Shown here one piece after another: positions 1 to 64,000 of a stretch of DNA of 64,000 nt. The stretch is taken from assembly GCA_002256995.1 (NCBI GenBank), contig NCGX01000018.1:36057-100056 (forward strand). Direction: 5' to 3'. The notes beneath the pieces are model-generated. The model had not been told where the DNA came from, made no database searches, and saw only the letters and a list, made by a program, of their open reading frames with translations. The stretch comes from Hydrogenophilales bacterium 16-64-40 (GTDB lineage: Bacteria; Pseudomonadota; Gammaproteobacteria; Burkholderiales; Thiobacillaceae). How positions within the stretch are numbered: the first letter of the stretch is position 1; the number at the start of each line of letters is the position of its first letter. Both the position numbers and the translations under genes were made by a program.

Positions 1-310
1 CGCGCGGGTCCTCGCGCTCGCCGATCACCGCCAGTGCGAACCCGGGCGGCAGCTCCATCGGCACGTCCTTCATCGAATGCACCGCCAGGTCGGCCTGACC
101 GGCTTCCAGCGCCACTTCGAGCTCCTTGACGAACAGGCCCTTGCCGCCGATTTTGGACAGCGTGACGTCGAGAATCTGGTCGCCGCGCGTGGTCATGCCC
201 AGGATGTTCACCGTGTGGCCGGGGTGCAGTGCGGCGAGGCGGTCGCGGATATGCTCCGCCTGCCACATGGCAAGGGCACTTTCACGGGAAGCGATGGTCA
301 ATGTAGGCAT
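1..310 (-). CDS. hemC: Porphobilinogen deaminase (hydroxymethylbilane synthase), N-terminal part
   Basis: Reading the minus strand from the ATG at 310 gives [17 protein letters not shown], followed by the [17 protein letters not shown] and HSMKDVP segments characteristic of HemC. The enzyme polymerises four porphobilinogen molecules into hydroxymethylbilane in cytoplasmic tetrapyrrole synthesis. About 103 codons are present. The rest, including the dipyrromethane-cofactor cysteine, lies beyond the left edge of the window. The gene is divergent from the secreted thioredoxin-like gene at 401. Identification is firm; completeness cannot be judged. Confidence 0.93.
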
Positions 311-400
311 GGCGGTAGAAATGGACTGTTTGATTTGGCAAAGGATGACGCGACACTCGTGACCATGACGTATCCGCATCCACCTGAAGGAACGACAAAT

Positions 401-907
401 ATGATGCGAATGATTGCAACTTGGGCGCTGATTTTAGCATGGGGGTTGGCGCTGACCGGCCCCGCACGCGCGACGGATAGCCTGGTCCAGGCGAAGGATT
501 TCCACGCCGACGCGCGCACGGCCGCCCAGCGCCAGGTGCCCATCATGGTGCTGTTCACCAGTCCCGCCTGCCCGTATTGCGAGCGCGCCAAGCGCGAATA
601 TCTGGTGCCGATGCACATGGATTCGAGCTACCACGGCCGCGTCGTCATCCGCGAAGTCAGTATCGATTCCACTGCCAGGCTGATCGGGTTCGATGGCAAA
701 CCCACCACCGAGAGCGCGTTCGCCCGCGCCAACAAGGTGTCCGTCGTGCCCACCGTCATGGTGTTTGATCCCCGCGGCGCGGCGACCAGCGAGGCCATCG
801 TCGGCCTGCTGATCGCGGACTACTATTTCGGTTACCTGGAGGCGGCCATCGACGAAGGCGTGCGCAAAGTGCGCAGCAGCAAGATCAGCTTCAAATCCCC
901 CCGCTAA
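401..907 (+). CDS. Secreted thioredoxin-fold protein (SoxW/DsbD-gamma-like)
   Basis: The 168-residue product starts at tandem ATGs (401, 404) with a GAAGGA ribosome site 9-12 nt upstream. Residues 5-24 form a signal peptide ending ARA-TD. The mature part has a CPYC redox pair (C57/C60) and a VVP cis-proline segment, the hallmarks of a periplasmic thiol-disulfide thioredoxin fold. In sulfur oxidisers such proteins often serve thiol reduction in the Sox system or cytochrome maturation, but no sox gene is in view, so the partner is unknown. A longer in-frame reading from 77 exists, but it crosses the divergent hemC gene and lacks a signal peptide at its start. Confidence 0.8.
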
Positions 908-967
908 TTCTGCCGCGCATGAAACCGCGCGGGGCGCTAGAATTCCTGCCATGCAGGGAGCGCCCTT

Positions 968-1609
968 ATGAAAACCCTATTGGCCGACGACCACCCGCTG
1001 ATGCGCGAGGGGGTACGGCAGGTCTTGTCGCAGCTGACCCCGCCGGTCGAGATCATCGACGCCCACGATTACCCCAGCCTGTTTGCGCAGGCCGCCCTGC
1101 ATGCCGACCTCGACCTGGCGCTGGTGGACCTGAACATGCCGGGTTTCGCCGGCATGCAGGGCATCACGCAGTTCCGCAGCCGCTTTCCCGACATTCCGCT
1201 GGTGGTCTTGTCCGCGTCCGAATCGACGCATGACATGCGCAGCGCGCTGGAAGCCGGGGCGCTCGGCTTCATCCCCAAGGCCGCCTCCACCACGGTGATG
1301 CTGGCCGCGTTGCGGCAGGTCCTGGCGGGCAACCTCTACGTGCCGGCCAGCCTCGGCGACAACCAAGGCGACCCGCATCCAGCCCCCCCCGCGGCCCTTA
1401 CCGCCCTGCTGCACAGCGGACTGACGGCGCGCCAGCTTGAAGTCGCGCGCCTGCTGGCACAAGGCTGTGCCAACAAGGCCATCGCCGGCATGCTGGTCAT
1501 GTCGGAAAGTACGGTGAAAGTTCACATTGCCGCGATCTTTCGTGTCTTTGGCGTCACCAACCGCACCGAAGCCGTGCTCGAGATCCAGCGGTTGATGCAG
1601 AAACCGTAA
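968..1609 (+). CDS. NarL/FixJ-type response regulator
   Basis: 213 residues: an N-terminal receiver domain (acidic DDH at 7-9, phospho-acceptor D54 in LVDLNMPG, conserved lysine in FIPKAAS) and a C-terminal LuxR-type helix-turn-helix (LTARQLEVARLLAQG, then SESTVKVHIAAIF). It is a DNA-binding transcription factor activated by phosphorylation. The histidine kinase gene begins 10 nt after the stop codon, so the two form a cotranscribed pair. The target genes cannot be told from the sequence. Confidence 0.9.
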   Translation: MKTLLADDHPLMREGVRQVLSQLTPPVEIIDAHDYPSLFAQAALHADLDLALVDLNMPGFAGMQGITQFRSRFPDIPLVVLSASESTHDMRSALEAGALGFIPKAASTTVMLAALRQVLAGNLYVPASLGDNQGDPHPAPPAALTALLHSGLTARQLEVARLLAQGCANKAIAGMLVMSESTVKVHIAAIFRVFGVTNRTEAVLEIQRLMQKP

Positions 1610-1619
1610 GCGTCCCCCC

Positions 1620-3506
1620 ATGCTCGCCCAGCTCGACCGGCTATCACCTTCCAGCATCCGCAGCCGCATGCTGCTGATTGCACTGCTGCCCGCCGTGCTG
1701 ATCGAATTCGGCTTGGTGGCCTATTTCACCTCGCAAACGCTCGGCGCCGCCGAAGACGCCATGCAGGCGCGTGCCGTCCACGCCGCCCGACATCTGGCGG
1801 ACACCCTGCCGTACGCGCTGGTCAGCGGCGACACCGCGCAGATGAATGCGCTGCTCAAAACCGAGGCCGACACCAACCGGCTGTCCTATGCCCGCGTCAC
1901 CGATGGCGGCGGGCGGCTGCTCGCCAGCACCGGCGACACCCTGCACGCAGCCGTTCTGGCCGACCATCACCGGCAACGCATCGAGATTCGCCTGCCCGCA
2001 GCCGACGCTGCCCGCGTCGTGCCCGTCGACGGCCCCTTGGGTCGCGCGGAAGTCGGCGTATCGCGTGACCAGATCAGCAGCCTCAAGCGCAACATGCTGA
2101 TCCACGCAGCCATGCTGATGCTGGCGGCACTGCTGCTGACCGGCGCGCTGGCATGGCGCCTGTCCAGGCACCTGGCTGGGCAGCTGCGGCATGTCGGACA
2201 GGTGGTGGGGCGGCTCGCGAGCCACGACCTCACGGCACGCGCGCAATTGGCGCCGGCGGGCGAGGTCGGCGCGCTGGCCGCAGGGGTGAACACCATGGCC
2301 GAGGCCCTGCAGGCGCATCGGGGCGAACTGGAGCAGCGCATCCGCGAGGCCACCGCCCACCTCGCCGCGAAAAAGGACATGGCCGAGCGCGCCCATCACG
2401 CCAGGTCGCGCTTTTTTGCCGCCGCCAGCCATGACCTGCGGCAGCCGCTGCACGCGCTGTCGCTGTTCGTCGCCGCGCTGAAGGCGCGCAACCAGCAGAC
2501 CGAAGCGCAAACCCTGATTGAAAACATCGAAGCCTCCACCGCGGCATTGGAACTGCTGTTCAACGCGCTGCTGGATATTTCGCGGCTGGATGCAGGCACC
2601 ATCGAAGTTCATCCGGTGCACTTCCCGCTGCAGAAGATGCTGTGCGACCTCGAACAGCAGTTCGGCGCGGTGGCGGCAGAGCGGCGCCTGCGGCTGCGCT
2701 TTCGCCCCTGCGACATCACGCTTTACAGCGACCCGCTGCTGATCGAACGCATCATGGTCAACCTGATCGCCAACGCCATCCGCTATACCGACGACGGCGG
2801 CGTGCTGGTCGCCTGCCGCCGCCGCGGCCGCATGGTGCGCCTCAGCGTGATCGACACCGGGCGCGGCATTCCGCCGGATCAGCAGGAAAGCGTGTTCCAC
2901 GAATTCGTCCAGCTGCACAATCCGGCGCGCGACCGCAGCAAGGGCCTGGGGCTCGGGCTCGCCATCGTGTCGCGCTTGGCGCGGCTGCTCGGGCACCGGG
3001 TGGATTTGCGCTCGCACCCGGACCGCGGCTCGATGTTCAGCCTCGACGTGCCGTGCGGCGACGCCAGCCTGATCCGGCCGCCCGCGCCCGCCAGCGCGCC
3101 GGGGCAGATTCCGGCCGATGCCCTCGTGCTGCTGGTCGACGACGAAAGCGCGATCCTGCGCGGCATGGCCGAACTGTTCGACAACTGGAACATCGACCTC
3201 GTCACCGCCCGCAGCGCAAACGAAGCCGTGCAATGGCTCGACAGCCTCGGCCGCGTGCCCGACGTCATCGTGTCGGATTTCCGCCTGCCAGACGACACCG
3301 ACGGCATCGAAGTCATCACCCGCCTGCGGCAGAAATTCGGCCGCGACATTCCGGCCATCCTGGTCACCGGCGACACCGCCCCCGACACCATCCTGCGCAT
3401 CAGCCAGGCCGGTTTCCCGCTGCTGCACAAGCCGCTGCGCCCCGCCAAGCTGCGCGCCCTGCTCACCCACCTGATCCTGCAGGCGCGCGCCGTTGCCATG
3501 GGATAA
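1620..3506 (+). CDS. Hybrid sensor histidine kinase with C-terminal receiver domain
   Basis: 628 residues. Membrane segments at about 17-37 and 159-180 flank a ~120-residue periplasmic sensor region. A HAMP linker, a coiled segment and the HisKA motif ASHDLRQPLHAL (phospho-histidine H271) follow. The ATPase domain has NLIANAIRYT, DTGRGIP and GLGLGLAIV. The C-terminal receiver domain has VDDE and the acceptor D553 in VSDFRLPDD. The protein phosphorylates itself on a sensed signal and probably passes phosphate to the NarL-type regulator encoded 10 nt upstream. The receiver may act as a phosphate sink. The ligand of the periplasmic region is unknown. Confidence 0.9.
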   Translation: MLAQLDRLSPSSIRSRMLLIALLPAVLIEFGLVAYFTSQTLGAAEDAMQARAVHAARHLADTLPYALVSGDTAQMNALLKTEADTNRLSYARVTDGGGRLLASTGDTLHAAVLADHHRQRIEIRLPAADAARVVPVDGPLGRAEVGVSRDQISSLKRNMLIHAAMLMLAALLLTGALAWRLSRHLAGQLRHVGQVVGRLASHDLTARAQLAPAGEVGALAAGVNTMAEALQAHRGELEQRIREATAHLAAKKDMAERAHHARSRFFAAASHDLRQPLHALSLFVAALKARNQQTEAQTLIENIEASTAALELLFNALLDISRLDAGTIEVHPVHFPLQKMLCDLEQQFGAVAAERRLRLRFRPCDITLYSDPLLIERIMVNLIANAIRYTDDGGVLVACRRRGRMVRLSVIDTGRGIPPDQQESVFHEFVQLHNPARDRSKGLGLGLAIVSRLARLLGHRVDLRSHPDRGSMFSLDVPCGDASLIRPPAPASAPGQIPADALVLLVDDESAILRGMAELFDNWNIDLVTARSANEAVQWLDSLGRVPDVIVSDFRLPDDTDGIEVITRLRQKFGRDIPAILVTGDTAPDTILRISQAGFPLLHKPLRPAKLRALLTHLILQARAVAMG

Positions 3507-3579
3507 TGCCGTTTCGGTGAGGCGTGACGCGTAAGGGGTAAAGAGCCGCGATTGCGGCGCACCTCTTTCCTCGGCCCCG

Positions 3580-3609
3580 CCCCTAACCCCCAACCCCTAA
3601 CCCCTCTCC
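3580..3609. repeat. C-rich CCCTAAC tandem motif in mpl leader
   Basis: Immediately upstream of the mpl start lies a run of CCCCTAACCC-like units (three imperfect copies). It follows a short hairpin CCGC-gatt-GCGG at about 3548-3559. A related CCCTA-rich spacer separates cbbL and cbbS near 56895-56985. I see no ribosome site of normal strength between this tract and the ATG. Function unknown. Confidence 0.4.
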
Positions 3610-3616
3610 TTACACC

Positions 3617-5017
3617 ATGCACCTCCACATCCTCGGCATCTGCGGCACCTTCATGGGCGGACTCGCCGCCATTGCCCGCAACGCGGGCCACACCGTCACC
3701 GGTTGCGACGCCAACGTCTACCCGCCGATGTCCGACCAGTTGCGCGCCCTCGGCATCGAACTGACCGAGGGTTGGGACGCCAGCCAGGCCAACATCGGCG
3801 CCGACATTTTCGTCGTCGGCAACGTCGTCACCCGCGGCAACCCGCTGATGGAAGCCATCCTCGAGCGCGGCCTGCCCTACACGTCCGGCCCGCAGTGGCT
3901 GGCCGACAACGTGCTGCGGGACAAATGGGTATTGGCGGTGGCCGGCACCCACGGCAAGACCACCACTGCTGCCATGCTGGCGTGGATTCTCGACGATGCG
4001 CGCATGCGCCCCGGTTTTTTGATCGGCGGCATCCCGCAGAACTTCGGCCTGTCCGCACGCCTCACCGACAGTCCCTTCTTCGTCATCGAGGCCGACGAAT
4101 ACGACACCGCCTTCTTCGACAAGCGCTCCAAGTTCGTCCACTACCGCCCGCGCAGCGTCATCCTCAACAACCTCGAATACGACCACGCCGACATCTTCCC
4201 CGACCTCGCCGCCATCGAAACCCAATTCCATCACCTGGTGCGAACCGTTCCCGGAAACGGCCTCATCGTCGCCAATGGCACCGACACCAACCTCGACCAC
4301 GTATTCGAGCGCGGCCTGTGGACCCCGGTCGAGCGCTTCGGCGGCTTGAGCGGCTGGACCGCTGGCGACGTCGATCCGAACGGCCACTTCGATGTTTTCT
4401 TCGACGGCGCATTGCAGGGTCGCGTGACGTGGACGCTGATGGGTGGGCACAACCGCATGAACGCCCTCGCCTCGATTGCCGCCGCGCGTCACGCCGGCGT
4501 GCCCGCCGCGGTCGCGATCGATGCCCTGGCTCGCTTCGAAAACGTCAAGCGCCGCATGGAAATCCGCGGCGCCGTCCACGACATCACCGTCTACGACGAC
4601 TTCGCCCACCATCCCACCGCAATCACCACCACCGTCGAAGGCCTGCGGGCGAAAGTCGGGAAAGCGCGCATCCTCGCCGTGCTGGAGCCGCGCTCCAACA
4701 CCATGAAACTCGGCGTCATGAAAGCCGCGCTGCCCGTGAGCCTCGCCGGCGCCGACCTCGTCTACTGCTATGGCGCCAACCTCGGCTGGGATGCCGCCGA
4801 GGCGCTGGCTCCGCTGGGCGATAAGGCGCGCGTGTTCGACGATCTCGACAAACTGGTCAGCCAACTCGTCAAAGACACCCGCTCCGGCGACCACGTGCTG
4901 ATGATGAGCAACGGGGGGTTTGGGGGAATTCACGCCAAGCTGCTGGATGCGCTGCATCATCACTATCACGAGGATATTGTGCTGACGCCGATGCATCGGT
5001 ATGGGGGGTATGCGTAA
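3617..5017 (+). CDS. mpl: UDP-N-acetylmuramate:L-Ala-gamma-D-Glu-meso-DAP ligase
   Basis: 466 residues of the Mur ligase family. The N-terminus HLHILGICGTFMGGLA binds the UDP-sugar, AGTHGKTTT is the ATP loop, and NLEYDHADIF plus HHPTAI are characteristic. Mpl reattaches the tripeptide released from old murein to UDP-MurNAc, recycling peptidoglycan in the cytoplasm. The length matches the family (about 450-460). The gene stands alone; the inverted-repeat cassette begins 10 nt after its stop codon. The long antisense reading frames over it are shadows of its GC-rich codons. Confidence 0.95.
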   Translation: MHLHILGICGTFMGGLAAIARNAGHTVTGCDANVYPPMSDQLRALGIELTEGWDASQANIGADIFVVGNVVTRGNPLMEAILERGLPYTSGPQWLADNVLRDKWVLAVAGTHGKTTTAAMLAWILDDARMRPGFLIGGIPQNFGLSARLTDSPFFVIEADEYDTAFFDKRSKFVHYRPRSVILNNLEYDHADIFPDLAAIETQFHHLVRTVPGNGLIVANGTDTNLDHVFERGLWTPVERFGGLSGWTAGDVDPNGHFDVFFDGALQGRVTWTLMGGHNRMNALASIAAARHAGVPAAVAIDALARFENVKRRMEIRGAVHDITVYDDFAHHPTAITTTVEGLRAKVGKARILAVLEPRSNTMKLGVMKAALPVSLAGADLVYCYGANLGWDAAEALAPLGDKARVFDDLDKLVSQLVKDTRSGDHVLMMSNGGFGGIHAKLLDALHHHYHEDIVLTPMHRYGGYA

Positions 5018-5027
5018 GGGGGAACGC

Positions 5028-5372
5028 CGTCATTGCGAGGCGTGCAGCGACGAAGCAATCCAGTCTGTGATTAGGCGCGAAGCATGACCGAGTAGTTAGC
5101 GCTTTCGCAGGACTGCTGACCGTTGGCCGGGGGTAGCCCGGCGGCTAGTTACTTTTCTTGTCTCGCCAAGAAAAGTAACCAAATGAAGGCGACCCCGACA
5201 TCCCCGAATTCCCGGAAATCGAGCCTGCCGGACGGGCGGCGAAGAACTCGCCCTGCCTTGCTGTTTTTAATTTGGTTTTTTGTGGGCGGGGCTCAAATAC
5301 CTTCGCCGCTGATCCGCCCGGCAGGCTCGATTTCCGGCGGGTCTGTGAGGGGATGAAAGTCAAAACCAGGGC
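5028..5372 (-). repeat. Left inverted copy of a ~340 bp structured intergenic repeat
   Basis: This stretch is the reverse complement of 6757-7092 over nearly its whole length. The outer end is a CGTCATTGCGAGG REP-like unit. Next comes GGCGCGAAG...TAGTTAG...GCTGACCGTTGGCCGGGGG. Then a perfect hairpin has GTTACTTTTCTTG (5148-5160) pairing with 5167-5179 across a 6-nt loop. The inner part is a long palindrome whose arms 5213-5232 and about 5318-5337 are perfect reverse complements. A third, partial relative lies at 15224-15487. Short readings inside it are not genes. It looks like a dispersed, MITE- or REP-like element without its own coding capacity. Confidence 0.85.
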
Positions 5373-5411
5373 GGCAATGACTGCCGAGACATTATTTTTG
5401 TGGGCGATCAA

Positions 5412-6686
5412 ATGACATCAACACATAAAGCCTTAAAGGAAATCGTGCGAACTGTCCGTCGTTATCGAGAAATAATTCTTGGGGGACTACTGCGCATCGT
5501 TACCGTTTTCGCTGGCATTGCGATGTTTCTTGCACTAACACACTACCTTCCAATCGATGTGCCGCTATCGGATCTAGAGAGTTCTATCCAGTTGTTATCG
5601 CAGATTCTTGCGATGGTGGTCGGTGTCTTGTTGATCGGAACAACTGTTAGCCTAAATTCTTATGAAGGATCTGCAACCATAAATTCAATTCAGATTGAAA
5701 TTGATAAGGCAATCACCCCACTATTAGACCGGCTCTTTTCAGGGGGTCGCCGAGCACACAAGATCACCCGCCGCTCATTCCTCAACTCTGCGCTAAGTCG
5801 CCCCGCTATTGAAGAACTACAGTTCTTCAATCCGGACGCACAGCCAGATGGTCAATGGTTTATATATCGCCCAAACTGGGATGGCGTTTGGTACCAAGTT
5901 TTCAATTCACCTTTCGTCAATTCATCAGTGACAGAGGAGCGATCTCACCAAGTTCAGGCAGTTCACGAGGCTGCCATTTGCGCCTACACCGTGCTCAAAT
6001 CCATAGCAGATTTTCAGCAGTCTAATTGCGCGCTATTAACAAAGATACACGGAACCAATGGCTCTCGCGGCTTTCTAGAGCGATTTGCGAAGCACGTGAG
6101 CAATAACGGGATAAGCCTTCCTTCCAAGGCAACTCTTGCCCACGTGAAGTCAGTAATTGCCTTGGCTATAGAGTCTCAACACTATATGAGAGAAGAGTTT
6201 GTTGAGCATTCTGAAAACGTGGCTTGGGAACCGCATGTACTTACAAAGTTCCAGCTTGGATTCAGTGAATACGTTGTTTCGATGATTCACTTTGTTTTCA
6301 AGCTACAGATGCTTCGCTTAGCCAATGTAGATCAACGTTGCCCCGGCGTAACCGAACGTTTCGAAAGCAAAACGAAAAAGAAACTATTCCTGAAAGAGCT
6401 TAACGAGGTACAGGAAGAACTAACGGCAATTAAGAAAAAAATCGTATCAGCGCACGGAGCAGCAAGTTACTTCCACTCTATTAAAAAAATGTCTGCACTC
6501 GGCGTCGGCATAGCGTTGGTCGTACTAATTGCGTTATTGGCCGGATGGCCATTTCTGAAATACACGACAGATGCATCCATACGGATTCTCGGCTTTGCAA
6601 CGCTTTACGCCACCGGGATCGCTGCTCTCGTAGAAAGCTCATGGTTCCTCGGCCGCCTTCTTTGGAAGCGCCGTGCGGCTAGCTAA
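5412..6686 (+). CDS. AT-rich membrane protein of unknown function inside an inverted-repeat cassette
   Basis: I do not recognise the family. From ATG 5412 the product is 424 residues; GTG 5400 would add four, and neither start has a clear ribosome site. Two membrane segments lie near the N-terminus (about 21-44 and 60-81) and two at the C-terminus (about 361-383 and 392-414). Between them is a ~280-residue soluble region with a lysine/glutamate-rich helical stretch before the third segment. Base composition is strikingly AT-rich, with AAA, TTA and ATA codons, unlike every other gene here. The gene sits alone between inverted copies of a repeat, which suggests acquisition by transfer. The topology resembles some accessory or defence membrane effectors, but nothing in the sequence proves that role. 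Confidence 0.75.
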   Translation: MTSTHKALKEIVRTVRRYREIILGGLLRIVTVFAGIAMFLALTHYLPIDVPLSDLESSIQLLSQILAMVVGVLLIGTTVSLNSYEGSATINSIQIEIDKAITPLLDRLFSGGRRAHKITRRSFLNSALSRPAIEELQFFNPDAQPDGQWFIYRPNWDGVWYQVFNSPFVNSSVTEERSHQVQAVHEAAICAYTVLKSIADFQQSNCALLTKIHGTNGSRGFLERFAKHVSNNGISLPSKATLAHVKSVIALAIESQHYMREEFVEHSENVAWEPHVLTKFQLGFSEYVVSMIHFVFKLQMLRLANVDQRCPGVTERFESKTKKKLFLKELNEVQEELTAIKKKIVSAHGAASYFHSIKKMSALGVGIALVVLIALLAGWPFLKYTTDASIRILGFATLYATGIAALVESSWFLGRLLWKRRAAS

Positions 6687-6756
6687 CATAAGGCGCTGAA
6701 CATTGCACCGAATCTGCGTCTCAACACAAGCACTCAAACGGCCCCGTCAGCACCAT

Positions 6757-7092
6757 CCCTGGTTTTGACTTTCTTCCCCTTACAGACCCGCCGAAGATCA
6801 AGTGCGTCGGGTGGATCAGCGGCAAAGGTGTCTGAGCCCCGCTCACAAATTAATTAACACTACAAAAGCGGGGCGAGTTCTTTGCCGCCCACCCGACGCG
6901 CTTGATCTTCGGGAATTCGGGGATGTTGGGGGCGCCTTCTTTTGGTTACTTTTCTTGGCGAGACAAGAAAAGTAACTAGCCGCCGGGCTACCCCCGGCCA
7001 ACGGTCAGCCGCCCCGCGAAGTCACTAACTATTCAGTCGCACTTCGCGCCAACCCTCAAACTTGGATTACTTCGCTGCGCTCGCAATGACGG
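6757..7092 (+). repeat. Right inverted copy of the ~340 bp structured repeat
   Basis: It mirrors 5028-5372. The order is a GGTTTTGACTTTCTTCCCC end, a long palindrome around 6790-6915 (arms near GAAGATCAAG and CTTGATCTTC), a perfect 13-bp hairpin (6945-6957 with 6964-6976, 6-nt loop), the CCCCCGGCCAACGGTCAGC block, and an outer GCTCGCAATGACGG unit at about 7079-7092. The orientation is opposite to the left copy, so the AT-rich gene lies between inverted arms. The palindrome arms differ in sequence from the left copy yet still pair, suggesting that the structure is what is kept. Confidence 0.85.
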
Positions 7093-7119
7093 ACAAGGCC
7101 GGTCGCAGCGAACCGCGAA

Positions 7120-7563
7120 TCAATACATCTTGTACGGCAAAAACTTCCCATTCAACACAATCTTCACCCGATCCCCCTTCGGGTCCTCCACCCGCGAAAT
7201 ATCCATCGAAAAATCGATCGCGCTCATGATCCCATCGCCGAACTCCTCGTGGATCAGCGACTTGATGGTGATGCCATACACCATGATCAGCTCATAGAAG
7301 CGGTAGATCAGCGGGTCGGTCGGAACGGCGGAAGGCAGGCTGCCCTTGTACGGCACCATCTGCAACTGGTCGACGGCTTCGGCCGGCAGGCCGAGCATCT
7401 TGCCGACGGTGGTGGCCTGCTTCTTGTCGAGCGTCATTTGCCCCAGCAGTGCGGCGGTCGTCCATTCCTTGCTCTGGCCGACTTTCCTTGCGATGTCGGC
7501 CCACTTGAGGCCCTTCTTGTGTTTGGCGGCGAGGATGAGGTCGGTGACTTCGGTGCGGGTCAT
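7120..7563 (-). CDS. cynS: Cyanate hydratase (cyanase)
   Basis: 147 residues with an N-terminal helix-turn-helix-like domain and the C-terminal cyanase domain. The catalytic triad is visible with the correct spacing: R88 and E91 in YRFYELI, and S114 in GIMSAID. The enzyme converts cyanate and bicarbonate to ammonia and two CO2 as a cytoplasmic decamer. It is the last gene of a minus-strand set with an ABC transporter (12 nt after the ATPase gene), which supports cyanate uptake and detoxification or use as a nitrogen source. Both products feed autotrophic metabolism. Confidence 0.96.
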   Translation of the reverse strand: MTRTEVTDLILAAKHKKGLKWADIARKVGQSKEWTTAALLGQMTLDKKQATTVGKMLGLPAEAVDQLQMVPYKGSLPSAVPTDPLIYRFYELIMVYGITIKSLIHEEFGDGIMSAIDFSMDISRVEDPKGDRVKIVLNGKFLPYKMY

Positions 7564-7575
7564 GATGTTTGGTCC

Positions 7576-8529
7576 TTAAGCGTTGACGAGGTGGATGTGG
7601 GGTTTGCCGACGGGCGGCGCGGGAACAACATTCAGCTCGGGCTGTGTTGATTCAAAAGACTCGAGCAGATCGGCCGGATCGAACACAGTGGGTGAGCTGG
7701 TGGCGTCGGGCGCGTCGCGCAGGGCGCCGAACTGCTTCGACCGACTGACCAGGAAATCGACCAGGTGGTTGCGGATCGGGTAGTAGTGCGGCTGCTTGTG
7801 GATGGCGCTGCGCTCGCGCGGACGCGGCAGGGTGTTGTTGACGATCTCGGCGATGCGCGCATGCGGGCCGTTCGACATCAGCATGATCTTGTCGGACAGG
7901 AGGATGGCTTCGTCGACGTCGTGGGTGATCATGAACACGGTCTGCTGCGTCTCGGCGCAGATCTTCAACAGTTCTTCCTGGATAACGCCGCGCGTCAGCG
8001 CGTCGAGCGCACCGAAAGGCTCGTCCATCAGGAGCATCTTCGGCTCGATGGAAAAGGCGCGCGCGATGCCGACGCGCTGCTTCATGCCGCCCGACAATTG
8101 CGACGGCTTCTTGTGCTCGGCACCTTTCAGGCCGACCAGCTCGATGTAGCGCATGGCGTGGTCGCACACTTTCTGTTTGTTCCAGCGCGGCCAGCGCGAC
8201 TTCACCGCAAAGGACACGTTCTCCAGCACGGTGAGCCAGGGCATCAGCGCGTGGCTCTGGAAGATCACGCCGCGGTCGAGACTGGGGCCCGCGACTTCGC
8301 GGCCGTCCATGAACACGTTGCCGGTGCTGGCGGCGTCAAGGCCGGCGAGGATGTTGAGGATGGTCGACTTGCCGCAACCGGAGTGGCCGGTGACGGCGAC
8401 GAATTCGCCCTTGTGGATGCGGAAGTTGACGTGATCGAACACGGTGACGTCATCCCCCCCGGTGGGGCTGGGGTAGATGCGTGCCAGGTTTTCGACCTGC
8501 AGGAAGGGATGCGAGAGGGGAGAAGTCAT
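7576..8529 (-). CDS. ABC transporter ATP-binding protein, NrtD/CynD/CmpD type
   Basis: 317 residues. The Walker A motif is GHSGCGKST, the Q-loop is in [11 protein letters not shown], the signature is QLSGGMKQR, Walker B is [11 protein letters not shown], and the H-loop is in [10 protein letters not shown] ~60-residue C-terminal extension follows the nucleotide-binding domain. It powers import through the permease encoded 4 nt upstream. Clustering with cynS points to cyanate as substrate. The same family also carries nitrate or bicarbonate, so the substrate is inferred from context. Confidence 0.9.
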
Positions 8530-8533
8530 GGTT

Positions 8534-9385
8534 TCACTCCTGGTAAGCGACGCGCTTGCTCAGCACGCCGAAGACACTGTCGAGCGCCATGCCGACGACG
8601 CCGATCATGAGGATGGCGAACAGCACGTTGGTGAGCGACAGGTTGTTCCATTCGTTCCACACGAAGTAGCCGATGCCGGTGCCGCCGACCAGCATTTCGG
8701 CGGCGACGATGACCAGCCAGGCGATGCCCATGGAAATACGCATGCCGGCCAGGATCGTCGGCGCGGCGGCGGGCAGGATGACGCGGAACGCCTTCCGTAG
8801 CGGATTGACCTCCAGCGTACGCGAGACGTCGAGCCAGTCGTGCCGCACGTTGGCGACGCCGTGCGCGGTGTTGATCAGCATCGGCCACAGCGAGCAGATG
8901 AAGATGACGAAGATCGACGAGGCCGACGCATCCTTGATGGTGTAGAGCGCGAGCGGCATCCACGCCAGCGGCGAGATCGGTTTCAGCACCTGCACATAGG
9001 GGTCGACTGCCTGATAGATCACCCGCGAGTTGCCGATGACAAAGCCGAGCGGAATCGCCACCATCGCAGCGAGGAAAAAGCCGCCCAGCACGCGCACCAG
9101 CGAATAGGCGAGCTGGATGCCGATGCCCTTGTCGTTCGGACCATTGTCGTAGAACGGGTCCGACAGCTTGTCCCACAGCGTCTGCCCCATTGCCGCCGGG
9201 GTGGGGAAACTCGACGCCGCCGTGGCGCCGCCGCCGCCCATCAGCGCGGCGTATTCGGGGTCGACGCCCGCCGCGACGGTGTCGGCTTGCGGCAGCGTCG
9301 CCAGCTGCCAGACCAGCAGGATCACCCCGAACAACACCAGCGACAGCAGGGTGGACTTTTGGTTGAGCGAGAGTCGCGTTTTCAT
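8534..9385 (-). CDS. ABC transporter permease, NrtB/CynB type
   Basis: 283 residues from the ATG at 9385, which overlaps the last codons of the upstream binding-protein gene by 4 nt. There is one N-terminal membrane segment (about 10-30), then five or so more in the transporter domain. The EAA loop region contains [23 protein letters not shown], and the family-typical [18 protein letters not shown] follows. It forms the membrane channel with the ATPase encoded downstream. A 60-residue periplasmic loop lies after the first membrane helix. A longer reading upstream of 9385 is out of context, because it overlaps the binding-protein gene. Confidence 0.88.
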
Positions 9386-10740
9386 GAGCGTTTGATGGCG
9401 AAGGAGTTGAGGTATTCGGCAGGCTTCGCGGGGTCGAACACCTTGCCCATGATGGTGTGCTTGGTGTAGCTGTTCGCCGGCGCCTTCAGCCCGATTTCGG
9501 CCATGCGCGCCCGCGCGTCGGTGGCGCGGAACACTTCCTCGGCGACCGCCTTGTAGTTGATGTCGCCCTTGATGTAGTTCCAGCGCTTCAGCTGGGTCAG
9601 GATCCACACCGCCATCGACTGCCAGGGGAAGGGATCGAAGTCGACACGATCCGGCACGTTCCGCACCTTGCCGAGGCCGTCGGCGAAGCGCCCGGTCATC
9701 ACCTGTTCCAGCACCGGGATCGGCTGGTTCAGATAGTTTGCCGGAGCGATCGCCTCGATGATCTCCTTGCGGTTCTCCGGCTTGTGCGCGTAGTCGGTGG
9801 CGCTGGCGATCGCGCGGAACAACGCGGCGTAGGTATTGGGAAACTCCTTGTAGAAGCCTTCCTTCACGCCGAAGGCGCAGCAGGGATGACCGTCCCACAG
9901 ATCACGCGACAGGGTGTGGATAAAGGCGAAGCCCTCGTACACCGCGCGCTGGTTGAACGGCTCGGGGCCGAGGAAGCCGTCGATGTTGCCGGCGCGCAGG
10001 TTGGCCACCATGTCGGGCGGCGGCATCATGCGCAGCTCGACATCCTTGTCGGGATCGACGCCGTGCTCGGCGAGGAAGTAGCGCAACAGCAGGTTGTGGA
10101 TCGAGTAGTCGAACGGCAGGCCGAACTTCATCCCCTTCCAGTCCTTGGGGTTCATCTTGTCCTTGTGCTTCAGGTGCATGGTGATGGCCTGGCCGTTGAT
10201 GTTCTGGATCGTCGCCACGTCGACGGCCTGCTTGGCCGATCCCAGCCCGAGCGACATCGCCAGCGGCATCGGCGACAGCAAATGCGAGGCGTCGTATTCC
10301 TTGTTCTGCACCTTGTCGCGCACCACCGCCCAGCCGGCGGTTTTCTGCAGGCTGACGTTCAGGCCTTCGCGCGCATAGAACCCCATTGGACCCGCCATGA
10401 TGATGGGCGTGGCGCAGGTGATCGGGACGAAGCCGATCTTGAGGTCGGTCTTTTCAAGTTTGCCGCGTTCCGCCGCCAGCGCCTTCGCCGCGCCCATCGG
10501 GAACAGCGTCGAGATCGCCGCCATCGCCGTGCCGGCACCCACCGCGCGCAGGAAATTGCGGCGCATCTGGTCGTTGGGAAAGAGCCCGCGCATCACCGCC
10601 GACTCGACCACACGCGACACGCGCGCATCCTCGTTCGTCATGGCGGCATCGTGGTCGGCCTGGCTGTGGTGGCGACCGCAGCTGCAGCCTGCACGGTGCA
10701 GTTTGGAATCGGGGTCAAACGGATTATCAAAGCCGGACAT
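9382..10740 (-). CDS. ABC transporter substrate-binding protein, NrtA/CmpA/CynA family, with Tat-type signal
   Basis: 452 residues from ATG 10740, preceded by GGAGC. It has an unusual leader: about 65 cytosolic residues containing a metal-ligand-like cluster (AGCSCGRHH), then a twin-arginine motif RRNFLRA and a hydrophobic stretch ending near AAKALAAE. The mature domain has family motifs such as LKIGFVPITCATPI, MKFGLPFDYSIHN, GFLGPEPFNQRA and DGHPCCAFGV. The protein captures nitrate, cyanate or bicarbonate-like anions outside the membrane for the permease. The Tat route implies folding, possibly with a metal ion, before export. Confidence 0.88.
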   Translation of the reverse strand: MSGFDNPFDPDSKLHRAGCSCGRHHSQADHDAAMTNEDARVSRVVESAVMRGLFPNDQMRRNFLRAVGAGTAMAAISTLFPMGAAKALAAERGKLEKTDLKIGFVPITCATPIIMAGPMGFYAREGLNVSLQKTAGWAVVRDKVQNKEYDASHLLSPMPLAMSLGLGSAKQAVDVATIQNINGQAITMHLKHKDKMNPKDWKGMKFGLPFDYSIHNLLLRYFLAEHGVDPDKDVELRMMPPPDMVANLRAGNIDGFLGPEPFNQRAVYEGFAFIHTLSRDLWDGHPCCAFGVKEGFYKEFPNTYAALFRAIASATDYAHKPENRKEIIEAIAPANYLNQPIPVLEQVMTGRFADGLGKVRNVPDRVDFDPFPWQSMAVWILTQLKRWNYIKGDINYKAVAEEVFRATDARARMAEIGLKAPANSYTKHTIMGKVFDPAKPAEYLNSFAIKRS

Positions 10741-10926
10741 AAGGCGCTCCCATCGGGTTGAAAAAAATTCCTCACACGAACGCATGCACCAATTTCTGCA
10801 TGCTCGCCCCGGTCTGGTGCATTTCATCCGTTCCGGTTTGCTGCGTGGCCTGCCGTTCAATTGCCCGGTTCGACGGGCTTTGGAGACAGAGGCCCTGCAT
10901 TGCGTCGTGTTTCCACTCAAGCGGTA

Positions 10927-10942
10927 TTCAGGAAACGTGCCA
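10927..10942 (-). promoter_or_regulatory. Candidate sigma-54 promoter of the ABC transporter/cyanase operon
   Basis: On the minus strand TGGCACG is followed by TTTC and CTGAA. The -24 element is perfect and the GG-to-GA spacing is the required 10 nt, but -12 is GA rather than the preferred GC. It lies 186 nt upstream of the binding-protein ATG, with a matching activator-type palindrome 99 bp further upstream. Context supports it; the imperfect -12 limits confidence. Confidence 0.5.
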
Positions 10943-11041
10943 GCTCGCTTGAAATATGACAAGCCATTGTTTTAAATGGACGATTTTTAGGAAACCCGGG
11001 GAACGTGCTGAATTGCTGGCCCGATTCTTGATTACACAGTG

Positions 11042-11055
11042 TTGACAATTTGTTT
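11042..11055. promoter_or_regulatory. Candidate activator-binding palindrome (TTGACAATTTGTTT)
   Basis: This is nearly the same sequence as 12647-12660 (TTAACAATTTGTTA). Both are palindromes with TRACAA/TTGTTW half-sites one base apart. Here it lies 99 bp upstream of the minus-strand -24 element at 10942, the usual distance for an enhancer of a sigma-54 activator. It also overlaps the leader of the activator gene, so it could mediate autoregulation. It contains TTGACA, which alone could be a -35 box. Confidence 0.5.
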
Positions 11056-11068
11056 CGGAGAACCCGCC

Positions 11069-12640
11069 ATGACTGCTATTGCACTGCCTGCCGAACGCCT
11101 GCAAGACGAGGAAATGCTGGTGATCCGCGAGTCAGCGCGCCTGATGGGAAAAAGCCTGGAGCCCGGCCCGGTGATTCGCGAAATGCTGCACCTGATCTCG
11201 GAATTTCTCGGGCTCAACCGCGGGCGGGTGGTGCTGCGGCAGCCCGGCGGCAGCGACTTTGCGATCCGCCATGCCTACGGGCTGACGACGGACGAAATCG
11301 AGCGCGGGGTCTACCGGCCCGGCGACGGCGTCACCGGCCGCGTGCTGCAAAGCGGCGAGACGGCGATCGTGCAGGACATCGACGACGACCCGCATTACCT
11401 CGCCCGCGCGGTCGATCGCGGCCGCCTGCCGAACGAGACGGTGAGCTTCATCGCGCTGCCGCTGCGGAGCGATGGCGAAGTGCTGGGCCTCCTGGGGGTG
11501 CATCGGATTCGCGGCCGCGCGCGGGCCTTGGCCGACGACCTGCGCCTGCTTGAAATCATCGCCACGCTGATTACCCAGGTCCTGAAGTTGAACGAGCACG
11601 TGGCGAAACAGACCGCGCGGCTGGAACACGAAAACCGCGAGCTCAAATGGGCGCTCGAGCGCGGCGCGCCGCAACAGGCCACACTCGGCATCGTCGGCGA
11701 ATCGCCCGCGCTGCGCCATGCACTGCGCCAGATCGAGCAGGTCGCACCGACCGAGGCGACGGTGCTGCTGCTGGGCGAGTCGGGCACCGGCAAGGAACTG
11801 TTCGCGCGCGCGCTGCACCTGTCGAGCCCGCGCCGCGACCAGGCTTTCGTCAAGGTGAACTGCGGGGCCATTCCGGAAAACCTGTTCGAGTCGGAATTGT
11901 TCGGCTACGAGAAAGGCGCGTTCACCGGCGCCTCGACCGCGCGCGCCGGCTATTTCGAGCAGGCCGGCGGCGGCACGCTGTTCCTAGACGAAATCGGCGA
12001 GCTGCCGCTGGCGATGCAGGTAAAGCTGCTGCGGGTGCTGCAGGAAAAAACCCTGCAGCGCGTCGGCGGCCACCGCGAAACGCCGATCGACGTGCGCATC
12101 GTCGCCGCCACCAACCTCGACCTGCAGCAGCAGGTCGCCGCCGGCCGCTTCCGCCTCGACCTGTATTACCGCCTCAACATTATTCCGATCCGCCTGCCGG
12201 CGCTGCGCGAGCGGCGCGAGGACATTCGCCCGCTGGTACGCCACCAGCTCAACCTCATCAGCCAGAGCTACCAGCGCAACGTCGGGCTGACCCCGGACGC
12301 GATGGAGCGACTAGCCGACTACCCGTGGCCGGGCAACATCCGCCAGCTGCACAACGTGCTGGAGCGCCTGGTGCTGCTGGCCGAAGGCGCGACGGTGTCC
12401 GCGCGCGAGGTGGAACACGTCATTCGCAGCGAAGCGACGGGCACGCCCGCAGCGGCACCGCCGCTTGACAACGCCCCCGCCACGGCGGTGCGCCCCTATC
12501 TGCCGGCGCAATCGCACGACCGCCGGCAGATCGAGCAGGCGCTGGCGCAGACCCACGGCAACAAGTCGCGTGCGGCACAGGTGCTGGGCCTGACCCTGCG
12601 CCAGCTGAACTACCGCATCAAGCGCCTCGCCATGGCCTGA
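11069..12640 (+). CDS. Sigma-54-dependent transcriptional activator with GAF sensor (NifA-like)
   Basis: 523 residues from ATG 11069 (CGGAG site 8 nt upstream). Residues ~20-185 form a GAF sensor domain, followed by a coiled linker. The AAA+ domain has Walker A GESGTGKE, the sigma-54 contact loop GAFTGA, Walker [12 protein letters not shown] and the arginine-finger region. A Fis-type helix-turn-helix ends the protein ([19 protein letters not shown]). It remodels sigma-54 polymerase at -24/-12 promoters in response to a small ligand bound by GAF. The gene lies between two operons that both carry candidate -24/-12 elements and a shared palindrome. The ligand is unknown; cyanate, nitrogen status or a sulfur compound are possibilities. 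Confidence 0.93.
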
Positions 12641-12646
12641 CAATGG

Positions 12647-12660
12647 TTAACAATTTGTTA
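12647..12660. promoter_or_regulatory. Candidate activator-binding palindrome (TTAACAATTTGTTA)
   Basis: A perfect TAACAA-T-TTGTTA palindrome starts 6 nt after the activator gene and lies 77 bp upstream of the -24 element at 12738. This is a normal position for a sigma-54 enhancer site. The near copy at 11042 supports a specific protein site, most simply for the activator encoded between them. Confidence 0.6.
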
Positions 12661-12737
12661 GCGCGCAAAGGGGACTGAATAGAGCCATCGGACAATATTC
12701 ACTTAAGGATCAATGGCTTGACATTGACTGACCGAGC

Positions 12738-12753
12738 TGGCACGGGAATCGCA
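12738..12753 (+). promoter_or_regulatory. Sigma-54 promoter of the redox operon
   Basis: TGGCACG-GGAA-TCGCA matches the -24/-12 consensus with GG and GC exactly 10 nt apart. Transcription would start about 12 nt after the GC, leaving a leader of roughly 35 nt before the ATG at 12801. An AAAGGAG ribosome site follows. It drives the OsmC, acyl-CoA dehydrogenase-like, DUF302 and rubredoxin genes. Confidence 0.82.
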
Positions 12754-12800
12754 ATACAGAGCATATCGGTTTCCGATCAACCCACCAAAGGAGTCATCCC

Positions 12801-13343
12801 ATGTCCGAAGTCGTTGCCCTGAAAACCCCAACCGTGCTCGAGCCCATCGATGCCGACGGCCTCGCGGCCCTCGCCACCAAGGGCCGCGCCAATCCGCAGT
12901 CGGTCGTCACGCTGAAAGCGAAGACCGTATGCGAAAGCAAGTTCCGCAACCTCACCTACGTGCGCAACCTCGACGCGCACGTGATCGACGAGCCGCCGCA
13001 CCTGCTCGGCGACGACACCGCGCCGAATCCATCCGAGGCCGTGCTCGCCACGCTCGGCTCCTGCCTGTCGGTCGGGCTGCACGCCAACGCGGTGGCGCGC
13101 GGCATCACGCTGACAAGGCTCGAACTCGAACTCGAAGGCGACATCAATGTCACCGCCGTGTGGGGTGTAGGCGACCTCGACCCGCTGAAGAAGCTGGGCT
13201 TCACCGACGTGCGCGTGAAGGTGCATCTGGAAGGCGACGCCAGCGAGGAAGAACTGAGGGACCTGGTCGCGCATTCCAACGCCTGGTCGCCGGTCGCCAA
13301 CACGCTGCGCAACCCGGTCAACGTCAGCGTCGAACTCGGCTGA
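12801..13343 (+). CDS. OsmC-family protein
   Basis: 180 residues. The core has EPPHLLGDDTAPNPSEAVLATLGSCLSVGLHANA, whose parts (NPSE.., GSC) are the OsmC/YhfA signature with a redox cysteine. In relatives two cysteines reduce organic hydroperoxides; here only the GSC cysteine is placed as expected, so the peroxidase chemistry is uncertain. It is the first gene after a strong -24/-12 promoter and is followed 29 nt later by a flavoprotein gene, indicating a shared redox or detoxification task. Confidence 0.85.
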   Translation: MSEVVALKTPTVLEPIDADGLAALATKGRANPQSVVTLKAKTVCESKFRNLTYVRNLDAHVIDEPPHLLGDDTAPNPSEAVLATLGSCLSVGLHANAVARGITLTRLELELEGDINVTAVWGVGDLDPLKKLGFTDVRVKVHLEGDASEEELRDLVAHSNAWSPVANTLRNPVNVSVELG

Positions 13344-13372
13344 CCCGTCTGGTCTTTATTTTGGAGCGCATC

Positions 13373-14530
13373 ATGCCTGCAACCGCACTTGCGAACACGC
13401 CCGCTGAAATCCTGCCGGGCCTGGCCGAACTCATCGCCGCCGAACTCGCGCCCAAGGTGGTCGACATCGACCTCAAGGGCGTCTACCCGGGCGATTTTCT
13501 CAAACAGCTCGGCGCGCTCGGCGGGCTGGGCAGCCTGACGCCGGTCGAGCACGGCGGCACCGCGCTGGGCCTCGGCCACGCCATCCAGTTGATCGAGGAA
13601 GCGTCGAAGGAATGCGTCTCCACCGGCTTCCTGCTGTGGGCGGAATACGCATTGCAGTGGTACGTGATCAACAGTTCCAACGTCGCGCTCGCCGCCGAGA
13701 TGCTACCGAAAATGGCGCGCGGCGAAGTGCTCGGCGGCACCGCGCAGTCGAACAGCATGAAGTCCTGCGTCGGCATCGAGGAAGCGCGCCTGAAGGCCCA
13801 GCGGGTGGACGGCGGTTACCGCATCAACGGCGTGCTGCCGTGGGTGTCGAATATCGGCCTTGATCACTATTTCCACATGGGGGCCACGCTGCCCGACACG
13901 CCCGGCCTGGTGATCGGCCTGGTGCACGGCAGCACGCCCGGACTCACGCTGACGCAGAACGCGCACTTCATCGGCATGGAAGGTACCAACACCTTCGCCT
14001 GCCAGTTCCGCGACGTGTTTCTCACCGACAGCCGGGTGGTCTGCCATGCGGATGAATTCAGCGCCTTCCGCGACCGCACCAAGTCTGCCTTCATCCTGCT
14101 GCAGATGGGAATGGGGCTCGGCCTGGTGGACGCTTGCGTGGCGATGATGAGGCGCGCCGACAAGCAGTTCGGCCACGTCAACCGTTTCCTCGACGTGCAG
14201 GCCGACGCGCTGGAGGCCGAACTCGACGCCGCGCGTGCCGCCACCTACGCGCTGGCAGCCAAGATCGAACGCGACGGCAGCGCCCCGCATGTGAAGGAAA
14301 CCCTGCAAGTGCGGCTCGCCGGCAGCGAATTGAGTCTCAAGGCCGCCAACGCCGCGATGATGCACATGGGCGCCAAGGGCTATCTGTCGAACAATGCCGC
14401 GCAGCGCCGCCTGCGCGAGGCCTACTTCATCGCCATCGTCACCCCGGCGATCAAGCACCTGCGCAAGGAACTCCACGAGTTCGACACCGCCGCCTGTGTA
14501 CTGGCCCAGCCTGAGCTGGAGGTCGTATGA
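13373..14530 (+). CDS. Acyl-CoA dehydrogenase-like flavoprotein
   Basis: 385 residues from ATG 13373 (TTGGAG upstream). It has the acyl-CoA dehydrogenase fold: an N-terminal helical part with LTPVEHGG, a middle beta part (GGTAQSNSMKSCVG, PWVSNIG) and a C-terminal helical part (GAKGYLSNNAAQRRLREAYF). The middle segment lacks the usual TEPxAGSD flavin/substrate loop, so it may belong to the branch containing SfnB-type and other non-beta-oxidation oxidoreductases. A neighbouring rubredoxin gene suggests electron transfer to or from the flavin. The stop overlaps the DUF302 start (ATGA). Substrate unknown. Confidence 0.82.
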   Translation: MPATALANTPAEILPGLAELIAAELAPKVVDIDLKGVYPGDFLKQLGALGGLGSLTPVEHGGTALGLGHAIQLIEEASKECVSTGFLLWAEYALQWYVINSSNVALAAEMLPKMARGEVLGGTAQSNSMKSCVGIEEARLKAQRVDGGYRINGVLPWVSNIGLDHYFHMGATLPDTPGLVIGLVHGSTPGLTLTQNAHFIGMEGTNTFACQFRDVFLTDSRVVCHADEFSAFRDRTKSAFILLQMGMGLGLVDACVAMMRRADKQFGHVNRFLDVQADALEAELDAARAATYALAAKIERDGSAPHVKETLQVRLAGSELSLKAANAAMMHMGAKGYLSNNAAQRRLREAYFIAIVTPAIKHLRKELHEFDTAACVLAQPELEVV

Positions 14531-14916
14531 TCCGCTTCGCGGTCTCCCTTTCCGTGGACGAAGCGGCCGACAAGCTGATCGCCGCCATCGCGGCCTACCC
14601 GATGGGCCTGGTCGCCCACGCCAACGGCCAAGCCAACTGCGCCAAGAAGGGCATCACGGTGCCGGCCGACCAGGTGCTCGAGGTGTTCCGTCCCGACTAC
14701 GCCGTCAAGGTGTGGGCGGCGGAGAAAGCGGCCGGCATCGATATTCCGCTGCGCATCCATCTCTACGAAGCCGACGGCACGACGTGGATTGCCTACCGCC
14801 CCGCCACCGAAATATTCAAACCCTACGTCAACCCGCAGCTCGATGTGCTGGGCAGCGAGCTGGACGCCATTTTCAACCAATTGCTGGCCACGTTCGATCC
14901 GTGGAAATTGCCATGA
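14527..14916 (+). CDS. DUF302-family protein
   Basis: 129 residues. The features VLEVFRPDYAVKVW, IPLRIHLYE and TWIAYRPATEIF fit the DUF302 family, small cytoplasmic alpha/beta proteins of unknown biochemistry often linked to redox or sulfur metabolism. Start and stop both overlap their neighbours by 4 nt (ATGA), so translation is coupled with the flavoprotein before it and rubredoxin after it. No catalytic motif is evident. Confidence 0.75.
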   Translation: MIRFAVSLSVDEAADKLIAAIAAYPMGLVAHANGQANCAKKGITVPADQVLEVFRPDYAVKVWAAEKAAGIDIPLRIHLYEADGTTWIAYRPATEIFKPYVNPQLDVLGSELDAIFNQLLATFDPWKLP

Positions 14917-15125
14917 TAAATCTCGCTACTACTATCTCTACCCCCGAATCCGCCCCCGCCTTCCGCAAATGGACCTGCGCCGTCTGCGACTACGTCTACA
15001 ACGAAGCGCTCGGTGACCCCGATCACGGGCTGGCCCCTGGCACCCGCTATGAAGCCATCCCCGACGACTGGAGCTGTCCCGACTGCGGCGTGATCAAGAC
15101 GGACTTCTACTGCTTCGACGACTGA
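14913..15125 (+). CDS. Rubredoxin
   Basis: 70 residues. The four iron ligands are in CAVC (22, 25) and CPDC (55, 58). YNEALGDPDHGLAPGT and IPDDWSCPDCG are classic rubredoxin segments. There is a ~17-residue N-terminal extension before the fold. It is a one-electron carrier, here the last gene of the sigma-54-driven operon and probably the partner of the flavoprotein two genes upstream. The third repeat copy begins about 100 nt later. Confidence 0.93.
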   Translation: MINLATTISTPESAPAFRKWTCAVCDYVYNEALGDPDHGLAPGTRYEAIPDDWSCPDCGVIKTDFYCFDD

Positions 15126-15547
15126 CTCGCGTAAGACGTGCTGGGCAGGCCGTCAATCCGCGTGGCCGCATTGCGCTGAATATGCGGCGCATCACTGCAT
15201 ACGGACCGCCCCGTTATCGCTAACCTGGTTTTGGCTTTCTTCCCCTTACAGGCCCGCCGAAGATCAAGCGCGTCGGGTGGATCAGCGGCAAAGGTGTTTG
15301 AGCCCCGCCCACAAAAAACAAAATCAAAACAACCAAGGCGGGGCGAGTTCTTTGCCGCCCACCCGACGCGCTTGATCTTCGGGAATTCGGGACTGTCGGG
15401 GTCGCCTTTTCTTTGGTTACTTTCTTTTGGCGAAGCAAAAGAAAGTAACTTGCCGCCGGGCAACCCCCGGCCAACGCTCAGCAGTCCTGTGAAAAACTGG
15501 CCATTGCCAAATTTCAGGAATCCCACCCGCCCCGGTAAAATCCGGGA
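15126..15547. other. Gene-free 422 bp stretch holding the third repeat copy
   Basis: After the rubredoxin stop there is about 100 bp of unremarkable sequence, then the structured repeat (15224-15487), then 60 bp leading to the esterase ATG. Apparent reading frames here translate the repeat and are not credible genes. Confidence 0.7.
15224..15487 (+). repeat. Third copy of the structured intergenic repeat
   Basis: It has the same orientation and block order as 6757-7008: a GGTTTTGGCTTTCTTCCCC end, then a long palindrome with 24-bp perfect arms (15257-15280 and 15359-15382). The pairing continues inward through GCGGCAAAG and GGCGGGGC blocks. Next comes a second hairpin with a 14-bp perfect stem (15416-15429 with 15436-15449), then CCCCCGGCCAACGCTCAGC. 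It lacks the outer REP-like end seen at the cassette. Confidence 0.85.
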
Positions 15548-16105
15548 ATGATTGTCTACCTCCACGGCTTCAATTCCTCCCCCGCGTCCGGCAAGGCCCG
15601 GCAGCTCGGCGAGCACATGGCCGCGATCGGCCGCCAGGCGGACTACTACTGCCCGGCGCTGCCCAACGGCCCGCGCGAGGCCATCGCGCTGGTTGAGGCC
15701 GAACTGGAACAGCGCCGCCCCGAATCGGTCACCCTGGTCGGCAGTTCGCTGGGCGGCTTCTACGCCACCTATCTGGCGGAAAAGCACGACTGGAAGGCGG
15801 TGCTGGTGAACCCGGCGGTGCACGCCCACACGCTGTTGCGCAGCGCGCTCGGCCCGCAGACCAACTGGCACACCGGCGAGCAGTGGGAACTTACCGAGGC
15901 ACATCTGGCCGAACTCGCCGCGCTGGATGTCGAACGCATTACCCGCCCCGAACGCTATCTGCTGCTGGTGCAGACCGGCGACGAGGTGCTCGATTACTGC
16001 GATGCGGTGGCCTACTACGCCGGTGCCACGCAGATCATCGAAGACGGCGGCGACCACGGCTTTGCCGGGTTCGAGCGCCACTACCAAACCATTCTGGATT
16101 TCTGA
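15548..16105 (+). CDS. YqiA-family alpha/beta-hydrolase (esterase)
   Basis: 185 residues. MIVYLHGFNSSPAS carries the oxyanion-hole region, the nucleophile serine is in VGSSLGGFYA, and acidic/histidine residues follow in TGDEVLDY and EDGGDHGF. This is the small UPF0227/YqiA esterase family with short-chain ester activity and no lid domain. It lies 6 nt upstream of the RNB nuclease gene, so the two are probably cotranscribed. The natural substrate is not known. Confidence 0.87.
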   Translation: MIVYLHGFNSSPASGKARQLGEHMAAIGRQADYYCPALPNGPREAIALVEAELEQRRPESVTLVGSSLGGFYATYLAEKHDWKAVLVNPAVHAHTLLRSALGPQTNWHTGEQWELTEAHLAELAALDVERITRPERYLLLVQTGDEVLDYCDAVAYYAGATQIIEDGGDHGFAGFERHYQTILDF

Positions 16106-16111
16106 TCTTTC

Positions 16112-17995
16112 ATGTACCTCATCTTTGAAGAGGACGGCCACTTCAAGGCCGGTTCCATCCTGTCCGAAACCGACGCCACGGCACAGGTGGAAACCGCCTC
16201 GGGCAAGCGCAGCAAGATCAAGACGGCGAACATCCTGCTGCGCTTTGCCGCACCCGTGCCTGCCGAGGTGATGCAGCAGGCCGAAACCCTGGCGGCGGAG
16301 CTCGACGCCGACTTTTTGTGGGAGGTGGCGGGCGCCGACGAGTTCGGCTTCGCAGAACTGGCGCAGGAATACTACGGTCACGCACCGACGCCGCCGGAAT
16401 CGGTGGCGCTGCTGCAGAAGCTGCATGCCTCGCCGATCTATTTCCACAAACGGGGCCGTGGCCGCTATCGCCCGGCGCCGGCCGAAACGCTGGCGGCCGC
16501 CAAGGCCGGGGTGGAGAAAAAGCGGCTGGCGGCAGAGCGGCAAGCGCACCTCGCCACCGAACTGGCGGCCTTCCGGTTGCCGGAGGAATACGCCTCGCTG
16601 GTTCCGCGCATCCTCATCGCGCCGGACAAGAACACGCTCGAATACAAGGCGCTGGAAGACGCGGCGGCGGCCACCGGACTGTCGCCATTGCGGCTGATCG
16701 AACGCTGCGGCGCGATTCCGTCGACGCTCGACTTCCATCTGGCGACCTTCCTGCTGGAATACTTCCCGCGCGGCACCGGCTTTGCCGAGGTCACCGAGCC
16801 GGGTGCTCTCAATCCAAGCGATCCACCCGAACTGCCGAAAAGCACGGTACGCGCCTTCTCGATGGACGACGAGGCGACCACCGAGATCGACGATGCGCTG
16901 TCGGTCGAGTGGCGCGACGACGGCAGCGTGCGGGTCGGCATCCACATCGCGGCGCCCGCGCTCGGCATCACACCGGACTCGGAACTCGACCGCGTGGCGC
17001 GCGAACGGCTTTCCACGGTCTATTTCCCCGGCGACAAGATCACCATGCTGCCGGACGCACTGATCCACCACTACACGCTGGGCGAAACCCACGACTGTCC
17101 GGCGCTGTCGCTGTATGTCGACGTGGCGTCCGACCTGCGCGTGCTCGGCACCGAATCCAAACTGGAAATGGTGCACATCGCCGACAACCTGCGCCACGAG
17201 ACGCTGGAAGTGCTGTTCAACGACGACACGCTGCGCAACCCCGCGGTGCCCGACTACCCCTACCGCCGCGAGCTGGAATGGCTGCGCGACTTCGCCGCCG
17301 TGCTGGAAGCCGGGCGCGGCAAGGCCGACACGGTCGACCGCGTCGACTACAACTTCAAGGTCGATGGCGAGCGCATCAGCATCGTTCCGCGCAAGCGCGG
17401 CAGCCCGATCGACAAGGTGGTGTCGGAGCTGATGATCTTCGCCAACGCCCACTGGGGCGGCTGGCTGGCAGAGAAAAAAGTGCCCGGCATCTACCGCGCG
17501 CAGTCCAACGGCAAGACGCGCATGACGACTTCACCCGATCCGCACGTCGGCCTCGGTGTCGACCAGTACGCGTGGTCATCGTCGCCGCTGCGCCGCTATG
17601 TCGACCTGGTCAACCAGCGCCAGCTGATCAGCCTGGTGCAGGGCAGCGACCCGGTCTACCCGCCACGCAGCGAGCAGCTGTTTTCGGTGGTGCGCGAGTT
17701 CGAGCTGGCCTACGACGCCTACAACGAATTCCAGCGGCGCCTGGAGCGTTACTGGATGCTGCGCTGGATGCAGCAGGAGAGCATCCAGGAGGTCACCGCC
17801 AAGGTCATCCGCGAAGACCTGGTGCGCCTCGACACGCTGCCGCTGGTGACGCGCGCGCCCTCGGTGATGGGCGTCGCCCCGGGGGCGCGGGTGCGGCTGG
17901 CGATTTCGAATATCGACCTGCTCGATATCCACTTTCACGCCGAGTACCAGGAAACCCTGGAGACGCCGCCTGACAGCAGCGTCGCGCTTCCGTAA
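16112..17995 (+). CDS. RNase II/R-family exoribonuclease (RNB domain)
   Basis: 627 residues. After a ~230-residue N-terminal region the RNB domain begins at FSMDDEATTEIDDALSVEW, with the metal-binding aspartates of the family. GIHIAAPA, VVSELMIFANAHWGGWLAE and the RAQSNGKTRM segments follow. A short C-terminal S1-like tail is present. It degrades single-stranded RNA 3' to 5' in the cytoplasm. The N-terminus does not look like the classical cold-shock domains of E. coli RNase II, fitting a divergent subgroup common in betaproteobacteria. Confidence 0.87.
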   Translation: MYLIFEEDGHFKAGSILSETDATAQVETASGKRSKIKTANILLRFAAPVPAEVMQQAETLAAELDADFLWEVAGADEFGFAELAQEYYGHAPTPPESVALLQKLHASPIYFHKRGRGRYRPAPAETLAAAKAGVEKKRLAAERQAHLATELAAFRLPEEYASLVPRILIAPDKNTLEYKALEDAAAATGLSPLRLIERCGAIPSTLDFHLATFLLEYFPRGTGFAEVTEPGALNPSDPPELPKSTVRAFSMDDEATTEIDDALSVEWRDDGSVRVGIHIAAPALGITPDSELDRVARERLSTVYFPGDKITMLPDALIHHYTLGETHDCPALSLYVDVASDLRVLGTESKLEMVHIADNLRHETLEVLFNDDTLRNPAVPDYPYRRELEWLRDFAAVLEAGRGKADTVDRVDYNFKVDGERISIVPRKRGSPIDKVVSELMIFANAHWGGWLAEKKVPGIYRAQSNGKTRMTTSPDPHVGLGVDQYAWSSSPLRRYVDLVNQRQLISLVQGSDPVYPPRSEQLFSVVREFELAYDAYNEFQRRLERYWMLRWMQQESIQEVTAKVIREDLVRLDTLPLVTRAPSVMGVAPGARVRLAISNIDLLDIHFHAEYQETLETPPDSSVALP

Positions 17996-18027
17996 AATCA
18001 ACCCTGATTCCACTTTCTGCCTGCGCC

Positions 18028-18918
18028 GTGTCCACCGCCCCGCCGATCCTCCTTGCCGAACCGTCCAAACAGGGCACGCGCATTGCGCTGGCCCTGCTGG
18101 CGTCGGCGGCGGTGCATGGCGTGGTGCTGTCGACCCAGTTCGTGCAGATCAACCCGCGCCTGTTCGAGGATCCCAACCTGCCGATGGAAGTGGTGCTGGT
18201 CAACGCCAAAACCCTCGAAACGCCCCTCAGCCCCGACGCGCTGGCGCAGGTGAGCCTGGCCGGCGGCGGCAATACCGACGAGGACCGGCGCCTGAAGAGC
18301 CCGCTGCCCGCCAGCCGCGAAACCCAGACCGGCAGCGAAGAAGCCGCCTTGCAGGCGCGGGTGGCCGCGCTTGAACAGCAGGCCAAGACCTTGCTGACCC
18401 AGTTGCAGCCCAACGGCCAGCTGCAGGAGCGGCCGCAGGCGGCGCCGCCGACGCCGGTCCAGCCCGCCGTCGACCTCAGCCAGCTCAACCAGCAGGCGCG
18501 CGAAATGGCGCAGTTGCAGGCACGCATCTCGCAGGAATGGGACGAATACCAGAAGCGTCCCAAGCGCGCCTTCGTCGGCGCCAACGTCAAGGAATACGCG
18601 TTTGCGCGCTACGTCGAGGACTGGGTCGCCAAGGTCGAGCGGGTCGGCAACGTCAACTATCCCGAAGCCGCGCGCCGCCAGGGTCTCTACGGCAGCCTCC
18701 AGCTGACCGTGTCGATCCATTCCGATGGCCGCATCGAGCAGGTCGACGTCAACCGCTCGTCCGGCTCCAAGATTCTCGACGCGGCGGCGATCAGAATCGT
18801 CGAGCTCGCCGCGCCCTACGCGCGCTTCCCGGACGACATGCGGCAAAAGGCCGACATTCTGTCGATCACGCGAACCTGGACCTTTACCCGTTCGGATCAG
18901 CTGGTGGGAACAGACTAA
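18028..18918 (+). CDS. TonB-family energy transducer
   Basis: 296 residues from GTG 18028. A single membrane segment lies at about 20-40, then a proline/glutamine-rich, partly coiled periplasmic linker (about 100-165). The C-terminal TonB domain contains YPEAARRQGLYGSLQLTVSIHSDG, VDVNRSSGSKILDAAAIRIV and a final RTWTF strand. It couples the inner-membrane proton gradient to outer-membrane receptors. No exbB/exbD is adjacent. The next gene, fbp, starts 62 nt later with its own -10-like box. Confidence 0.85.
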   Translation: MSTAPPILLAEPSKQGTRIALALLASAAVHGVVLSTQFVQINPRLFEDPNLPMEVVLVNAKTLETPLSPDALAQVSLAGGGNTDEDRRLKSPLPASRETQTGSEEAALQARVAALEQQAKTLLTQLQPNGQLQERPQAAPPTPVQPAVDLSQLNQQAREMAQLQARISQEWDEYQKRPKRAFVGANVKEYAFARYVEDWVAKVERVGNVNYPEAARRQGLYGSLQLTVSIHSDGRIEQVDVNRSSGSKILDAAAIRIVELAAPYARFPDDMRQKADILSITRTWTFTRSDQLVGTD

Positions 18919-18940
18919 GTGGCGGCCATTGCCGCTCATG

Positions 18941-18946
18941 TATAAT
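18941..18946 (+). promoter_or_regulatory. TATAAT -10 box upstream of fbp
   Basis: A perfect TATAAT hexamer lies 34 nt before the fbp ATG in an otherwise GC-rich region. The -35 position shows no good TTGACA match, so promoter activity is only suggested. A CGGAG ribosome site follows at 18969-18973. Confidence 0.35.
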
Positions 18947-18980
18947 ATTATGATTTGCTTATACATTTCGGAGTCAGACC

Positions 18981-20007
18981 ATGCATACCGGCACCACACT
19001 TACCCAGTTCATCATTGAAGAGCAGCGCCGCACCGCCGGCGCCACCGGCGATTTCACCTCGCTCCTGAACGACGTCGTCATCGCCTGCAAGGCCATTTCC
19101 AACGTCGTCAACAAGGGCGCACTGCTGGGCGTGATGGGCTCGCTGGATTCCGTCGCTGGATTCCGAGAACGTGCAGGGCGAAACGCAGAAGAAGCTCGAC
19201 GTCATCACCAACGACATCATGATCGGCGCCAACGAGTGGGGCGGACACCTCGCCGGCATGGCTTCCGAGGAAATGGACGAACTCTATCCGATCCCCAACC
19301 AGTACCCGCTCGGCAAGTACCTGCTGGTGTTCGATCCGCTCGATGGCTCCAGCAACGTGGACGTCAACATCTCGGTCGGCACCATCTTCTCGATCCTGAA
19401 GGCACCGGTCGCCGGCCGCGCCGCTGTCACCGAAGACTTCCTGCAGCCCGGCGCCCAGCAGGTCTGTGCCGGCTATGCGATCTACGGTTCGTCGACCATG
19501 CTGGTGCTGACCTTCGGCCACGGCACCAACGGCTTCACGCTCGACCGCGACATCGGCGAATTCGTGCTGACCCACCCCAACATGCAGATCCCCACTGAAA
19601 CCAAAGAGTTCGCGATCAACGCGTCGAACATGCGTTTCTGGGAAAAGCCGGTGCAGCGCTACGTCGACGAGTGCCTGGCCGGCAAGACCGGGCCGCGCGG
19701 CAAGGACTTCAACATGCGCTGGGTCGCCTCGATGGTCGCCGAAGTCCACCGCATCCTCACCCGCGGCGGCATCTTCATGTACCCCAAGGACACCAAGGAT
19801 CCGGCCAAGGCCGGCAAGCTGCGCCTGTTGTACGAAGCCAACCCGATGGCCTTCCTCGTCGAGCAAGCCGGCGGCGCCGCCACCACTGGGCGCGAGCGCA
19901 TCCTTGATCTGGCCCCCGAAGGCCTGCATCAGCGCGTGCCGGTGATCCTCGGCTCCAAGTCCGAAGTGGACACCGTGACGGGCTACCACCACGAAAAGGC
20001 CGCCTGA
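18981..20007 (+). pseudogene. fbp: Class I fructose-1,6-bisphosphatase, frame broken by a 13 bp duplication
   Basis: The first 53 or so codons (MHTGTTLTQFIIEEQRR... to [12 protein letters not shown]) and the rest from [17 protein letters not shown] onward are clearly the two halves of class I FBPase. They include [13 protein letters not shown] and the C-terminal [18 protein letters not shown]. They lie in different frames because TCGCTGGATTCCG is present twice in tandem (19140-19152 and 19153-19165). Removing one copy restores a continuous [13 protein letters not shown] and a product of about 337 residues. The enzyme removes the 1-phosphate of fructose 1,6-bisphosphate in the Calvin cycle and gluconeogenesis. 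As written the gene would not make an active protein; a sequencing or assembly error is equally possible. Confidence 0.9.
19140..19165 (+). repeat. 13 bp perfect tandem duplication inside fbp
   Basis: Two adjacent copies of TCGCTGGATTCCG. The length is not a multiple of three, so it shifts the fbp frame. The conserved family sequence is recovered exactly when one copy is removed. Confidence 0.97.
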
Positions 20008-20033
20008 GCGGTTTCGGATCGAAATGCTGGATT

Positions 20034-20062
20034 GAAAAAGCCGGGCGATGCCCGGCTTTTTC
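20034..20062. terminator. Bidirectional rho-independent terminator between fbp and the GGDEF/EAL gene
   Basis: GAAAAAGCCGGGC-GAT-GCCCGGCTTTTTC: an 8-9 bp GC-rich stem, 3-nt loop and T-run on both strands. It is placed between the convergent fbp stop (20007) and the stop of the minus-strand gene (20080). Confidence 0.9.
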
Positions 20063-20079
20063 AATGGTGGGCTGCGGAC

Positions 20080-22194
20080 TTAGGCCGCAGCCTGGCGCGC
20101 ACGCGCACGCATCAGGCTCTCGCAGTCGCCCGGCGGCAGCGGACGGCTGAACAGATAACCCTGGGCCTGGTCGCAACGGTTGGCGCGCAGATACGCCAGT
20201 TGCGCCTCGGTTTCGACGCCTTCGGCCACCACGGTCAGGCCGAGGCTGCCGCCCAGCGCGATGATGGTGCGCACGATGGCGGTATCGTTGTCGTCGCCCG
20301 GAATGTCATTGATGAACGAGCGATCGATTTTCAAGCAGTGAATGGAAAAGGTCTTCAGGTAGCTGAGCGAGGAGTAGCCCGTGCCGAAATCGTCCACCGC
20401 GATGCGGATGCCCAGGGCCTCCAGTTTGGCCAGCACGCTGGCCGCTGACTCCAGACTGTCCATGATCGACGACTCGGTCAGTTCCAGCTCGAGGTCGCCC
20501 GGCTCCAGTTTCGCATCCCGCAGGGCCGCGCTGATCTCCTCGGCCAGGTCGGCCTGGCGGAATTGCCGCGTCGACAGATTGACCGCCATGGTGCCGGCGG
20601 TCAGCCCCTGATCCTGCCACGCCCGCAACTGGCGGCAGGCTTCGCGCAGCACCCACTCGCCGATCGGCAGGATGAGTCCGCTCTGTTCGGCAACCGGGAT
20701 GAACTCGTCGGGGCCGACCGCGCCCAGCTCGGCCGATTGCCAGCGCAACAGCGCTTCCCATCCCATCAGACGACCCGACAAGATTTCCAGTTTGGGCTGG
20801 TAGTGCACTGCCAGTTCATTGCGTTCCAGGGCGTGCTTCAGCCGCGCCTCCAGCAGCACGCGGCGCTGGATGTCATCGGACAGATCGCGGCTGAACACAA
20901 TGATGCAATTGCGCCCGGACAATTTGGCGCGGTGCAGGGCCAGGTCGGCGTAGCGCATCAGGATGCTGGCTGACTCGCCGTCCGTCGGGTAGGCGACGAT
21001 GCCGATGCTGGCGCTGATATCCAGACGGTCGTTGCCAAGATCGAATTCACGGGCCAAGGCCTGCAGCATCCCCTGACCCACTTGTTTGGCCTGCTCGACC
21101 GTCATGTTTTCCAGCAGGATCACGAACTCGTCACCGCTGAAGCGAGCCATGAACGCCTTTTCCGGCAGGCTCTCACGGATGCGGCAGGAGACGGCGACCA
21201 GCAGCAGATCGCCCTGCTCGTGGCCCAGCGTGTCGTTCACATTCTGGAAGTGATCGAGGTCCAGCAGCAGAACCGCGCAGGGCGCATCTGGCCGGGCGCG
21301 CGCCATCGCCAGATTGAGCCTGTCGTTGAACACCGTCCGGTTGGGCAACCCGGTCAGGTCGTCGTGGCCGAGCATGTGCCGCATCTGGCGGAACGGCCGG
21401 CTCACCGCCTCGGCATAGATCGCGCGATACAGAAAGTAATAGGCAAACACCTTGTACACATGCCCCAGCAGATTGGCCGTGCTGCTCACCTCCACATACA
21501 GGATGAAGAACAGCTCGCCCGCCGCCATCAGCAGCAGGGCCAGCATCAGGCTCTGGATATCGCAATGGGTGATCTGCGAGCGGCGCAGATAGAGCAGGGC
21601 GGCGACCGCAAGGTAAAGGCCGGAGACCCCCCATTCGAGCGTCACCTTGAGCGGCGTCAATCCCTGACCGGCCATGTACATCGCCGGCACGCTGTCCGGC
21701 GACACCAGCAGCCCGTAAGAAAGCGCGCCCGCCACGAGCAGCGCCCCGGCCCAGCCGTAGCGGCTCGCCGGGTAGCGCACGGCAGGGGTTTCGGGCAGCA
21801 GCACATAGGCCAAAAGGCCGATCCCGGCGGCGTAGCGGCCGCACAGCCAGAACAGGATGGACTTGTGGGCGGAATTGGGGCTGAGCAGATCCGGCATGCC
21901 CATGTAGGACAGGAAGTGCAGGACGTCGAACATCGCCACCGCCAGAAACGCGCAACCCAGCACCATCGAGCGGACCGAGCGCACGGTTTCCTGCGCGCCA
22001 TGTCCGGTGAAAAAGACCAGTGCCGCAACGATGATGGCAAAAATCTCCATGATCGAATGGGCCGCCAGGAAAGTCGGGGACGGGATCGCCCCCTGATTGG
22101 CCGGAATGGCCTGCCACAGCAACAGCGGAAGGCTTACGGCCAACAGCAGACTGCCACCCAGTCGGTGACGGTCTTGTCCTTGCAGTCGATTCAA
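20080..22194 (-). CDS. Membrane-bound GGDEF/EAL cyclic-di-GMP protein
   Basis: 704 residues. Residues ~10-270 carry seven or eight hydrophobic segments resembling a MASE-type membrane sensor. A GGDEF domain (LDLDHFQNVNDTLGH; active loop FSGDEFV, so SGDEF rather than GGDEF) and an EAL domain (GWEALLRW, ELTESS, DDFGTGYSSLSYL, KIDRSF, AEGVET) follow. The EAL residues look complete, so phosphodiesterase activity is likely. SGDEF variants can still be active cyclases. It probably tunes motility or biofilm in response to a membrane signal. It is transcribed alone and ends at the shared terminator. Confidence 0.92.
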   Translation of the reverse strand: MNRLQGQDRHRLGGSLLLAVSLPLLLWQAIPANQGAIPSPTFLAAHSIMEIFAIIVAALVFFTGHGAQETVRSVRSMVLGCAFLAVAMFDVLHFLSYMGMPDLLSPNSAHKSILFWLCGRYAAGIGLLAYVLLPETPAVRYPASRYGWAGALLVAGALSYGLLVSPDSVPAMYMAGQGLTPLKVTLEWGVSGLYLAVAALLYLRRSQITHCDIQSLMLALLLMAAGELFFILYVEVSSTANLLGHVYKVFAYYFLYRAIYAEAVSRPFRQMRHMLGHDDLTGLPNRTVFNDRLNLAMARARPDAPCAVLLLDLDHFQNVNDTLGHEQGDLLLVAVSCRIRESLPEKAFMARFSGDEFVILLENMTVEQAKQVGQGMLQALAREFDLGNDRLDISASIGIVAYPTDGESASILMRYADLALHRAKLSGRNCIIVFSRDLSDDIQRRVLLEARLKHALERNELAVHYQPKLEILSGRLMGWEALLRWQSAELGAVGPDEFIPVAEQSGLILPIGEWVLREACRQLRAWQDQGLTAGTMAVNLSTRQFRQADLAEEISAALRDAKLEPGDLELELTESSIMDSLESAASVLAKLEALGIRIAVDDFGTGYSSLSYLKTFSIHCLKIDRSFINDIPGDDNDTAIVRTIIALGGSLGLTVVAEGVETEAQLAYLRANRCDQAQGYLFSRPLPPGDCESLMRARARQAAA

Positions 22195-22386
22195 GAAACG
22201 CCCCTCACTGGCTTACTGGAAAGCTATCTACGGCCGGCTGGAAAGAAAATGAAGCAAATCAATCTATTTTGTAAGTATTTTTACTTAGTATTTAGCGTTT
22301 GACTGCCCCGGTCAAGCTCCCCGCCTGGCGCGGGCATTTCGTCAGGTCGGGGACGGGCCAGCGCCTGTTCCTGATTGACCGCCGCA
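22195..22386. other. Short intergenic stretch without recognised gene
   Basis: It contains an AT-rich patch at about 22250-22300 upstream of the GGDEF/EAL gene, which probably holds its promoter. No reading frame or structured element stands out. Confidence 0.4.
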
Positions 22387-22728
22387 TTAGCCGGAAAAAA
22401 GAACGAACAGCGAAACCCCAATGGCCAGCAGCGAGAGCGCAACGGCCACACCGCACAGTACGGCCATGCGCCTGAAGCGCGACTCTGCGACTGCCGCCGC
22501 CTGCTCGAGCGCGGTCACCGTTTTCTGCAGCTGCTCGGCCAGTGCCTTGACGTGCAGCGCATTCTGCGAGGCCGCCGTCTGCAGCTCGGTAACCTGCTTC
22601 TGCAACACGCCGGACTGGGCGGCAGCCTCGTCGCTTCTGCGCGTGGTAAACACCGGCAACGCCGACGAAACGATGGGGCTCACAAAAGGCAGAATCGCCT
22701 TGACCGCGGGAATCAACCATGCCGCCAT
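22387..22728 (-). CDS. Small membrane protein with coiled coil, unknown function
   Basis: 113 residues. The N-terminal hydrophobic part (about 5-27) is followed by a heptad-like glutamine/alanine-rich coiled coil (about 35-80) and a strong C-terminal membrane helix (about 88-110, CGVAVALSLLAIGVSLFVLF). The arrangement resembles holin-like or tail-anchored membrane proteins, but no family is evident. It begins 38 nt after the photolyase stop, so it may be cotranscribed with phr. Confidence 0.6.
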   Translation of the reverse strand: MAAWLIPAVKAILPFVSPIVSSALPVFTTRRSDEAAAQSGVLQKQVTELQTAASQNALHVKALAEQLQKTVTALEQAAAVAESRFRRMAVLCGVAVALSLLAIGVSLFVLFSG

Positions 22729-22766
22729 GAAATCTCCTTGTCTGATGCGGCGCGGCGCCGCGAACG

Positions 22767-24203
22767 CTACTTTAGCGCAGGCGGCAAGGCCTGCCTGAAA
22801 AGTGCCAGCGTCTGCCCCCGTTGCACAGCGTGATCGACGATCGGCAACGGGCAGTCACGGCCGATGACGCAGCCCGCGCGCTGCTGCTCGGCGGCAGGCA
22901 TCGCCCACGGCGCATGGATGAATTTTTCCGCCACGCGGGCGAGTTCCGGCAAATAGCGGCGGATGAAATGCCCCTCGGCGTCGAAGCGCTCGGACTGCGT
23001 CACCGGATTGAAGATGCGGAACCAGGGCTGGGCGTCGCAGCCGACCGAGGCCGCCCACTGCCAGCCGCCGCTGTTGGCGGCCAGGTCGAAGTCGATCAGC
23101 TTGTCGGCGAAATACTTTTCGCCCAGCCGCCAGTCGACCAACAGGTCTTTCGTCAGGAAACTCGCTGTCACCATTCTCAGCCGGTTGTGCATGTAGCCGG
23201 TCTGGTTCAGCTGCCGCATCGCGGCGTCGATCAGCGGATAGCCGGTGCGCGCTTCGCACCAGGCTTCGAAATGTCCCGGCGGATTCGGCCACGGCAGCGC
23301 GTCGTATTGGCGTTTAAAGCTATGTCCGCTGGCGACGTCGGGGCGGTGCCACAGGATCTGATGGTAGAAGTCGCGCCAGATCAGTTCGGACAGCCAGGTC
23401 TGTGCGCCGCGCCCGCCCCGTTGCCAGGCCGCGGCGGCGAGCTGGCGGATCGACACCGTGCCGAAGCGCAGGTGCACCGACAGATACGACGGCCCCTTCA
23501 CGGCGGGATAGTCGCGCAACGCCTGATAGCGGTCGATCCGTTGCAGGAAATCCTCGAACAGCTGCGCGCCACCCGACATCCCGGTGGGCAGCCTGAGCTC
23601 GGCAAGATTGGTCGGCTCGAATCCCATGTCCGGCAAGCGCGGAATGGCGGACGACTGGGGTGCCAGCCGGCCGGCATAGGCCTCGACCGGATAGGCCTGC
23701 AGATCGAACGGCGTCAGCCTTTTCAGCCAGGCATTCTTGTAGGGGGTGAAGACACTGTAGGGCGTGCCGCCGGCGGTGAGCACGTCCTCGCGTTCGAAGA
23801 TCACTGCATCCTTGCTGTGATGGACGGCGATGTCGCGCGCGCGCAGCGCGGCTTCGACGGCGGCATCACGCGCCAGCGCGGCGGGGTCGTCGTCGTGGTT
23901 GAAAAACACGGCCTCGGCCTGCAGATCGGCCGCCAGTTGCACGACCTCGTCGCGCGCGACGCCATGCCTGACCACCAGGCCACCACCCCGGGCCTGCAGC
24001 GCCTGCTGCAGTTCGGTCACGCTGGCGTGGATGAACTCGACCCGGCGGTCTGCCGGATCGGGCAGCGCATCGAGGATGTCGCGGTCGAAAATGAAGGCGC
24101 ACACGACCTGGCGGCTCCGCTTGAGCGCGTGGTAGAGCGCAGCGTGGTCGAAGTCGCGCAGATCGCGGCGAAACCACACCAGGGCGCGGGCGTATTCAAT
24201 CAT
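22767..24203 (-). CDS. phrB: Deoxyribodipyrimidine photolyase
   Basis: 478 residues. The N-terminal alpha/beta antenna domain starts LVWFRRDLRDFDHAAL. The C-terminal FAD domain has LSVHLRFGTVSIRQL, ELIWRDFYHQILW, CEARTGYPLIDAAMRQLNQTGYMHNRLRM and YFADKLIDFDLAANSGGWQW, all diagnostic of class I CPD photolyases. Blue light energy splits UV-induced pyrimidine dimers. It is divergent from yqgE, with 86 nt between the starts. Confidence 0.95.
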   Translation of the reverse strand: MIEYARALVWFRRDLRDFDHAALYHALKRSRQVVCAFIFDRDILDALPDPADRRVEFIHASVTELQQALQARGGGLVVRHGVARDEVVQLAADLQAEAVFFNHDDDPAALARDAAVEAALRARDIAVHHSKDAVIFEREDVLTAGGTPYSVFTPYKNAWLKRLTPFDLQAYPVEAYAGRLAPQSSAIPRLPDMGFEPTNLAELRLPTGMSGGAQLFEDFLQRIDRYQALRDYPAVKGPSYLSVHLRFGTVSIRQLAAAAWQRGGRGAQTWLSELIWRDFYHQILWHRPDVASGHSFKRQYDALPWPNPPGHFEAWCEARTGYPLIDAAMRQLNQTGYMHNRLRMVTASFLTKDLLVDWRLGEKYFADKLIDFDLAANSGGWQWAASVGCDAQPWFRIFNPVTQSERFDAEGHFIRRYLPELARVAEKFIHAPWAMPAAEQQRAGCVIGRDCPLPIVDHAVQRGQTLALFRQALPPALK

Positions 24204-24289
24204 GCGGCGTTCTGGTCGCTATAGTGTGTAGGGAGGGTGAAAAAGGAATGCTTGCCTGATTTGAGGCAGATTACAATGGGAGGGCAATC

Positions 24290-24847
24290 ATGGATACCGT
24301 CAATCTCACCCACAATTTTCTGATCGCCATGCCGGGCATGGTCGATCCTAATTTCAACGGCACGCTGACCTATATCTGCGACCACAGCGCGCAGGGCGCG
24401 CTGGGCGTGGTGGTCAACCGGCCGATCGACCTGGACTTGTCGACGCTGTTCGAACAGATTGGCCTGTCGCTTCCCGAGCGCCTGCAGCGCAAGACCGTCT
24501 ACTTTGGCGGCCCGGTGCAGACCGAACGCGGCTTTGTGCTGCACACGCCGCCGCTCACCTTCAGCTCTACCCTCACCGTCAACGACGCGGTCAGCCTCAC
24601 CACCTCGAAGGACGTGCTGGAAGCGGTGAGCCAGGGCGCGGGGCCGGAAAAGTTCATGGTGTCGCTCGGCTACGCGGGCTGGGGCGCCGGCCAGTTGGAA
24701 GAGGAAATCAAGCAGAACGCGTGGCTGTCGGTAGCTGCCGACCCGCAGGTGATCTTCGACCTGGCACCCGAAGAACGTCTGCCTGCCGCGATGAAGCGCC
24801 TCGGCATCGACTTCGCCAGCCTGTCCGACGAAGCCGGGCACGCTTGA
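24290..24847 (+). CDS. YqgE/AlgH-family protein
   Basis: 185 residues. [21 protein letters not shown] opens the family fold, and [12 protein letters not shown] and [16 protein letters not shown] follow. It is a conserved cytoplasmic protein of unclear function, historically linked to alginate regulation. It is the first of a set yqgE-ruvX-pyrR-pyrB-pyrX with touching or overlapping genes, the order seen in Pseudomonas and betaproteobacteria. Confidence 0.92.
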
Positions 24848-24848
24848 C

Positions 24849-25286
24849 TTGAGCTATGCAGACACCCACGGCACGGTGCTGGGCTTCGACCTCGGCCTGA
24901 AGCGCACCGGCGTGGCCTCGGGTGATCTGTCGATCGGCGTCGCGCATCCCCTCACCGTCATCCAGGCCGACTCCACCGATGCGCGGCTCGCCGCCATCGC
25001 CAGCCTGATCGCCGAATGGCAGCCGGTGCTGCTGGTGCTGGGTCTGCCCACCCACGCCGACGGCGGCGAGCACGAAATGACCCGGGTGGCCAGAAACTTC
25101 GCGCGCAAACTAGAATCGCACTTCAAGCTGCCGGTGTTCATGGTGGACGAGCGCCACACCAGCACCGCGGCCGAAGCGGAATTGCACGAACGCGGCATCC
25201 ACGGCAAGAAGAACAAGGCGCTGACCGACGCCGTCGCCGCCCAACTGATACTGCAAGGATTTTTTGATGCCCGCCTCATTGCCTGA
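24849..25286 (+). CDS. ruvX: Putative pre-16S rRNA nuclease / Holliday-junction resolvase-like protein
   Basis: 145 residues, read from TTG 24849, which sits 1 nt after the yqgE stop. LGFDLGLKRTGVASGD carries the first acidic residue of the RNase H-like fold, LVLGLPTHADGGEHEM the second region, and VDERHTSTAAEAEL the last. YqgF/RuvX trims the 5' end of 16S rRNA. The TTG start is chosen because no ATG or GTG precedes the conserved GFDLG. Its end overlaps pyrR by 20 nt. Confidence 0.93.
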   Translation: MSYADTHGTVLGFDLGLKRTGVASGDLSIGVAHPLTVIQADSTDARLAAIASLIAEWQPVLLVLGLPTHADGGEHEMTRVARNFARKLESHFKLPVFMVDERHTSTAAEAELHERGIHGKKNKALTDAVAAQLILQGFFDARLIA

Positions 25287-25761
25287 CGTCGACCCGCTGA
25301 TCGCGCAACTGGCCGCCGCCATCGCCCCCACCCTCACCCCGGACACCGTCATCGTCGGCATCCACACCGGCGGGGTGTGGGTGGCCGAGCGCCTGCACGC
25401 GCTGCTCGGCTGCGCCCTGCCGCTCGGCACGCTCGACATCTCGTTTTACCGCGACGATTTTTCGCGCATCGGCCTGCACCCGCAGGTGAAGCCGTCCAAC
25501 CTGCCGTTCGACCTCGAAGGCCGCGACATCCTGTTGGTCGACGACGTGCTGCACAGCGGCCGCACGGTGCGCGCGGCGATGAACGAGCTGTTCGACTATG
25601 GCCGCCCGGCCTCGATCCTGCTGGCGGTGCTGGTCGACCGCGGCGGCCGCGAACTGCCGATCCGCCCCGACTTTGCCGGCCTCACGCTCTCCGTTCCCGA
25701 CCACCAGAACATCAACCTTTCACGGCTGGACGACGGCCACCTGACCCTTTCCCTCGCATGA
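25267..25761 (+). CDS. pyrR: PyrR bifunctional regulator/uracil phosphoribosyltransferase
   Basis: 164 residues from ATG 25267. The PRPP-binding loop is [18 protein letters not shown], and [14 protein letters not shown] and SFYRDDF are conserved. In Gram-negative bacteria the protein is mainly a weak uracil phosphoribosyltransferase. RNA-binding attenuation is known in Gram-positives and is not evident here. Its stop overlaps the pyrB start (ATGA), tying it to pyrimidine synthesis. Confidence 0.93.
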
Positions 25762-26626
25762 ACCTACAACTGACCGAAGACGGCAGGCTGCGCCACCTGC
25801 TCACCCTCGACGGCCTGCCGCGCGCGATCCTGACGCAGATTCTCGACACCGCCGAATCCTTCATGGACGTTGGCGAGCGCGAGGTGAAGAAAGTCCCGCT
25901 CTTGCGCGGCAAGTCGATCTTCAACCTGTTCTTCGAGCCGTCGACGCGCACCCGCACCACCTTCGAGATCGCCGCCAAGCGGCTGTCCGCCGACGTCGTC
26001 AACCTCAACATCGCCACTTCCAGCCAGACCAAGGGCGAGGCGATCCTGGACACTGTCGACAACCTCGCCGCGATGCACGCCGACATGTTCGTCGTGCGCC
26101 ACGGGCAGTCGGGGGCGGCGCATTTCATTGCGCGCCACGTCGCGCCGCATATTTCGGTGATCAACGCCGGCGACGGCCGCCATGCGCATCCGACGCAGGG
26201 CCTGTTGGACATGTTCACCATCCGCCGCTTCAAGGGCGAATTCCATAATCTGAAGTCCGCGTGATCGCCCCGAAGACCCTGCTTCCCACCGGGGTCGAGC
26301 AGATGGGGGTCCGGGTGTTCCACGACATGGAAGCGGGTCTCGCCGGCTGCGATGTGGTCATCATGCTGCGCCTGCAGAGCGAGCGCATGAAGGGTGCGCG
26401 GCTGCCTTCCGCGCAGGAATATTTCAAGTTCTTCGGCCTGACGGCGGAAAAGCTCGCGCTCGCCAAGCCGGATGCCATCGTCATGCACCCCGGCCCGATG
26501 AACCGAGGCGTGGAAATCGCCTCCGAAGTGGCCGACGGCCCGCAATCGGTGATCCTGCCGCAGGTGACTTACGGCATCGCGGTGCGGATGGCCGTAATGG
26601 CGATGCTGGCGGGGACGAACGCATGA
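25758..26626 (+). pseudogene. pyrB: Aspartate carbamoyltransferase with internal deletion and frameshift
   Basis: The first 166 codons (to FKGEFHNLK) give a normal ATCase N-half with the carbamoyl-phosphate loop [13 protein letters not shown] and [12 protein letters not shown]. The frame then stops at 26262-26264. The C-half resumes in another frame from [17 protein letters not shown] through the 121 codons to 26626 ([23 protein letters not shown]). Compared with the known family, about 28 residues of the VAIVGD...HSRVARS type are missing, with only 2 nt in their place, so about 82 nt are gone. GAAG at the junction may mark microhomology. The lost part contains active-site residues, so the gene as written is dead. 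Pyrimidine synthesis normally needs it, so check for a sequence error first. Confidence 0.88.
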
Positions 26627-27903
26627 AAATCCATATCAAGAACGGTCGCGTGATCGACCCGATGAGCGCGCGCGACGAAGTCGCCGATATCTATGTCGCT
26701 GCGGGTAAGATCGTCGGCAACGGCCACGCGCCGGCCGATTTCCACGCCAACCGCGTCATCGACGCGAGCGGCCTGATCGTCTGCCCCGGCCTGGTCGACC
26801 TGTCGGTGCGGCTGCGCGAACCCGGCTTCGAATACCGCGCCACGCTGGAATCGGAAATGCTCGCCGCCGCCGCCGGCGGCATCACCTCGCTCGCCTGCCC
26901 GCCCGACACCGACCCACCGCTCGACGAGCCGGGGCTGGTCGAGATGCTCAAGTTCCGCGCCAAAAACCTGCCCGGCCCGCGCGTCTACCCGATCGGCGCG
27001 CTGACGCAGAAGCTCGAAGGCAGCATGCTGACCGAGATGGCCGAGCTGACCGAGGCGGGCTGCCGCGCCTTCACCCAGGCCGACGCCCTGCCGGCCGACA
27101 CCCAGGTGTTGCTGCGCGCGATGGAGTACGCGTCAACCTTTGGCTTCAGCCTGTGGTTGCGGCCGCAGGATGCCTCGCTGGCGCGCGGCGGCGTCGCGCA
27201 CGACGGCGCCGTGGCTTCGCGTCTCGGCCTGCCCGGCATTCCCGCGCTGGCCGAAACGGTGGCGCTGGCCACGATTCTGCTGCTGGCGCGCGAAACCGGC
27301 GCCCGTATTCACCTTGCCCGGCTGTCGACCTACGAAGGCATCGCCATGGTGCGCGCCGCCAAGGCGCAGGGGCTGGCGGTCACCTGCGACGTCGCCAGCA
27401 CCCACGTTCACCTGTCGGAAAACGACCTCGTCAGCTTCGACTCGCACCTGCACCTGGTGCCGCCGCTGCGGAGCCTGCGCGACCGCGATGCCATCCGCGC
27501 GGCGCTGCGCGACGGTTCCATCGACGCACTGTGCTCCGACCACACCCCGGTCGACGAGGACGTGAAGCAGGTCCCGTTCGGCGAATCGACACCGGGCGCC
27601 TCCGGGGTCGAACTGCTGCTGCCGCTGACCCTGAAGTGGGCGCGCGAAATGGACGTTCCGCTGCTGCAGGCGATCGACCTGATTTCGTGGAAACCCGCGC
27701 AGATTCTGGGCGTGCCCGGCGGCAACCTGGCAGTCGGCAGCTGCGCCGACATCTGCATCTTCGACGAGACCGCCGAGTGGGTCGTCACCCCCAGGGCGCT
27801 GTCCAGCCAGGGCAACAACACGCCCTTCCTCAACCAGCCGATGCAGGGCCGGGTGCGCTACACGCTGATCGACGGCCATATCGACTTCGAAGCCCCGCTT
27901 TGA
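26623..27903 (+). CDS. pyrX: Non-catalytic dihydroorotase homologue (ATCase partner)
   Basis: 426 residues of the dihydroorotase family. The metal-binding HxH that should follow GLVD is replaced: the sequence reads [13 protein letters not shown]. This is the hallmark of pseudo-dihydroorotase (PyrX or PyrC'), which in Pseudomonas-type ATCase forms a dodecamer with PyrB and has no hydrolase activity. The start overlaps the pyrB stop by 4 nt. A catalytic PyrC must be encoded elsewhere. It is intact while its partner PyrB is broken in this sequence. Confidence 0.9.
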
Positions 27904-29441
27904 CCGCCGTTCAGTCATCCGTGGCGGCTACCCTTCCCGCCGTGCGCCGTCTGTCCTCTCCCCTGCTGCTCGCCAGCCTGAGCGCCGGCGCACTGGCCGT
28001 CGCCGGCTTCGCCCCGCTCGGCCTCTGGCCCTTGCCGATGCTGAGCCTGGCCGTGCTGTTCGCGCTGCTGGCCCGCACCGCGTCGAAGCGCGCCGGCTTT
28101 CTCGTCGGCCTGGTCTGGGGATGGGGCTTCTTCATTGCCGGCGTGAGCTGGGTGTTCGTCAGCCTGTCGGTGTACGGCGGCATGGCGACGTGGCTGGCGG
28201 CGCTCGCGACCTTCCTGTTCTGCACCGTGCTGGCGCTGTTCCCGGCCGCGGTCGGCGCACTGCAGGCGCGCTGGTCCGCCTCGCCTGCCTGGCGTCTGCT
28301 GCTGGTGATGCCGCTCGCCTGGGGCGCGACGGAATGGGTGCGCGGCTGGTTGTTCACCGGCTTCCCGTGGCTGGTGGCGGGCTATTCGCAGGTGCCTGCG
28401 AGCCCGCTGGCGGGGTATGCGCCGCTGGTCGGCGTGTATGGCGTGTCGTATCTTTTGGCGCTGATCGCGGCCCTGCTGGCATGGAGCGTGACGACACGCA
28501 GTCGGCTGGTGCTGCGCATCTGGGCCGTGGTGGCGATCATGGCGCTGGGGGTCGGCGGCCAAGCCTTGCGCGACGTCGACTGGACCACGCCGGAGGGCGC
28601 CCCGACCACGGTCGCGCTGCTGCAGGGCAATATCCCGCAGGACATGAAATGGCAGCCGGAAACAGCCCAGGCCACGCTGGCGACCTACGCGCGCATGGCC
28701 ACGGCCTCGCCCGCGCAACTGATCGTGCTGCCGGAAACCGCGCTGCCGCTGTTTGAATCCGAACTGCCCGATTCGTATCGCGAAGGGCTTGCGGCGCTGG
28801 GCCGGCAAAACGGCGGCGACGTCCTGACCGGGCTGCCCACGGGATCGCCCGCGGGCGCCTACTACAACAGCGTCATCAGCGTCGGCGCTGCGGCCAGCCA
28901 GCGCTACCATAAAGTGCATCTGGTGCCGTTCGGCGAATACATTCCGCTGAAGGCAGTATGGGGCTGGGTGATCGAAGTGCTGCACATCCCGCTGTCGGAC
29001 TTTGCGCGCGGCGCCGTCGGCCAGCGCCCGCTCGCCATCGGCGGCCAGCGGGTGGCTGCCAATATCTGTTACGAGGATGCTTTCGGGGAAGAGATCATCC
29101 GCCAGTTGCCCGAGGCGAGCGTGCTGGTGAACGTGAGCAACCTGGCGTGGTTCGGCGATTCGTTCGCGCCCTGGCAGCACGCGCAACTGTCGCAGATGCG
29201 CGCGCTGGAAACCGGGCGCATGATGCTGCGCTCAACCAATACCGGCGTCACCGCGATCATCGATGCGAAAGGCCGGATGCTGGCCAGCCTGCCGCCTTTC
29301 ACCGCCGGCAGCCTGTCCGGCGAGATCCAGGGCTATGCGGGCAGCACGCCCTATGTGCGCTGGGGCAATGCGCCGGTGCTGGCGCTGTGGGGCGTGCTCG
29401 GTGTGGGGTGGCTGGCGGCTGCGCTCAGGCGGCGGCCTTGA
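27900..29441 (+). CDS. lnt: Apolipoprotein N-acyltransferase
   Basis: About 513 residues if TTG 27900 (overlapping the pyrX stop) is the start; GTG 27921 is an alternative. Six or so hydrophobic segments precede a nitrilase-type domain with the catalytic triad positions: E in VLPETALPLF, K in YHKVHLVPFGEY and C in ANICYEDAF. It transfers a fatty acid to the N-terminal cysteine of lipoproteins in the inner membrane. The 3' end overlaps the convergent diguanylate cyclase gene by 17 bp. Confidence 0.92.
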   Translation: MTAVQSSVAATLPAVRRLSSPLLLASLSAGALAVAGFAPLGLWPLPMLSLAVLFALLARTASKRAGFLVGLVWGWGFFIAGVSWVFVSLSVYGGMATWLAALATFLFCTVLALFPAAVGALQARWSASPAWRLLLVMPLAWGATEWVRGWLFTGFPWLVAGYSQVPASPLAGYAPLVGVYGVSYLLALIAALLAWSVTTRSRLVLRIWAVVAIMALGVGGQALRDVDWTTPEGAPTTVALLQGNIPQDMKWQPETAQATLATYARMATASPAQLIVLPETALPLFESELPDSYREGLAALGRQNGGDVLTGLPTGSPAGAYYNSVISVGAAASQRYHKVHLVPFGEYIPLKAVWGWVIEVLHIPLSDFARGAVGQRPLAIGGQRVAANICYEDAFGEEIIRQLPEASVLVNVSNLAWFGDSFAPWQHAQLSQMRALETGRMMLRSTNTGVTAIIDAKGRMLASLPPFTAGSLSGEIQGYAGSTPYVRWGNAPVLALWGVLGVGWLAAALRRRP

Positions 29442-30873
29442 CCCGCGTGGCGTTGCGGCCGCCGCGCTTGGCTTCCAGCAAGGCGGCGTCGGCGCGCGCC
29501 AGCGCCTCGTTTTCGCCCTTGTCGTCGCGGCTGTATTCGGACAGGCCGCCGCTCCACGACAGCTTCTGCGTCACGCCGGGGATGAGATCAACGCTTTCCG
29601 GCATCTTGGCGCGCAGGCGCTCGGCCAGTTCCTGCGCGCGTTCCAGCGGGGTGAAGGGAAACAGCACGCAGAATTCATCGCCGCCCAGGCGGGCGATGAA
29701 GTCGCTGTTGCGCAGGCAATGTTTCAGCGCATCGCCGAACTTGATGATGAGCTGATCGCCCGCTTCGTGGCCGAAGGTGTCGTTGACCTGCTTGAAGTTG
29801 TCGATGTCGAGAATCAGCAGGCTGTGCGACCAGCCGTCCTTCAGGCTGGCGAACAGCTCCTTCTGCTTTTCGTCGAAACTGCGCCGGTTGTTGACCTGCG
29901 ACAGGTGATCCATCCGCGCCTGCGTGGTCACTTCCTTCTGCCGCCCCACCATCACCTTGCCGAGTTTCAGCATGGTCTCGAGCGGCGGCTTGAACTCCTC
30001 GAGGCTGACCGGATACTCGGCACGCAACCGCTGCTGGCGCAGGTCGTTGGTGAACTTCACCAGCGTGCGCAGGCTGTCGGTGACCCGGTTGCGCACCGAC
30101 AGAACAGTCGCCATCACCAGAATCGCGATCACCAGGCTGGCCACCAGCCAGCCCAGCAGGTAGGGCGCCACGCGTTCGACCACCGGCGTGACGGGCCGCC
30201 ACACCGCGATCTGCCACGGCGTTCCGGCCAGCGCGATCAGGGTGGGTTGAGCATGCCGCTTGATCACCTGATTGCCACGCCGCATCAGCACCATGGACGC
30301 ATCGCTCGCCTGGACTTGCTGTAATTCGGCGTAAGCGGCCGCGTCCGGCAGGGGCAGGGTGTCAAACAGGGACTGCAGCTGGGGCACGCTTTGCTCGACG
30401 ATGACAAAGCCGAGCCGCGTGCCGTCGCTGTCCACCACAGGATGCGACAAGGACAGATTGAAGGTGGCGGTGGCGGTCGCCCCGGTGCCGTTGCCCCCGG
30501 CACCGGCCAGCAGCCGCCGGGTGTCGCCCGGCAGAAAGCCCGGCAATAGCTGATTCTGCTCGGCCGTGACGAACAGCACGGTGGCGTCCTGATTGAGGGC
30601 GTGCAGGTTGGCGGCCTGCGCCTGGCACACCGCCGGCGCGGCGCTGACAAAGCACGCCAGCGTCTGCGGATGGGCGGCGATCTGCGCGGCGCTGCGGCGC
30701 AGGGCATCGGCCAGGAACTCGATCTGCGCCGCCATCACGGGCTTGTCGAATTCTTCCGGCAGCGGCAGCGCTTGCGGCCGCGACAGGTAAAACGCAGCCG
30801 TGCCGAGTCCTGCCAGCAAAACCAGGGCTGTGGTCAGGATCAGACCAAACCGCAATATGGACGTGTGGGGCAT
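29425..30873 (-). CDS. Membrane-anchored diguanylate cyclase
   Basis: 482 residues. An N-terminal membrane segment (about 10-30), a ~200-residue periplasmic sensor region of Cache-like layout (variable helix, then SHPVVDSDGTRLGFVIVEQS), a second membrane segment (about 236-260) and a C-terminal GGDEF domain (LDIDNFKQVNDTFGHEAGD; intact RLGGDEFCVLF). It makes cyclic-di-GMP in response to an external signal. No product-inhibition RxxD is clear just upstream of GGDEF. It ends inside lnt on the opposite strand. Confidence 0.9.
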   Translation of the reverse strand: MPHTSILRFGLILTTALVLLAGLGTAAFYLSRPQALPLPEEFDKPVMAAQIEFLADALRRSAAQIAAHPQTLACFVSAAPAVCQAQAANLHALNQDATVLFVTAEQNQLLPGFLPGDTRRLLAGAGGNGTGATATATFNLSLSHPVVDSDGTRLGFVIVEQSVPQLQSLFDTLPLPDAAAYAELQQVQASDASMVLMRRGNQVIKRHAQPTLIALAGTPWQIAVWRPVTPVVERVAPYLLGWLVASLVIAILVMATVLSVRNRVTDSLRTLVKFTNDLRQQRLRAEYPVSLEEFKPPLETMLKLGKVMVGRQKEVTTQARMDHLSQVNNRRSFDEKQKELFASLKDGWSHSLLILDIDNFKQVNDTFGHEAGDQLIIKFGDALKHCLRNSDFIARLGGDEFCVLFPFTPLERAQELAERLRAKMPESVDLIPGVTQKLSWSGGLSEYSRDDKGENEALARADAALLEAKRGGRNATRVKAAA

Positions 30874-30994
30874 GACGTATGCGCCAGCGCTAACCTCTTA
30901 TGTTTATTGTCTCCGCAATGGCCTGCCACCGATTCCTGCCCGGAAAGCCTGCCAACATGGCGCTGTACCCAGCAAATTCCATGCCCCAACGTAG

Positions 30995-31026
30995 CCGCAC
31001 CCGGCAGGCTGGCCTGCCGGGTGCGG
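30995..31026. other. Perfect 14-bp stem-loop downstream of dut
   Basis: CCGCACCCGGCAGG pairs with its reverse complement across CTGG. It lies just after the dut stop on the minus strand but lacks a T-run, so it is a weak terminator candidate or an mRNA 3'-end stabiliser. The same stretch is the 5' side of the divergent region before the diguanylate cyclase. Confidence 0.6.
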
Positions 31027-31055
31027 TGTACATCCCCGTGTAAAGGAATCCGACG

Positions 31056-31502
31056 CTACTGGCGGCCGGTGCTGCCGAATCCGCCCTCGCCGCGCCGGCT
31101 CACTTCAAAATCGTCCACTATATTGAACTCGGCCTGAACCACCGGCACGATGACGAGCTGCGCCAGACGCTCCATCGGCGTGAGTTCGAATGCCTGCTGG
31201 CCGCGGTTCCAGGCGGACACCATGAGCTGGCCTTGATAATCCGAGTCGATCAGCCCCACCAGGTTGCCCAGCACGATACCGTGCTTGTGGCCGAGACCGG
31301 AGCGCGGCAGGATCAGCGCGGCATAGCCGGGGTCGGCCAGGTGGATGGCCATGCCCGTTGGAATCAGTTGGGTTTCGCCCGGCGCTAGTACGATCGGACC
31401 ATCGATGCAGGCACGCAAATCGAGTCCGGCAGCGCCCGTCGTGGCGTAATGCGGCAGCTGGTCGCGCAGGCGGGCGTCGAGAATCTTCACATCCATCTTC
31501 AT
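31056..31502 (-). CDS. dut: dUTP diphosphatase
   Basis: 148 residues. The five trimeric dUTPase motifs are present: [38 protein letters not shown] (motif 4 region) and the C-terminal [11 protein letters not shown] arm. It hydrolyses dUTP to dUMP and pyrophosphate, keeping uracil out of DNA. Starts ATG 31502 or 31496 are both possible. It follows coaBC by 16 nt in the usual order and is probably cotranscribed. Confidence 0.96.
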
Positions 31503-31518
31503 TTTCGTCGGGATCTCG

Positions 31519-32697
31519 TCAGTTCAGGTGATTAACAAGGTGGCGGATCAAGGCGCGCGCCTGGATCAACTTGTCGGCGCGCGGCAGCCGGTGCTGGCCC
31601 CGGTCATCGAACAGCACCAGCTCGGCCGTATCCTGGCCGAGCGTGTCCTGCGCCAGGTTGCCGACCAGGAGCGGTAGTTTCTTTTTCAGGCGCTTGGCTT
31701 CGGCCTGCTCGGCCAGGCGCTCGGTCTCGGCGGCAAAGCCCACGCAAAAGGGCGCATGCGGCAAGGCCGCGACCTCGGCCAGGATGTCGGGGTTGGCAAC
31801 CAGCTGCAGCGTCATGGCGTCCGTGCTTTTCTTGATTTTCTGCGCCGCCGCCACATCCACCCGATAGTCGGCTACCGCCGCCACCGCGATGAAGACATCG
31901 GCGGGCAATTCCGCGAGCACCGCGCGGCGCATGTCGGCCGCGCTTTGCACGTCGATGCGGCGCGCTCCCGCAGGCGTGGCGAGACAGGTCGGTCCCGACA
32001 CCAGGCACACCTCGGCGCCCGCCTCGGCCGCAGCCTGCGCCACTGCATAGCCCATTTTGCCCGAACTCAGATTGGTCAGGCCGCGCACCGGGTCAATCGC
32101 CTCGAAGGTGGGGCCGGCGGTGATCAGCACCCGTTTTCCAGCCAGCGGGCCGGCGCCCAAGAGGCCAGGCAGCGCCGCCACAATATCGGCCGGCTCCAGC
32201 ATCCGCCCCAGGCCGGTTTCGCCGCACGCCTGCTCGCCCGCGGCCGGCCCCAGCAGGCTCACGCCGTCAACCTGCAGTTGTTCCAGGTTGCGCCGGGTCG
32301 GTGCGGCCGACCACATTTCGCGGTTCATCGCGGGCGCGACGGCCAGTTTGCAGGCGCGCGCGAGGCACAGGGTCGATAGCAGGTCGTCGGCGCGGCCGTG
32401 CGCAAGCTTGGCCAGGAAATCGGCGGAAGCCGGCGCGACCAGCAACAGGTCGGCCTCGCGCGAAAGATGGATGTGTTCCATGCCGTCGCCGCTGGCGGCG
32501 TCCCACAGGGACGTCAGCACCGGCTTGCCGGACAGGGCCTGGAAGGTCAGCGGGCCGATGAACTGCTGCGCGGCAGCGGTCATCACCACCCGCACATCGG
32601 CGCCGGCCTTGATCAACAGGCGACACAATTCCGCCGCCTTGTAGGCGGCGATGCCGCCGGTCACGCCCAGGATGATTTTTTTGTTTGCAAGCGACAC
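31519..32697 (-). CDS. coaBC: Bifunctional phosphopantothenoylcysteine synthetase/decarboxylase
   Basis: 392 residues from GTG 32697, whose product begins [24 protein letters not shown], matching the family's usual N-terminus. An ATG at 32736 would add 13 residues but would leave little room for the divergent radC promoter. The CoaC part has the flavin-binding region and PAMNREMW. The CoaB part has [31 protein letters not shown] and NPDILAEV. The enzyme makes 4'-phosphopantetheine for coenzyme A in the cytoplasm. Confidence 0.94.
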
Positions 32698-32755
32698 GGC
32701 TTCGGTTCCCGGCGCATTTCCATGAATAATGGCCACATTCTACAGGGAGACAGGC

Positions 32756-33430
32756 ATGGCGATCCGCGACTGGCCGGAGGACGCGCGTCCGCGCGAGAAG
32801 CTGCTGAAACAGGGCGCCGCCGTACTGAGCGACGCCGAATTGGTGGCGGTCTTCCTGCGCACCGGCATGGTCGGCAAAAGTGCGGTCGATCTGGGGCGCG
32901 ACCTGATCGCCCGCTTCGGCGGCTTGGGCGGACTGTGCCGGGCCGACAGAAAGTCAGCCTGTGCGGCGCCCGGCGTCGGCGAGGCCAAGTTCGCGTTGTT
33001 GCAGGCCGTGATGGAGATGGCGCGGCGCACCCTGGCCGAGGACATGCAGGCGAGCGACGCGCTGACTTCCCCCACCGCCGTGCGCGACTACCTGCGGCTG
33101 ATTCTGCGCGGCAAGGAATATGAAGTGTTCTGCTGCGTGTTTCTTGACGCGCAAAACCGGGTGATTGCGGTGGAGGAGCTGTTCCGCGGCACGCTGACGC
33201 AAACCAGCGTCTACCCGCGCGAGATCATCAAGCGCGCGCTGGCACACAACGCCGCCGCGCTGATACTGGCGCACAACCATCCGAGCGGGGTGGCCGAACC
33301 CAGCCAGGCCGACCGCACCCTCACCCGCCGATTGGCGGATGCGCTGGCACTGGTCGACGTGCGCGTGCTCGACCATTTCATCGTCGCGGGCGCGTCCTCG
33401 CTGTCGTTCATGGAGTCCGGCCAACTCTGA
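32756..33430 (+). CDS. radC: RadC-family JAMM/MPN-domain protein
   Basis: 224 residues from ATG 32756, with AGGGAGA at 32744-32750. It has an N-terminal helix-hairpin-helix-like part and a C-terminal MPN domain with [17 protein letters not shown] and a downstream aspartate of the JAMM zinc site. Long thought to be a repair protein, its true role is uncertain. It is divergent from coaBC and precedes the ribosomal protein genes, the common proteobacterial order. Confidence 0.93.
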
Positions 33431-33443
33431 ATTGACGCCGAAC

Positions 33444-33473
33444 TTGCCTCGCACTTGCAAGCTGTGATATAAA
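33444..33473 (+). promoter_or_regulatory. Candidate sigma-70 promoter for rpmB-rpmG
   Basis: TTGCCT (33444-33449) and TATAAA (33468-33473) are separated by 18 nt, about 80 nt upstream of the rpmB ATG. The GC-rich background makes the TATAAA notable. No other good pair was seen in this 122-bp gap. Confidence 0.45.
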
Positions 33474-33552
33474 TCGCGGTTCTCGGGTTGGCCCCCATTG
33501 CTAGCCCGGCTAGTTAACCCGCATTGTTAACCCTCAATTTTGGAGCAGCGTC

Positions 33553-33789
33553 ATGGCTCGCGTATGTGTCGTTACGGGCAAGAAGCCCATGGTCGGAAAC
33601 AACGTTTCCCACGCCAACAATAGAACCAAACGGCGTTTTCTGCCGAACCTGCAATACCGCCGGTTCTGGGTCGAGAGCGAGAACCGCTGGATCCGTCTGC
33701 GTTTGTCCACGGCTGCCCTGCGCACCATCGACAAGAACGGCATTGACGCCATTCTGGTTGACCTGCGCGCTCGCGGCGTCGCCGTTTAA
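33553..33789 (+). CDS. rpmB: Ribosomal protein bL28
   Basis: 78 residues: [20 protein letters not shown], then [14 protein letters not shown] and a basic C-terminal half ending LRARGVAV, as in bL28. TTGGAG precedes the start. It binds the large ribosomal subunit and is cotranscribed with rpmG 11 nt later. Confidence 0.97.
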
Positions 33790-33800
33790 GGAGAACTCTC

Positions 33801-33968
33801 ATGGCTAAAGGCGGACGCGAAAAGATCAAGCTGGAGTCCACTGCGGGCACCGGTCACTTCTACACCACCACCAAGAACAAGAAGACCATGCCCGAGAAGA
33901 TGGAGATCAGCAAGTTCGATCCCAAGGCTCGCAAGCATGTGATGTACAAGGAAACCAAGCTGAAGTAA
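33801..33968 (+). CDS. rpmG: Ribosomal protein bL33
   Basis: 55 residues, [20 protein letters not shown]... ending [24 protein letters not shown] and [10 protein letters not shown] are typical. It lacks zinc cysteines, so it is the C-minus form of L33. The AAGGAG site overlaps the rpmB stop. Two hairpins follow. Confidence 0.97.
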
Positions 33969-33984
33969 TCCAGCTGGTTGACCA

Positions 33985-34016
33985 ACAAAAAACCCGCCAG
34001 TTGGCGGGTTTTTTGT
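33985..34016. terminator. Rho-independent terminator after rpmG
   Basis: ACAAAAAACCCGCC-AGTT-GGCGGGTTTTTTGT: a GC-rich stem with an extended A/T-rich base and T-run, 16 nt past the rpmG stop. Confidence 0.93.
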
Positions 34017-34024
34017 TATCCAGC

Positions 34025-34045
34025 CCCGCCGGATAGCGGGTTTTT
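34025..34045 (+). terminator. Second terminator hairpin after rpmG
   Basis: CCCGC-CGGATA-GCGGG followed by TTTTT. It sits directly after the first terminator and looks like a backup. Confidence 0.65.
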
Positions 34046-34092
34046 GTTGGGAGCATCATGCAGCGGGCGGCCTGCCGGCCGCCCGGCGCTAC

Positions 34093-35265
34093 TCAGGCAT
34101 AACGGCGGAGGCGAACCGAGAATTCCTTTAGCGACTGGATACCGCTGTCTTCGGCGCGGCGGCACCAGGCCTGCAGCTGCTCCAGCAGCTGCTCGCGGCT
34201 GGCGGTGGAGCGGCTCCAGATGGCGGCTAGCTCCTGTCGCATCCGATACACGGTTTGCAGGCGCTCGCTCTTGCCCAGGAGGGTGTCGAGTTCGGCCTTG
34301 TCCGAGGCGGCGAGCTGGGCAGGTTCCTTCTGCAGCCAGCGGCGGAAGCTGTTGAAATTCCAATTCTGCGGCAGATTCGCACCGGCCTTCAGCTTGGCGA
34401 TCTCGGCCATGCTGTCCGCGCGCACGCTTTTCACGAAGCGCGTCATCACGTCATAGCGATGGGTGATGACGGCCTGCAGCGTGTCCAGATCGCACAGCGG
34501 CTTGGCGGGCTGCCATTTGACCGTCGGCGCCACTTTACGGACGGTAGCCAGACCGACGTAGGTCATCAGCTTGATGTACATCCAGCCGATGTCGAACTCG
34601 TACCACTTATTCGACAGCCGCGCCGAGGTGCCGTAGGCGTGGTGGTTGTTGTGGAGCTCTTCGCCGCCGATGAGGATGCCCCATGGCAGGATGTTGGTGC
34701 TGGCATCCTCGCTGGCGAAGTTGCGATAGCCCCAGTAATGGCCGACGCCGTTGATGATGCCGGCGGCCGTGACGGGAATCCACGCCATTTGCACCGCCCA
34801 GATGGTCAGGCCGAGCGGGCCGAACAGGGCGATATTGATCGCCATCATCAGCCAGACGCCGGCGGCCGAGTGACGGCTGTAGACGTTGCGCTCGATCCAG
34901 TCGTCGGGCGTGCCGTGGCCGTATTTTTCCAGCGTCTCGGCCACTTTGGCCTCGGCGCGGTACAGCTCGGAACCTTCCCAGAAAACCTTCTTGAGGCCGC
35001 GCGTCTGCGGGCTGTGCGGGTCTTCGGGCGTTTCGCACTTGGCGTGATGCTTGCGATGGACGGCGACCCATTCCTTGGTGACCATGCCGCTGGTAAGCCA
35101 TAGCCAGAAACGGAAGAAGTGGCTGACGATGGGGTGCAGGTCGACGGCGCGGTGCGCCTGCGAACGGTGAAGGAAGATGGTGACGGCGGCAATGGTGACG
35201 TGGGTGAGGCCTAGGGCCACCACCACATAACCCCACCAAGGTAGATCAATCAAGCCAAGTTGCAT
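34093..35265 (-). CDS. Acyl-lipid/acyl-CoA delta-9-type fatty acid desaturase
   Basis: 390 residues. The three histidine boxes of membrane di-iron desaturases are present: HRSQAHR, HRKHHAKC and HNNHHAYG. Four membrane segments surround them. The C-terminal ~120 residues form a helical extension that is longer than usual. It introduces a double bond into membrane fatty acyl chains using oxygen, so the cell is at least partly aerobic. The electron donor is not adjacent. The FadL gene lies upstream across a 289-bp gap in which I see no clear element. Confidence 0.9.
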   Translation of the reverse strand: MQLGLIDLPWWGYVVVALGLTHVTIAAVTIFLHRSQAHRAVDLHPIVSHFFRFWLWLTSGMVTKEWVAVHRKHHAKCETPEDPHSPQTRGLKKVFWEGSELYRAEAKVAETLEKYGHGTPDDWIERNVYSRHSAAGVWLMMAINIALFGPLGLTIWAVQMAWIPVTAAGIINGVGHYWGYRNFASEDASTNILPWGILIGGEELHNNHHAYGTSARLSNKWYEFDIGWMYIKLMTYVGLATVRKVAPTVKWQPAKPLCDLDTLQAVITHRYDVMTRFVKSVRADSMAEIAKLKAGANLPQNWNFNSFRRWLQKEPAQLAASDKAELDTLLGKSERLQTVYRMRQELAAIWSRSTASREQLLEQLQAWCRRAEDSGIQSLKEFSVRLRRYA

Positions 35266-35554
35266 TATTCAGGTTCCAAAAAAAGGACAATTTCATCCGG
35301 CAATGTACAAACAAAACCTATAAAAATCAATGAATATTCGCGCGTGAGCGGGCGGACAAGGCCACATGCGGCACCCCGCGCGATGGAAAGCCCATCCTGC
35401 CCTCGACAAGCCTGAAAATCCGCCGGACTGACAAGTGAATCGGTGTGCGGGATAGATGACTGCTCAATTGGATCGCGCCCCACGACGGCAGTTCCGGGAG
35501 ACGCTCTTGATTTCTGCGCACTCCCGGCAGGTTGTCGAAGGGAGCTGGGCCAGG

Positions 35555-36778
35555 TTAGAAATTCAGGGTGAACTGGGCGGAGAGGATATCGACCTCGCTG
35601 GAATATTCGCCGTTAAGCGTGGTGCCGTTGTCAGTACTCTGCAAGCCCGGATCGTTCACGAACAGGTGGGCGTAGCCAAAGTCGAGCACGCTCTGCGCAG
35701 ACAGCCGATACTGACCGCCGACCGCGATCCAGGTGCGGGCGCCGTCGGGAATGCGGGGGGTGCGGTCGATATCCGACACCGGTGCCTCGTCGTACGCGAC
35801 GCCGCCGCGCAGGCTCACCTTCTCGCTCATGTGCCAAGTCGCACCCAGCGAATAGCGCAGGATGTTTTCCCAGTTCTCGGGAGTGGTTTTGTTGACGGTA
35901 CCCTGGATGGGCAAATCGTCGAAGTCGCTCCAACCAGTCCAGGTGACGTCAGCCAGCAGATCCCATCTGGAAGACAGCTTGTGAAACACGCTCAGCGACG
36001 CGCTGTCCGGCATCGTAACCTCCGCCGTGACCGGACCATTGAGGGGGGCCACACTGGGGTCCGACGTGCTGGAGGCGCCGTCGAGCGTGTAGTCCACCTC
36101 GGAACGGTAGGCCAAACCGATGCGGGTGGCGGGGGTGGCCTGCCACAGGGCGCCAAGGTTGTAGCCCCAGCCGTAATCGTCCCCTTTGATCTTCAGGAGT
36201 GGAACCGGGGCGGGAGGCGCGCCTAGCGGCTGCCGGTGCGTCAGCACGGCTTCGATCCACTGAATATTCAACCCGGCGCCGAGCGACAGGGTATCGCTAA
36301 GCTTGAGGGCGACCGATGGATTGAGGTTGATGGTTTTCACTTCCGACTTGATGGCCTGATAGCGGCCGACCCACTCGGGGTCGTATTCGGTTTTGAGGCC
36401 GAAGGGGCTGTTGAGGCCAAGCCCCACATGCACGTCCGGCGTCAGGCGAAGCGCGAAGTAGGCGTTCGGCACCAAAGCCCAGCCTCCTGCGTCGCCGCCA
36501 TTGCCGCCCCCGATGTCCGGGTTCACGGTTCCGCTGAATTCGGCTTGCGGCTTGATGAGGTGGCCGGCCAATACGACCTGACGGTCGGGCAGGTAGGTCA
36601 TCCCGGCCGGGTTGAAGAAAATCGTGCTGGCGTCGGCCGCCACCGCAGCCTGGCCGGCGTAGGCGTTGCCGAGGCCGCTGGCGTTCTGTTCGATCAGCGC
36701 GAAGCCGGCGGCGTGCGCATGATTGGCACAGGCGGCCAGAGCCAGGCTCGCGGCCAGACGGTTGAATCGGTGCGACAT
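35555..36778 (-). CDS. FadL/OmpP1-family outer-membrane porin
   Basis: 407 residues. A signal peptide ends ANHAHA-AG and the mature N-terminus AGFALIEQNASGLGNAYAGQAAVAADASTIFFNPAGMT is the classic FadL hatch/beta-barrel opening. Alternating strands end with an aromatic-terminated QFTLNF. It imports hydrophobic compounds such as long-chain fatty acids or aromatics across the outer membrane. It lies 20 nt downstream of an acyl-CoA synthetase gene on the same strand, which suggests fatty-acid uptake followed by activation. Confidence 0.92.
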   Translation of the reverse strand: MSHRFNRLAASLALAACANHAHAAGFALIEQNASGLGNAYAGQAAVAADASTIFFNPAGMTYLPDRQVVLAGHLIKPQAEFSGTVNPDIGGGNGGDAGGWALVPNAYFALRLTPDVHVGLGLNSPFGLKTEYDPEWVGRYQAIKSEVKTINLNPSVALKLSDTLSLGAGLNIQWIEAVLTHRQPLGAPPAPVPLLKIKGDDYGWGYNLGALWQATPATRIGLAYRSEVDYTLDGASSTSDPSVAPLNGPVTAEVTMPDSASLSVFHKLSSRWDLLADVTWTGWSDFDDLPIQGTVNKTTPENWENILRYSLGATWHMSEKVSLRGGVAYDEAPVSDIDRTPRIPDGARTWIAVGGQYRLSAQSVLDFGYAHLFVNDPGLQSTDNGTTLNGEYSSEVDILSAQFTLNF

Positions 36779-36798
36779 GAAGCTACTCCCTTATTGAA

Positions 36799-38616
36799 TT
36801 ATGAACGCGCGAAATCCGCATACATCGCCTCGACCGCCGCGCGGTTGTGATCGAGCACCTGACTGCGTTTGAGCTTGAGCGTGGGCGTCAACAGGCCGTC
36901 TTCCAGGGTCCACGGCTTGAGTTCGGGATGCAGGCGGCGGACCTGGGCATAGCCCGGAAAGTGCTTGAGATGATCGGCCACGCGCCGGGTCAGCGCCTTC
37001 ACCACCTTGGGATCGCGCAATACCGCGGCATGCCCGGGGTCGACCTCGAGGCTGGCGGCAAAGGCCTGCCAGTGTTCCTCGTTCAACACGGTCAGCGCGG
37101 CCAGGTAGGGTTTGCCTTCACCGACGACCATCACCTGCTCGAACAGGGGGTCGAGCAGGATGGCGGATTCCATGTCGGTGGGCGACACTTTCTCGCCGTT
37201 GTTCAGCACGATGATGTCCTTGATGCGCCCGACGATTGCGTAATGGCCGTTGGCGTCCCGGCGCGCCTTGTCGCCGCTGTGCAGCCAGCCCTCGCTGTCG
37301 ATCATGGTGCGGGTGGCCGCCTCGTCTTTCCAGTAGCCGCGCATCACGCAGCGGCTGCGGGTGAGCAGTTCATCGTTGTCGCCGATCTTCACCTCGACGC
37401 CGGGCAGCGGCGGGCCGATGCCCGCCGGCACGTTGGAGCCGGGCCGGTTGACGCACACCACCGGGCTGGTTTCGGTGAGGCCGTAGCCCTGATAGATCGG
37501 CACGCCGAGGCCGATGAACACGCGCGCGATCTCGGGTGACAGCGCCGCGCCGCCGGAAATCGCCAGGCGCAGTCGCCCGCCCAGCTTTTCCGTCACCGTG
37601 CGCGCCACCAGCCTGTCGAGCAGCGGCCACAGCAGCAGTTCGGGATGCCAATTTGCCCGCCCCTGGCCGCGCTCGAAGCGCCGCCAGCCGACCCGCACCG
37701 CCAGGCTGAACAGCCTGCCGGCGAGCGGGCTTTTTTTTGCCAGGCCGTCCTGGATGCGGCCGTACACCCGCTCGTAGATGCGCGGCACCGAGATCAGCGC
37801 GGTGGGGCGGATGGCCTGCAGATCCTGCGCCAGCTGGGCGATCGAGCGCGCATAGGCGACCTCGGCGCCGAGCAGCATCGGCAGGTAATAGCCGCCGGTG
37901 CGCTCCAGCGTGTGCGACAGCGGCAGAAAGGACAGGAACACCGCGTGCGGCCCGAAGTCGGCGCATTGCGACGCATAGAACGCGTTCCACAACAGGTTCT
38001 CGTGGGTCAGCATCACGCCCTTGGGCCGCCCGGTGGTGCCCGAGGTGTAGACGATGCTGGCCAGCAGGTCGGCGGAGAGATGGCGTTCGGGGACCGGCGT
38101 ATCGGCCGCGGCCGCCAGCCAGTCGGCCGCCACCACGAAGCGCGAGCTCCAGTCCGCCAGCCCGTTTCCCGGCGCGGTCAGACTGACGATGCGCTGCAGG
38201 CTGTGGGCCGAGCCGGCGATCTCGGCCAGGTTGCGGTGCTGGAAGCGGCCTTCGACCAGCAGCAATTTCGCCTCCGCGTGATCGAGGATATAGGCCGCGC
38301 TGTCGGGGCGGTCGTCGAGATACAGCGGAACCGTGACCAGCCCCAGCGCCAGCGCGGCCTGGTCGAAGATCACCCACTCGACGCAGTTTTTCAGCATCAC
38401 CGCCACCCGGTCGCCCGGAACCAGGCCCTCTTTCGCCAGCGCGGCCTGCCAGCGCGCCACCTCGGCCGCCACCTCGGCCCAGGTGAAACTCACCCAGGCG
38501 TTGCGCGCCTCGTCGAACTGGCGGTAGGCGACCTGTTCCGGCGTCGCCGCAACCCGGGCGCGGAACAGGCCGCACAGCGTGCCCAGAGCATCGGGATGGA
38601 GGGGCGCAGCGCTCAT
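36799..38616 (-). CDS. Long-chain acyl-CoA synthetase (AMP-forming)
   Basis: 605 residues of the adenylate-forming family. ASIVYTSGTTGRPKGVML is the phosphate-binding loop, QGYGLTETSPVV binds the adenylate, and SGDKARRDANGHYAIVGRIKDIIVLNNGEKVSP is the hinge region. It activates fatty acids with ATP and CoA at the membrane. Neighbouring FadL and desaturase genes support a fatty-acid role. The length (about 600) matches eukaryote-like FadD15-type synthetases. Confidence 0.92.
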   Translation of the reverse strand: MSAAPLHPDALGTLCGLFRARVAATPEQVAYRQFDEARNAWVSFTWAEVAAEVARWQAALAKEGLVPGDRVAVMLKNCVEWVIFDQAALALGLVTVPLYLDDRPDSAAYILDHAEAKLLLVEGRFQHRNLAEIAGSAHSLQRIVSLTAPGNGLADWSSRFVVAADWLAAAADTPVPERHLSADLLASIVYTSGTTGRPKGVMLTHENLLWNAFYASQCADFGPHAVFLSFLPLSHTLERTGGYYLPMLLGAEVAYARSIAQLAQDLQAIRPTALISVPRIYERVYGRIQDGLAKKSPLAGRLFSLAVRVGWRRFERGQGRANWHPELLLWPLLDRLVARTVTEKLGGRLRLAISGGAALSPEIARVFIGLGVPIYQGYGLTETSPVVCVNRPGSNVPAGIGPPLPGVEVKIGDNDELLTRSRCVMRGYWKDEAATRTMIDSEGWLHSGDKARRDANGHYAIVGRIKDIIVLNNGEKVSPTDMESAILLDPLFEQVMVVGEGKPYLAALTVLNEEHWQAFAASLEVDPGHAAVLRDPKVVKALTRRVADHLKHFPGYAQVRRLHPELKPWTLEDGLLTPTLKLKRSQVLDHNRAAVEAMYADFARS

Positions 38617-38667
38617 GTCAGGTCATCGATCCAGTCGAGAAAACGCCGCATTGGATATTTGACCTCT

Positions 38668-39927
38668 TTATTGGAGCGGCGCCAGCGCCAGTTTGACCAG
38701 GACTGCGGCGAAAAAGCCGTCGGTGCCGTGCACGGCGGGCGACAGCTTGAGCATGGCGCCGGTATCGAGATCGATCTTGTTCTGCGCCAAGAGTTCGTTC
38801 ACCGGCAGCAGGGTGAAGCCGCCCTCGGCCAGCAGCGCCTCGACGATGGCTTCGTTCTCCTCCGGCAGCAGGCTGCAGGTGGCATACACCAGCCGGCCGC
38901 CGGGCTTCAGCAGCTTCGCGGCGGCGCGCAGGATGGACGCCTGTTTCTGCGTCAGTTCCGCCACGCTCTCGGGCGACTGGCGGAATTTCAGGTCGGGGTT
39001 GCGGCGCAAGGTGCCGAGCCCGGAACACGGCGCATCGACCAGCACGCGGTCGAGTTTGCCGGCGAGCCGCTTCACCCGGGTGTCGTTCTCTGACGCGATC
39101 AGTTGCGGCATCACGTTGGACAGACCCGAGCGCGCCAGCCGCGGCTTCAGCTTGGCGAGCCGTTTCTCAGCCACGTCGAACGCATACAGCCGTCCGGTCG
39201 ACGCCATCATCGCGCCGATGGCGAGCGTCTTGCCGCCCGCGCCGGCGCAGAAGTCGCACACCATTTCGCCGCGGCGCGCGCCCAGCAGCAGCGCCAGCAG
39301 CTGGCTGCCGTCGTCCTGCACTTCCAGGCTGCCGTCGACGAACAGCGGATGGCGGTTGATCGCCGGATGCTCCTTGAAGCGGATGCCCCACGGCGAATAC
39401 GGGGTGGGCTCGACCGCCAGCCCTTCCTCGCGCAACCGCGCCAGCACGGCGTCGCGGTCCGCCTTGTATGCGTTCACCCGCACGTCCATCGGCGCGGGCA
39501 ACTGCAGGGCGCGGCCGAGCACGAGGATGTCGGCGTCGCTCATCACTGGCTGCAGCTTTTCAACCACCCATTCGGGCAGCTCGGCGGCCACGGCCAGCGG
39601 CAGGTCGTCGGTCTTGGCGTCGCGGATGTGCTGCACCAGCTCGGGCTTGGCAAACTGCTCCAGCGTCGCGCCGCTCATGCCGCGCGACTTGATCAGCCAG
39701 GCGATGATCAGCGTGCGCGGGTTGGCCGCCGGCACCACCACCGACAGATAGCGGTAGCGCCGCAGCACGCCGAACACGGCTTCGGCCACGAACGCGCGCT
39801 CGCGCGGACCGAGCTTTTTATTGTCGCGAAAGAACGCCGACAGTTCGGAGTCGGCCGGACGCTTGAAGTCCAGCACCCGATCGAGCGCCTGGGTGGCAAG
39901 TTGCAGTAAGGGCGGGGTCAGTTCCAT
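38668..39927 (-). CDS. RsmB/NOP2-type RNA m5C methyltransferase
   Basis: 419 residues from ATG 39927; a longer frame to 40026 exists but overlaps nothing conserved. An N-terminal NusB-like helical part is followed by an SAM domain with VCDFCAGAGGKTLAIGA, VDAPCSGLGTLRRNPDLKF and YATCSLLPEEN. The two catalytic cysteines (in PCSG and TCS) identify the m5C family. It probably methylates C967 of 16S rRNA or a related site. Confidence 0.88.
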   Translation of the reverse strand: MELTPPLLQLATQALDRVLDFKRPADSELSAFFRDNKKLGPRERAFVAEAVFGVLRRYRYLSVVVPAANPRTLIIAWLIKSRGMSGATLEQFAKPELVQHIRDAKTDDLPLAVAAELPEWVVEKLQPVMSDADILVLGRALQLPAPMDVRVNAYKADRDAVLARLREEGLAVEPTPYSPWGIRFKEHPAINRHPLFVDGSLEVQDDGSQLLALLLGARRGEMVCDFCAGAGGKTLAIGAMMASTGRLYAFDVAEKRLAKLKPRLARSGLSNVMPQLIASENDTRVKRLAGKLDRVLVDAPCSGLGTLRRNPDLKFRQSPESVAELTQKQASILRAAAKLLKPGGRLVYATCSLLPEENEAIVEALLAEGGFTLLPVNELLAQNKIDLDTGAMLKLSPAVHGTDGFFAAVLVKLALAPLQ

Positions 39928-39979
39928 CAGCGGGGGACAGGCAGGTTGGCGGGCGGCAGGAATCGTCCTGCCGGAAAGG

Positions 39980-40282
39980 TCATTCGTCTTCGCCGAGCTC
40001 GGGGTCCCAGCCTTTTTCGCGCGCACGCTCCACCGCCATCTTGTAGAGCGCGGTATGGCGCTCGCTCAATTCGGGCGGCAGGCGGCTCGGCACGTTGCCG
40101 TACTTGTCCCACTCGGCTTCGACTTTGTCCGCCAGCGTCTGCATTTGTCCCAGCTGCCAGCCGGCGCAGTCCTCGGACTCGGGGATGAAGCCGAACAGCC
40201 AGCCGTCGAGCACGACGCGCGCCAGCATGGTGATGCCGTGCTTGTCCTGATAGAAACCGGGATAGGTCATTGTTTTGTTCAT
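39980..40282 (-). CDS. Small conserved protein, unknown function
   Basis: 100 residues, MNKTMTYPGFYQDKHG..., with a hydrophobic strand (ARVVLDGWLFGFIP) and a charged C-terminal half ending ELGEDE. I do not recognise it. It lies between the rRNA methyltransferase and psiE genes, and its start overlaps the psiE stop by 4 nt, so translation is coupled. Confidence 0.65.
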   Translation of the reverse strand: MNKTMTYPGFYQDKHGITMLARVVLDGWLFGFIPESEDCAGWQLGQMQTLADKVEAEWDKYGNVPSRLPPELSERHTALYKMAVERAREKGWDPELGEDE

Positions 40283-40707
40283 GGCTGTGGGTCTCTGTCT
40301 TGCGGGGTTTCATCGTAGGGAAAGCGTGTGTGGCCATAGCGGATCACCAGCACCGCGACGGCCAGCAACAGCATCGAAGCGGTAATGCCCACCATGCGCC
40401 AGTCGTCGAGGCTTTTCATGTCGAGCACCAGATAGCGTGCCAACGCCACAATCGCGATGTAGATGGGGAAACGCACCGGCAACTGTCCGGAGCGGAAGTA
40501 CACCCCCACCATGGCAAGGATTTCAAGGTAGAGGAACAGCAGCAACAGGTCGGCCAGCGTCACCGTCCCGGCGTCGACCATGGTCTTCACTTCGAACGCG
40601 CCAGCCACCAAGGTGGCCAGCGTGATAATCACGAGGCCGACGGCTTCGAATACGCCCAGCACATTGAGTGCCAGACGCGAGAGTTTGCGGTCTTTGGCGG
40701 GGTTCAT
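40279..40707 (-). CDS. PsiE-family membrane protein
   Basis: 142 residues. Four hydrophobic segments (about 15-40, 50-70, 80-98, 105-125) and the family-like LYLEILAMVGVYFRSGQLPVRFPIYIAIVALARYL. PsiE proteins are phosphate-starvation-inducible in E. coli; function unknown. The coupled downstream gene (39980-40282) may act with it. Confidence 0.85.
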   Translation of the reverse strand: MNPAKDRKLSRLALNVLGVFEAVGLVIITLATLVAGAFEVKTMVDAGTVTLADLLLLFLYLEILAMVGVYFRSGQLPVRFPIYIAIVALARYLVLDMKSLDDWRMVGITASMLLLAVAVLVIRYGHTRFPYDETPQDRDPQP

Positions 40708-40796
40708 GGCAGCGTCGAGCGAGTGAGGCGCAAGGATACCATCAAGCGCTGATGACGAGCGGGTGAATCAGGCTCAGCGACAGCCCACTGCTCGAA

Positions 40797-41813
40797 TCAG
40801 CCACCGCGCACCATTGCCATGATCTGGGCGGCGTCGAGGGTGCTCGCCTGCTGCTGGATCTGCGGCAAGTATTGCGTCTGCATCTGCTTGGCCGGACCGA
40901 GCAGATTCTGGAACGTGTCCTTGAGCACCACCGTATTCATCACGCGGCCGCCGGCGTAATAGCGCTTGGCCAGCTGCCCCAGCGCGTAGGTGGTGGCGAA
41001 GGAGAAAGCCATGCCCGTGGCCGCGCCGCCGATACCGCCGAAGCTCTTGCCTGCGGCCTTGCCGAGCAGCCCGCCGAGGAGCTTGCGGCCGATCTGTTCG
41101 AGGTATTGCGAGGTGAGGCCGACGCCGGCGGCGGCGATGAATTCCTTGATGTGGCCCTGGTCGAGTTCAACGCCGTGGGCACGGCCGATGCCATAGACCA
41201 TCTTGATCTGCAGCGGGATGATGGCCATGGACGCCCAGGACTGCGGCAGCAGTTCCAGCGCGCCGTTCATCAGGGCGTAGTTGAGGATGGACTTGTCGAG
41301 CTCCGCCTCCGACACGTTCGGCTGCGCCGCCACCACCGCACCCGCAAGGGGCACGCCGGATTCGTAAGGCGGCATAGCCGCCAACGACTCCGCTGGGCCG
41401 GGCGCGGCGACGGCGGCGGGCGCGGCGGCTTCGCCGAGATCGACGATGGCGTCGGCCTCACGCTCGAAGGCGGCGGCCTGACCCGCATCCAGCTTCAGCA
41501 GGCCCTTCAGCTCAGCCAGAAAGCGCTGCTCGGCCGCGCTCTGGCGGCCGTCCGCGTCGCACACGCAGACCGCCATTTCATACGCCAACTGGCGCTCGCC
41601 GGGGTCTTGCAACGCGGCGGTGGCGGCCCCCAGGCTGATGCGCTTGAGCAGGACGTCCTGATAGAGACGCGCGAGATCGGGTGCACCCGCTTCGCCCCCC
41701 AGGGACTCGGCGATCCGGCGGATTTCCTCGCGCTCGCGGTCATGCTTGGCGCCGTCGGCGAAGGCGGCAAACAAGGCGATGGCGAGGATAGATCTTTGCT
41801 GCTCGGGGTTCAT
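40797..41813 (-). CDS. TerB-like/YcjF-type protein
   Basis: 338 residues from ATG 41813 (GGGAG upstream). Residues ~5-120 form a TerB-like all-helical acidic domain (ALFAAFADGAKHDREREEI, VCVCDADGRQSAAEQRFLAEL). A proline/alanine-rich linker follows. The C-terminal part (about 190-310) is a DUF697/YcjF-like domain with glycine-rich membrane-associating helices (GGLLGKAAGKSFGGIGGAATGMA). TerB and TerC domains co-occur in tellurite- and metal-linked membrane complexes, and terC is the next gene upstream. Biochemical role unknown. Confidence 0.75.
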   Translation of the reverse strand: MNPEQQRSILAIALFAAFADGAKHDREREEIRRIAESLGGEAGAPDLARLYQDVLLKRISLGAATAALQDPGERQLAYEMAVCVCDADGRQSAAEQRFLAELKGLLKLDAGQAAAFEREADAIVDLGEAAAPAAVAAPGPAESLAAMPPYESGVPLAGAVVAAQPNVSEAELDKSILNYALMNGALELLPQSWASMAIIPLQIKMVYGIGRAHGVELDQGHIKEFIAAAGVGLTSQYLEQIGRKLLGGLLGKAAGKSFGGIGGAATGMAFSFATTYALGQLAKRYYAGGRVMNTVVLKDTFQNLLGPAKQMQTQYLPQIQQQASTLDAAQIMAMVRGG

Positions 41814-41941
41814 TGCGGGTTCTCCCACTTGATCTGAAATTCGATTTGTTCCGACCCGCCGTCGCGTTCATGCTCGACATTGCAGACTGCCCGCACAGGG
41901 ACCGAGATTGTCTCGCCCGCAATGTGGATCAAAGCGCTCAC
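41810..41941 (-). CDS. Candidate 43-residue peptide translationally coupled to the TerB-like gene
   Basis: From GTG 41941 the minus strand encodes MSALIHIAGETISVPVRAVC and on to IEFQIKWENPQ, whose TGA overlaps the next ATG (ATGA). It fills the space between terC and the TerB-like gene. The acidic, beta-strand-like composition and coupling favour a real gene, but the start has only a distant GAGG and the family is unknown. Confidence 0.5.
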   Translation of the reverse strand: MSALIHIAGETISVPVRAVCNVEHERDGGSEQIEFQIKWENPQ

Positions 41942-41954
41942 GGGCGGGGCAGCC

Positions 41955-42920
41955 TCATGGTTTCGCCACCTTGCGCGTGGCGATCAGGCTGGCGACCACG
42001 CTCGCTCCGATCAAAACGGCGACGATGGCCAGCGAAGCCCCCACCGGCACGTGATACCACGGCATGATGAGCATCTTGCTGCCGATGAAGGTGAGCACCA
42101 TGGCCAGGCCATATTTCAGCAGATGGAAGCGGTCAGCCACGTCGGCCAGCAGGAAATACAGCGCCCGCAGGCCCATGATGGCGAAGATGTTTGAGGTGAA
42201 GACGATGAAGGGATCGGTGGTGATGGCAAAAATGGCCGGGATCGAATCCACCGCGAACACCAGGTCGGTGACCTCGATCAGGATCAGCACCAGAAACAGC
42301 GGCGTGAAATAGCGCACGCCGTCCTTCGTCACGCTGAACTTCTCGCCGTGATGGCCTTCGCTGACGCGCAGATGTTTACGCGCAAACTTGAGCACCGGAT
42401 TCTGTTCCAGATCAGGCGTCTTCTCCGCCATGACCAGCATGCGTATGCCGGTGACGACCAGGAACGCGCCGAAGAGATAGAGCACCCAGGAATACTCCCG
42501 CACCACCCAGGCGCCGGCCAGGATCATGATGGCGCGCATGACGATGGCGCCCAGCACGCCGTAAATCAGAATCCGCCGCTGGAATTCAGGGGCAACGTGG
42601 AAGGCGGTGAAGATCAGCAGGAAAACGAACACGTTGTCCACCGACAGCGACTTCTCGATCAGATAGCCGGTGAAGAATTCCAGCGCCTTGCGGTCAGCGA
42701 CCTCCGCGCCCACTGTGCCGTTCAGATACCACCACAGGCCGGCGTTGAACACGAGCGCCAGGCTGAACCAGGCCAGCGACCAGAGCGCGGCTTCCTTGAC
42801 GCTGACCTTATGCACCTTGCGGCCGCCCAGCACGAACAGGTCCAACGCCAGCATGACCAGCACGAAGGCGATGAAGGCGGCCCACATCCAGGGTTCGCCG
42901 ATGGAAATCGTATTATTCAT
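41955..42920 (-). CDS. TerC/Alx-family membrane protein
   Basis: 321 residues with about nine membrane segments. Conserved acidic sites are in VLVMLALDLFVLGG, FFTGYLIEKSLSVDNVFVF and LILIEVTDLVFAVDSIPAIFA, the TerC family signature. The family exports manganese or loads metal onto secreted enzymes. I looked for the manganese riboswitch that often precedes alx and did not find a convincing one. The 185-bp leader carries a strong hairpin instead. Confidence 0.92.
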   Translation of the reverse strand: MNNTISIGEPWMWAAFIAFVLVMLALDLFVLGGRKVHKVSVKEAALWSLAWFSLALVFNAGLWWYLNGTVGAEVADRKALEFFTGYLIEKSLSVDNVFVFLLIFTAFHVAPEFQRRILIYGVLGAIVMRAIMILAGAWVVREYSWVLYLFGAFLVVTGIRMLVMAEKTPDLEQNPVLKFARKHLRVSEGHHGEKFSVTKDGVRYFTPLFLVLILIEVTDLVFAVDSIPAIFAITTDPFIVFTSNIFAIMGLRALYFLLADVADRFHLLKYGLAMVLTFIGSKMLIMPWYHVPVGASLAIVAVLIGASVVASLIATRKVAKP

Positions 42921-43051
42921 GTTCGGTCTATCCGTGCATCTTTGCGGCGGTCGTTGCGGACAGCACGCTGGGGTCGTAGCCCTGAGCGGCGAACCGCATC
43001 AGGGCGCCACAAGCAATCAAAGCGAAATGGTTACGGCACTGCTGGCTACCC

Positions 43052-43090
43052 GGGCGAGTGCGTGGCGGTGCCGCCCCCACGCACTCGCCC
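43052..43090. other. 14-bp perfect stem-loop between htpX and terC
   Basis: GGGCGAGTGCGTGG (43052-43065) pairs perfectly with 43077-43090 across an 11-nt loop. It starts 16 nt after the htpX stop on the minus strand and lies in the terC leader. There is no T-run. It may end htpX transcripts, or act as a leader structure for terC. Confidence 0.6.
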
Positions 43091-43105
43091 GCCAGCGGCG
43101 CGCAT

Positions 43106-43981
43106 TCACTGCCGCGCGCGCAGCGCCGCGATGCGCTCTTCCAGCGGCGGGTGCGTCATGAACAGACGCTTGAGGCCGTGGGCGCCGCCGCCGGCGATGC
43201 CGAACGCCGCCATCTTGTCGGGCAGCGGCTGCGGATGCAGGCTGTCCAGGCGCTCCAACGCGGCGATCATGTTCTGCCCGCCGGCCAGGCTGGCGCCGCC
43301 GCGGTCGGCGCGGAATTCGCGCTGGCGCGAGAACCACATGACGATGATCGACGCCAGAATGCCCAGCACCAGCTGGGCAACGATGGTGGTCACCCAGAAC
43401 GCCGGGCCGTGGCCGCGTTCGTTCTTGAACACGACACGGTCGACGGTGTGGCCGATGACGCGCGACAGGAAGATCACGAAGGTGTTCACCACGCCCTGGA
43501 TCAGGGTCAGCGTGACCATGTCGCCGTTGGCGATGTGGGCGATTTCGTGCCCCAGCACCGCCTCGGCCTCGTTGCGCTTCATCTGCTGCAGCAGCCCCGA
43601 CGACACGGCGACCAGCGAGTTGTTGCGCGTCATGCCGGTGGCGAACGCATTGACGTCGGGCGCGTCGTAAATGCCGACTTCCGGCATCCCGATGCCCGCG
43701 TCGGCGGCGTATTTGCGGACGGTGTCGACCAGCCAGAATTCGCTAGAGTTCGACGGCGTCTCGATCACCCTGACGCCCATCGTTTTCTTCGCCATCCACT
43801 TCGAGATGGCAAGCGAAATGAACGAACCGCCGAAGCCCATCACTGCGGCCATGACCAGCAGCGAAGTCAGGTTCAGCCCGGTCTCGGTGAGATAGGGCTC
43901 AAGGCCCAACACGCGCATGGCGATCGACAGCACCAGCAAAATGGCCACGTTGGTGGCGAGGAACAAAACAATCCGTTTCAT
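43106..43981 (-). CDS. htpX: HtpX membrane metalloprotease
   Basis: 291 residues. Two N-terminal membrane segments, the zinc motif [12 protein letters not shown], a distal zinc-ligand glutamate in the FRADRGGA segment and further membrane helices. It degrades misfolded inner-membrane proteins with its active site in the cytoplasm. The next start is the divergent NhaR-like gene; the gap holds an AT-rich stretch suitable for promoters. Confidence 0.95.
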
Positions 43982-44118
43982 GGTTTCTCCTTCAAAGCGC
44001 GGGTCGTGTGCGGGCCTGAGGCCCTTTCACGGATAGACAAAGGATACAGACCGCCCAGCCACAATAAAATTCGATTTTCATACTGCTATTGTTCGGTTTT
44101 ATCGAACTGATTCGCATC

Positions 44119-45024
44119 ATGCTCAATTACAAGCACCTGTACTACTTCCGCACCGTCGCCAAGGCCGGCGCCATCAACAAGGCGGCCGAAAAGTTGCATC
44201 TGACGCCGCAGACGCTGTCCGGGCAGATCAGCATACTGGAAGACCGCCTGGGGGTCGCGCTGTTCCGCCGCAGCGGACGCCGGCTGGAACTGACCGATGC
44301 CGGGCATACCGCGCTGACCTACGCCGACGAGATTTTCGCCGTGGGCGCCGAACTCGAGGAGGCCTTGCTGAACCGGCCCGGCGCGCGCGTGCATCCGTTC
44401 CGCGTCGGCATCGCCGATGTGGTGCCGAAGACCATCGCCTACCAGCTGCTGGCGCCTGCGCTCACCCTCGCCGAACCGGTCAAGCTGGTCTGCAGGGAGG
44501 ACCGGCTGGAACAGCTGGCCGCCGATCTCGCCATCCACCGGCTCGACATGGTGCTGGCCGACCGGCCGCTGCCGCCCAGCATGGACATCAAGGGCTACAG
44601 CCATCCGCTGGGCGAATGCGGCATCGCCTTTTTGGCGACGCGCGCCCTTGCCGGCGAATCGCCAGCGGATTTTCCTGCCTGCCTGCACGGCCTGCCGCTG
44701 CTGATTCCGGGCGAGGACAGCGCCCTGCGCGCGCCGCTGCTGCGCTGGCTCGAACGCCTTGGCCTCCAGCCCGTCATCGTCGGCGAATTCAACGACAGCG
44801 CGCTGATGGGCGCCTTCGGCCAGGCCGGCGCGGGGGCGTTTCCGGTGCCGCTGACCACGGCGCGGGAGGCGATGCGGCAGCACGAGGTGGTCCAACTGGG
44901 GCAGACGCTGGACATCCGCGAGCGCTTTTTCGCCATTTCGGTGGAGCGGCGGCTCAGCCATCCGGCGGTGGTGGCGGTGAGCGAAGCGGCGCGACGCCGG
45001 TTTCAGCCGCAGGATGCGGACTGA
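44119..45024 (+). CDS. NhaR-like LysR-family regulator
   Basis: 301 residues from ATG 44119. The N-terminal winged helix-turn-helix reads NYKHLYYFRTVAKAGAINKAAEKLHLTPQTLSGQI, close to NhaR. A substrate-binding co-inducer domain follows. NhaR activates Na+/H+ antiporter genes in response to sodium, but no antiporter is nearby. It is divergent from htpX and may regulate it. Confidence 0.88.
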   Translation: MLNYKHLYYFRTVAKAGAINKAAEKLHLTPQTLSGQISILEDRLGVALFRRSGRRLELTDAGHTALTYADEIFAVGAELEEALLNRPGARVHPFRVGIADVVPKTIAYQLLAPALTLAEPVKLVCREDRLEQLAADLAIHRLDMVLADRPLPPSMDIKGYSHPLGECGIAFLATRALAGESPADFPACLHGLPLLIPGEDSALRAPLLRWLERLGLQPVIVGEFNDSALMGAFGQAGAGAFPVPLTTAREAMRQHEVVQLGQTLDIRERFFAISVERRLSHPAVVAVSEAARRRFQPQDAD

Positions 45025-45028
45025 TTTC

Positions 45029-45469
45029 TTATGGATTCAGGGTCCCGTTCAGCCAGCGCACCGCCTCGGCCGGACCCATCACCCGGAAAAGCGGCGCGCA
45101 GCGGCGGCACAGCTTGAGCACCGCGCGGTCCTTGCTGACCAGGCCCTGCGCGCGGACGGCGGCGGCCAGTTCGATGAACTTCTGGTCGTCGGGGTCGCAG
45201 CAGAGCGGCAAACCTGCGCACTCGTCGACCGTCTGGACCGTTTCCGAGAGGGCGCGATAGCGCGCGAACAGCACCGCCTGGCGCGCCGCGTCCAGACCAA
45301 AATCCGCATACGCCAGCACGCGCTGCAACTCGTCCAGGGTGGTGGGCGACACCACGCAGCGCACTCGCCCGGCTTCCAGCGCGAGCCGCAGGGGGCGCGC
45401 AACCGCGTCGTCGAAATGCAGCAGGTCGAGCACCACATTGGTGTCGATCACCAATAAGGGCCTATTCAA
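45029..45469 (-). CDS. PIN-domain protein (putative ribonuclease)
   Basis: 146 residues from TTG 45469, which overlaps the thioredoxin stop by 8 nt. LLVIDTNVVLDLL carries the first PIN aspartate, DPDDQKFIELAAA and SKDRAVL the others. It resembles the solitary PIN_3 group rather than VapC, and no VapB-like antitoxin gene adjoins it. It may be a stand-alone nuclease or an orphan toxin. A longer reading upstream runs through the thioredoxin gene and is unlikely. Confidence 0.78.
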   Translation of the reverse strand: MNRPLLVIDTNVVLDLLHFDDAVARPLRLALEAGRVRCVVSPTTLDELQRVLAYADFGLDAARQAVLFARYRALSETVQTVDECAGLPLCCDPDDQKFIELAAAVRAQGLVSKDRAVLKLCRRCAPLFRVMGPAEAVRWLNGTLNP

Positions 45470-45833
45470 TATCGGTGTGCTCGGCGATGAACTCGCGCAC
45501 CCAGTGTTCCGGCTTGGAACTGGAGAAACGCCCAACGATCTCGCCCTTGACGAACAGCAGCACGGTGGGAAAACCACGCAACGCGTAGCGCCCGGCGAGC
45601 TTCATGTTGGCGCCTTCGTCGACCTCGACCTTGGCCATGCGGATCCGGCCGGCGTGGTGCGCGATGACGCGCTCGAGCACCGGCGTCAGCGCGCGGCAGG
45701 GCGGGCACCAGTCGGCCCAGAAGTCGACCAGGATGGGGATGCTGTGCGAGGCCTCGATCACGTCGCGCTCGAAGTCTTCCAGATGGGTGTCGAAAATCAG
45801 GTCCGGCGCGCGGGCGGCTGGGGAATGGGTCAT
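45462..45833 (-). CDS. Thioredoxin
   Basis: 123 residues. The active site is FWADWCPPCRAL, with the cis-proline in RGFPTVLLF. No signal peptide. It is cytoplasmic thioredoxin with a CPPC pair, a variant of the usual CGPC that tends to be more oxidising. It is coupled to the PIN gene by overlap. Confidence 0.92.
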   Translation of the reverse strand: MTHSPAARAPDLIFDTHLEDFERDVIEASHSIPILVDFWADWCPPCRALTPVLERVIAHHAGRIRMAKVEVDEGANMKLAGRYALRGFPTVLLFVKGEIVGRFSSSKPEHWVREFIAEHTDIE

Positions 45834-45972
45834 GGCGATTGTTGCTCGAAATCAGTGCGCGCCTATTTTGCCTCAAGGATTCGGCTTTCCGGCTGCGCGC
45901 TCGGCGCGATCCCACACTCACCGCAAAAAAAAATGCTTCACCCAACGCCCCCGGGGCTGCTATTTTTACGCC

Positions 45973-46404
45973 ATGGAAGAACGTTTCTATCGCGAACAGG
46001 AAATCGCGCGGCTGCCGGACTTCCTTCCCGCCGCCACCTACAACCTTGCGCACACCCTGCTGGCACGCGCCGGAAAATGCCTGTTCGTGCCGATCCGCAG
46101 CCTGCAGTACATGGCGGTGCTGGATGCCGAAGAGTTCATTTTCGTCGACAGCCAGAACAAGGCCTGGGTCGAACTGGCGTGGCAGCATTTCCGTCCGCAG
46201 GCGCGCCGCGCGCTCGACGAACGCGTGCCGTTCGAGGTGGTGCATTACCTGCCGCACGCGGCCGAGACCATGAAACGGCTGCCCGGCGAATTCTATAAGG
46301 CGTTGCAATTACTAGCCGTACGGCAGAAGCCGGATGTTCCTGCCACCGTACTTGATCTGCATCGCGGCCCCGGCCGGCCCGATCAAGAAGGAAATCCACA
46401 CTGA
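45973..46404 (+). CDS. Conserved small protein, unknown function
   Basis: 143 residues from ATG 45973. It contains LPAATYNLAHTLLARAGKCLFVPIRSLQYMAVLD and WVELAWQHFRPQARRALDERVPFEVVHYLP, a regular alpha/beta pattern without a known catalytic motif. It is not a membrane protein. It lies alone ahead of the SulP gene with an 87-nt gap. Confidence 0.65.
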   Translation: MEERFYREQEIARLPDFLPAATYNLAHTLLARAGKCLFVPIRSLQYMAVLDAEEFIFVDSQNKAWVELAWQHFRPQARRALDERVPFEVVHYLPHAAETMKRLPGEFYKALQLLAVRQKPDVPATVLDLHRGPGRPDQEGNPH

Positions 46405-46491
46405 CGCGGTACCGATATCGCCTGACAGCCCTGCAAAATCCCGGAAAGCGCACTGTGTCACAGGGCCGCAATGTATTAAAATGCCGCCACT

Positions 46492-48294
46492 ATGCTACAG
46501 AACCTTGCCTCCAAATTTGCGCTGGTTTGCCCCCTCTGGGTTTACAGACTCCTTCCCTTTCTGCGCTGGTGGCCTTCGGTAAACGCCAGCACCAGCCGCG
46601 ACGACGCGATGGCCGGACTCACCGGCGCCCTCATCGTGCTGCCCCAAGGGGTGGCCTTCGCGACCATCGCCGGATTGCCCCCGGAATACGGCCTATATGC
46701 AGCCATGGCCCCCGCCATCGTGGCCGCCCTGTTCGGCTCGTCGTGGCATCTTGTATCCGGCCCCACCACCGCTATTTCAATCGCCGTGTTTGCGTCGGTC
46801 AGCCCCTTGGCCGCTCCCGGCTCGCCGGAATTCATCAGCTTGGTGCTGACCCTGACGTTTTTGACCGGGCTGTTCCAGCTCATCCTGGGCCTGGCTCGCA
46901 TGGGCGTGCTGGTCAACTTCATTTCCCATACGGTCGTGATCGGTTTTACCGCAGGCGCGGCCATGCTCATCGCGGGCAGCCAGATCAAGAACTTCTTTGG
47001 TATTGACATCCCGCGCGGCACGCCCTTTTTTGAAACCCTGGCCTTGTTCGGCAAACAGATCGGCGCCATCGATCCGTGGGTCACGTCCGTGGCTGCCGCC
47101 ACGCTGGTCTCTGGCATCCTGGTCAAGCGATTCTTCCCCAAATTTCCCTACATGATCGCCGCCATGCTGGTGGGCAGTTTTCTGGCACTGCTGCTGAACT
47201 CGCTGTACGGTATGGAAGTCACCCACATCCAAACCGTAGGCGCCTTGCCCTCGGGTTTGCCGCCGCTGTCGGCGCCCGACTTTTCCTTTGGCGCGCTGCA
47301 GCAGATGCTGTTCCCGTCTCTCATCATTACCATGCTGGCGTTGACGGAAGCGGTATCCATCTCTCGCGCCATCGCCACCAAGTCCGGCCAGCGCATCGAC
47401 GGCAATCAGGAATTCGTCGGTCAGGGATTATCCAACATGGTCGGCAGCTTCCTCTCCAGCTACGCGTCCAGCGGCTCGTTCAACCGCAGCGGCGTCAACT
47501 ATGCAGCGGGCGCGCGGACCCCCCTGGCCGCCGTGTTTGCCTCCCTCTTTCTGATCGTGATTCTGTTGGCGGTGGCACCACTGGCCGCCTATCTGCCCAA
47601 TGCGGCGATGGCTGGCATTCTGTTTCTGGTGGCGTGGGGCCTGATCGACTTCCACCACATCGGTCTGCTGCCCAAAATCAGCCGACAGGAAACCATCGTC
47701 CTCTGGGTGACGCTGATCGGCACGCTGATCGATCTGGAAAAAGGCATTTTCTTTGGCATCGCCCTCTCGCTGGCGTTCTATCTGTATCGGACTTCCCGTC
47801 CCGCGCTCGAATCCGTGTTGCCTGACCCGGACCCGAATAACTTTCACTACGTGCCCAGCAACGGACGGCCGGAATGCCCCCAGATCAAGATGGTCCGCCT
47901 GAATGGTTCCATCTTTTTCGGTGCCGTGGCACATCTGCAGCAGCAAATGCAGGAACTTGAAGAACAGAATCCCGAGCGCAAGCATCTGGTCGTGATGGCC
48001 AGCGGTATTAACTTCATCGACCTCGCCGGGGCGGAGTTCCTGGCCGAAATGGCCCGGCAGCGGCGCAAAATGGGAGGCGGCTTGTATTTCTACCGGATGA
48101 AGGACAAGGTGGCCGATACCCTGCGCCGCGGCGGCTTCATGGAGGAAATCGGCGAGGAAAACCTGTTCCCCGCCAGGTCGCGCCCGGTAGAAGCCATTTA
48201 CCAGAGGCTCAACAACGAGGTTTGCCGCAATTGTTCGACTCGCGCCTTCGCGGTTTGCCGGCAGGGCCTGCCCAGCGGAGAAGTGCGCACCTAG
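46492..48294 (+). CDS. SulP-family anion permease with STAS domain (candidate bicarbonate/sulfate transporter)
   Basis: 600 residues. The SulP core has VLPQGVAFATIAGLPPEYGLYAA, SGPTTAISI, GFTAGAAMLIA, EAVSISRAIATKSGQRI and NMVGSFLSSYASSGSFNRSGVNY. A cytoplasmic STAS domain lies at about 450-560. The C-terminus adds an unusual cysteine cluster (CRNCSTRAFAVC). SulP proteins move sulfate, bicarbonate or dicarboxylates. Followed by a gamma-carbonic-anhydrase-like gene and a second SulP, it is a good candidate for bicarbonate uptake, though sulfate remains possible in a sulfur oxidiser. Confidence 0.9.
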   Translation: MLQNLASKFALVCPLWVYRLLPFLRWWPSVNASTSRDDAMAGLTGALIVLPQGVAFATIAGLPPEYGLYAAMAPAIVAALFGSSWHLVSGPTTAISIAVFASVSPLAAPGSPEFISLVLTLTFLTGLFQLILGLARMGVLVNFISHTVVIGFTAGAAMLIAGSQIKNFFGIDIPRGTPFFETLALFGKQIGAIDPWVTSVAAATLVSGILVKRFFPKFPYMIAAMLVGSFLALLLNSLYGMEVTHIQTVGALPSGLPPLSAPDFSFGALQQMLFPSLIITMLALTEAVSISRAIATKSGQRIDGNQEFVGQGLSNMVGSFLSSYASSGSFNRSGVNYAAGARTPLAAVFASLFLIVILLAVAPLAAYLPNAAMAGILFLVAWGLIDFHHIGLLPKISRQETIVLWVTLIGTLIDLEKGIFFGIALSLAFYLYRTSRPALESVLPDPDPNNFHYVPSNGRPECPQIKMVRLNGSIFFGAVAHLQQQMQELEEQNPERKHLVVMASGINFIDLAGAEFLAEMARQRRKMGGGLYFYRMKDKVADTLRRGGFMEEIGEENLFPARSRPVEAIYQRLNNEVCRNCSTRAFAVCRQGLPSGEVRT

Positions 48295-48302
48295 TCTAGT
48301 AG

Positions 48303-48386
48303 TGGGACACGCGCACCCTGCCGGGCAGCGTGGCCGATCGGGTCATTGGACATGCCGCCTGCCCCGTTCTGGTCGTCAAAATCTAA
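48303..48386 (+). pseudogene. C-terminal remnant of a universal stress protein
   Basis: After the SulP stop, one frame reads TLPGSVADRVIGHAACPVLVVKI and then stop. This is the characteristic nucleotide-binding tail of UspA proteins (GS-x-A-x-x-V...CPVLVVR). Only about 27 codons remain and no start lies upstream, so it is a decayed fragment left by a rearrangement before the gamma-carbonic-anhydrase gene. Confidence 0.65.
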
Positions 48387-48407
48387 GTTCAATTCCCACA
48401 AACAGGA

Positions 48408-48438
48408 GCCGTGCGGGATAATCCCGCACGGCCCTTTT
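48408..48438 (+). terminator. Rho-independent terminator between SulP and the gamma-CA gene
   Basis: GCCGTGCGGGA-TAA-TCCCGCACGGC, an 11-bp perfect stem with a 3-nt loop, then CCTTTT. It would separate SulP from the gamma-CA/SulP pair, which then needs its own promoter or read-through. Confidence 0.85.
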
Positions 48439-48456
48439 GTATTTTGGAGTTCAAAC

Positions 48457-49017
48457 ATGATCCGCAAGAATCCCTCCGGGCATTTGCCCGTGATTCACGA
48501 CAGCGCTTTTGTCGATCCCACCGCCATCCTGTGCGGCAAGGTCATCGTGGAAGAGAACGTATTTATCGGTCCCTACGCGGTCATCCGCGCCGATGAAGTG
48601 GACGAGAACGGCGAAATGGAAGCGATCGTCATCGGCGCCAATTCCAATATCCAGGACGGCGTCGTCATCCATTGCAAGGCCGGCGGCGGCGTTAACATCG
48701 GGCGCAACACCTCAATCGCACACCGCTCCATCGTGCACGGTCCTTGCACCGTCGGCGACTACGTTTTCGTCGGTTTCAACTCGGTGCTGTTCAACTGCGT
48801 GGTCGGCAGCCATTCCGTGATCCGTCACAACTCCGTGGTCGAAGGCTGCGAAGTGCCGCACAGCTTTTACATTCCCTCGACCGCGAACATCCGTTCCAAC
48901 AAAGACCTCGACACCATCGAGCGCGTGACCGCCGATGCGGCGAGTTTTTCGGAAAGCGTGACCCAAGCAAACAACGAACTGGTCAAAGGCTACAAGCGTA
49001 TCCGCAACGAATTCTAA
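48457..49017 (+). CDS. Gamma-class carbonic anhydrase-like hexapeptide-repeat protein
   Basis: 186 residues of left-handed beta-helix repeats (VIVEENVFIGPYAVI, IGANSNIQDGVVIH, VNIGRNTSIAH). The three zinc-ligand histidines are placed as in Cam: H72, H89 and H94 (spacing 5 between the last two, as expected). The acidic proton-shuttle loop of Cam is partly represented by DEVDENGEME. It either interconverts CO2 and bicarbonate or is an inactive relative. Its position 9 nt before a SulP permease gene suggests coupling to inorganic carbon uptake. Confidence 0.88.
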   Translation: MIRKNPSGHLPVIHDSAFVDPTAILCGKVIVEENVFIGPYAVIRADEVDENGEMEAIVIGANSNIQDGVVIHCKAGGGVNIGRNTSIAHRSIVHGPCTVGDYVFVGFNSVLFNCVVGSHSVIRHNSVVEGCEVPHSFYIPSTANIRSNKDLDTIERVTADAASFSESVTQANNELVKGYKRIRNEF

Positions 49018-49026
49018 TAAACCGCC

Positions 49027-50661
49027 ATGATCGCCGCACTGGAGTCCTGGAAAGCCGGGTTGTTCCACCGGCGCCATCTCATGCGCAACCTCGGTGCCGG
49101 CCTGGTGGTCGGCGTGGTGGCGCTGCCGCTGGCGATGGCGTTCGCGATTGCCAGTGGCGCTCGCCCGGAGCAGGGCATCTACACCGGCATCGTCGCTGGC
49201 GTGCTGGCCGCGCTGTTCGGCAGCTCGCGCGTATCGATCAGCGGACCGACCGGCGCGTTCATCGTGATCCTCGCTGGCATCACCGCGCAATATGGCATCG
49301 ACGGCCTGCAGATCGCCAGCCTGATGGCCGGGCTGATCATGCTGAGCATGGGTCTGGTCAAGCTGGGCGGCATCATCCGCTTCATCCCCACCCCGGTCAT
49401 CACCGGCTTCACCGCCGGCATCGCGGTCATCATTTTCGTCGGGCAATGGAAAGATTTCTTCGGCCTGCAACCCGCCGCCTCCGGCCAGCATTTCCACGAA
49501 AAGCTGGCGATGCTGGTCGAAGCGATGCCAAGCCTGGACCTGCCCACCACCCTGCTTGCGCTCGGCACGCTCGCAATCGTCGTGATTGCCCCACGTCTCA
49601 CCCGGCGTATTCCCAGCCCGCTCATCGCGATGCTCGCCGCAACGCTCGCCCAGGCCTACTTCCAGTTCGACGGCGTCGCCACCATCGGCAGCGCGTTCGG
49701 CGGCATCCCCGCCGGCCTGCCCGACCTGCACCTGCCGCAGGTGACGTTCGCGCGCATGCTGGAGCTGCTCGGCCCCGCCTTCACCATCGCCATGCTGGGC
49801 GCGATCGAATCGCTGCTGTGCGCGGTGGTCGCCGACGGCATGATCGGCACCCGCCACGACCCCAACCAGGAACTGGTCGGCCAGGGCATCGCCAACGGCG
49901 GCTTTGCCGCGACCGGGGCAATCGCCCGCACCGCGACCAACATCCGCAACGGGGGTGACAGCCCGCTCGCCAGCATCGTGCACGCGCTGGTCCTGCTCGC
50001 CGTCATCGTCGCGCTGGCGCCGCTGGCGGCGCACATCCCGCTCGCCGCGCTGGCCGCGATCCTGTTCGTGGTGGCCTGGAACATGAGCGAGGCGCAACAT
50101 TTCAGCGATCTCTTGCGCCACGCCCCGGTCAACGACAAGGCGCTGCTGCTCATCACCTTCCTGCTCACGGTGTTCGCCGACCTCGTCATCGCCGTCAACG
50201 TCGGCGTGCTGCTGGCCGCGCTGCTGTTCATGAAGCGCATGAGCGAGACCGTCCGCATCGAGGGCGAGAGCGAAGCCAGCCTAGCCGCGCTATGCCCGGT
50301 CGGCGTGCCGGCCGGGGTGCAGATCTACTCCATCGATGGTCCGCTGTTCTTTGGTGCCGCCGCCACCTTCGAGCGCACGCTGGCCGGCCTGCACGACAAG
50401 ATTGGGGTCGTGATCTTCCGGCTGGGACGGGTACCGTTCGCCGATGCCACCGCCATGCACGCACTGGCCGACGTCGTGCGCCATTTCCAGCAGCGCCACA
50501 TCCGCGTACGGGTATGCGAAGCGAATCCGCGGCTAGCGCTGAAGCTCCGGGACTTCGGGCTGATGGCCAAGCTCGGGCAGCAGGACGCGTCGGTCAGCGT
50601 ACTGGACGTGCTGGCTGAAATCAGCGACACGCCGGCCACGGCAGCGCGCACCCCGGACTAA
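49027..50661 (+). CDS. Second SulP-family permease with STAS domain
   Basis: 544 residues. VALPLAMAFAIASGARPEQGIYT, SGPTGAFIVI, TPVITGFTAGIAVII and GAIESLLCAVVADGMIG are SulP motifs; the STAS domain occupies about 430-535. This is the BicA/DauA-like branch by its short N-terminus and GPTGAF pattern. Only 9 nt separate it from the gamma-CA-like gene, so the two form a transcription unit. Together with the SulP at 46492 it makes a SulP/CA/SulP block. Confidence 0.9.
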   Translation: MIAALESWKAGLFHRRHLMRNLGAGLVVGVVALPLAMAFAIASGARPEQGIYTGIVAGVLAALFGSSRVSISGPTGAFIVILAGITAQYGIDGLQIASLMAGLIMLSMGLVKLGGIIRFIPTPVITGFTAGIAVIIFVGQWKDFFGLQPAASGQHFHEKLAMLVEAMPSLDLPTTLLALGTLAIVVIAPRLTRRIPSPLIAMLAATLAQAYFQFDGVATIGSAFGGIPAGLPDLHLPQVTFARMLELLGPAFTIAMLGAIESLLCAVVADGMIGTRHDPNQELVGQGIANGGFAATGAIARTATNIRNGGDSPLASIVHALVLLAVIVALAPLAAHIPLAALAAILFVVAWNMSEAQHFSDLLRHAPVNDKALLLITFLLTVFADLVIAVNVGVLLAALLFMKRMSETVRIEGESEASLAALCPVGVPAGVQIYSIDGPLFFGAAATFERTLAGLHDKIGVVIFRLGRVPFADATAMHALADVVRHFQQRHIRVRVCEANPRLALKLRDFGLMAKLGQQDASVSVLDVLAEISDTPATAARTPD

Positions 50662-50721
50662 TCGGGCTCCTCGCCCGCCCCCATCGCCCTGTTGCAGGGC
50701 ATCCCGTGCCGTCAGCAGGAC

Positions 50722-50748
50722 AAAAAAACGGCGTCCTTAGGACGCCGT
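50722..50748 (-). terminator. Rho-independent terminator of the small winged-helix gene
   Basis: On the minus strand ACGGCGTCC-TAA-GGACGCCGT is followed by TTTTTTT. It sits 22 nt downstream of the stop at 50771 and also marks the end of the convergent SulP gene. Confidence 0.9.
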
Positions 50749-50770
50749 CCGCGCGAACGCCGAGACCTGG

Positions 50771-51034
50771 TTAGGTCCTGGCTTTGGGTTTCCTGCCGGG
50801 GCTGGCGGAGGGCGTATAGCCCGCCACCCGGCACAACATCCCCTCGATCTTTTTGCCATTGATGAATCGCGTGGTGTGACACGCGATGATGTCTCCCCGC
50901 TTCGACAGTTCGGCCAGATAGAGGCGCACGTCTTCCAGCGGAATTCGGGTCGCGGTTGCGATATCGGAGTCGAGCTGCTCTCCCCGATCTTTCAGGAATT
51001 GATGGATCTTCTGCATGTGTTTTTCACCTGGCAT
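50771..51034 (-). CDS. Small winged-helix-like DNA-binding protein
   Basis: 87 residues (or 81 from an internal Met). MQKIHQFLKDRGEQLDSDIATATRIPLEDVRLYLAELSKRGDIIACHTTRF reads as a FeoC/MarR-like winged helix, followed by a basic tail GRKPKART. It is probably a transcription regulator; its target is unknown. It lies 18 nt from the spermidine synthase-like gene on the same strand and has its own terminator. Confidence 0.72.
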   Translation of the reverse strand: MPGEKHMQKIHQFLKDRGEQLDSDIATATRIPLEDVRLYLAELSKRGDIIACHTTRFINGKKIEGMLCRVAGYTPSASPGRKPKART

Positions 51035-51052
51035 TTGAGAATAATATAACTT

Positions 51053-51943
51053 TTAGCGGCGAAAAGCCTTCACCCAGCGCAATTCAGCCCCCTCGCGTAG
51101 GCTGTGCACGATGGCCGAAAAGTCGAGCGGAAACTGCTCGGCGAGCGCCTCCGCCCGTTGTTCCAGTTGTTCCCAGCCGAGAATACCGTCGGCTTCGTCG
51201 AAAGCGAAAACAATATGGTTGTCGCCACCGGGAACCGTTCCCACCTGCACGCGCCCCTCGAAGGCTTCGTGCAGCAGGTCCAGGTGCCTGAACCAGTATT
51301 TCCTGGGCCCGGCGAAGTTGGCGACGACCAGCCCGCCCGGCCTGAGCCGGCGCCGCGCAGCCCGGTAAAAGCCGCGGCTGAGAAAAGCCGGGGCGATGCC
51401 TTTGGCGTCGAAACCGTCCAGCAACAGAACGTCGGTATCGCCTTCCGCGGCGGGCAGATACTCGGCCGCATCGGCCTCGATGATCGCCAGCCGGGGGGCG
51501 TCGGGAACGCCGAACGCCTCGCGCAGGGCGATCACATCCGGACACACCTCGACCACGCTCAGGCGCGCATCCGGCAGGTGGCGGTAACAGAACTTGGCCA
51601 GCGACCCGCCCCCCAGGCCGACCATCAGCACATGGCCCGGGTCCGGCACGAACAGCAGAAACGCCATCATCTTGCGGGTGTAGGCAAACTCGAGGGCGAA
51701 CGGGTCGTCGATGCGCATCGAGCTCTGGACGAGTTCCAGGCTCAAATGCAGTCGCCGCGTCTCGCGGTCCTCGATGATGAAAGGCTTGCCGTAGCAGCCG
51801 GTCATGATTTGCGCACACAGCACATCCGGGTCGCACGCCGCCGATTCGAGCAGACGCAGGCTGCCGCGTTCGCCCAAGTCGTTCAAGGCCTTGCCGGGCA
51901 GCTCCAGCAGCGGGGTGTTCGGGGACATCGCTTTATTGCTCAT
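51053..51943 (-). CDS. Spermidine synthase-like SAM-fold protein
   Basis: 296 residues from ATG 51943 (GAGAGAAG upstream). VLMVGLGGGSLAKFCYRHLPDARLSVVEVCPDVI is the nucleotide-binding start of the SpeE/methyltransferase fold, and DVLLLDGFDAKGIAP follows. The gate-keeping aspartate of true spermidine synthases (in DxxDP) is replaced by LLDGFDAKG, so it may act on another aminopropyl or methyl donor, or be non-enzymatic. It stands divergent from the small ribbon-helix-helix gene. Confidence 0.8.
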   Translation of the reverse strand: MSNKAMSPNTPLLELPGKALNDLGERGSLRLLESAACDPDVLCAQIMTGCYGKPFIIEDRETRRLHLSLELVQSSMRIDDPFALEFAYTRKMMAFLLFVPDPGHVLMVGLGGGSLAKFCYRHLPDARLSVVEVCPDVIALREAFGVPDAPRLAIIEADAAEYLPAAEGDTDVLLLDGFDAKGIAPAFLSRGFYRAARRRLRPGGLVVANFAGPRKYWFRHLDLLHEAFEGRVQVGTVPGGDNHIVFAFDEADGILGWEQLEQRAEALAEQFPLDFSAIVHSLREGAELRWVKAFRR

Positions 51944-52138
51944 CGCTTCTCTCGATAACCCAGGCCAGGCCTGTCCATCCGTAACAAGCGGCCCCCGCAA
52001 GGGCAGCGCAAATGAGTAACGCGCGGCAAGGGATTTAGGCGGAGCTTGATCGATCCAACAAGCACGGATACTACATGGTATTCGGATGTTAATCCAGTTA
52101 TCATTCAGCTCACATCACATGCACATCCAGGGCATTCC

Positions 52139-52345
52139 ATGGAAAACCGTACCGCCAGATTGACGCTGCTGATCGACCCGAAAAAGAAGCAGATCTTCGA
52201 GGAAATCTGCGCCCAGCAAGACCTCACCTCGTCACAAGTGGTGCGCAGGCTGATTCACCAGTACATCATCGAACACGCGGGATCGCGCGAACTGCCCGAA
52301 TGGCTGTCGGCACCCGCCGTCAACGCCGAACACAAGCCGCAGTAA
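52139..52345 (+). CDS. Ribbon-helix-helix (CopG-like) small protein
   Basis: 68 residues from ATG 52139. RLTLLIDPKKKQIFEEICAQQDLTSSQVVRRLIHQYI matches the strand-helix-helix of the CopG/Arc fold, the usual architecture of small repressors and antitoxins. No partner toxin gene adjoins it. It overlaps nothing and has a weak upstream ribosome site. Confidence 0.7.
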   Translation: MENRTARLTLLIDPKKKQIFEEICAQQDLTSSQVVRRLIHQYIIEHAGSRELPEWLSAPAVNAEHKPQ

Positions 52346-52412
52346 AGGCGCACGCCCAAGCGCACGCCGGAACGAGTCCGCTCAGCGGCAACCTGCCACA
52401 ACCAAAAACCCT

Positions 52413-52766
52413 TTGACCCCCAATAGCCAGATCATCCGTTTTCTGCGCCGCCGCATCCCGGCATTCGAGTGCGTACCCGGATGCCACGACTGCTGCGGCC
52501 CGGTGACCGCTTCGGGCGAAGAGATGGCCCGGCTCCCGCTCAAAAGCGACGCCGAACATGCGGCCGCGCTTGACGAATTAAGCTGCCCGCACCTGGGCGA
52601 TACCGGCTGCCAGGTCTACGAGGAACGCCCGTTGATTTGCCGCCTGTTCGGCACCACGCCTCGCCTCGCCTGCCCCAACGGCAAACGCCCAGGGACCCTG
52701 ATCGAGCCGCACATCGAGCAGCAGATTTACCAATACTTCAAGGCGACGCGGCACGTTCTGGTTTGA
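52413..52766 (+). CDS. YkgJ-family cysteine-cluster protein
   Basis: 117 residues from TTG 52413. Cysteines are arranged as CVPGCHDCCGP, LSCPHLGDTGCQVYEERPLICRLFG and LACPNG, the YkgJ pattern of a zinc- or iron-binding protein. Function unknown. The stop overlaps the next gene (TGATG), so translation is coupled to the DUF167 gene. Confidence 0.85.
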   Translation: MTPNSQIIRFLRRRIPAFECVPGCHDCCGPVTASGEEMARLPLKSDAEHAAALDELSCPHLGDTGCQVYEERPLICRLFGTTPRLACPNGKRPGTLIEPHIEQQIYQYFKATRHVLV

Positions 52767-53107
52767 TGAAAAGGTCCAGGAAAAAGCCCGGCGATCAGGC
52801 CACAACGGCGGCGAAGTCGTTTTTTTATTGGGAAGGCGAGACCCTGGTGCTCAACATCCTGGGCAAGCCGAGTGCGAAGAACGATGTTATCGGCAAACCC
52901 TACGGCCATCAGCTCAAGGTCAGCGTCACTGCCGCCCCCCGCGCGGGCAAGGCGACCGACCACATGGTGCGCTTTCTGGCGGGCGAATTCGGCGTTGTAA
53001 CAAGTGACATCGAGGTCGTGTTTGGCCGCATGAATGTGAACAAACAACTGCGCATCAAATCCCCCAAACGGCTGCCGGCGGTCATCGCGCAGCAGGAACT
53101 GGTCTGA
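52766..53107 (+). CDS. DUF167/YggU-family protein
   Basis: 113 residues. LVLNILGKPSAKNDVIG, HQLKVSVTAAPRAGKATDHMVRFLAGEFG and FGRMNVNKQLRIKSP follow the YggU fold. The family is widely conserved and has no proven function. It has a lysine/arginine-rich N-terminus. It ends 84 nt before the convergent cbbO gene. Confidence 0.88.
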   Translation: MKRSRKKPGDQATTAAKSFFYWEGETLVLNILGKPSAKNDVIGKPYGHQLKVSVTAAPRAGKATDHMVRFLAGEFGVVTSDIEVVFGRMNVNKQLRIKSPKRLPAVIAQQELV

Positions 53108-53190
53108 CGGCCACCCGAAGCGGTAGGCGCGGCGTCCTCGCCGCGATTGCCCTCGCCGCGATTGCCCGCGCCGCGCAACCGCCCGAATCG

Positions 53191-55527
53191 CTAACGGGTC
53201 AAGCCCGCATACAGCAGCGGCAGCTTCTCCGGCAGCCGTTCTACGTGATCGACCACCATGTAATTCTTCTGCCCGAAGATGCGGCTGACGTAGTTGTCGG
53301 CACGCGGATCGAGGCTCATGCAGTAGGTGGTGACGCCGTCGCGAGCGACTTCCTCGACCGCCTTCTTGGTGTCATGGCGCAGGTATTGCGGGTCGCGCAC
53401 GTCGATGTCGGCCGGCTCGCCGTCGGTGATGACGATCAGCAACTTCTTCGCCGAGCGCTGTAATTTCAGATGATGGCCGGCGTGGCGGATCGCCGCGCCC
53501 ATGCGGGTCGACAGCTGGCCGGTCATGCCGGCGAGCTTGGCCTTCGGCACCTCGTCCCAGTGCTGGTCGAAGTCCTTGAAGCGGTAGTACTCGACGTCGT
53601 GGCGGCCGTCCGAGCAGAAGCCGTGGATGGCAAACGGGTCGCCCACCTTGTTGATGGCGTCAGCCAGCAGCACGCAGGCCTGCTGGGTGAGTTCGCGCAC
53701 CGAGTACTCCTGGTCCTGCACCGTCTCGTTGGTCGACTCCGACAGGTCAAGCAGCACCAGGATCGAGAAGTCGCGCGTCTTGCGCACGCTGCGCATCATG
53801 ATGCGCGGGTCGGGCTGGTTGCCGAGCCGAATGTCGATAAAGCTCTGGATGGCCGCGTTGATGTCGATCTCGTCGCCGTCCTCCAGCTTGCGGATGCGCT
53901 GCACGCCCTGCGGCTGCATGGCGTCGAGCAGGAACTTCATGCGGTGGATTTCGCGCTTGTACTTGGCGGTGATGTCGTCGATCACCGCCAGGTCGCCCAA
54001 CTTGGCGCGCTTTTCCTGCACCGTGGCCCACGCCGGCCGCTCCAGCTGGATCTGGTAGTCCCACTCGGAATAGTGGAAGGGCTCGGACACGGGCTCGCGG
54101 CCCTCCAGCTCGTTGTAGCTCTTGCCCATGTCTTCATACGGGAAGAGCTCGGTGGCGAGCACCCAGATTTCCTCGGCGTCGTCGCCGGCGGTCTCGACTT
54201 CGACCTCGTTCGCCATTTCCATCACGCTCACGTACTTGCGAACCTGCTTGTGGCTTTCGTAACCGGCGCCGGCGGCCTTGTCGAAATCGAATTCCTCGAA
54301 TTCCCAGAAGTAACGGTTGTCATCGCGATAGGGCGCGGCAAGGAGGTCGGTGCGCGCGTTGAACGGGATTTTTTTCTGGGTGAGGCTGTGTGCCAGCTGC
54401 ACCCCGATCTCCCACGACGTCTGGTTGTTGTCGAGTCGATCCTGGGCAGACGCGAACAGCGCGCGGCCTTCCGCGATCCACGCATCGTCGTCCCGGTAGG
54501 TTTCGTCCAGCAGCGCGCGCGCCAGCCGGTTGAGGTAGTCGCCGACGCTCGCGCGCCTCTCCGGCGTGGCGATGTGCAGCTTGCTCCACAGCTGCTTCAG
54601 CCCGGGAAAGCGGCGGATCGCCAGGGTTTCCACCCGCGCGTCTTCGATCACCGAGATCACCGCCATCTGCATCGGGTTGAGTGACTCGGCGGAAATCGGT
54701 TGCCGCGTCTCGACGATGTGGGCGGCGCAGTGCGCCGCGGTGGCACGGTAGAGTTCGAGGCCGGACACCGGCGCCTGCCCTTCAACCGTCCAGTCGTCGA
54801 AGGCGTCCGGCAGATGCAGCAGGTAATCCTCGATATACGGCCGATAGCCTTCACGCGCCTCGAAGTCGCCGGAGGTCGGGCGCATGAAGAAGTCGCGCGC
54901 CCACAGCGCGCGCAGATACATGTTGATGCGGCGCTGCACGTCGACCAGCAGGGTGCCCTTGCGCTCCTTCTGCAGCATCGCGATCGATTCTTTCGACGCC
55001 AGGCTGAAGTAGTTGATCTGCTCTTCGTAGTTGGTGCGGTGGGCGTGCGCGCCCCACAGCGCCCAGCGCCGCAGGCCACCCAGGGTCAGCTGCTGGAACA
55101 GCACTTCCAGCTTGTCCAGCATCGGGCGCACGCCACGCGGCGCCTGCGCGATCAGGGTGTTGATGAATTGCAGGTACTTGAGGAACAGCGCGGAATCGCC
55201 CAGCCGTTTGGCCGCGGTCGGCGCAGTGGCCAGCAGCAGCTCGATCACCGCGCCCGAGGTCTTCGAGGCGAGCATCAACGAGGCAGTGGCAAGGTCGGCC
55301 ACCACGTCCTCGCCCACTTCCTTGGCCACCTGCGGCGCCTGCTCGATCCAGGTTTCGACCAGCGAATCGCCGCGGCCGAGTCCGCGGATGGCCGACACGC
55401 CCTTCAGGTAGTTGTCCAGCCCGCGCGGCGAGAACACCTTGGTGGCCTCGTGCCAGGCCGCGTTGAGCGCATCCCGGGTATGCGGCGACAGGTCTTCCAG
55501 CAGTTCTGCGTAGTCTTCGAGTTTGAT
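53191..55527 (-). CDS. cbbO: RuBisCO activase subunit CbbO (VWA protein), start codon unclear
   Basis: About 778 residues if counted from the codon at 55527. The N-terminal conserved region begins IKLEDYAELLEDLSPHTRDAL and continues FSPRGLDNYLKG. The C-terminal von Willebrand factor A domain has the metal site LVLLDLSES. CbbO bridges RuBisCO and the CbbQ ATPase ring, which together remove inhibitory sugar phosphates. In frame there is no ATG, GTG or TTG upstream of the conserved N-terminus; the codon at 55527 is ATC. The first standard in-frame start, GTG 55437, would drop 30 conserved residues. The preceding ~68 bp is a repeat-like spacer, so the native start was probably overwritten or mis-sequenced. 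Confidence 0.85.
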   Translation of the reverse strand: MKLEDYAELLEDLSPHTRDALNAAWHEATKVFSPRGLDNYLKGVSAIRGLGRGDSLVETWIEQAPQVAKEVGEDVVADLATASLMLASKTSGAVIELLLATAPTAAKRLGDSALFLKYLQFINTLIAQAPRGVRPMLDKLEVLFQQLTLGGLRRWALWGAHAHRTNYEEQINYFSLASKESIAMLQKERKGTLLVDVQRRINMYLRALWARDFFMRPTSGDFEAREGYRPYIEDYLLHLPDAFDDWTVEGQAPVSGLELYRATAAHCAAHIVETRQPISAESLNPMQMAVISVIEDARVETLAIRRFPGLKQLWSKLHIATPERRASVGDYLNRLARALLDETYRDDDAWIAEGRALFASAQDRLDNNQTSWEIGVQLAHSLTQKKIPFNARTDLLAAPYRDDNRYFWEFEEFDFDKAAGAGYESHKQVRKYVSVMEMANEVEVETAGDDAEEIWVLATELFPYEDMGKSYNELEGREPVSEPFHYSEWDYQIQLERPAWATVQEKRAKLGDLAVIDDITAKYKREIHRMKFLLDAMQPQGVQRIRKLEDGDEIDINAAIQSFIDIRLGNQPDPRIMMRSVRKTRDFSILVLLDLSESTNETVQDQEYSVRELTQQACVLLADAINKVGDPFAIHGFCSDGRHDVEYYRFKDFDQHWDEVPKAKLAGMTGQLSTRMGAAIRHAGHHLKLQRSAKKLLIVITDGEPADIDVRDPQYLRHDTKKAVEEVARDGVTTYCMSLDPRADNYVSRIFGQKNYMVVDHVERLPEKLPLLYAGLTR

Positions 55528-55595
55528 GCGAAGGCTTGCGAAGAAAAACTCTTTTAAGTATTTACTTCGCGTCCCTTCGCGCTCTGCGCAAGGTT
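55528..55595 (-). repeat. Repeat-like spacer between cbbQ and cbbO
   Basis: On the minus strand the spacer reads as GCGCAGAGCGCGAAGGGACG, then GCGAAGTAAATAC, then TTCTTCGCAAGCCTTCGC. It is similar in style to the common GCAGAGGGCGCAAAGG/CTTTGCG dispersed repeats of proteobacterial genomes. It runs directly into the cbbO coding region. It contains a small inverted pattern (GCGAAG...CTTCGC). Confidence 0.45.
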
Positions 55596-56399
55596 TTAGA
55601 AGAACGTCGATACAGCCGCGTCTAGCGCGTCTCGCATGTCGGGATCGTCGGTGATCGGGCTGACCAGCGCGACGCGGCAGGCGGCCTGCGGGTTCACGCC
55701 CTTGGCGATCAGGCTGCCTGCGTAAATCAGCATGCGGGTCGACAGGCCCTCGTCGAGGCCGTGGCCCTTGAGGTTGCGGCTGCGCTCGGCGATTGACACC
55801 AGCTTGCCGGCGATTTCGGCGCCCACGCCGGATTCGTGCGCGACGATTTCGGTCTCGATGCCGTGCTCGGGATACGTGAAATCGAGGCCGCCGAAGCGCT
55901 GCTTGGTCGACTGCTTGAGATCCTTCATCAGGCTCTGGTAGCCGGGGTTGTAGGAAATCACAATCTGGAAATCGGGGTGGGCATGCACCAGCTCGCCCTT
56001 CTTTTCCAGCGGCAGCACGCGGCGGTTGTCGGTCAGCGGGTGGATCACCACAGTGGTGTCCTGGCGCGCTTCCACCACCTCGTCCAGGTAGACAATGGCG
56101 CCGTGACGGGCGCCGATCGCCAGCGGCCCGTCCTGCCACTCGGTGCCCGCTGCGGACAACAGGAAGCGGCCAACCAGGTCGGACGCGGTCATGTCCTCGT
56201 TGCACGCCACCGTGATCAAGGGCTTGCCCAGCTTGTGCGCCATGTATTCAACGAAGCGCGTCTTGCCGCAGCCGGTCGGGCCCTTCAGCATCATCGGCAT
56301 GCGAACCGAATAGGCGGCTTCGTACAGCGCGACCTCGTCGGCGACGGGACGGTAATAGGGTTCCTGGGTAATGCGGTATTGGTCGACGATATTGCTCAT
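55596..56399 (-). CDS. cbbQ: RuBisCO activase ATPase CbbQ
   Basis: 267 residues from ATG 56399 with AGGAG upstream. The AAA+ domain has Walker [13 protein letters not shown], Walker [10 protein letters not shown], sensor-type SYNPGYQSL, and KQRFGGLDF. It is the MoxR-like ATPase that forms hexamers and works with CbbO to reactivate form I RuBisCO. It lies downstream of cbbS behind a strong hairpin terminator. Confidence 0.94.
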
Positions 56400-56479
56400 G
56401 GAGGCTCCTTGAAAGTGGGGCTTATTTATCCGCGAATGACGCGAATTCATGTGAACGCGGCATTCGCGGGCAAACAAAA

Positions 56480-56509
56480 AGCCCCCGCGCCCAGCGGGCG
56501 ACGGGGGCT
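56480..56509 (-). terminator. Terminator-like hairpin between cbbS and cbbQ
   Basis: On the minus strand AGCCCCCG pairs with CGGGGGCT (outer) and CGCCC with GGGCG (inner, loop GCT), followed by TTTTTGT. It lies 22 nt after the cbbS stop. It would let most transcripts end after cbbS, giving less cbbQO than cbbLS, a plausible way of keeping activase sub-stoichiometric. Confidence 0.8.
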
Positions 56510-56530
56510 GTTACGGTCACCCGTCGCGAC

Positions 56531-56887
56531 TTAAACAGTCTTGCCGCGGAAAATCACCATCGACGCACCTTGCGACTGATTGAAGTTGTTGTAGCCAATC
56601 AGGCGAACGTGGTTGTCGGGGTTGGCCTTGTGACAGGCTTCGGCTTCGGCCAGCACGCGGGCCACATCGGTTTCGCCGAACATCGGGAGCTTCCACATGT
56701 ACCAGTAGGAATCGCGCAGATGCGCCGGCTCGGTGTGCTCGATGGCCGGGTTCCAGCCTTTTTTCACCAGATACTCGACTTGCTTCTTGATCTGCTCCGC
56801 AGTCATCGGGGGCAGATAGGAGAAGGTCTCGAACTTGCGGCTGGCAGGATCGCTCACCCGGCTTTTGTAATCCATTACTTCAGACAT
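56531..56887 (-). CDS. cbbS: RuBisCO small subunit, form IA
   Basis: 118 residues. [36 protein letters not shown] and [47 protein letters not shown] are characteristic. It stabilises the L8S8 enzyme. AGAAAGGAAAT precedes its start. It follows cbbL by 98 nt with a hairpin-forming, CCCTA-rich spacer. Confidence 0.97.
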
Positions 56888-56985
56888 TTCATTTCCTTTC
56901 TAACTAGGAATTAGGATTTGGGATCTAGGGACTGGGGTGAGGCAGGTTTCCCCAGCCCCTCATTCCCAGCGCCTAGCCCTATCAA

Positions 56986-58407
56986 TTACTTGTGGGCGAC
57001 GTCCAGCTTGTCGACGGTGTCGAACTCGAACTTGATCTCTTTCCACGTTTCCATGGCGATCTTCAGTTCGGGGCTATGCGAGGCGGCGGTGGACAGGATG
57101 TCCTTGCCTTCCTTCTCGATCTCCCGGCCTTCGTTACGTGCTTGCACACAGGCTTCCAGCGCGACGCGGTTGGCGGCCGCGCCAGCTGCGTTGCCCCAGG
57201 GGTGGCCGAGCGTGCCGCCACCGAACTGCAGGCAGGCATCGTCGCCGAAGATGGCAACCAGCGCGGGCATGTGCCACACGTGAATGCCGCCGGAAGCAAC
57301 CGGGAACACGCCGGGCATGGAGCCCCAGTCCTGGTCGAAGAACAGGCCGCGCGAACGGTCTTCAGGAATGAAGCTGTCACGCATGGTGTCGATCCAACCC
57401 AGCGTCGCTTCACGGTCGCCTTCCAGCTTGCCGACGACGGTGCCGGAGTGCAGGTGGTCACCACCCGACAGACGCAGCACTTTGGTCAGCACGCGGAAGT
57501 GAATACCGTGGTGCGGGTTGCGGTCGAGCACGGCGTGCATGGCGCGGTGGATGTGCAGCAGCATGCCGTTGTCGCGACACCAGTTAGCCAGACCCGTGTT
57601 GGCGGTCAGACCGCCGGTCAGGTAGTCGTGCATGATGATCGGTGCGCCCAGTTCTTTCGCGAACTCAGCACGCTTGTACATCTCCTCCGGAGTCGGAGCG
57701 GTGACGTTCAGGTAGTGACCCTTGCGCTCGCCAGTCTCGCGCTCAGCCTTTTGGCAAGCTTCGACCACGAATTCAAAACGGTTGCGCCAACGCATGAAGG
57801 GCTGGCTGTTGACGTTTTCGTCGTCCTTGGTCAGGTCCAGACCGCCGCGGAGGCATTCGTACACAGCGCGACCGTAGTTCTTGGCGGACAGGCCCAACTT
57901 CGGCTTGATAGTGCAGCCCAGCAGCGGACGGCCATATTTGTTGAAAATATCGCGCTCGACCTGGATACCCTGGGGTGGGCCACCGCAGGTTTTAACGTAG
58001 GCGATCGGGAAGCGCACGTCTTCCAGACGGAGGGCGCGCAGCGCCTTGAAGCCGAACACGTTGCCGACCAGCGAGGTCAGCACGTTGACGACCGAACCTT
58101 CTTCGAACAGGTCGATCGGATATGCCACGAACGCGTAGAAGCAGGTGTCGTCGCCGGGCACGTCTTCGATGCGGTAGGCGCGGCCCTTGTAGTAGTCCAG
58201 GTCGGTCAGCAGGTCGGTCCAGACCGTGGTCCAGGTACCGGTCGACGACTCGGCGGCCACGGCAGCGGCGACTTCTTCGCGATCCACGCCCGGCTGCGGG
58301 GTGATCTTGAAGCAGGCCAGCAGGTCGGTGTCCAGCGGGGTGTAGTCCGGGGTCCAATAAGTCTGCCGGTATTCCTTCACACCGGCGTTATAGGTTTTAA
58401 CAGCCAT
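56986..58407 (-). CDS. cbbL: RuBisCO large subunit, form IA
   Basis: 473 residues. [39 protein letters not shown] contains the proton-abstracting and carbamylated lysines. The N-terminal loop, [10 protein letters not shown] and [18 protein letters not shown] segments are complete. It fixes CO2 to ribulose 1,5-bisphosphate. Linkage to cbbQO and not to csoS2 marks this as the non-carboxysomal form IA (IAq) type; the carboxysomal cbbLS would lie upstream of csoS1, outside the window. Codon use is biased for high expression. The divergent cbbR is 160 nt away. Confidence 0.98.
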
Positions 58408-58512
58408 AATTTCCTCCTACAGAAAGGGGTGGTTATCCGTGTGACGCCCCAGCGGCCTGACACGATGGGATGCATCTTGCAGGAGTCGAACCATCAATAA
58501 CAGTCGATATTT

Positions 58513-58538
58513 TCTATTTTTAAGATAGACTTTTATCT
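58513..58538. promoter_or_regulatory. Candidate CbbR-binding inverted repeats
   Basis: Two overlapping A/T-rich dyads lie between cbbL and cbbR: TCTAT-N7-ATAGA (58513-58529) and AGATA-N6-TATCT (58523-58538). They contain LysR-type T-N11-A spacing and sit 30 bp before the cbbR ATG and about 110 bp before the cbbL ATG, in position for control of both promoters. Confidence 0.6.
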
Positions 58539-58567
58539 ATGATCCGTTTTGGAGTCCTGAGGCTGCC

Positions 58568-59521
58568 ATGCGTCAACACACCACCTTCCGCCAGCTCGAA
58601 ATCTTCGAGGCCATCGCCCGCCTGGGCAGCTTCACCCGCGCCGCCGAAGAGCTTTATCTCAGCCAGCCCACCGTTTCCATGCAGATGAAAAAACTCGCCG
58701 AAATGATCGGCGCGCCGCTGATCGAGCAGGTCGGCAAGAAAATCCGTCTCACCCCCGACGGCCAGCAGCTCGCGCAGGCCACCCGCGAAATCTTCAGCAT
58801 CCTCGACCACTACACCATGTCGGTGGACGAGCGGCGCGGGCTCAAGCAGGGCAAGCTCAGCCTGATGGCGATCACCACCGCCTCCTACTTCGCGCCGCGC
58901 CTGTTGGGCGAATTCGTCAAGCTCTATCCCGGCATCGACGTGTCCTTGCGCGTCACCAACAAGGAGCAGGTGCTGGCCAGCATGGCCGACAACCTGGACG
59001 ACCTCTACTTCGTCGGCCAGCCGCCGGAAGACATCGACATCATCGCCACCCCCATCATGGACAACCCCATCATCGTGCTCGCCGCGCCGGACCACCCGCT
59101 GGCGAACAAGAAGAAGATCACGCTCGAACGCATCGCCAAGGAACCGTGGCTGATGCGTGAAAAAGGTTCCGGCACCCGCAACGCCATCGAGCGAATTTTT
59201 ACCGGACACGGCCTCAACATCCACCCCCGCCTGGAACTGGGCAGCAACGAAGCCATCAAGCAGGCCATCCTCGCCGGACTGGGCATCTCCGCGCTCTCCC
59301 GTCACGCCCTTACCCTTAACCAGCCCGGCCAGTTCGCCGTGCTCGACGTCGAGGACTTCCCCATCCTGCGCCACTGGTACGCCGTTTATCCGGCCGGGCG
59401 GCAGCTGTCAGTGGTGGCGCGAGCGTTTCTGGATTATCTGCTGGGGCGGGGCGAGGCGGCTCAAGAGCTGCCTCCCCACGAGGCGACGACCCGCGCGCCG
59501 TCATTGCAGGCCCCGCCGTAA
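58568..59521 (+). CDS. cbbR: LysR-type regulator of CO2 fixation
   Basis: 317 residues. The N-terminus TFRQLEIFEAIARLGSFTRAAEELYLSQPTVSMQMKKLAEM is a LysR helix-turn-helix like that of CbbR. The co-inducer domain contains IMDNPIIVLAAPDHPL and a highly conserved WLMREKGSGTRNAIERIF. It activates the divergent cbb operon in response to intermediates such as RuBP or NADPH. It ends 5 nt from the convergent SulP gene. Confidence 0.93.
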   Translation: MRQHTTFRQLEIFEAIARLGSFTRAAEELYLSQPTVSMQMKKLAEMIGAPLIEQVGKKIRLTPDGQQLAQATREIFSILDHYTMSVDERRGLKQGKLSLMAITTASYFAPRLLGEFVKLYPGIDVSLRVTNKEQVLASMADNLDDLYFVGQPPEDIDIIATPIMDNPIIVLAAPDHPLANKKKITLERIAKEPWLMREKGSGTRNAIERIFTGHGLNIHPRLELGSNEAIKQAILAGLGISALSRHALTLNQPGQFAVLDVEDFPILRHWYAVYPAGRQLSVVARAFLDYLLGRGEAAQELPPHEATTRAPSLQAPP

Positions 59522-59526
59522 ATCCG

Positions 59527-61662
59527 TCAGGTTTCACACAAACCGGGCCGGTCCTTTTGCAGGGGCTCTGCCAGGCTGCCGTAGCGCTCATCCATCGCCT
59601 TGAGCGCCTGCTCCTTGGTCTTGAAGATGTGATCGGCCGGAATGGCGCCCGCAAGTTCACCTTTCTCAAAGGCCGCCATGACCTGCCGCTTGAGGCTGCT
59701 GAAATACAGCGCCACGCCCGCCTCACGGAGCTGCTGTGTCAGGGCCCGCAGCATTTCCTCTCCCGAGACATCGAGATCATTGATGCCGTTGCCGATGACC
59801 AGGATCGCTTTCGCCTCGGGAAAACGCCCCAGGGCCTGCAGCACCACCTCCTCGAAATAGGCCACGTTGACGAAATTGAGCGAGCCGTCAAAGCGCAACA
59901 CGACATAGCGATCGCTGATGGCCGGTAGGCGGTAGGTATCGATCCCGCCCAACACCCCGTCCGGATGCCTGCCGAGGATTTCTGCGCGTGGGCGCATGTT
60001 GCGGCTTAGATAAAGCCCGATCGTCAGCACCACGCCGAGGAGGATGCCGTTGGCCAGGGCAGGCGCCGTGGCAAGCGTCGCCAGGAAGGTCGCGATGCCG
60101 ATCACCGCATCCGCGCGATTCACTTTCCACGCCTGGATCAGGGGCCGGATGCGCACCAGCCCGAACACCGCGAACATGATGATCACCGCCAGCACCGCCT
60201 GCGGCAGGTGATACAGCAGCGGCGTGAAATACAGGATCACCAGCATCACCCCGAGGGCGCTCACGATGGCGAACAGTCCGGTCCTGGCTCCCTCCCGGGC
60301 AGCCACGGCCGAGCGTGAGAAGGACCCGCTGACGACGTAGGCGTGAAAGAAACTGCCTACGATGTTCGCCAGACCCTGCCCCATCAACTCGCGGTTGGTG
60401 TTGATGCGCTGCCCGGTTTTCGCGCTGATGGCCTTGGAAATCGAGGTCGCCTCCATGAAACCGAGCAGGGCCATGATCAGCGCCGCCGGCAGCAGCGGCA
60501 GCACCAGCTTCCAGTCGACATGCGGGACCTGGAGCCCGGGCAGTCCCGAGGGAATCGTTCCGACCACCTCGCCGCCACCGGTCAGCCTGATCTGGTCGCC
60601 GTCGATGTCGCCGAAGCGCCAGTGCCCGATCCCCAGCGGTTCGCCTCCAGCAATCCGCCCGGCGACGACGTAATGCACCTCGCCGTTGGGCTGGGGCTGG
60701 CGGGCGATGTCGACCAGATGCAGCTGGATGCGCTGATCCATCTGTTCGCGGGTCAGCCTTTTGATCGCGAGCTTGCGGCGCTCGATCTCGGATCTGACGT
60801 CCATCTGTTCGTTCAGGGTGGCTTCGCCGCGCGCCTCGAGTGTCGAGAATTGCGCCTGCAGGCGGCTCTGCTCCTCGCCGTTGCGCTTGATCTCGCCAGC
60901 GATTTCGCCAAGTCGGACGATCTGGGCGCGCAGACCGTCATCGCGGATGGCGTCGAGATCGGTCTTCACGGTGCGCTCGAAGCCCACTGCATAGCTTGCG
61001 ATGGTGGTGATCAAGATGGCGATCAGCACGCTGGGCAGGCGCGGCGCACGCTTTTGCAGGAAGAAGATGATGGCGAAGGCGGCGAGGCCGAACATCAGGG
61101 TCGGCCAGTGGGTATTGCCCAGCTGCTGCAGCACGATCCACAGATCACCGAGGAAGAATTCGGTGCGCGGCATCGGCACATTGATCAGCTTGTTGAGCAG
61201 CGACAAGCCGATGATCAACGCAGCCGCATTGGTAAAACCGATGATCACCGGATGCGAGAGGAAATTCACCACCAGTCCCAGCCGGAAAAATCCCATGGTG
61301 AGCCGCAGGATGCCGACCATCAGCGCCAGCATGATGGAAAGGGTGATGAAGTCCTCGCTGCCCACGGCAGCATAGGGAATCAGCGCCGCGGCCGACATCA
61401 GCGAGAGCATGGCGGTCGGTCCGGTGTGGAGTTGCCGCAGCGAGCCCCACAGGGACGCGACGATCACCGGCAGGAAGGCGGCATACAGGCCATACACGAC
61501 CGGCAGGCCTGCCAGCTGCGCATAGGCCATGCTCTGCGGCACCAGGATCAGGGTGACAGTGATCCCCGCCAGAATGTCGGCGCGCACGCTCTCGCGCGTC
61601 ATCGGAAACCACGACAAAAACGGGAATATCCGTTTCAGGTAAGGCGTCGTGCGTGTATTCAT
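59527..61662 (-). CDS. SulP-family permease with a ~140-residue coiled-coil insert, beside the carboxysome operon
   Basis: 711 residues from ATG 61662 with GGAGAAACCC directly upstream (ATG 61686 is also in frame). The SulP core has ITVTLILVPQSMAYAQLAGLP, TGPTAMLSL, GFTNAAALI and EATSISKAISAKTGQRI, and a STAS domain closes it. Compared with ordinary SulPs of about 550-600 residues it has an extra block at about 228-367: a charged coiled coil (EIAGEIKRNGEEQSRLQ...QFSTLEARGEATLNEQMD) and a small beta domain. The insert lies between the two halves of the membrane core. It follows mcdB, so it is a candidate bicarbonate transporter for the carboxysome pathway. Confidence 0.88.
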   Translation of the reverse strand: MNTRTTPYLKRIFPFLSWFPMTRESVRADILAGITVTLILVPQSMAYAQLAGLPVVYGLYAAFLPVIVASLWGSLRQLHTGPTAMLSLMSAAALIPYAAVGSEDFITLSIMLALMVGILRLTMGFFRLGLVVNFLSHPVIIGFTNAAALIIGLSLLNKLINVPMPRTEFFLGDLWIVLQQLGNTHWPTLMFGLAAFAIIFFLQKRAPRLPSVLIAILITTIASYAVGFERTVKTDLDAIRDDGLRAQIVRLGEIAGEIKRNGEEQSRLQAQFSTLEARGEATLNEQMDVRSEIERRKLAIKRLTREQMDQRIQLHLVDIARQPQPNGEVHYVVAGRIAGGEPLGIGHWRFGDIDGDQIRLTGGGEVVGTIPSGLPGLQVPHVDWKLVLPLLPAALIMALLGFMEATSISKAISAKTGQRINTNRELMGQGLANIVGSFFHAYVVSGSFSRSAVAAREGARTGLFAIVSALGVMLVILYFTPLLYHLPQAVLAVIIMFAVFGLVRIRPLIQAWKVNRADAVIGIATFLATLATAPALANGILLGVVLTIGLYLSRNMRPRAEILGRHPDGVLGGIDTYRLPAISDRYVVLRFDGSLNFVNVAYFEEVVLQALGRFPEAKAILVIGNGINDLDVSGEEMLRALTQQLREAGVALYFSSLKRQVMAAFEKGELAGAIPADHIFKTKEQALKAMDERYGSLAEPLQKDRPGLCET

Positions 61663-61893
61663 GGGTTTCTCCGTCATGCCAGTCACACAGGGCCCGCCAT
61701 CCCGGCTTCACCGGGACGAGCGTCCAGCCGTTCCGGCAAGCCACCTTTTTCAGGACGACACGCCCCCTGAGCTCGTCAAAAGAGCTCGTTCAACCCACTG
61801 CATTGTTTTACGTCCTGCCCTGCGCCCCGGCGAGCCGGACGTCGCTCGCCTGCTATCCGTCAGCGACCGGTCCGGGAGTGGGCGCTCAGGGCG
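61663..61893. other. 231-bp leader between mcdB and the SulP gene
   Basis: On the minus strand it holds a CCCGG-TGAA-CCGGG-type hairpin (about 61710-61730) and a direct repeat of ACGAGCTC (near 61777-61790). I see no reading frame of merit. It may contain the SulP promoter, separating it from the cso operon. Confidence 0.4.
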
Positions 61894-62097
61894 CTAGTCC
61901 GGCCAGACGCGTTGCGGATGCTGGACCGAACCGGCGCCGCTGCGGGCAGCCTGTTTCGCGGGTACGTCCACGCCGTCATCTCGCGTGACACGTGTTCCGC
62001 TACCGGAACGTGGCGGCTTTACCGCCGTGGGCGCTTCAGCCTGCTGCGACTTCACCTTGCGCACCCCGGCTGCCAACTTGCTGGATACCTTGTTCAT
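61894..62097 (-). CDS. mcdB: Carboxysome positioning adaptor McdB (alpha type)
   Basis: 67 residues from ATG 62097, with GGAGG upstream; the ATG overlaps the mcdA stop (ATGA). It is short, basic and disordered (KLAAGVRKVKSQQAEAPTAV) and ends QHPQRVWPD. A C-terminal tryptophan of this kind is the known hallmark of alpha-McdB and is needed to attach it to carboxysomes. It stimulates McdA ATPase so that carboxysomes are spread over the nucleoid. Confidence 0.85.
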   Translation of the reverse strand: MNKVSSKLAAGVRKVKSQQAEAPTAVKPPRSGSGTRVTRDDGVDVPAKQAARSGAGSVQHPQRVWPD

Positions 62098-62732
62098 ATG
62101 CTCAGAACCTCCTTGATGATTGATTCGATGTCGCCCACCGCACTTTTGCCGCGCGCACCCAGACGGTAGACGCTGCCGCCTTCCAGTGCCGCGTTGCGGA
62201 ATGCCGCACGGCGCGCAAGTCCATTGGCCAGCGCCGGCACCTCGAACTCGGCCAGCGCCTGGCGCATCGAGCGCGACAGCGCGTTGCGGCTGTCGAGCTG
62301 GTTGAGCACCATGTAAGCTCGCAGGCTCGGGTTGCCGGATCGCGCCTCCTTTACCATGGTCGCCATGTCGATGCTCGCCCACAGATCGAGCGGCGAAGGC
62401 TGGACCGGAATCAGCACCAGGTCCACCGCCCCCAGCACCTGACCCAGCGTCACCGACTGCAGGTGCGGCGGGCAGTCGACCAGCACGAACCGGCTTGCTG
62501 CGGCAAATTGCGCAATACGCGTCCCGGCCTCGTCGGCAGCCACCTCATGCAGCGGAGGCAGGTCGCTGTCCGCGCCGCCGACACGCGCCCAGTCACGCGC
62601 CGAACCCTGCGGATCCGCATCCAGCAGAACCGTCTTGCCGCGACGCTGGAAGCCCGCTGCAAGGTTGACCGTCAGCGTGGTCTTTCCGGTTCCGCCCTTC
62701 TGGTTCGCCACCGCAATCCGCAAGGCGGTCAT
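62094..62732 (-). CDS. mcdA: ParA-family ATPase McdA, carboxysome positioning
   Basis: 212 residues from ATG 62732. MTALRIAVANQKGGTGKTTLTVNLA is the deviant Walker A of ParA proteins, DADPQGSARDWA and VLVDCPPHLQSVT follow. It forms a nucleoid-bound gradient that positions carboxysomes. Its stop overlaps the mcdB start, and the acRAF gene ends 7 nt upstream. Readings upstream of 62732 run through the acRAF gene and are not used. Confidence 0.93.
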   Translation of the reverse strand: MTALRIAVANQKGGTGKTTLTVNLAAGFQRRGKTVLLDADPQGSARDWARVGGADSDLPPLHEVAADEAGTRIAQFAAASRFVLVDCPPHLQSVTLGQVLGAVDLVLIPVQPSPLDLWASIDMATMVKEARSGNPSLRAYMVLNQLDSRNALSRSMRQALAEFEVPALANGLARRAAFRNAALEGGSVYRLGARGKSAVGDIESIIKEVLSI

Positions 62733-62739
62733 GGCCGCG

Positions 62740-63009
62740 CTACGCTGCCGCAGGCGCCAGCGCGTCGATCTTCTGCGCCAGCGCCACGGCTTCGGGTCCA
62801 AGTTTTTTGCCGTCGGCGTCGATGGTGACGCTGACGTAAGTCTTGCCAAAGCTCAGGTTGGGGTAATAGTTGGCCGCTTCCGAAACCTTGGCGGCTTCGT
62901 CGAGGAAAGATCGGGTTTCGGCATAGGTCGCAAACTCGAATCGCCGGCTCAGCGTAGGCGGCAAATCCTGGCGCCGCCAGAGTGGAATCGGGTTGCCGTC
63001 TTCATGCAT
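62740..63009 (-). CDS. Carboxysomal RuBisCO assembly factor (acRAF, PCD-like)
   Basis: 89 residues of the pterin carbinolamine dehydratase-like fold: RRFEFATYAETRSFLDEAAKVSEAANYYPNLSFGKTYVSVTI. The histidines of true dehydratases are not conserved in the usual arrangement. In alpha-carboxysome operons this protein is a RuBisCO assembly chaperone. It overlaps the bacterioferritin-like gene by 8 nt. Confidence 0.9.
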   Translation of the reverse strand: MHEDGNPIPLWRRQDLPPTLSRRFEFATYAETRSFLDEAAKVSEAANYYPNLSFGKTYVSVTIDADGKKLGPEAVALAQKIDALAPAAA

Positions 63010-63451
63010 AACATTTCTCCTTCGTCGATAGTGAAGCGATCATCTTGTCCAGATCGTCCAGATGATGCATTTCGTCGCGCATGATTTGCGTGAACAGCGC
63101 GTGGTGATCCGAATCACGCACCCTGGTGCAATAAGACGCAGCCTCCTCGTACAGGCGAACCGCCTCGACTTCCAGCACCCGGTCGATCGCGAGCATCTCC
63201 TCTATCGAACGCCCGAGACGTACCGCCGGCAGCTGTGTGGCATGCGGCGTCACGCCGAGTTTGAGCAACGCCTCCATCAGGCTTTCCACATGCCCCAGTT
63301 CCTCGATGACGTCCTGCCGGAAATGGCTGCAGTATTCCGCCATACCCCACAGGCCGCAGAGTTTGGACTGGGCCATGTACTGCTGGACCGCCGCCATTTC
63401 ATGCGTCAACGCCCGGTTGAGATAAGCCATTAATCGTGGATCCCTTGCCAT
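63002..63451 (-). CDS. Carboxysome-operon bacterioferritin-like protein
   Basis: 149 residues. LMAYLNRALTHEMAAVQQYMAQSKLCGLWGMAEYCSHFRQDVIEELGHVESLMEAL carries ferritin-type glutamate and histidine ligands, with RDEMHHLDDLDKMI at the end. It belongs to the ferritin-like group found at the end of cso operons. Iron storage or a redox role is assumed from the family; it has not been shown to be part of the shell. Confidence 0.9.
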   Translation of the reverse strand: MARDPRLMAYLNRALTHEMAAVQQYMAQSKLCGLWGMAEYCSHFRQDVIEELGHVESLMEALLKLGVTPHATQLPAVRLGRSIEEMLAIDRVLEVEAVRLYEEAASYCTRVRDSDHHALFTQIMRDEMHHLDDLDKMIASLSTKEKCYA

Positions 63452-63483
63452 GCCCTTGCTCCTTGAAGCTTGCCTGTCGTCGC

Positions 63484-63855
63484 CTAAAGGGCGACGCAGA
63501 TCACCTCGCCGTCACGTCCGCCACCGCCAGCTTCAGCTTCGGTGGGAAGAATGTTCTCCACCTCGCCATGTACGCGGGCAATGATGTGGGCGGCGACCAG
63601 GCCGTCACCCACACGCTCGCAGGCGTCGGCGCCGGCACGAACCGCCGCGTTCACGGCACCGGTTTCACCGCGGACGAGAACGGTGACATAGCCGCCGCCG
63701 ACGAACTGGCGGCCGATCAGCCGCACTTCCGCCGCCTTGGTCATCGCATCCGCCGCCTCGATCGCGGGAACCAGGCCGCGCGTTTCGATCATGCCGAGCG
63801 CGACCCCAGTGGTCACGCCCGCCACGCTGCCTAGCTGTACCACACCCCTATCCAT
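63484..63855 (-). CDS. csoS1B: Carboxysome shell protein, CsoS1B type
   Basis: 123 residues, a single BMC domain: GVALGMIETRGLVPAIEAADAMTKAAEVRLIGRQFVGGGYVTVLVRGETGAVNAAVRAGADACERVG. The C-terminus is longer than CsoS1A (ending AEAGGGGRDGEVICVAL), the mark of CsoS1B. It forms hexagonal shell tiles whose pores pass bicarbonate and sugars. The next gene encodes an almost identical protein, 12 nt upstream. Confidence 0.95.
   Translation of the reverse strand: MDRGVVQLGSVAGVTTGVALGMIETRGLVPAIEAADAMTKAAEVRLIGRQFVGGGYVTVLVRGETGAVNAAVRAGADACERVGDGLVAAHIIARVHGEVENILPTEAEAGGGGRDGEVICVAL
63551..63657. repeat. Near-identical copy of csoS1 coding segment (partner 63893-63999)
   Basis: About 107 bp of csoS1B are repeated in the neighbouring csoS1 gene with few differences, mostly at third positions. 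The identity at DNA level exceeds what protein conservation needs, suggesting gene conversion between tandem BMC genes. Confidence 0.85.
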
Positions 63856-63867
63856 GGCACACCTCGA

Positions 63868-64000
63868 TCAAGCCGCGATAACCGCGGGCAGGATGTTTTC
63901 GACTTCGCTGTGAACGCGGGCGATGATGTGGGCGGCAACCAGGCCGTCGCCCACACGCTCGCAGGCGTCGGCGCCGGCACGAACCGCCGCGTTCACGGCG
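63868..64000 (-). CDS. csoS1A: Carboxysome shell protein CsoS1A/C type, C-terminal part
   Basis: The last 43 codons (AVNAAVRAGADACERVGDGLVAAHIIARVHSEVENILP then AVIAA-stop) match the BMC fold of CsoS1A or CsoS1C. The N-terminus is beyond the right edge. The DNA repeats 63551-63657 almost exactly, pointing to recent duplication or gene conversion. The carboxysomal cbbLS, csoS2, csoSCA and csoS4 genes should lie further right. Confidence 0.93.
   Translation of the reverse strand, partial: AVNAAVRAGADACERVGDGLVAAHIIARVHSEVENILPAVIAA

Follow-up and report, generated by a model that had tools for sequence, protein, structure and literature searches.

The window, by which is meant the whole stretch of 64,000 nt that was analysed, is from a genome that probably belongs to the genus Thiobacillus. 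Between two genes that we take to be mpl and cynS, the names being carried over from the initial annotation, lies an AT-rich gene enclosed by two long inverted repeats, here called arms. The features are as follows.

3617 to 5017, + strand: mpl, an ORF; the conserved gene upstream of the candidate docking site
5028 to 5372, + strand: left arm, with its core from about 5104 and hairpins at 5148-5179 and 5212-5337 (blastn, and covariation over 50 arms)
5028 to 5063, + strand: outer CGTC-tagged, palindrome-like unit of the left arm, read in the sequence
5373 to 5381, + strand: inner edge of the left arm, up to the end of identity with the locus in genome G068
5382 to 6700, + strand: segment swapped in one piece, from comparison with the corresponding site of G068
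5412 to 6686, + strand: AT-rich cargo gene of no known family, 424 aa (428 from the GTG at 5400), with membrane segments near both ends
6701 to 6756, − strand: inner edge of the 3′ arm, a CGCAACACAAGCACTCAAACC-type sequence that is similar in cassettes at several sites
6757 to 7092, − strand: right arm, an inverted copy with an outer CGTC-tagged unit
7120 to 7563, − strand: cynS, an ORF, convergent and downstream
15224 to 15494, − strand: solo arm of the same family without cargo, between rubredoxin-like and esterase-like genes (likeness by eye)

The initial annotation had described the gene at 5412-6686 as AT-rich and as lying between inverted repeats of about 340 bp that each end in a CGTCATTGCGAG unit, and this is what was found. 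The left arm (5028-5372) aligns with 7091-6757 at 81% identity over its whole length (blastn), a CGTCATTGCGAG unit is present at the outer end of each arm, and GC falls from about 0.64 to 0.43-0.48 across the cargo gene (46.7% for the ORF). Two complementary blocks make up most of the match, 5062-5272 with 6852-7062 (211 nt, 83%) and 5279-5371 with 6757-6849 (93 nt, 85%). Each arm is layered, with the outer CGTC unit followed by a GCCGGGGGTAGCCCGGC mini-hairpin, a 32-nt hairpin (GTTACTTTTCTTG...CAAGAAAAGTAAC) and a long hairpin (5212-5337 on the left). The 32-nt hairpin has 2 matches in the 64 kb at up to 3 mismatches and none in 100 shuffles, and the outer unit alone has five further matches in the same genome. 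The target-site duplication that had been suggested as a check, at 5020-5028 and 7092-7100, was not visible by eye.

The cargo ORF starts at 5400 (GTG) or 5412 (ATG) and ends at 6686. Hydropathy gives three clear membrane stretches in the product (residues 20-50, 55-84 and 356-386), so that three of the four segments previously predicted are retained and the fourth is possible only. Profile searches returned sub-threshold matches only (Pfam, E 0.006; PADLOC, E 0.012, weakly to RdrB; PDB, E 0.37) and NCBIfam gave no match; apart from the weak RdrB match, no recognised defence domain of known anti-phage systems was detected. A structure model built from the single sequence was unusable (mean pLDDT 42). 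Relatives of the protein were found in 0 of 59 and 0 of 398 other genomes, and peptide patterns revealed none in a wider collection of genome contigs. The situation that the initial annotation had named as contrary to its reading, related genomes all carrying the same gene with the same GC and no repeats, is thus not what is seen, since the gene is in none of the other genomes searched. On the reading favoured below, the gene would encode an accessory membrane protein of unrecognised family, exchangeable like the others, and a role in protection or competition would fit part of the cargo genes in the sister slots described below.

The arms conserve their ability to fold, as DNA or RNA, by compensatory change. 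In an alignment of 50 arms, 97.6% of positions in the 56 consensus pairs are paired, and 16 pairs have changed on both sides. Double-sided changes fill 144 cells, compared with 50 in shuffles (0 of 500 reach 144) and 4-9 when the structure is slid, with shuffles that ignore relatedness and a structure that came from the same alignment. Some positions have switched in many sequences (C-G in 24 and U-A in 21, for example), and the covariation term of RNAalifold is small (-2.6 of -59 kcal/mol). Rfam contained nothing near its gathering score for the arm.

Within its own genome the arm query gave 20 matches, several of which are parts of one arm; they include two other convergent pairs (C64:92524-93951 and C26:7997-9288) as well as solo arms. 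An arm match at E 1e-10 or better is present in 55 of 56 genus genomes, in a search that scored 12 candidates per genome and took elements among the matches listed. Records of Polaromonas, Gallionella, Ferrigenium and Sideroxydans carry the same arm pattern, giving at least 119 loci together with the genus records. Among those listed are 40 convergent pairs (41 with that of the window), at least five of which are loci already fetched. In 12 of 14 Polaromonas pairs the core spacing is under 600 nt and the pairs look empty. Six of the 14 (L129, L137, L181, L185, L192 and L193) lie, by eye, between the same two tandem transporter genes in several species, suggesting that shared sites may exist outside Thiobacillus too. 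A strict form of the pattern, which misses many arms of the genus, was found in 9 of 399 evenly drawn genomes from across the order (its own and three others of its genus included), and the reversed control pattern in 0. Searches by pattern for arms on plasmids and phages gave one partial Variovorax record, 0 phage records and one IMG/VR contig. The last, L317, is 5577 bases long with the pattern at 1066-1096, and may be either a piece of bacterial DNA or a copy carried by a phage.

From 94 arm-bearing loci of the genus, 97 elements were obtained as best-scoring matches, leaving aside mpl loci without arms as well as L076 and L087, where the arm is at a contig end. They comprise 49 convergent pairs, 48 solo arms (a count that includes arms cut by contig ends), no divergent pair and one tandem case (L238). 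The interiors of the 49 pairs are bimodal, with 17 shorter than 150 nt (one of them collapsed), two of 191 and 263 nt, and 30 of 349-1384 nt. Mean GC in the 30 long interiors is 47.5%, against 63.7% in the flanks, and it is lower than the flanks in all 30 (Wilcoxon p 1.9e-9). By eye, several empty interiors are alike across sites, with a similar short core at two sites. Two collapsed forms (L080 and L091) each fold as one long near-perfect palindrome. The 3.3-kb interior of L226 from Ferrigenium straubiae (1324-4615) contains, by eye, three genes, for DUF6731, for a small membrane-like protein and for an IS110-like transposase, and is perhaps an insertion into a cassette.

Flank similarity places 87 of the 97 elements in nine groups, the largest of which represent 22, 21 and 15 genomes. 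Groups were formed by single linkage on the flanks. The first (24 elements) had drawn in two solo arms that lie at the rubredoxin place, and these were relabelled by hand; the third (19 elements in the 15 genomes) is probably a mixture of two or more places. One of the places follows mpl. A counterpart of the C-terminal 166 aa of Mpl was detected at E < 1e-70 in 44 of the 56 genus genomes, and an arm core lies 40-151 nt past the mpl stop codon in 24 of these 44 but was not found in the other 20. The mpl-site lists additionally take in L084 and L089, and in G066 the mpl end (L084) was joined with the cynS end (L070) by inference. A readable AT-rich gene occupies 14 of them, while three are empty, two collapsed, one degenerate and four cut by contig ends. 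The fetched stretches contain cynS in 7 other mpl-site loci.

The 14 readable genes belong to 11 families by our own count and are all co-directional with mpl, an agreement expected by chance about 0.001 of the time over 11 independent choices, and expression from upstream is therefore a plausible constraint. At a second place the arm is at the 3′ end of 14 of 16 genes, and orientation is mixed at other places. No target-site duplication was seen by eye at the mpl sites or the Polaromonas copies, a set that includes no clean same-species empty site. Two mpl loci have unusual structures. In L086 (G019) a gene that by eye resembles DNA C5 cytosine methyltransferases lies behind a truncated arm (half arm 323-393), and this larger cargo may have broken the arm. 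The mpl-cynS region of L100 (G015) has no arm by pattern; it is a strongly folding intergenic sequence with pieces like a worn-down element.

Comparison of mpl-cynS regions in relatives, as proposed in the initial annotation, reveals unrelated genes even in near relatives, and an empty slot in some related species. A 147-nt part of mpl differs by 4.1% between genomes G079 and G005, and the 2765 nt that begin at the right arm are 91% identical; on the left side, where the G005 arm is truncated, identity is 85% over 537 nt. One of the two slots carries a gene for a 150-aa hydrophobic protein and the other a gene for a 238-aa protein with a weak trypsin-like match. In the best-resolved comparison, between the window genome and G068, sequences on both sides are 88% identical and identity ends at the inner edges of the arms, so that the swapped part (5382-6700) is the gene plus a few bases, with breakpoints inferred between diverged species represented by one genome each. 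One cargo family is common to four genomes that are 12-17% apart at mpl. Altogether 72 cargo ORFs fall into 61 families, 59 of them (50 families) from the 97 elements and the other 13 from named loci, two of which duplicate other loci; the ORFs were chosen automatically (at least 75 aa, GC below 0.56), some are spurious or truncated, and L238 is counted twice.

The arms themselves have a mixed history. Among 136 arms, mean distance is 0.160 for the same site and side in different genomes, 0.161 for different sites in one genome and 0.175 where both differ. For 80 arms the nearest neighbour belongs to a different genome and a different site; 38 have it at their own site and side, 8 at their own site but on the opposite side and 6 at a different site of their own genome, while 4 are nearest to their own partner. 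Strict clustering by site was considered, as was strict clustering by genome, and neither describes these distances. The distances and nearest neighbours together suggest a mixture of inheritance in place and exchange between places, and the near-equality of 0.161 and 0.160 makes homogenisation within a genome possible as well. The closest arms across sites and genomes are 2.0% apart, compared with 8.8% between their genomes over 147 nt of mpl.

The products of the cargo genes are mostly without recognisable domains. Of 30 hand-picked cargo proteins, some of them trimmed to a later start, 7 exceeded the Pfam cut-off, 3 had matches below it only and 20 had none. The positives are HEPN_AbiU2 (twice), a CAP12-PCTIR TIR domain of the Pycsar type, Mrr, NB-ARC (from a gene adjoining a solo arm), DUF6731 and GNAT. 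Among 46 representative cargoes, 12 PADLOC models were matched by one member each, the best being PDC-S35 at 4e-75. Some sister cargoes are defence families. However, 53 families of flanking genes match 19 PADLOC models, and for this reason no excess of defence genes is claimed for the cargo. At E 1e-4, Pfam recognises 11 families in the cargo set and 69 in the flank set.

The feature is real and genus-wide, and looks like a slot of fixed position, bounded by folded repeats, in which one gene at a time can be swapped. The initial annotation had favoured a mobile or recombination-derived cassette that has no transposase. Derivation by recombination and the lack of a transposase both stand, but insertion of an element at this position is not supported; since the arms keep their place in many species while the content changes, a fixed slot is indicated rather than an inserting element. 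The association of the repeats with accessory genes, also proposed there, was borne out by their varied cargo and by shared flanks that are at odds with random placement.

The mechanism of exchange we infer from the patterns at the arms and flanks, which are compatible with incorporation by homologous recombination. On balance, 5028-7092 is best regarded as a docking site of fixed position at which whole genes are exchanged, homologous recombination in the arms and flanks being the likeliest route. Two fold-conserved inverted arms would enclose a slot that is either empty or occupied by a single AT-rich gene, and incoming DNA would recombine via the arms and the conserved neighbouring genes, so that the whole gene is swapped and the place unchanged. 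The arms would serve as portable homology and, as inverted repeats, could also account for the collapsed and empty forms. Homologous recombination via arms and neighbours is the most economical engine because no link to a RAYT, an integron or a recurrent recombinase emerged and ComEC is present; no recurrent recombinase or mobility gene travelling with the elements was recognised among the scanned cargo. ComEC exceeds the cut-off in the window genome, but 5 of 14 control genomes also pass, and ComEC alone is no proof of competence. Further points against this reading are the mixed orientation outside the mpl site, the 20 of 44 mpl ends without an arm and the possible homogenisation of arms within a genome. 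Homologous exchange at fixed sites does not by itself explain the spread of arms to many places, also in Polaromonas and the Gallionellaceae, and the sharp inner boundaries and shared 3′ edge would suit a site-specific enzyme as well.

Such an enzyme is the basis of a less probable reading, in which a dedicated cassette system recognises the folded arms or their inner edges and adds, excises or exchanges genes one at a time, with integron-like logic at inverted sites. The strong compensatory pairing in the arms, the sharp inner boundary, the short core that by eye is similar in empty forms at two sites and the prevalence of one gene per slot are all in its favour. However, no enzyme of this kind was recognised within the elements or next to them, the only repeat matches near the window genome's three RAYT genes are chance-like ones of 10 nt, and arms persist in solo or collapsed form too. 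It is rather unlikely that these are permanent single-gene docking ports of a new Betaproteobacteria cassette system, loaded and emptied by a putative dedicated recombination enzyme; if they are, the genus would have, outside integrons, a common stock of exchangeable genes, most of them of unknown kind and some of them defensive. Less probable again is a transposon of the MITE type, in which long terminal inverted repeats enclose passenger genes and a transposase acts in trans. Terminal inverted repeats at several places per genome, arms that can be very similar at different sites and the short, empty-looking Polaromonas pairs (12 of 14) would be expected of it, but most fetched places are common to several species, the outer ends vary, target-site duplications were not seen by eye and no transposase family occurs inside, one IS110-like and one rve-bearing ORF being the only candidates. 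Among the 30 and 46 cargo proteins scanned, no autonomous relative with a transposase between the same repeats was found, only isolated IS pieces. RAYT-driven mobility (a REPtron) was also tried for the window genome and rejected, as none of its three Y1_Tnp loci is flanked by repeats, one of the three being cut by a contig end.

The arms could alternatively do no more than terminate transcription or stabilise RNA after genes, with cargo turnover due to ordinary insertion at a hot spot. Their position just after mpl in 24 of 44 genomes (the mpl site alone) agrees with this, and REPs lie mostly downstream of genes (PMC3733652), but the pairs are convergent and never divergent, and 30 of the 49 enclose an AT-rich interior, which makes it improbable. 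Least credible is that the cargoes are Thiobacillus integron cassettes caught between repeats. Integron integrase scores over the cut-off in 38 of the 56 genus genomes, and a typical integron cassette is a single AT-rich gene. Against this, the window genome (68 contigs) has no integrase over the cut-off, and the integron stretches of 14 genomes have no arm match and share with the cargo three DNA matches of 29-33 nt and four related proteins, at 28-30% identity to one place; in the one array examined the attC-like repeats look unrelated to the arms. That the elements are themselves integron cassettes was rejected, as no attC was found at them by similarity or by eye and the window genome is without integrase over the cut-off. 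The array examined (L297, 1162-9495, an integron stretch of G024) contains several families of attC-like repeats, 61-83 nt in length.

A docking site for homologous exchange, the favoured reading, invites comparison with several known systems. Integron cassettes likewise carry mostly one AT-rich gene per unit in a fixed orientation, as at the mpl site, whereas here there is no attC-like site by eye and no array, the arms are inverted, and an integrase over the cut-off is lacking in the window genome. TIMEs, MITEs and mobile insertion cassettes insert at new places, with repeats that belong to a known transposon; in the present case most places are common to several genomes and a source transposon was not recognised. 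They are similar in having inverted repeats around passenger genes without a transposase (PMC10969869, where the Polaromonas JS666 genome paper is cited for MITEs). The nearest concept is the minimal mobile element (MME) of Neisseria (PMC3898611, PMC3082526), a kind of element incorporated solely by homologous recombination. Conserved flanks around different whole-gene cassettes, which define an MME, are found at the mpl site, where the downstream gene varies among loci, in a comparison that rests on one genome per species. Unlike in an MME, paired, inverted and fold-conserved arms flank the cassette here, and they recur at several sites and in several genera. The work on MMEs also suggests that palindromic repeats, the neisserial dRS3 arrays or intergenic mosaic elements, promote exchange of adjacent genes. 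Both they and the arms are intergenic and palindromic, but dRS3, given there as ATTCCC-N8-GGGAAT, is a different sequence, and instead of an array of short units two arms of about 340-390 nt with long hairpins surround one gene.

A literature search over titles and the starts of abstracts, covering few subscription papers, did not return a description of arms of this kind. As far as these searches show, the novelty lies in long, inverted, fold-conserved arms that enclose one gene as a pair and recur across several sites and genera. The arms can be used to search for single accessory genes, a pool that methods based on names miss. They may also offer a concrete, testable case of single-gene turnover at fixed places without a mobile element, and they open the long-standing question of the role of palindromic intergenic repeats to direct tests.

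The outer unit of the arms resembles the CGTC REPs, among which Di Nocera et al. (PMC3733652) class dRS3. As described there, these have a CGTC tag, an 8-9 bp stem starting with AT, a loop of 4-5 bases and a CCA tail, and no dedicated transposase is known for them. The outer unit also starts with CGTC followed by AT and ends with CCA, but its outer pairing (ATTGC/GCAAT) is 5 bp with a longer inner part, and the rest of the arm lies outside any REP. At mpl-site loci L060, L064, L065, L066 and L069, another outer palindrome (GTTCGCCCTGAGCTTGTCGAAGGGC type) replaces or accompanies the CGTC unit in some arms, so that the outer ends of the arms look like exchangeable modules.
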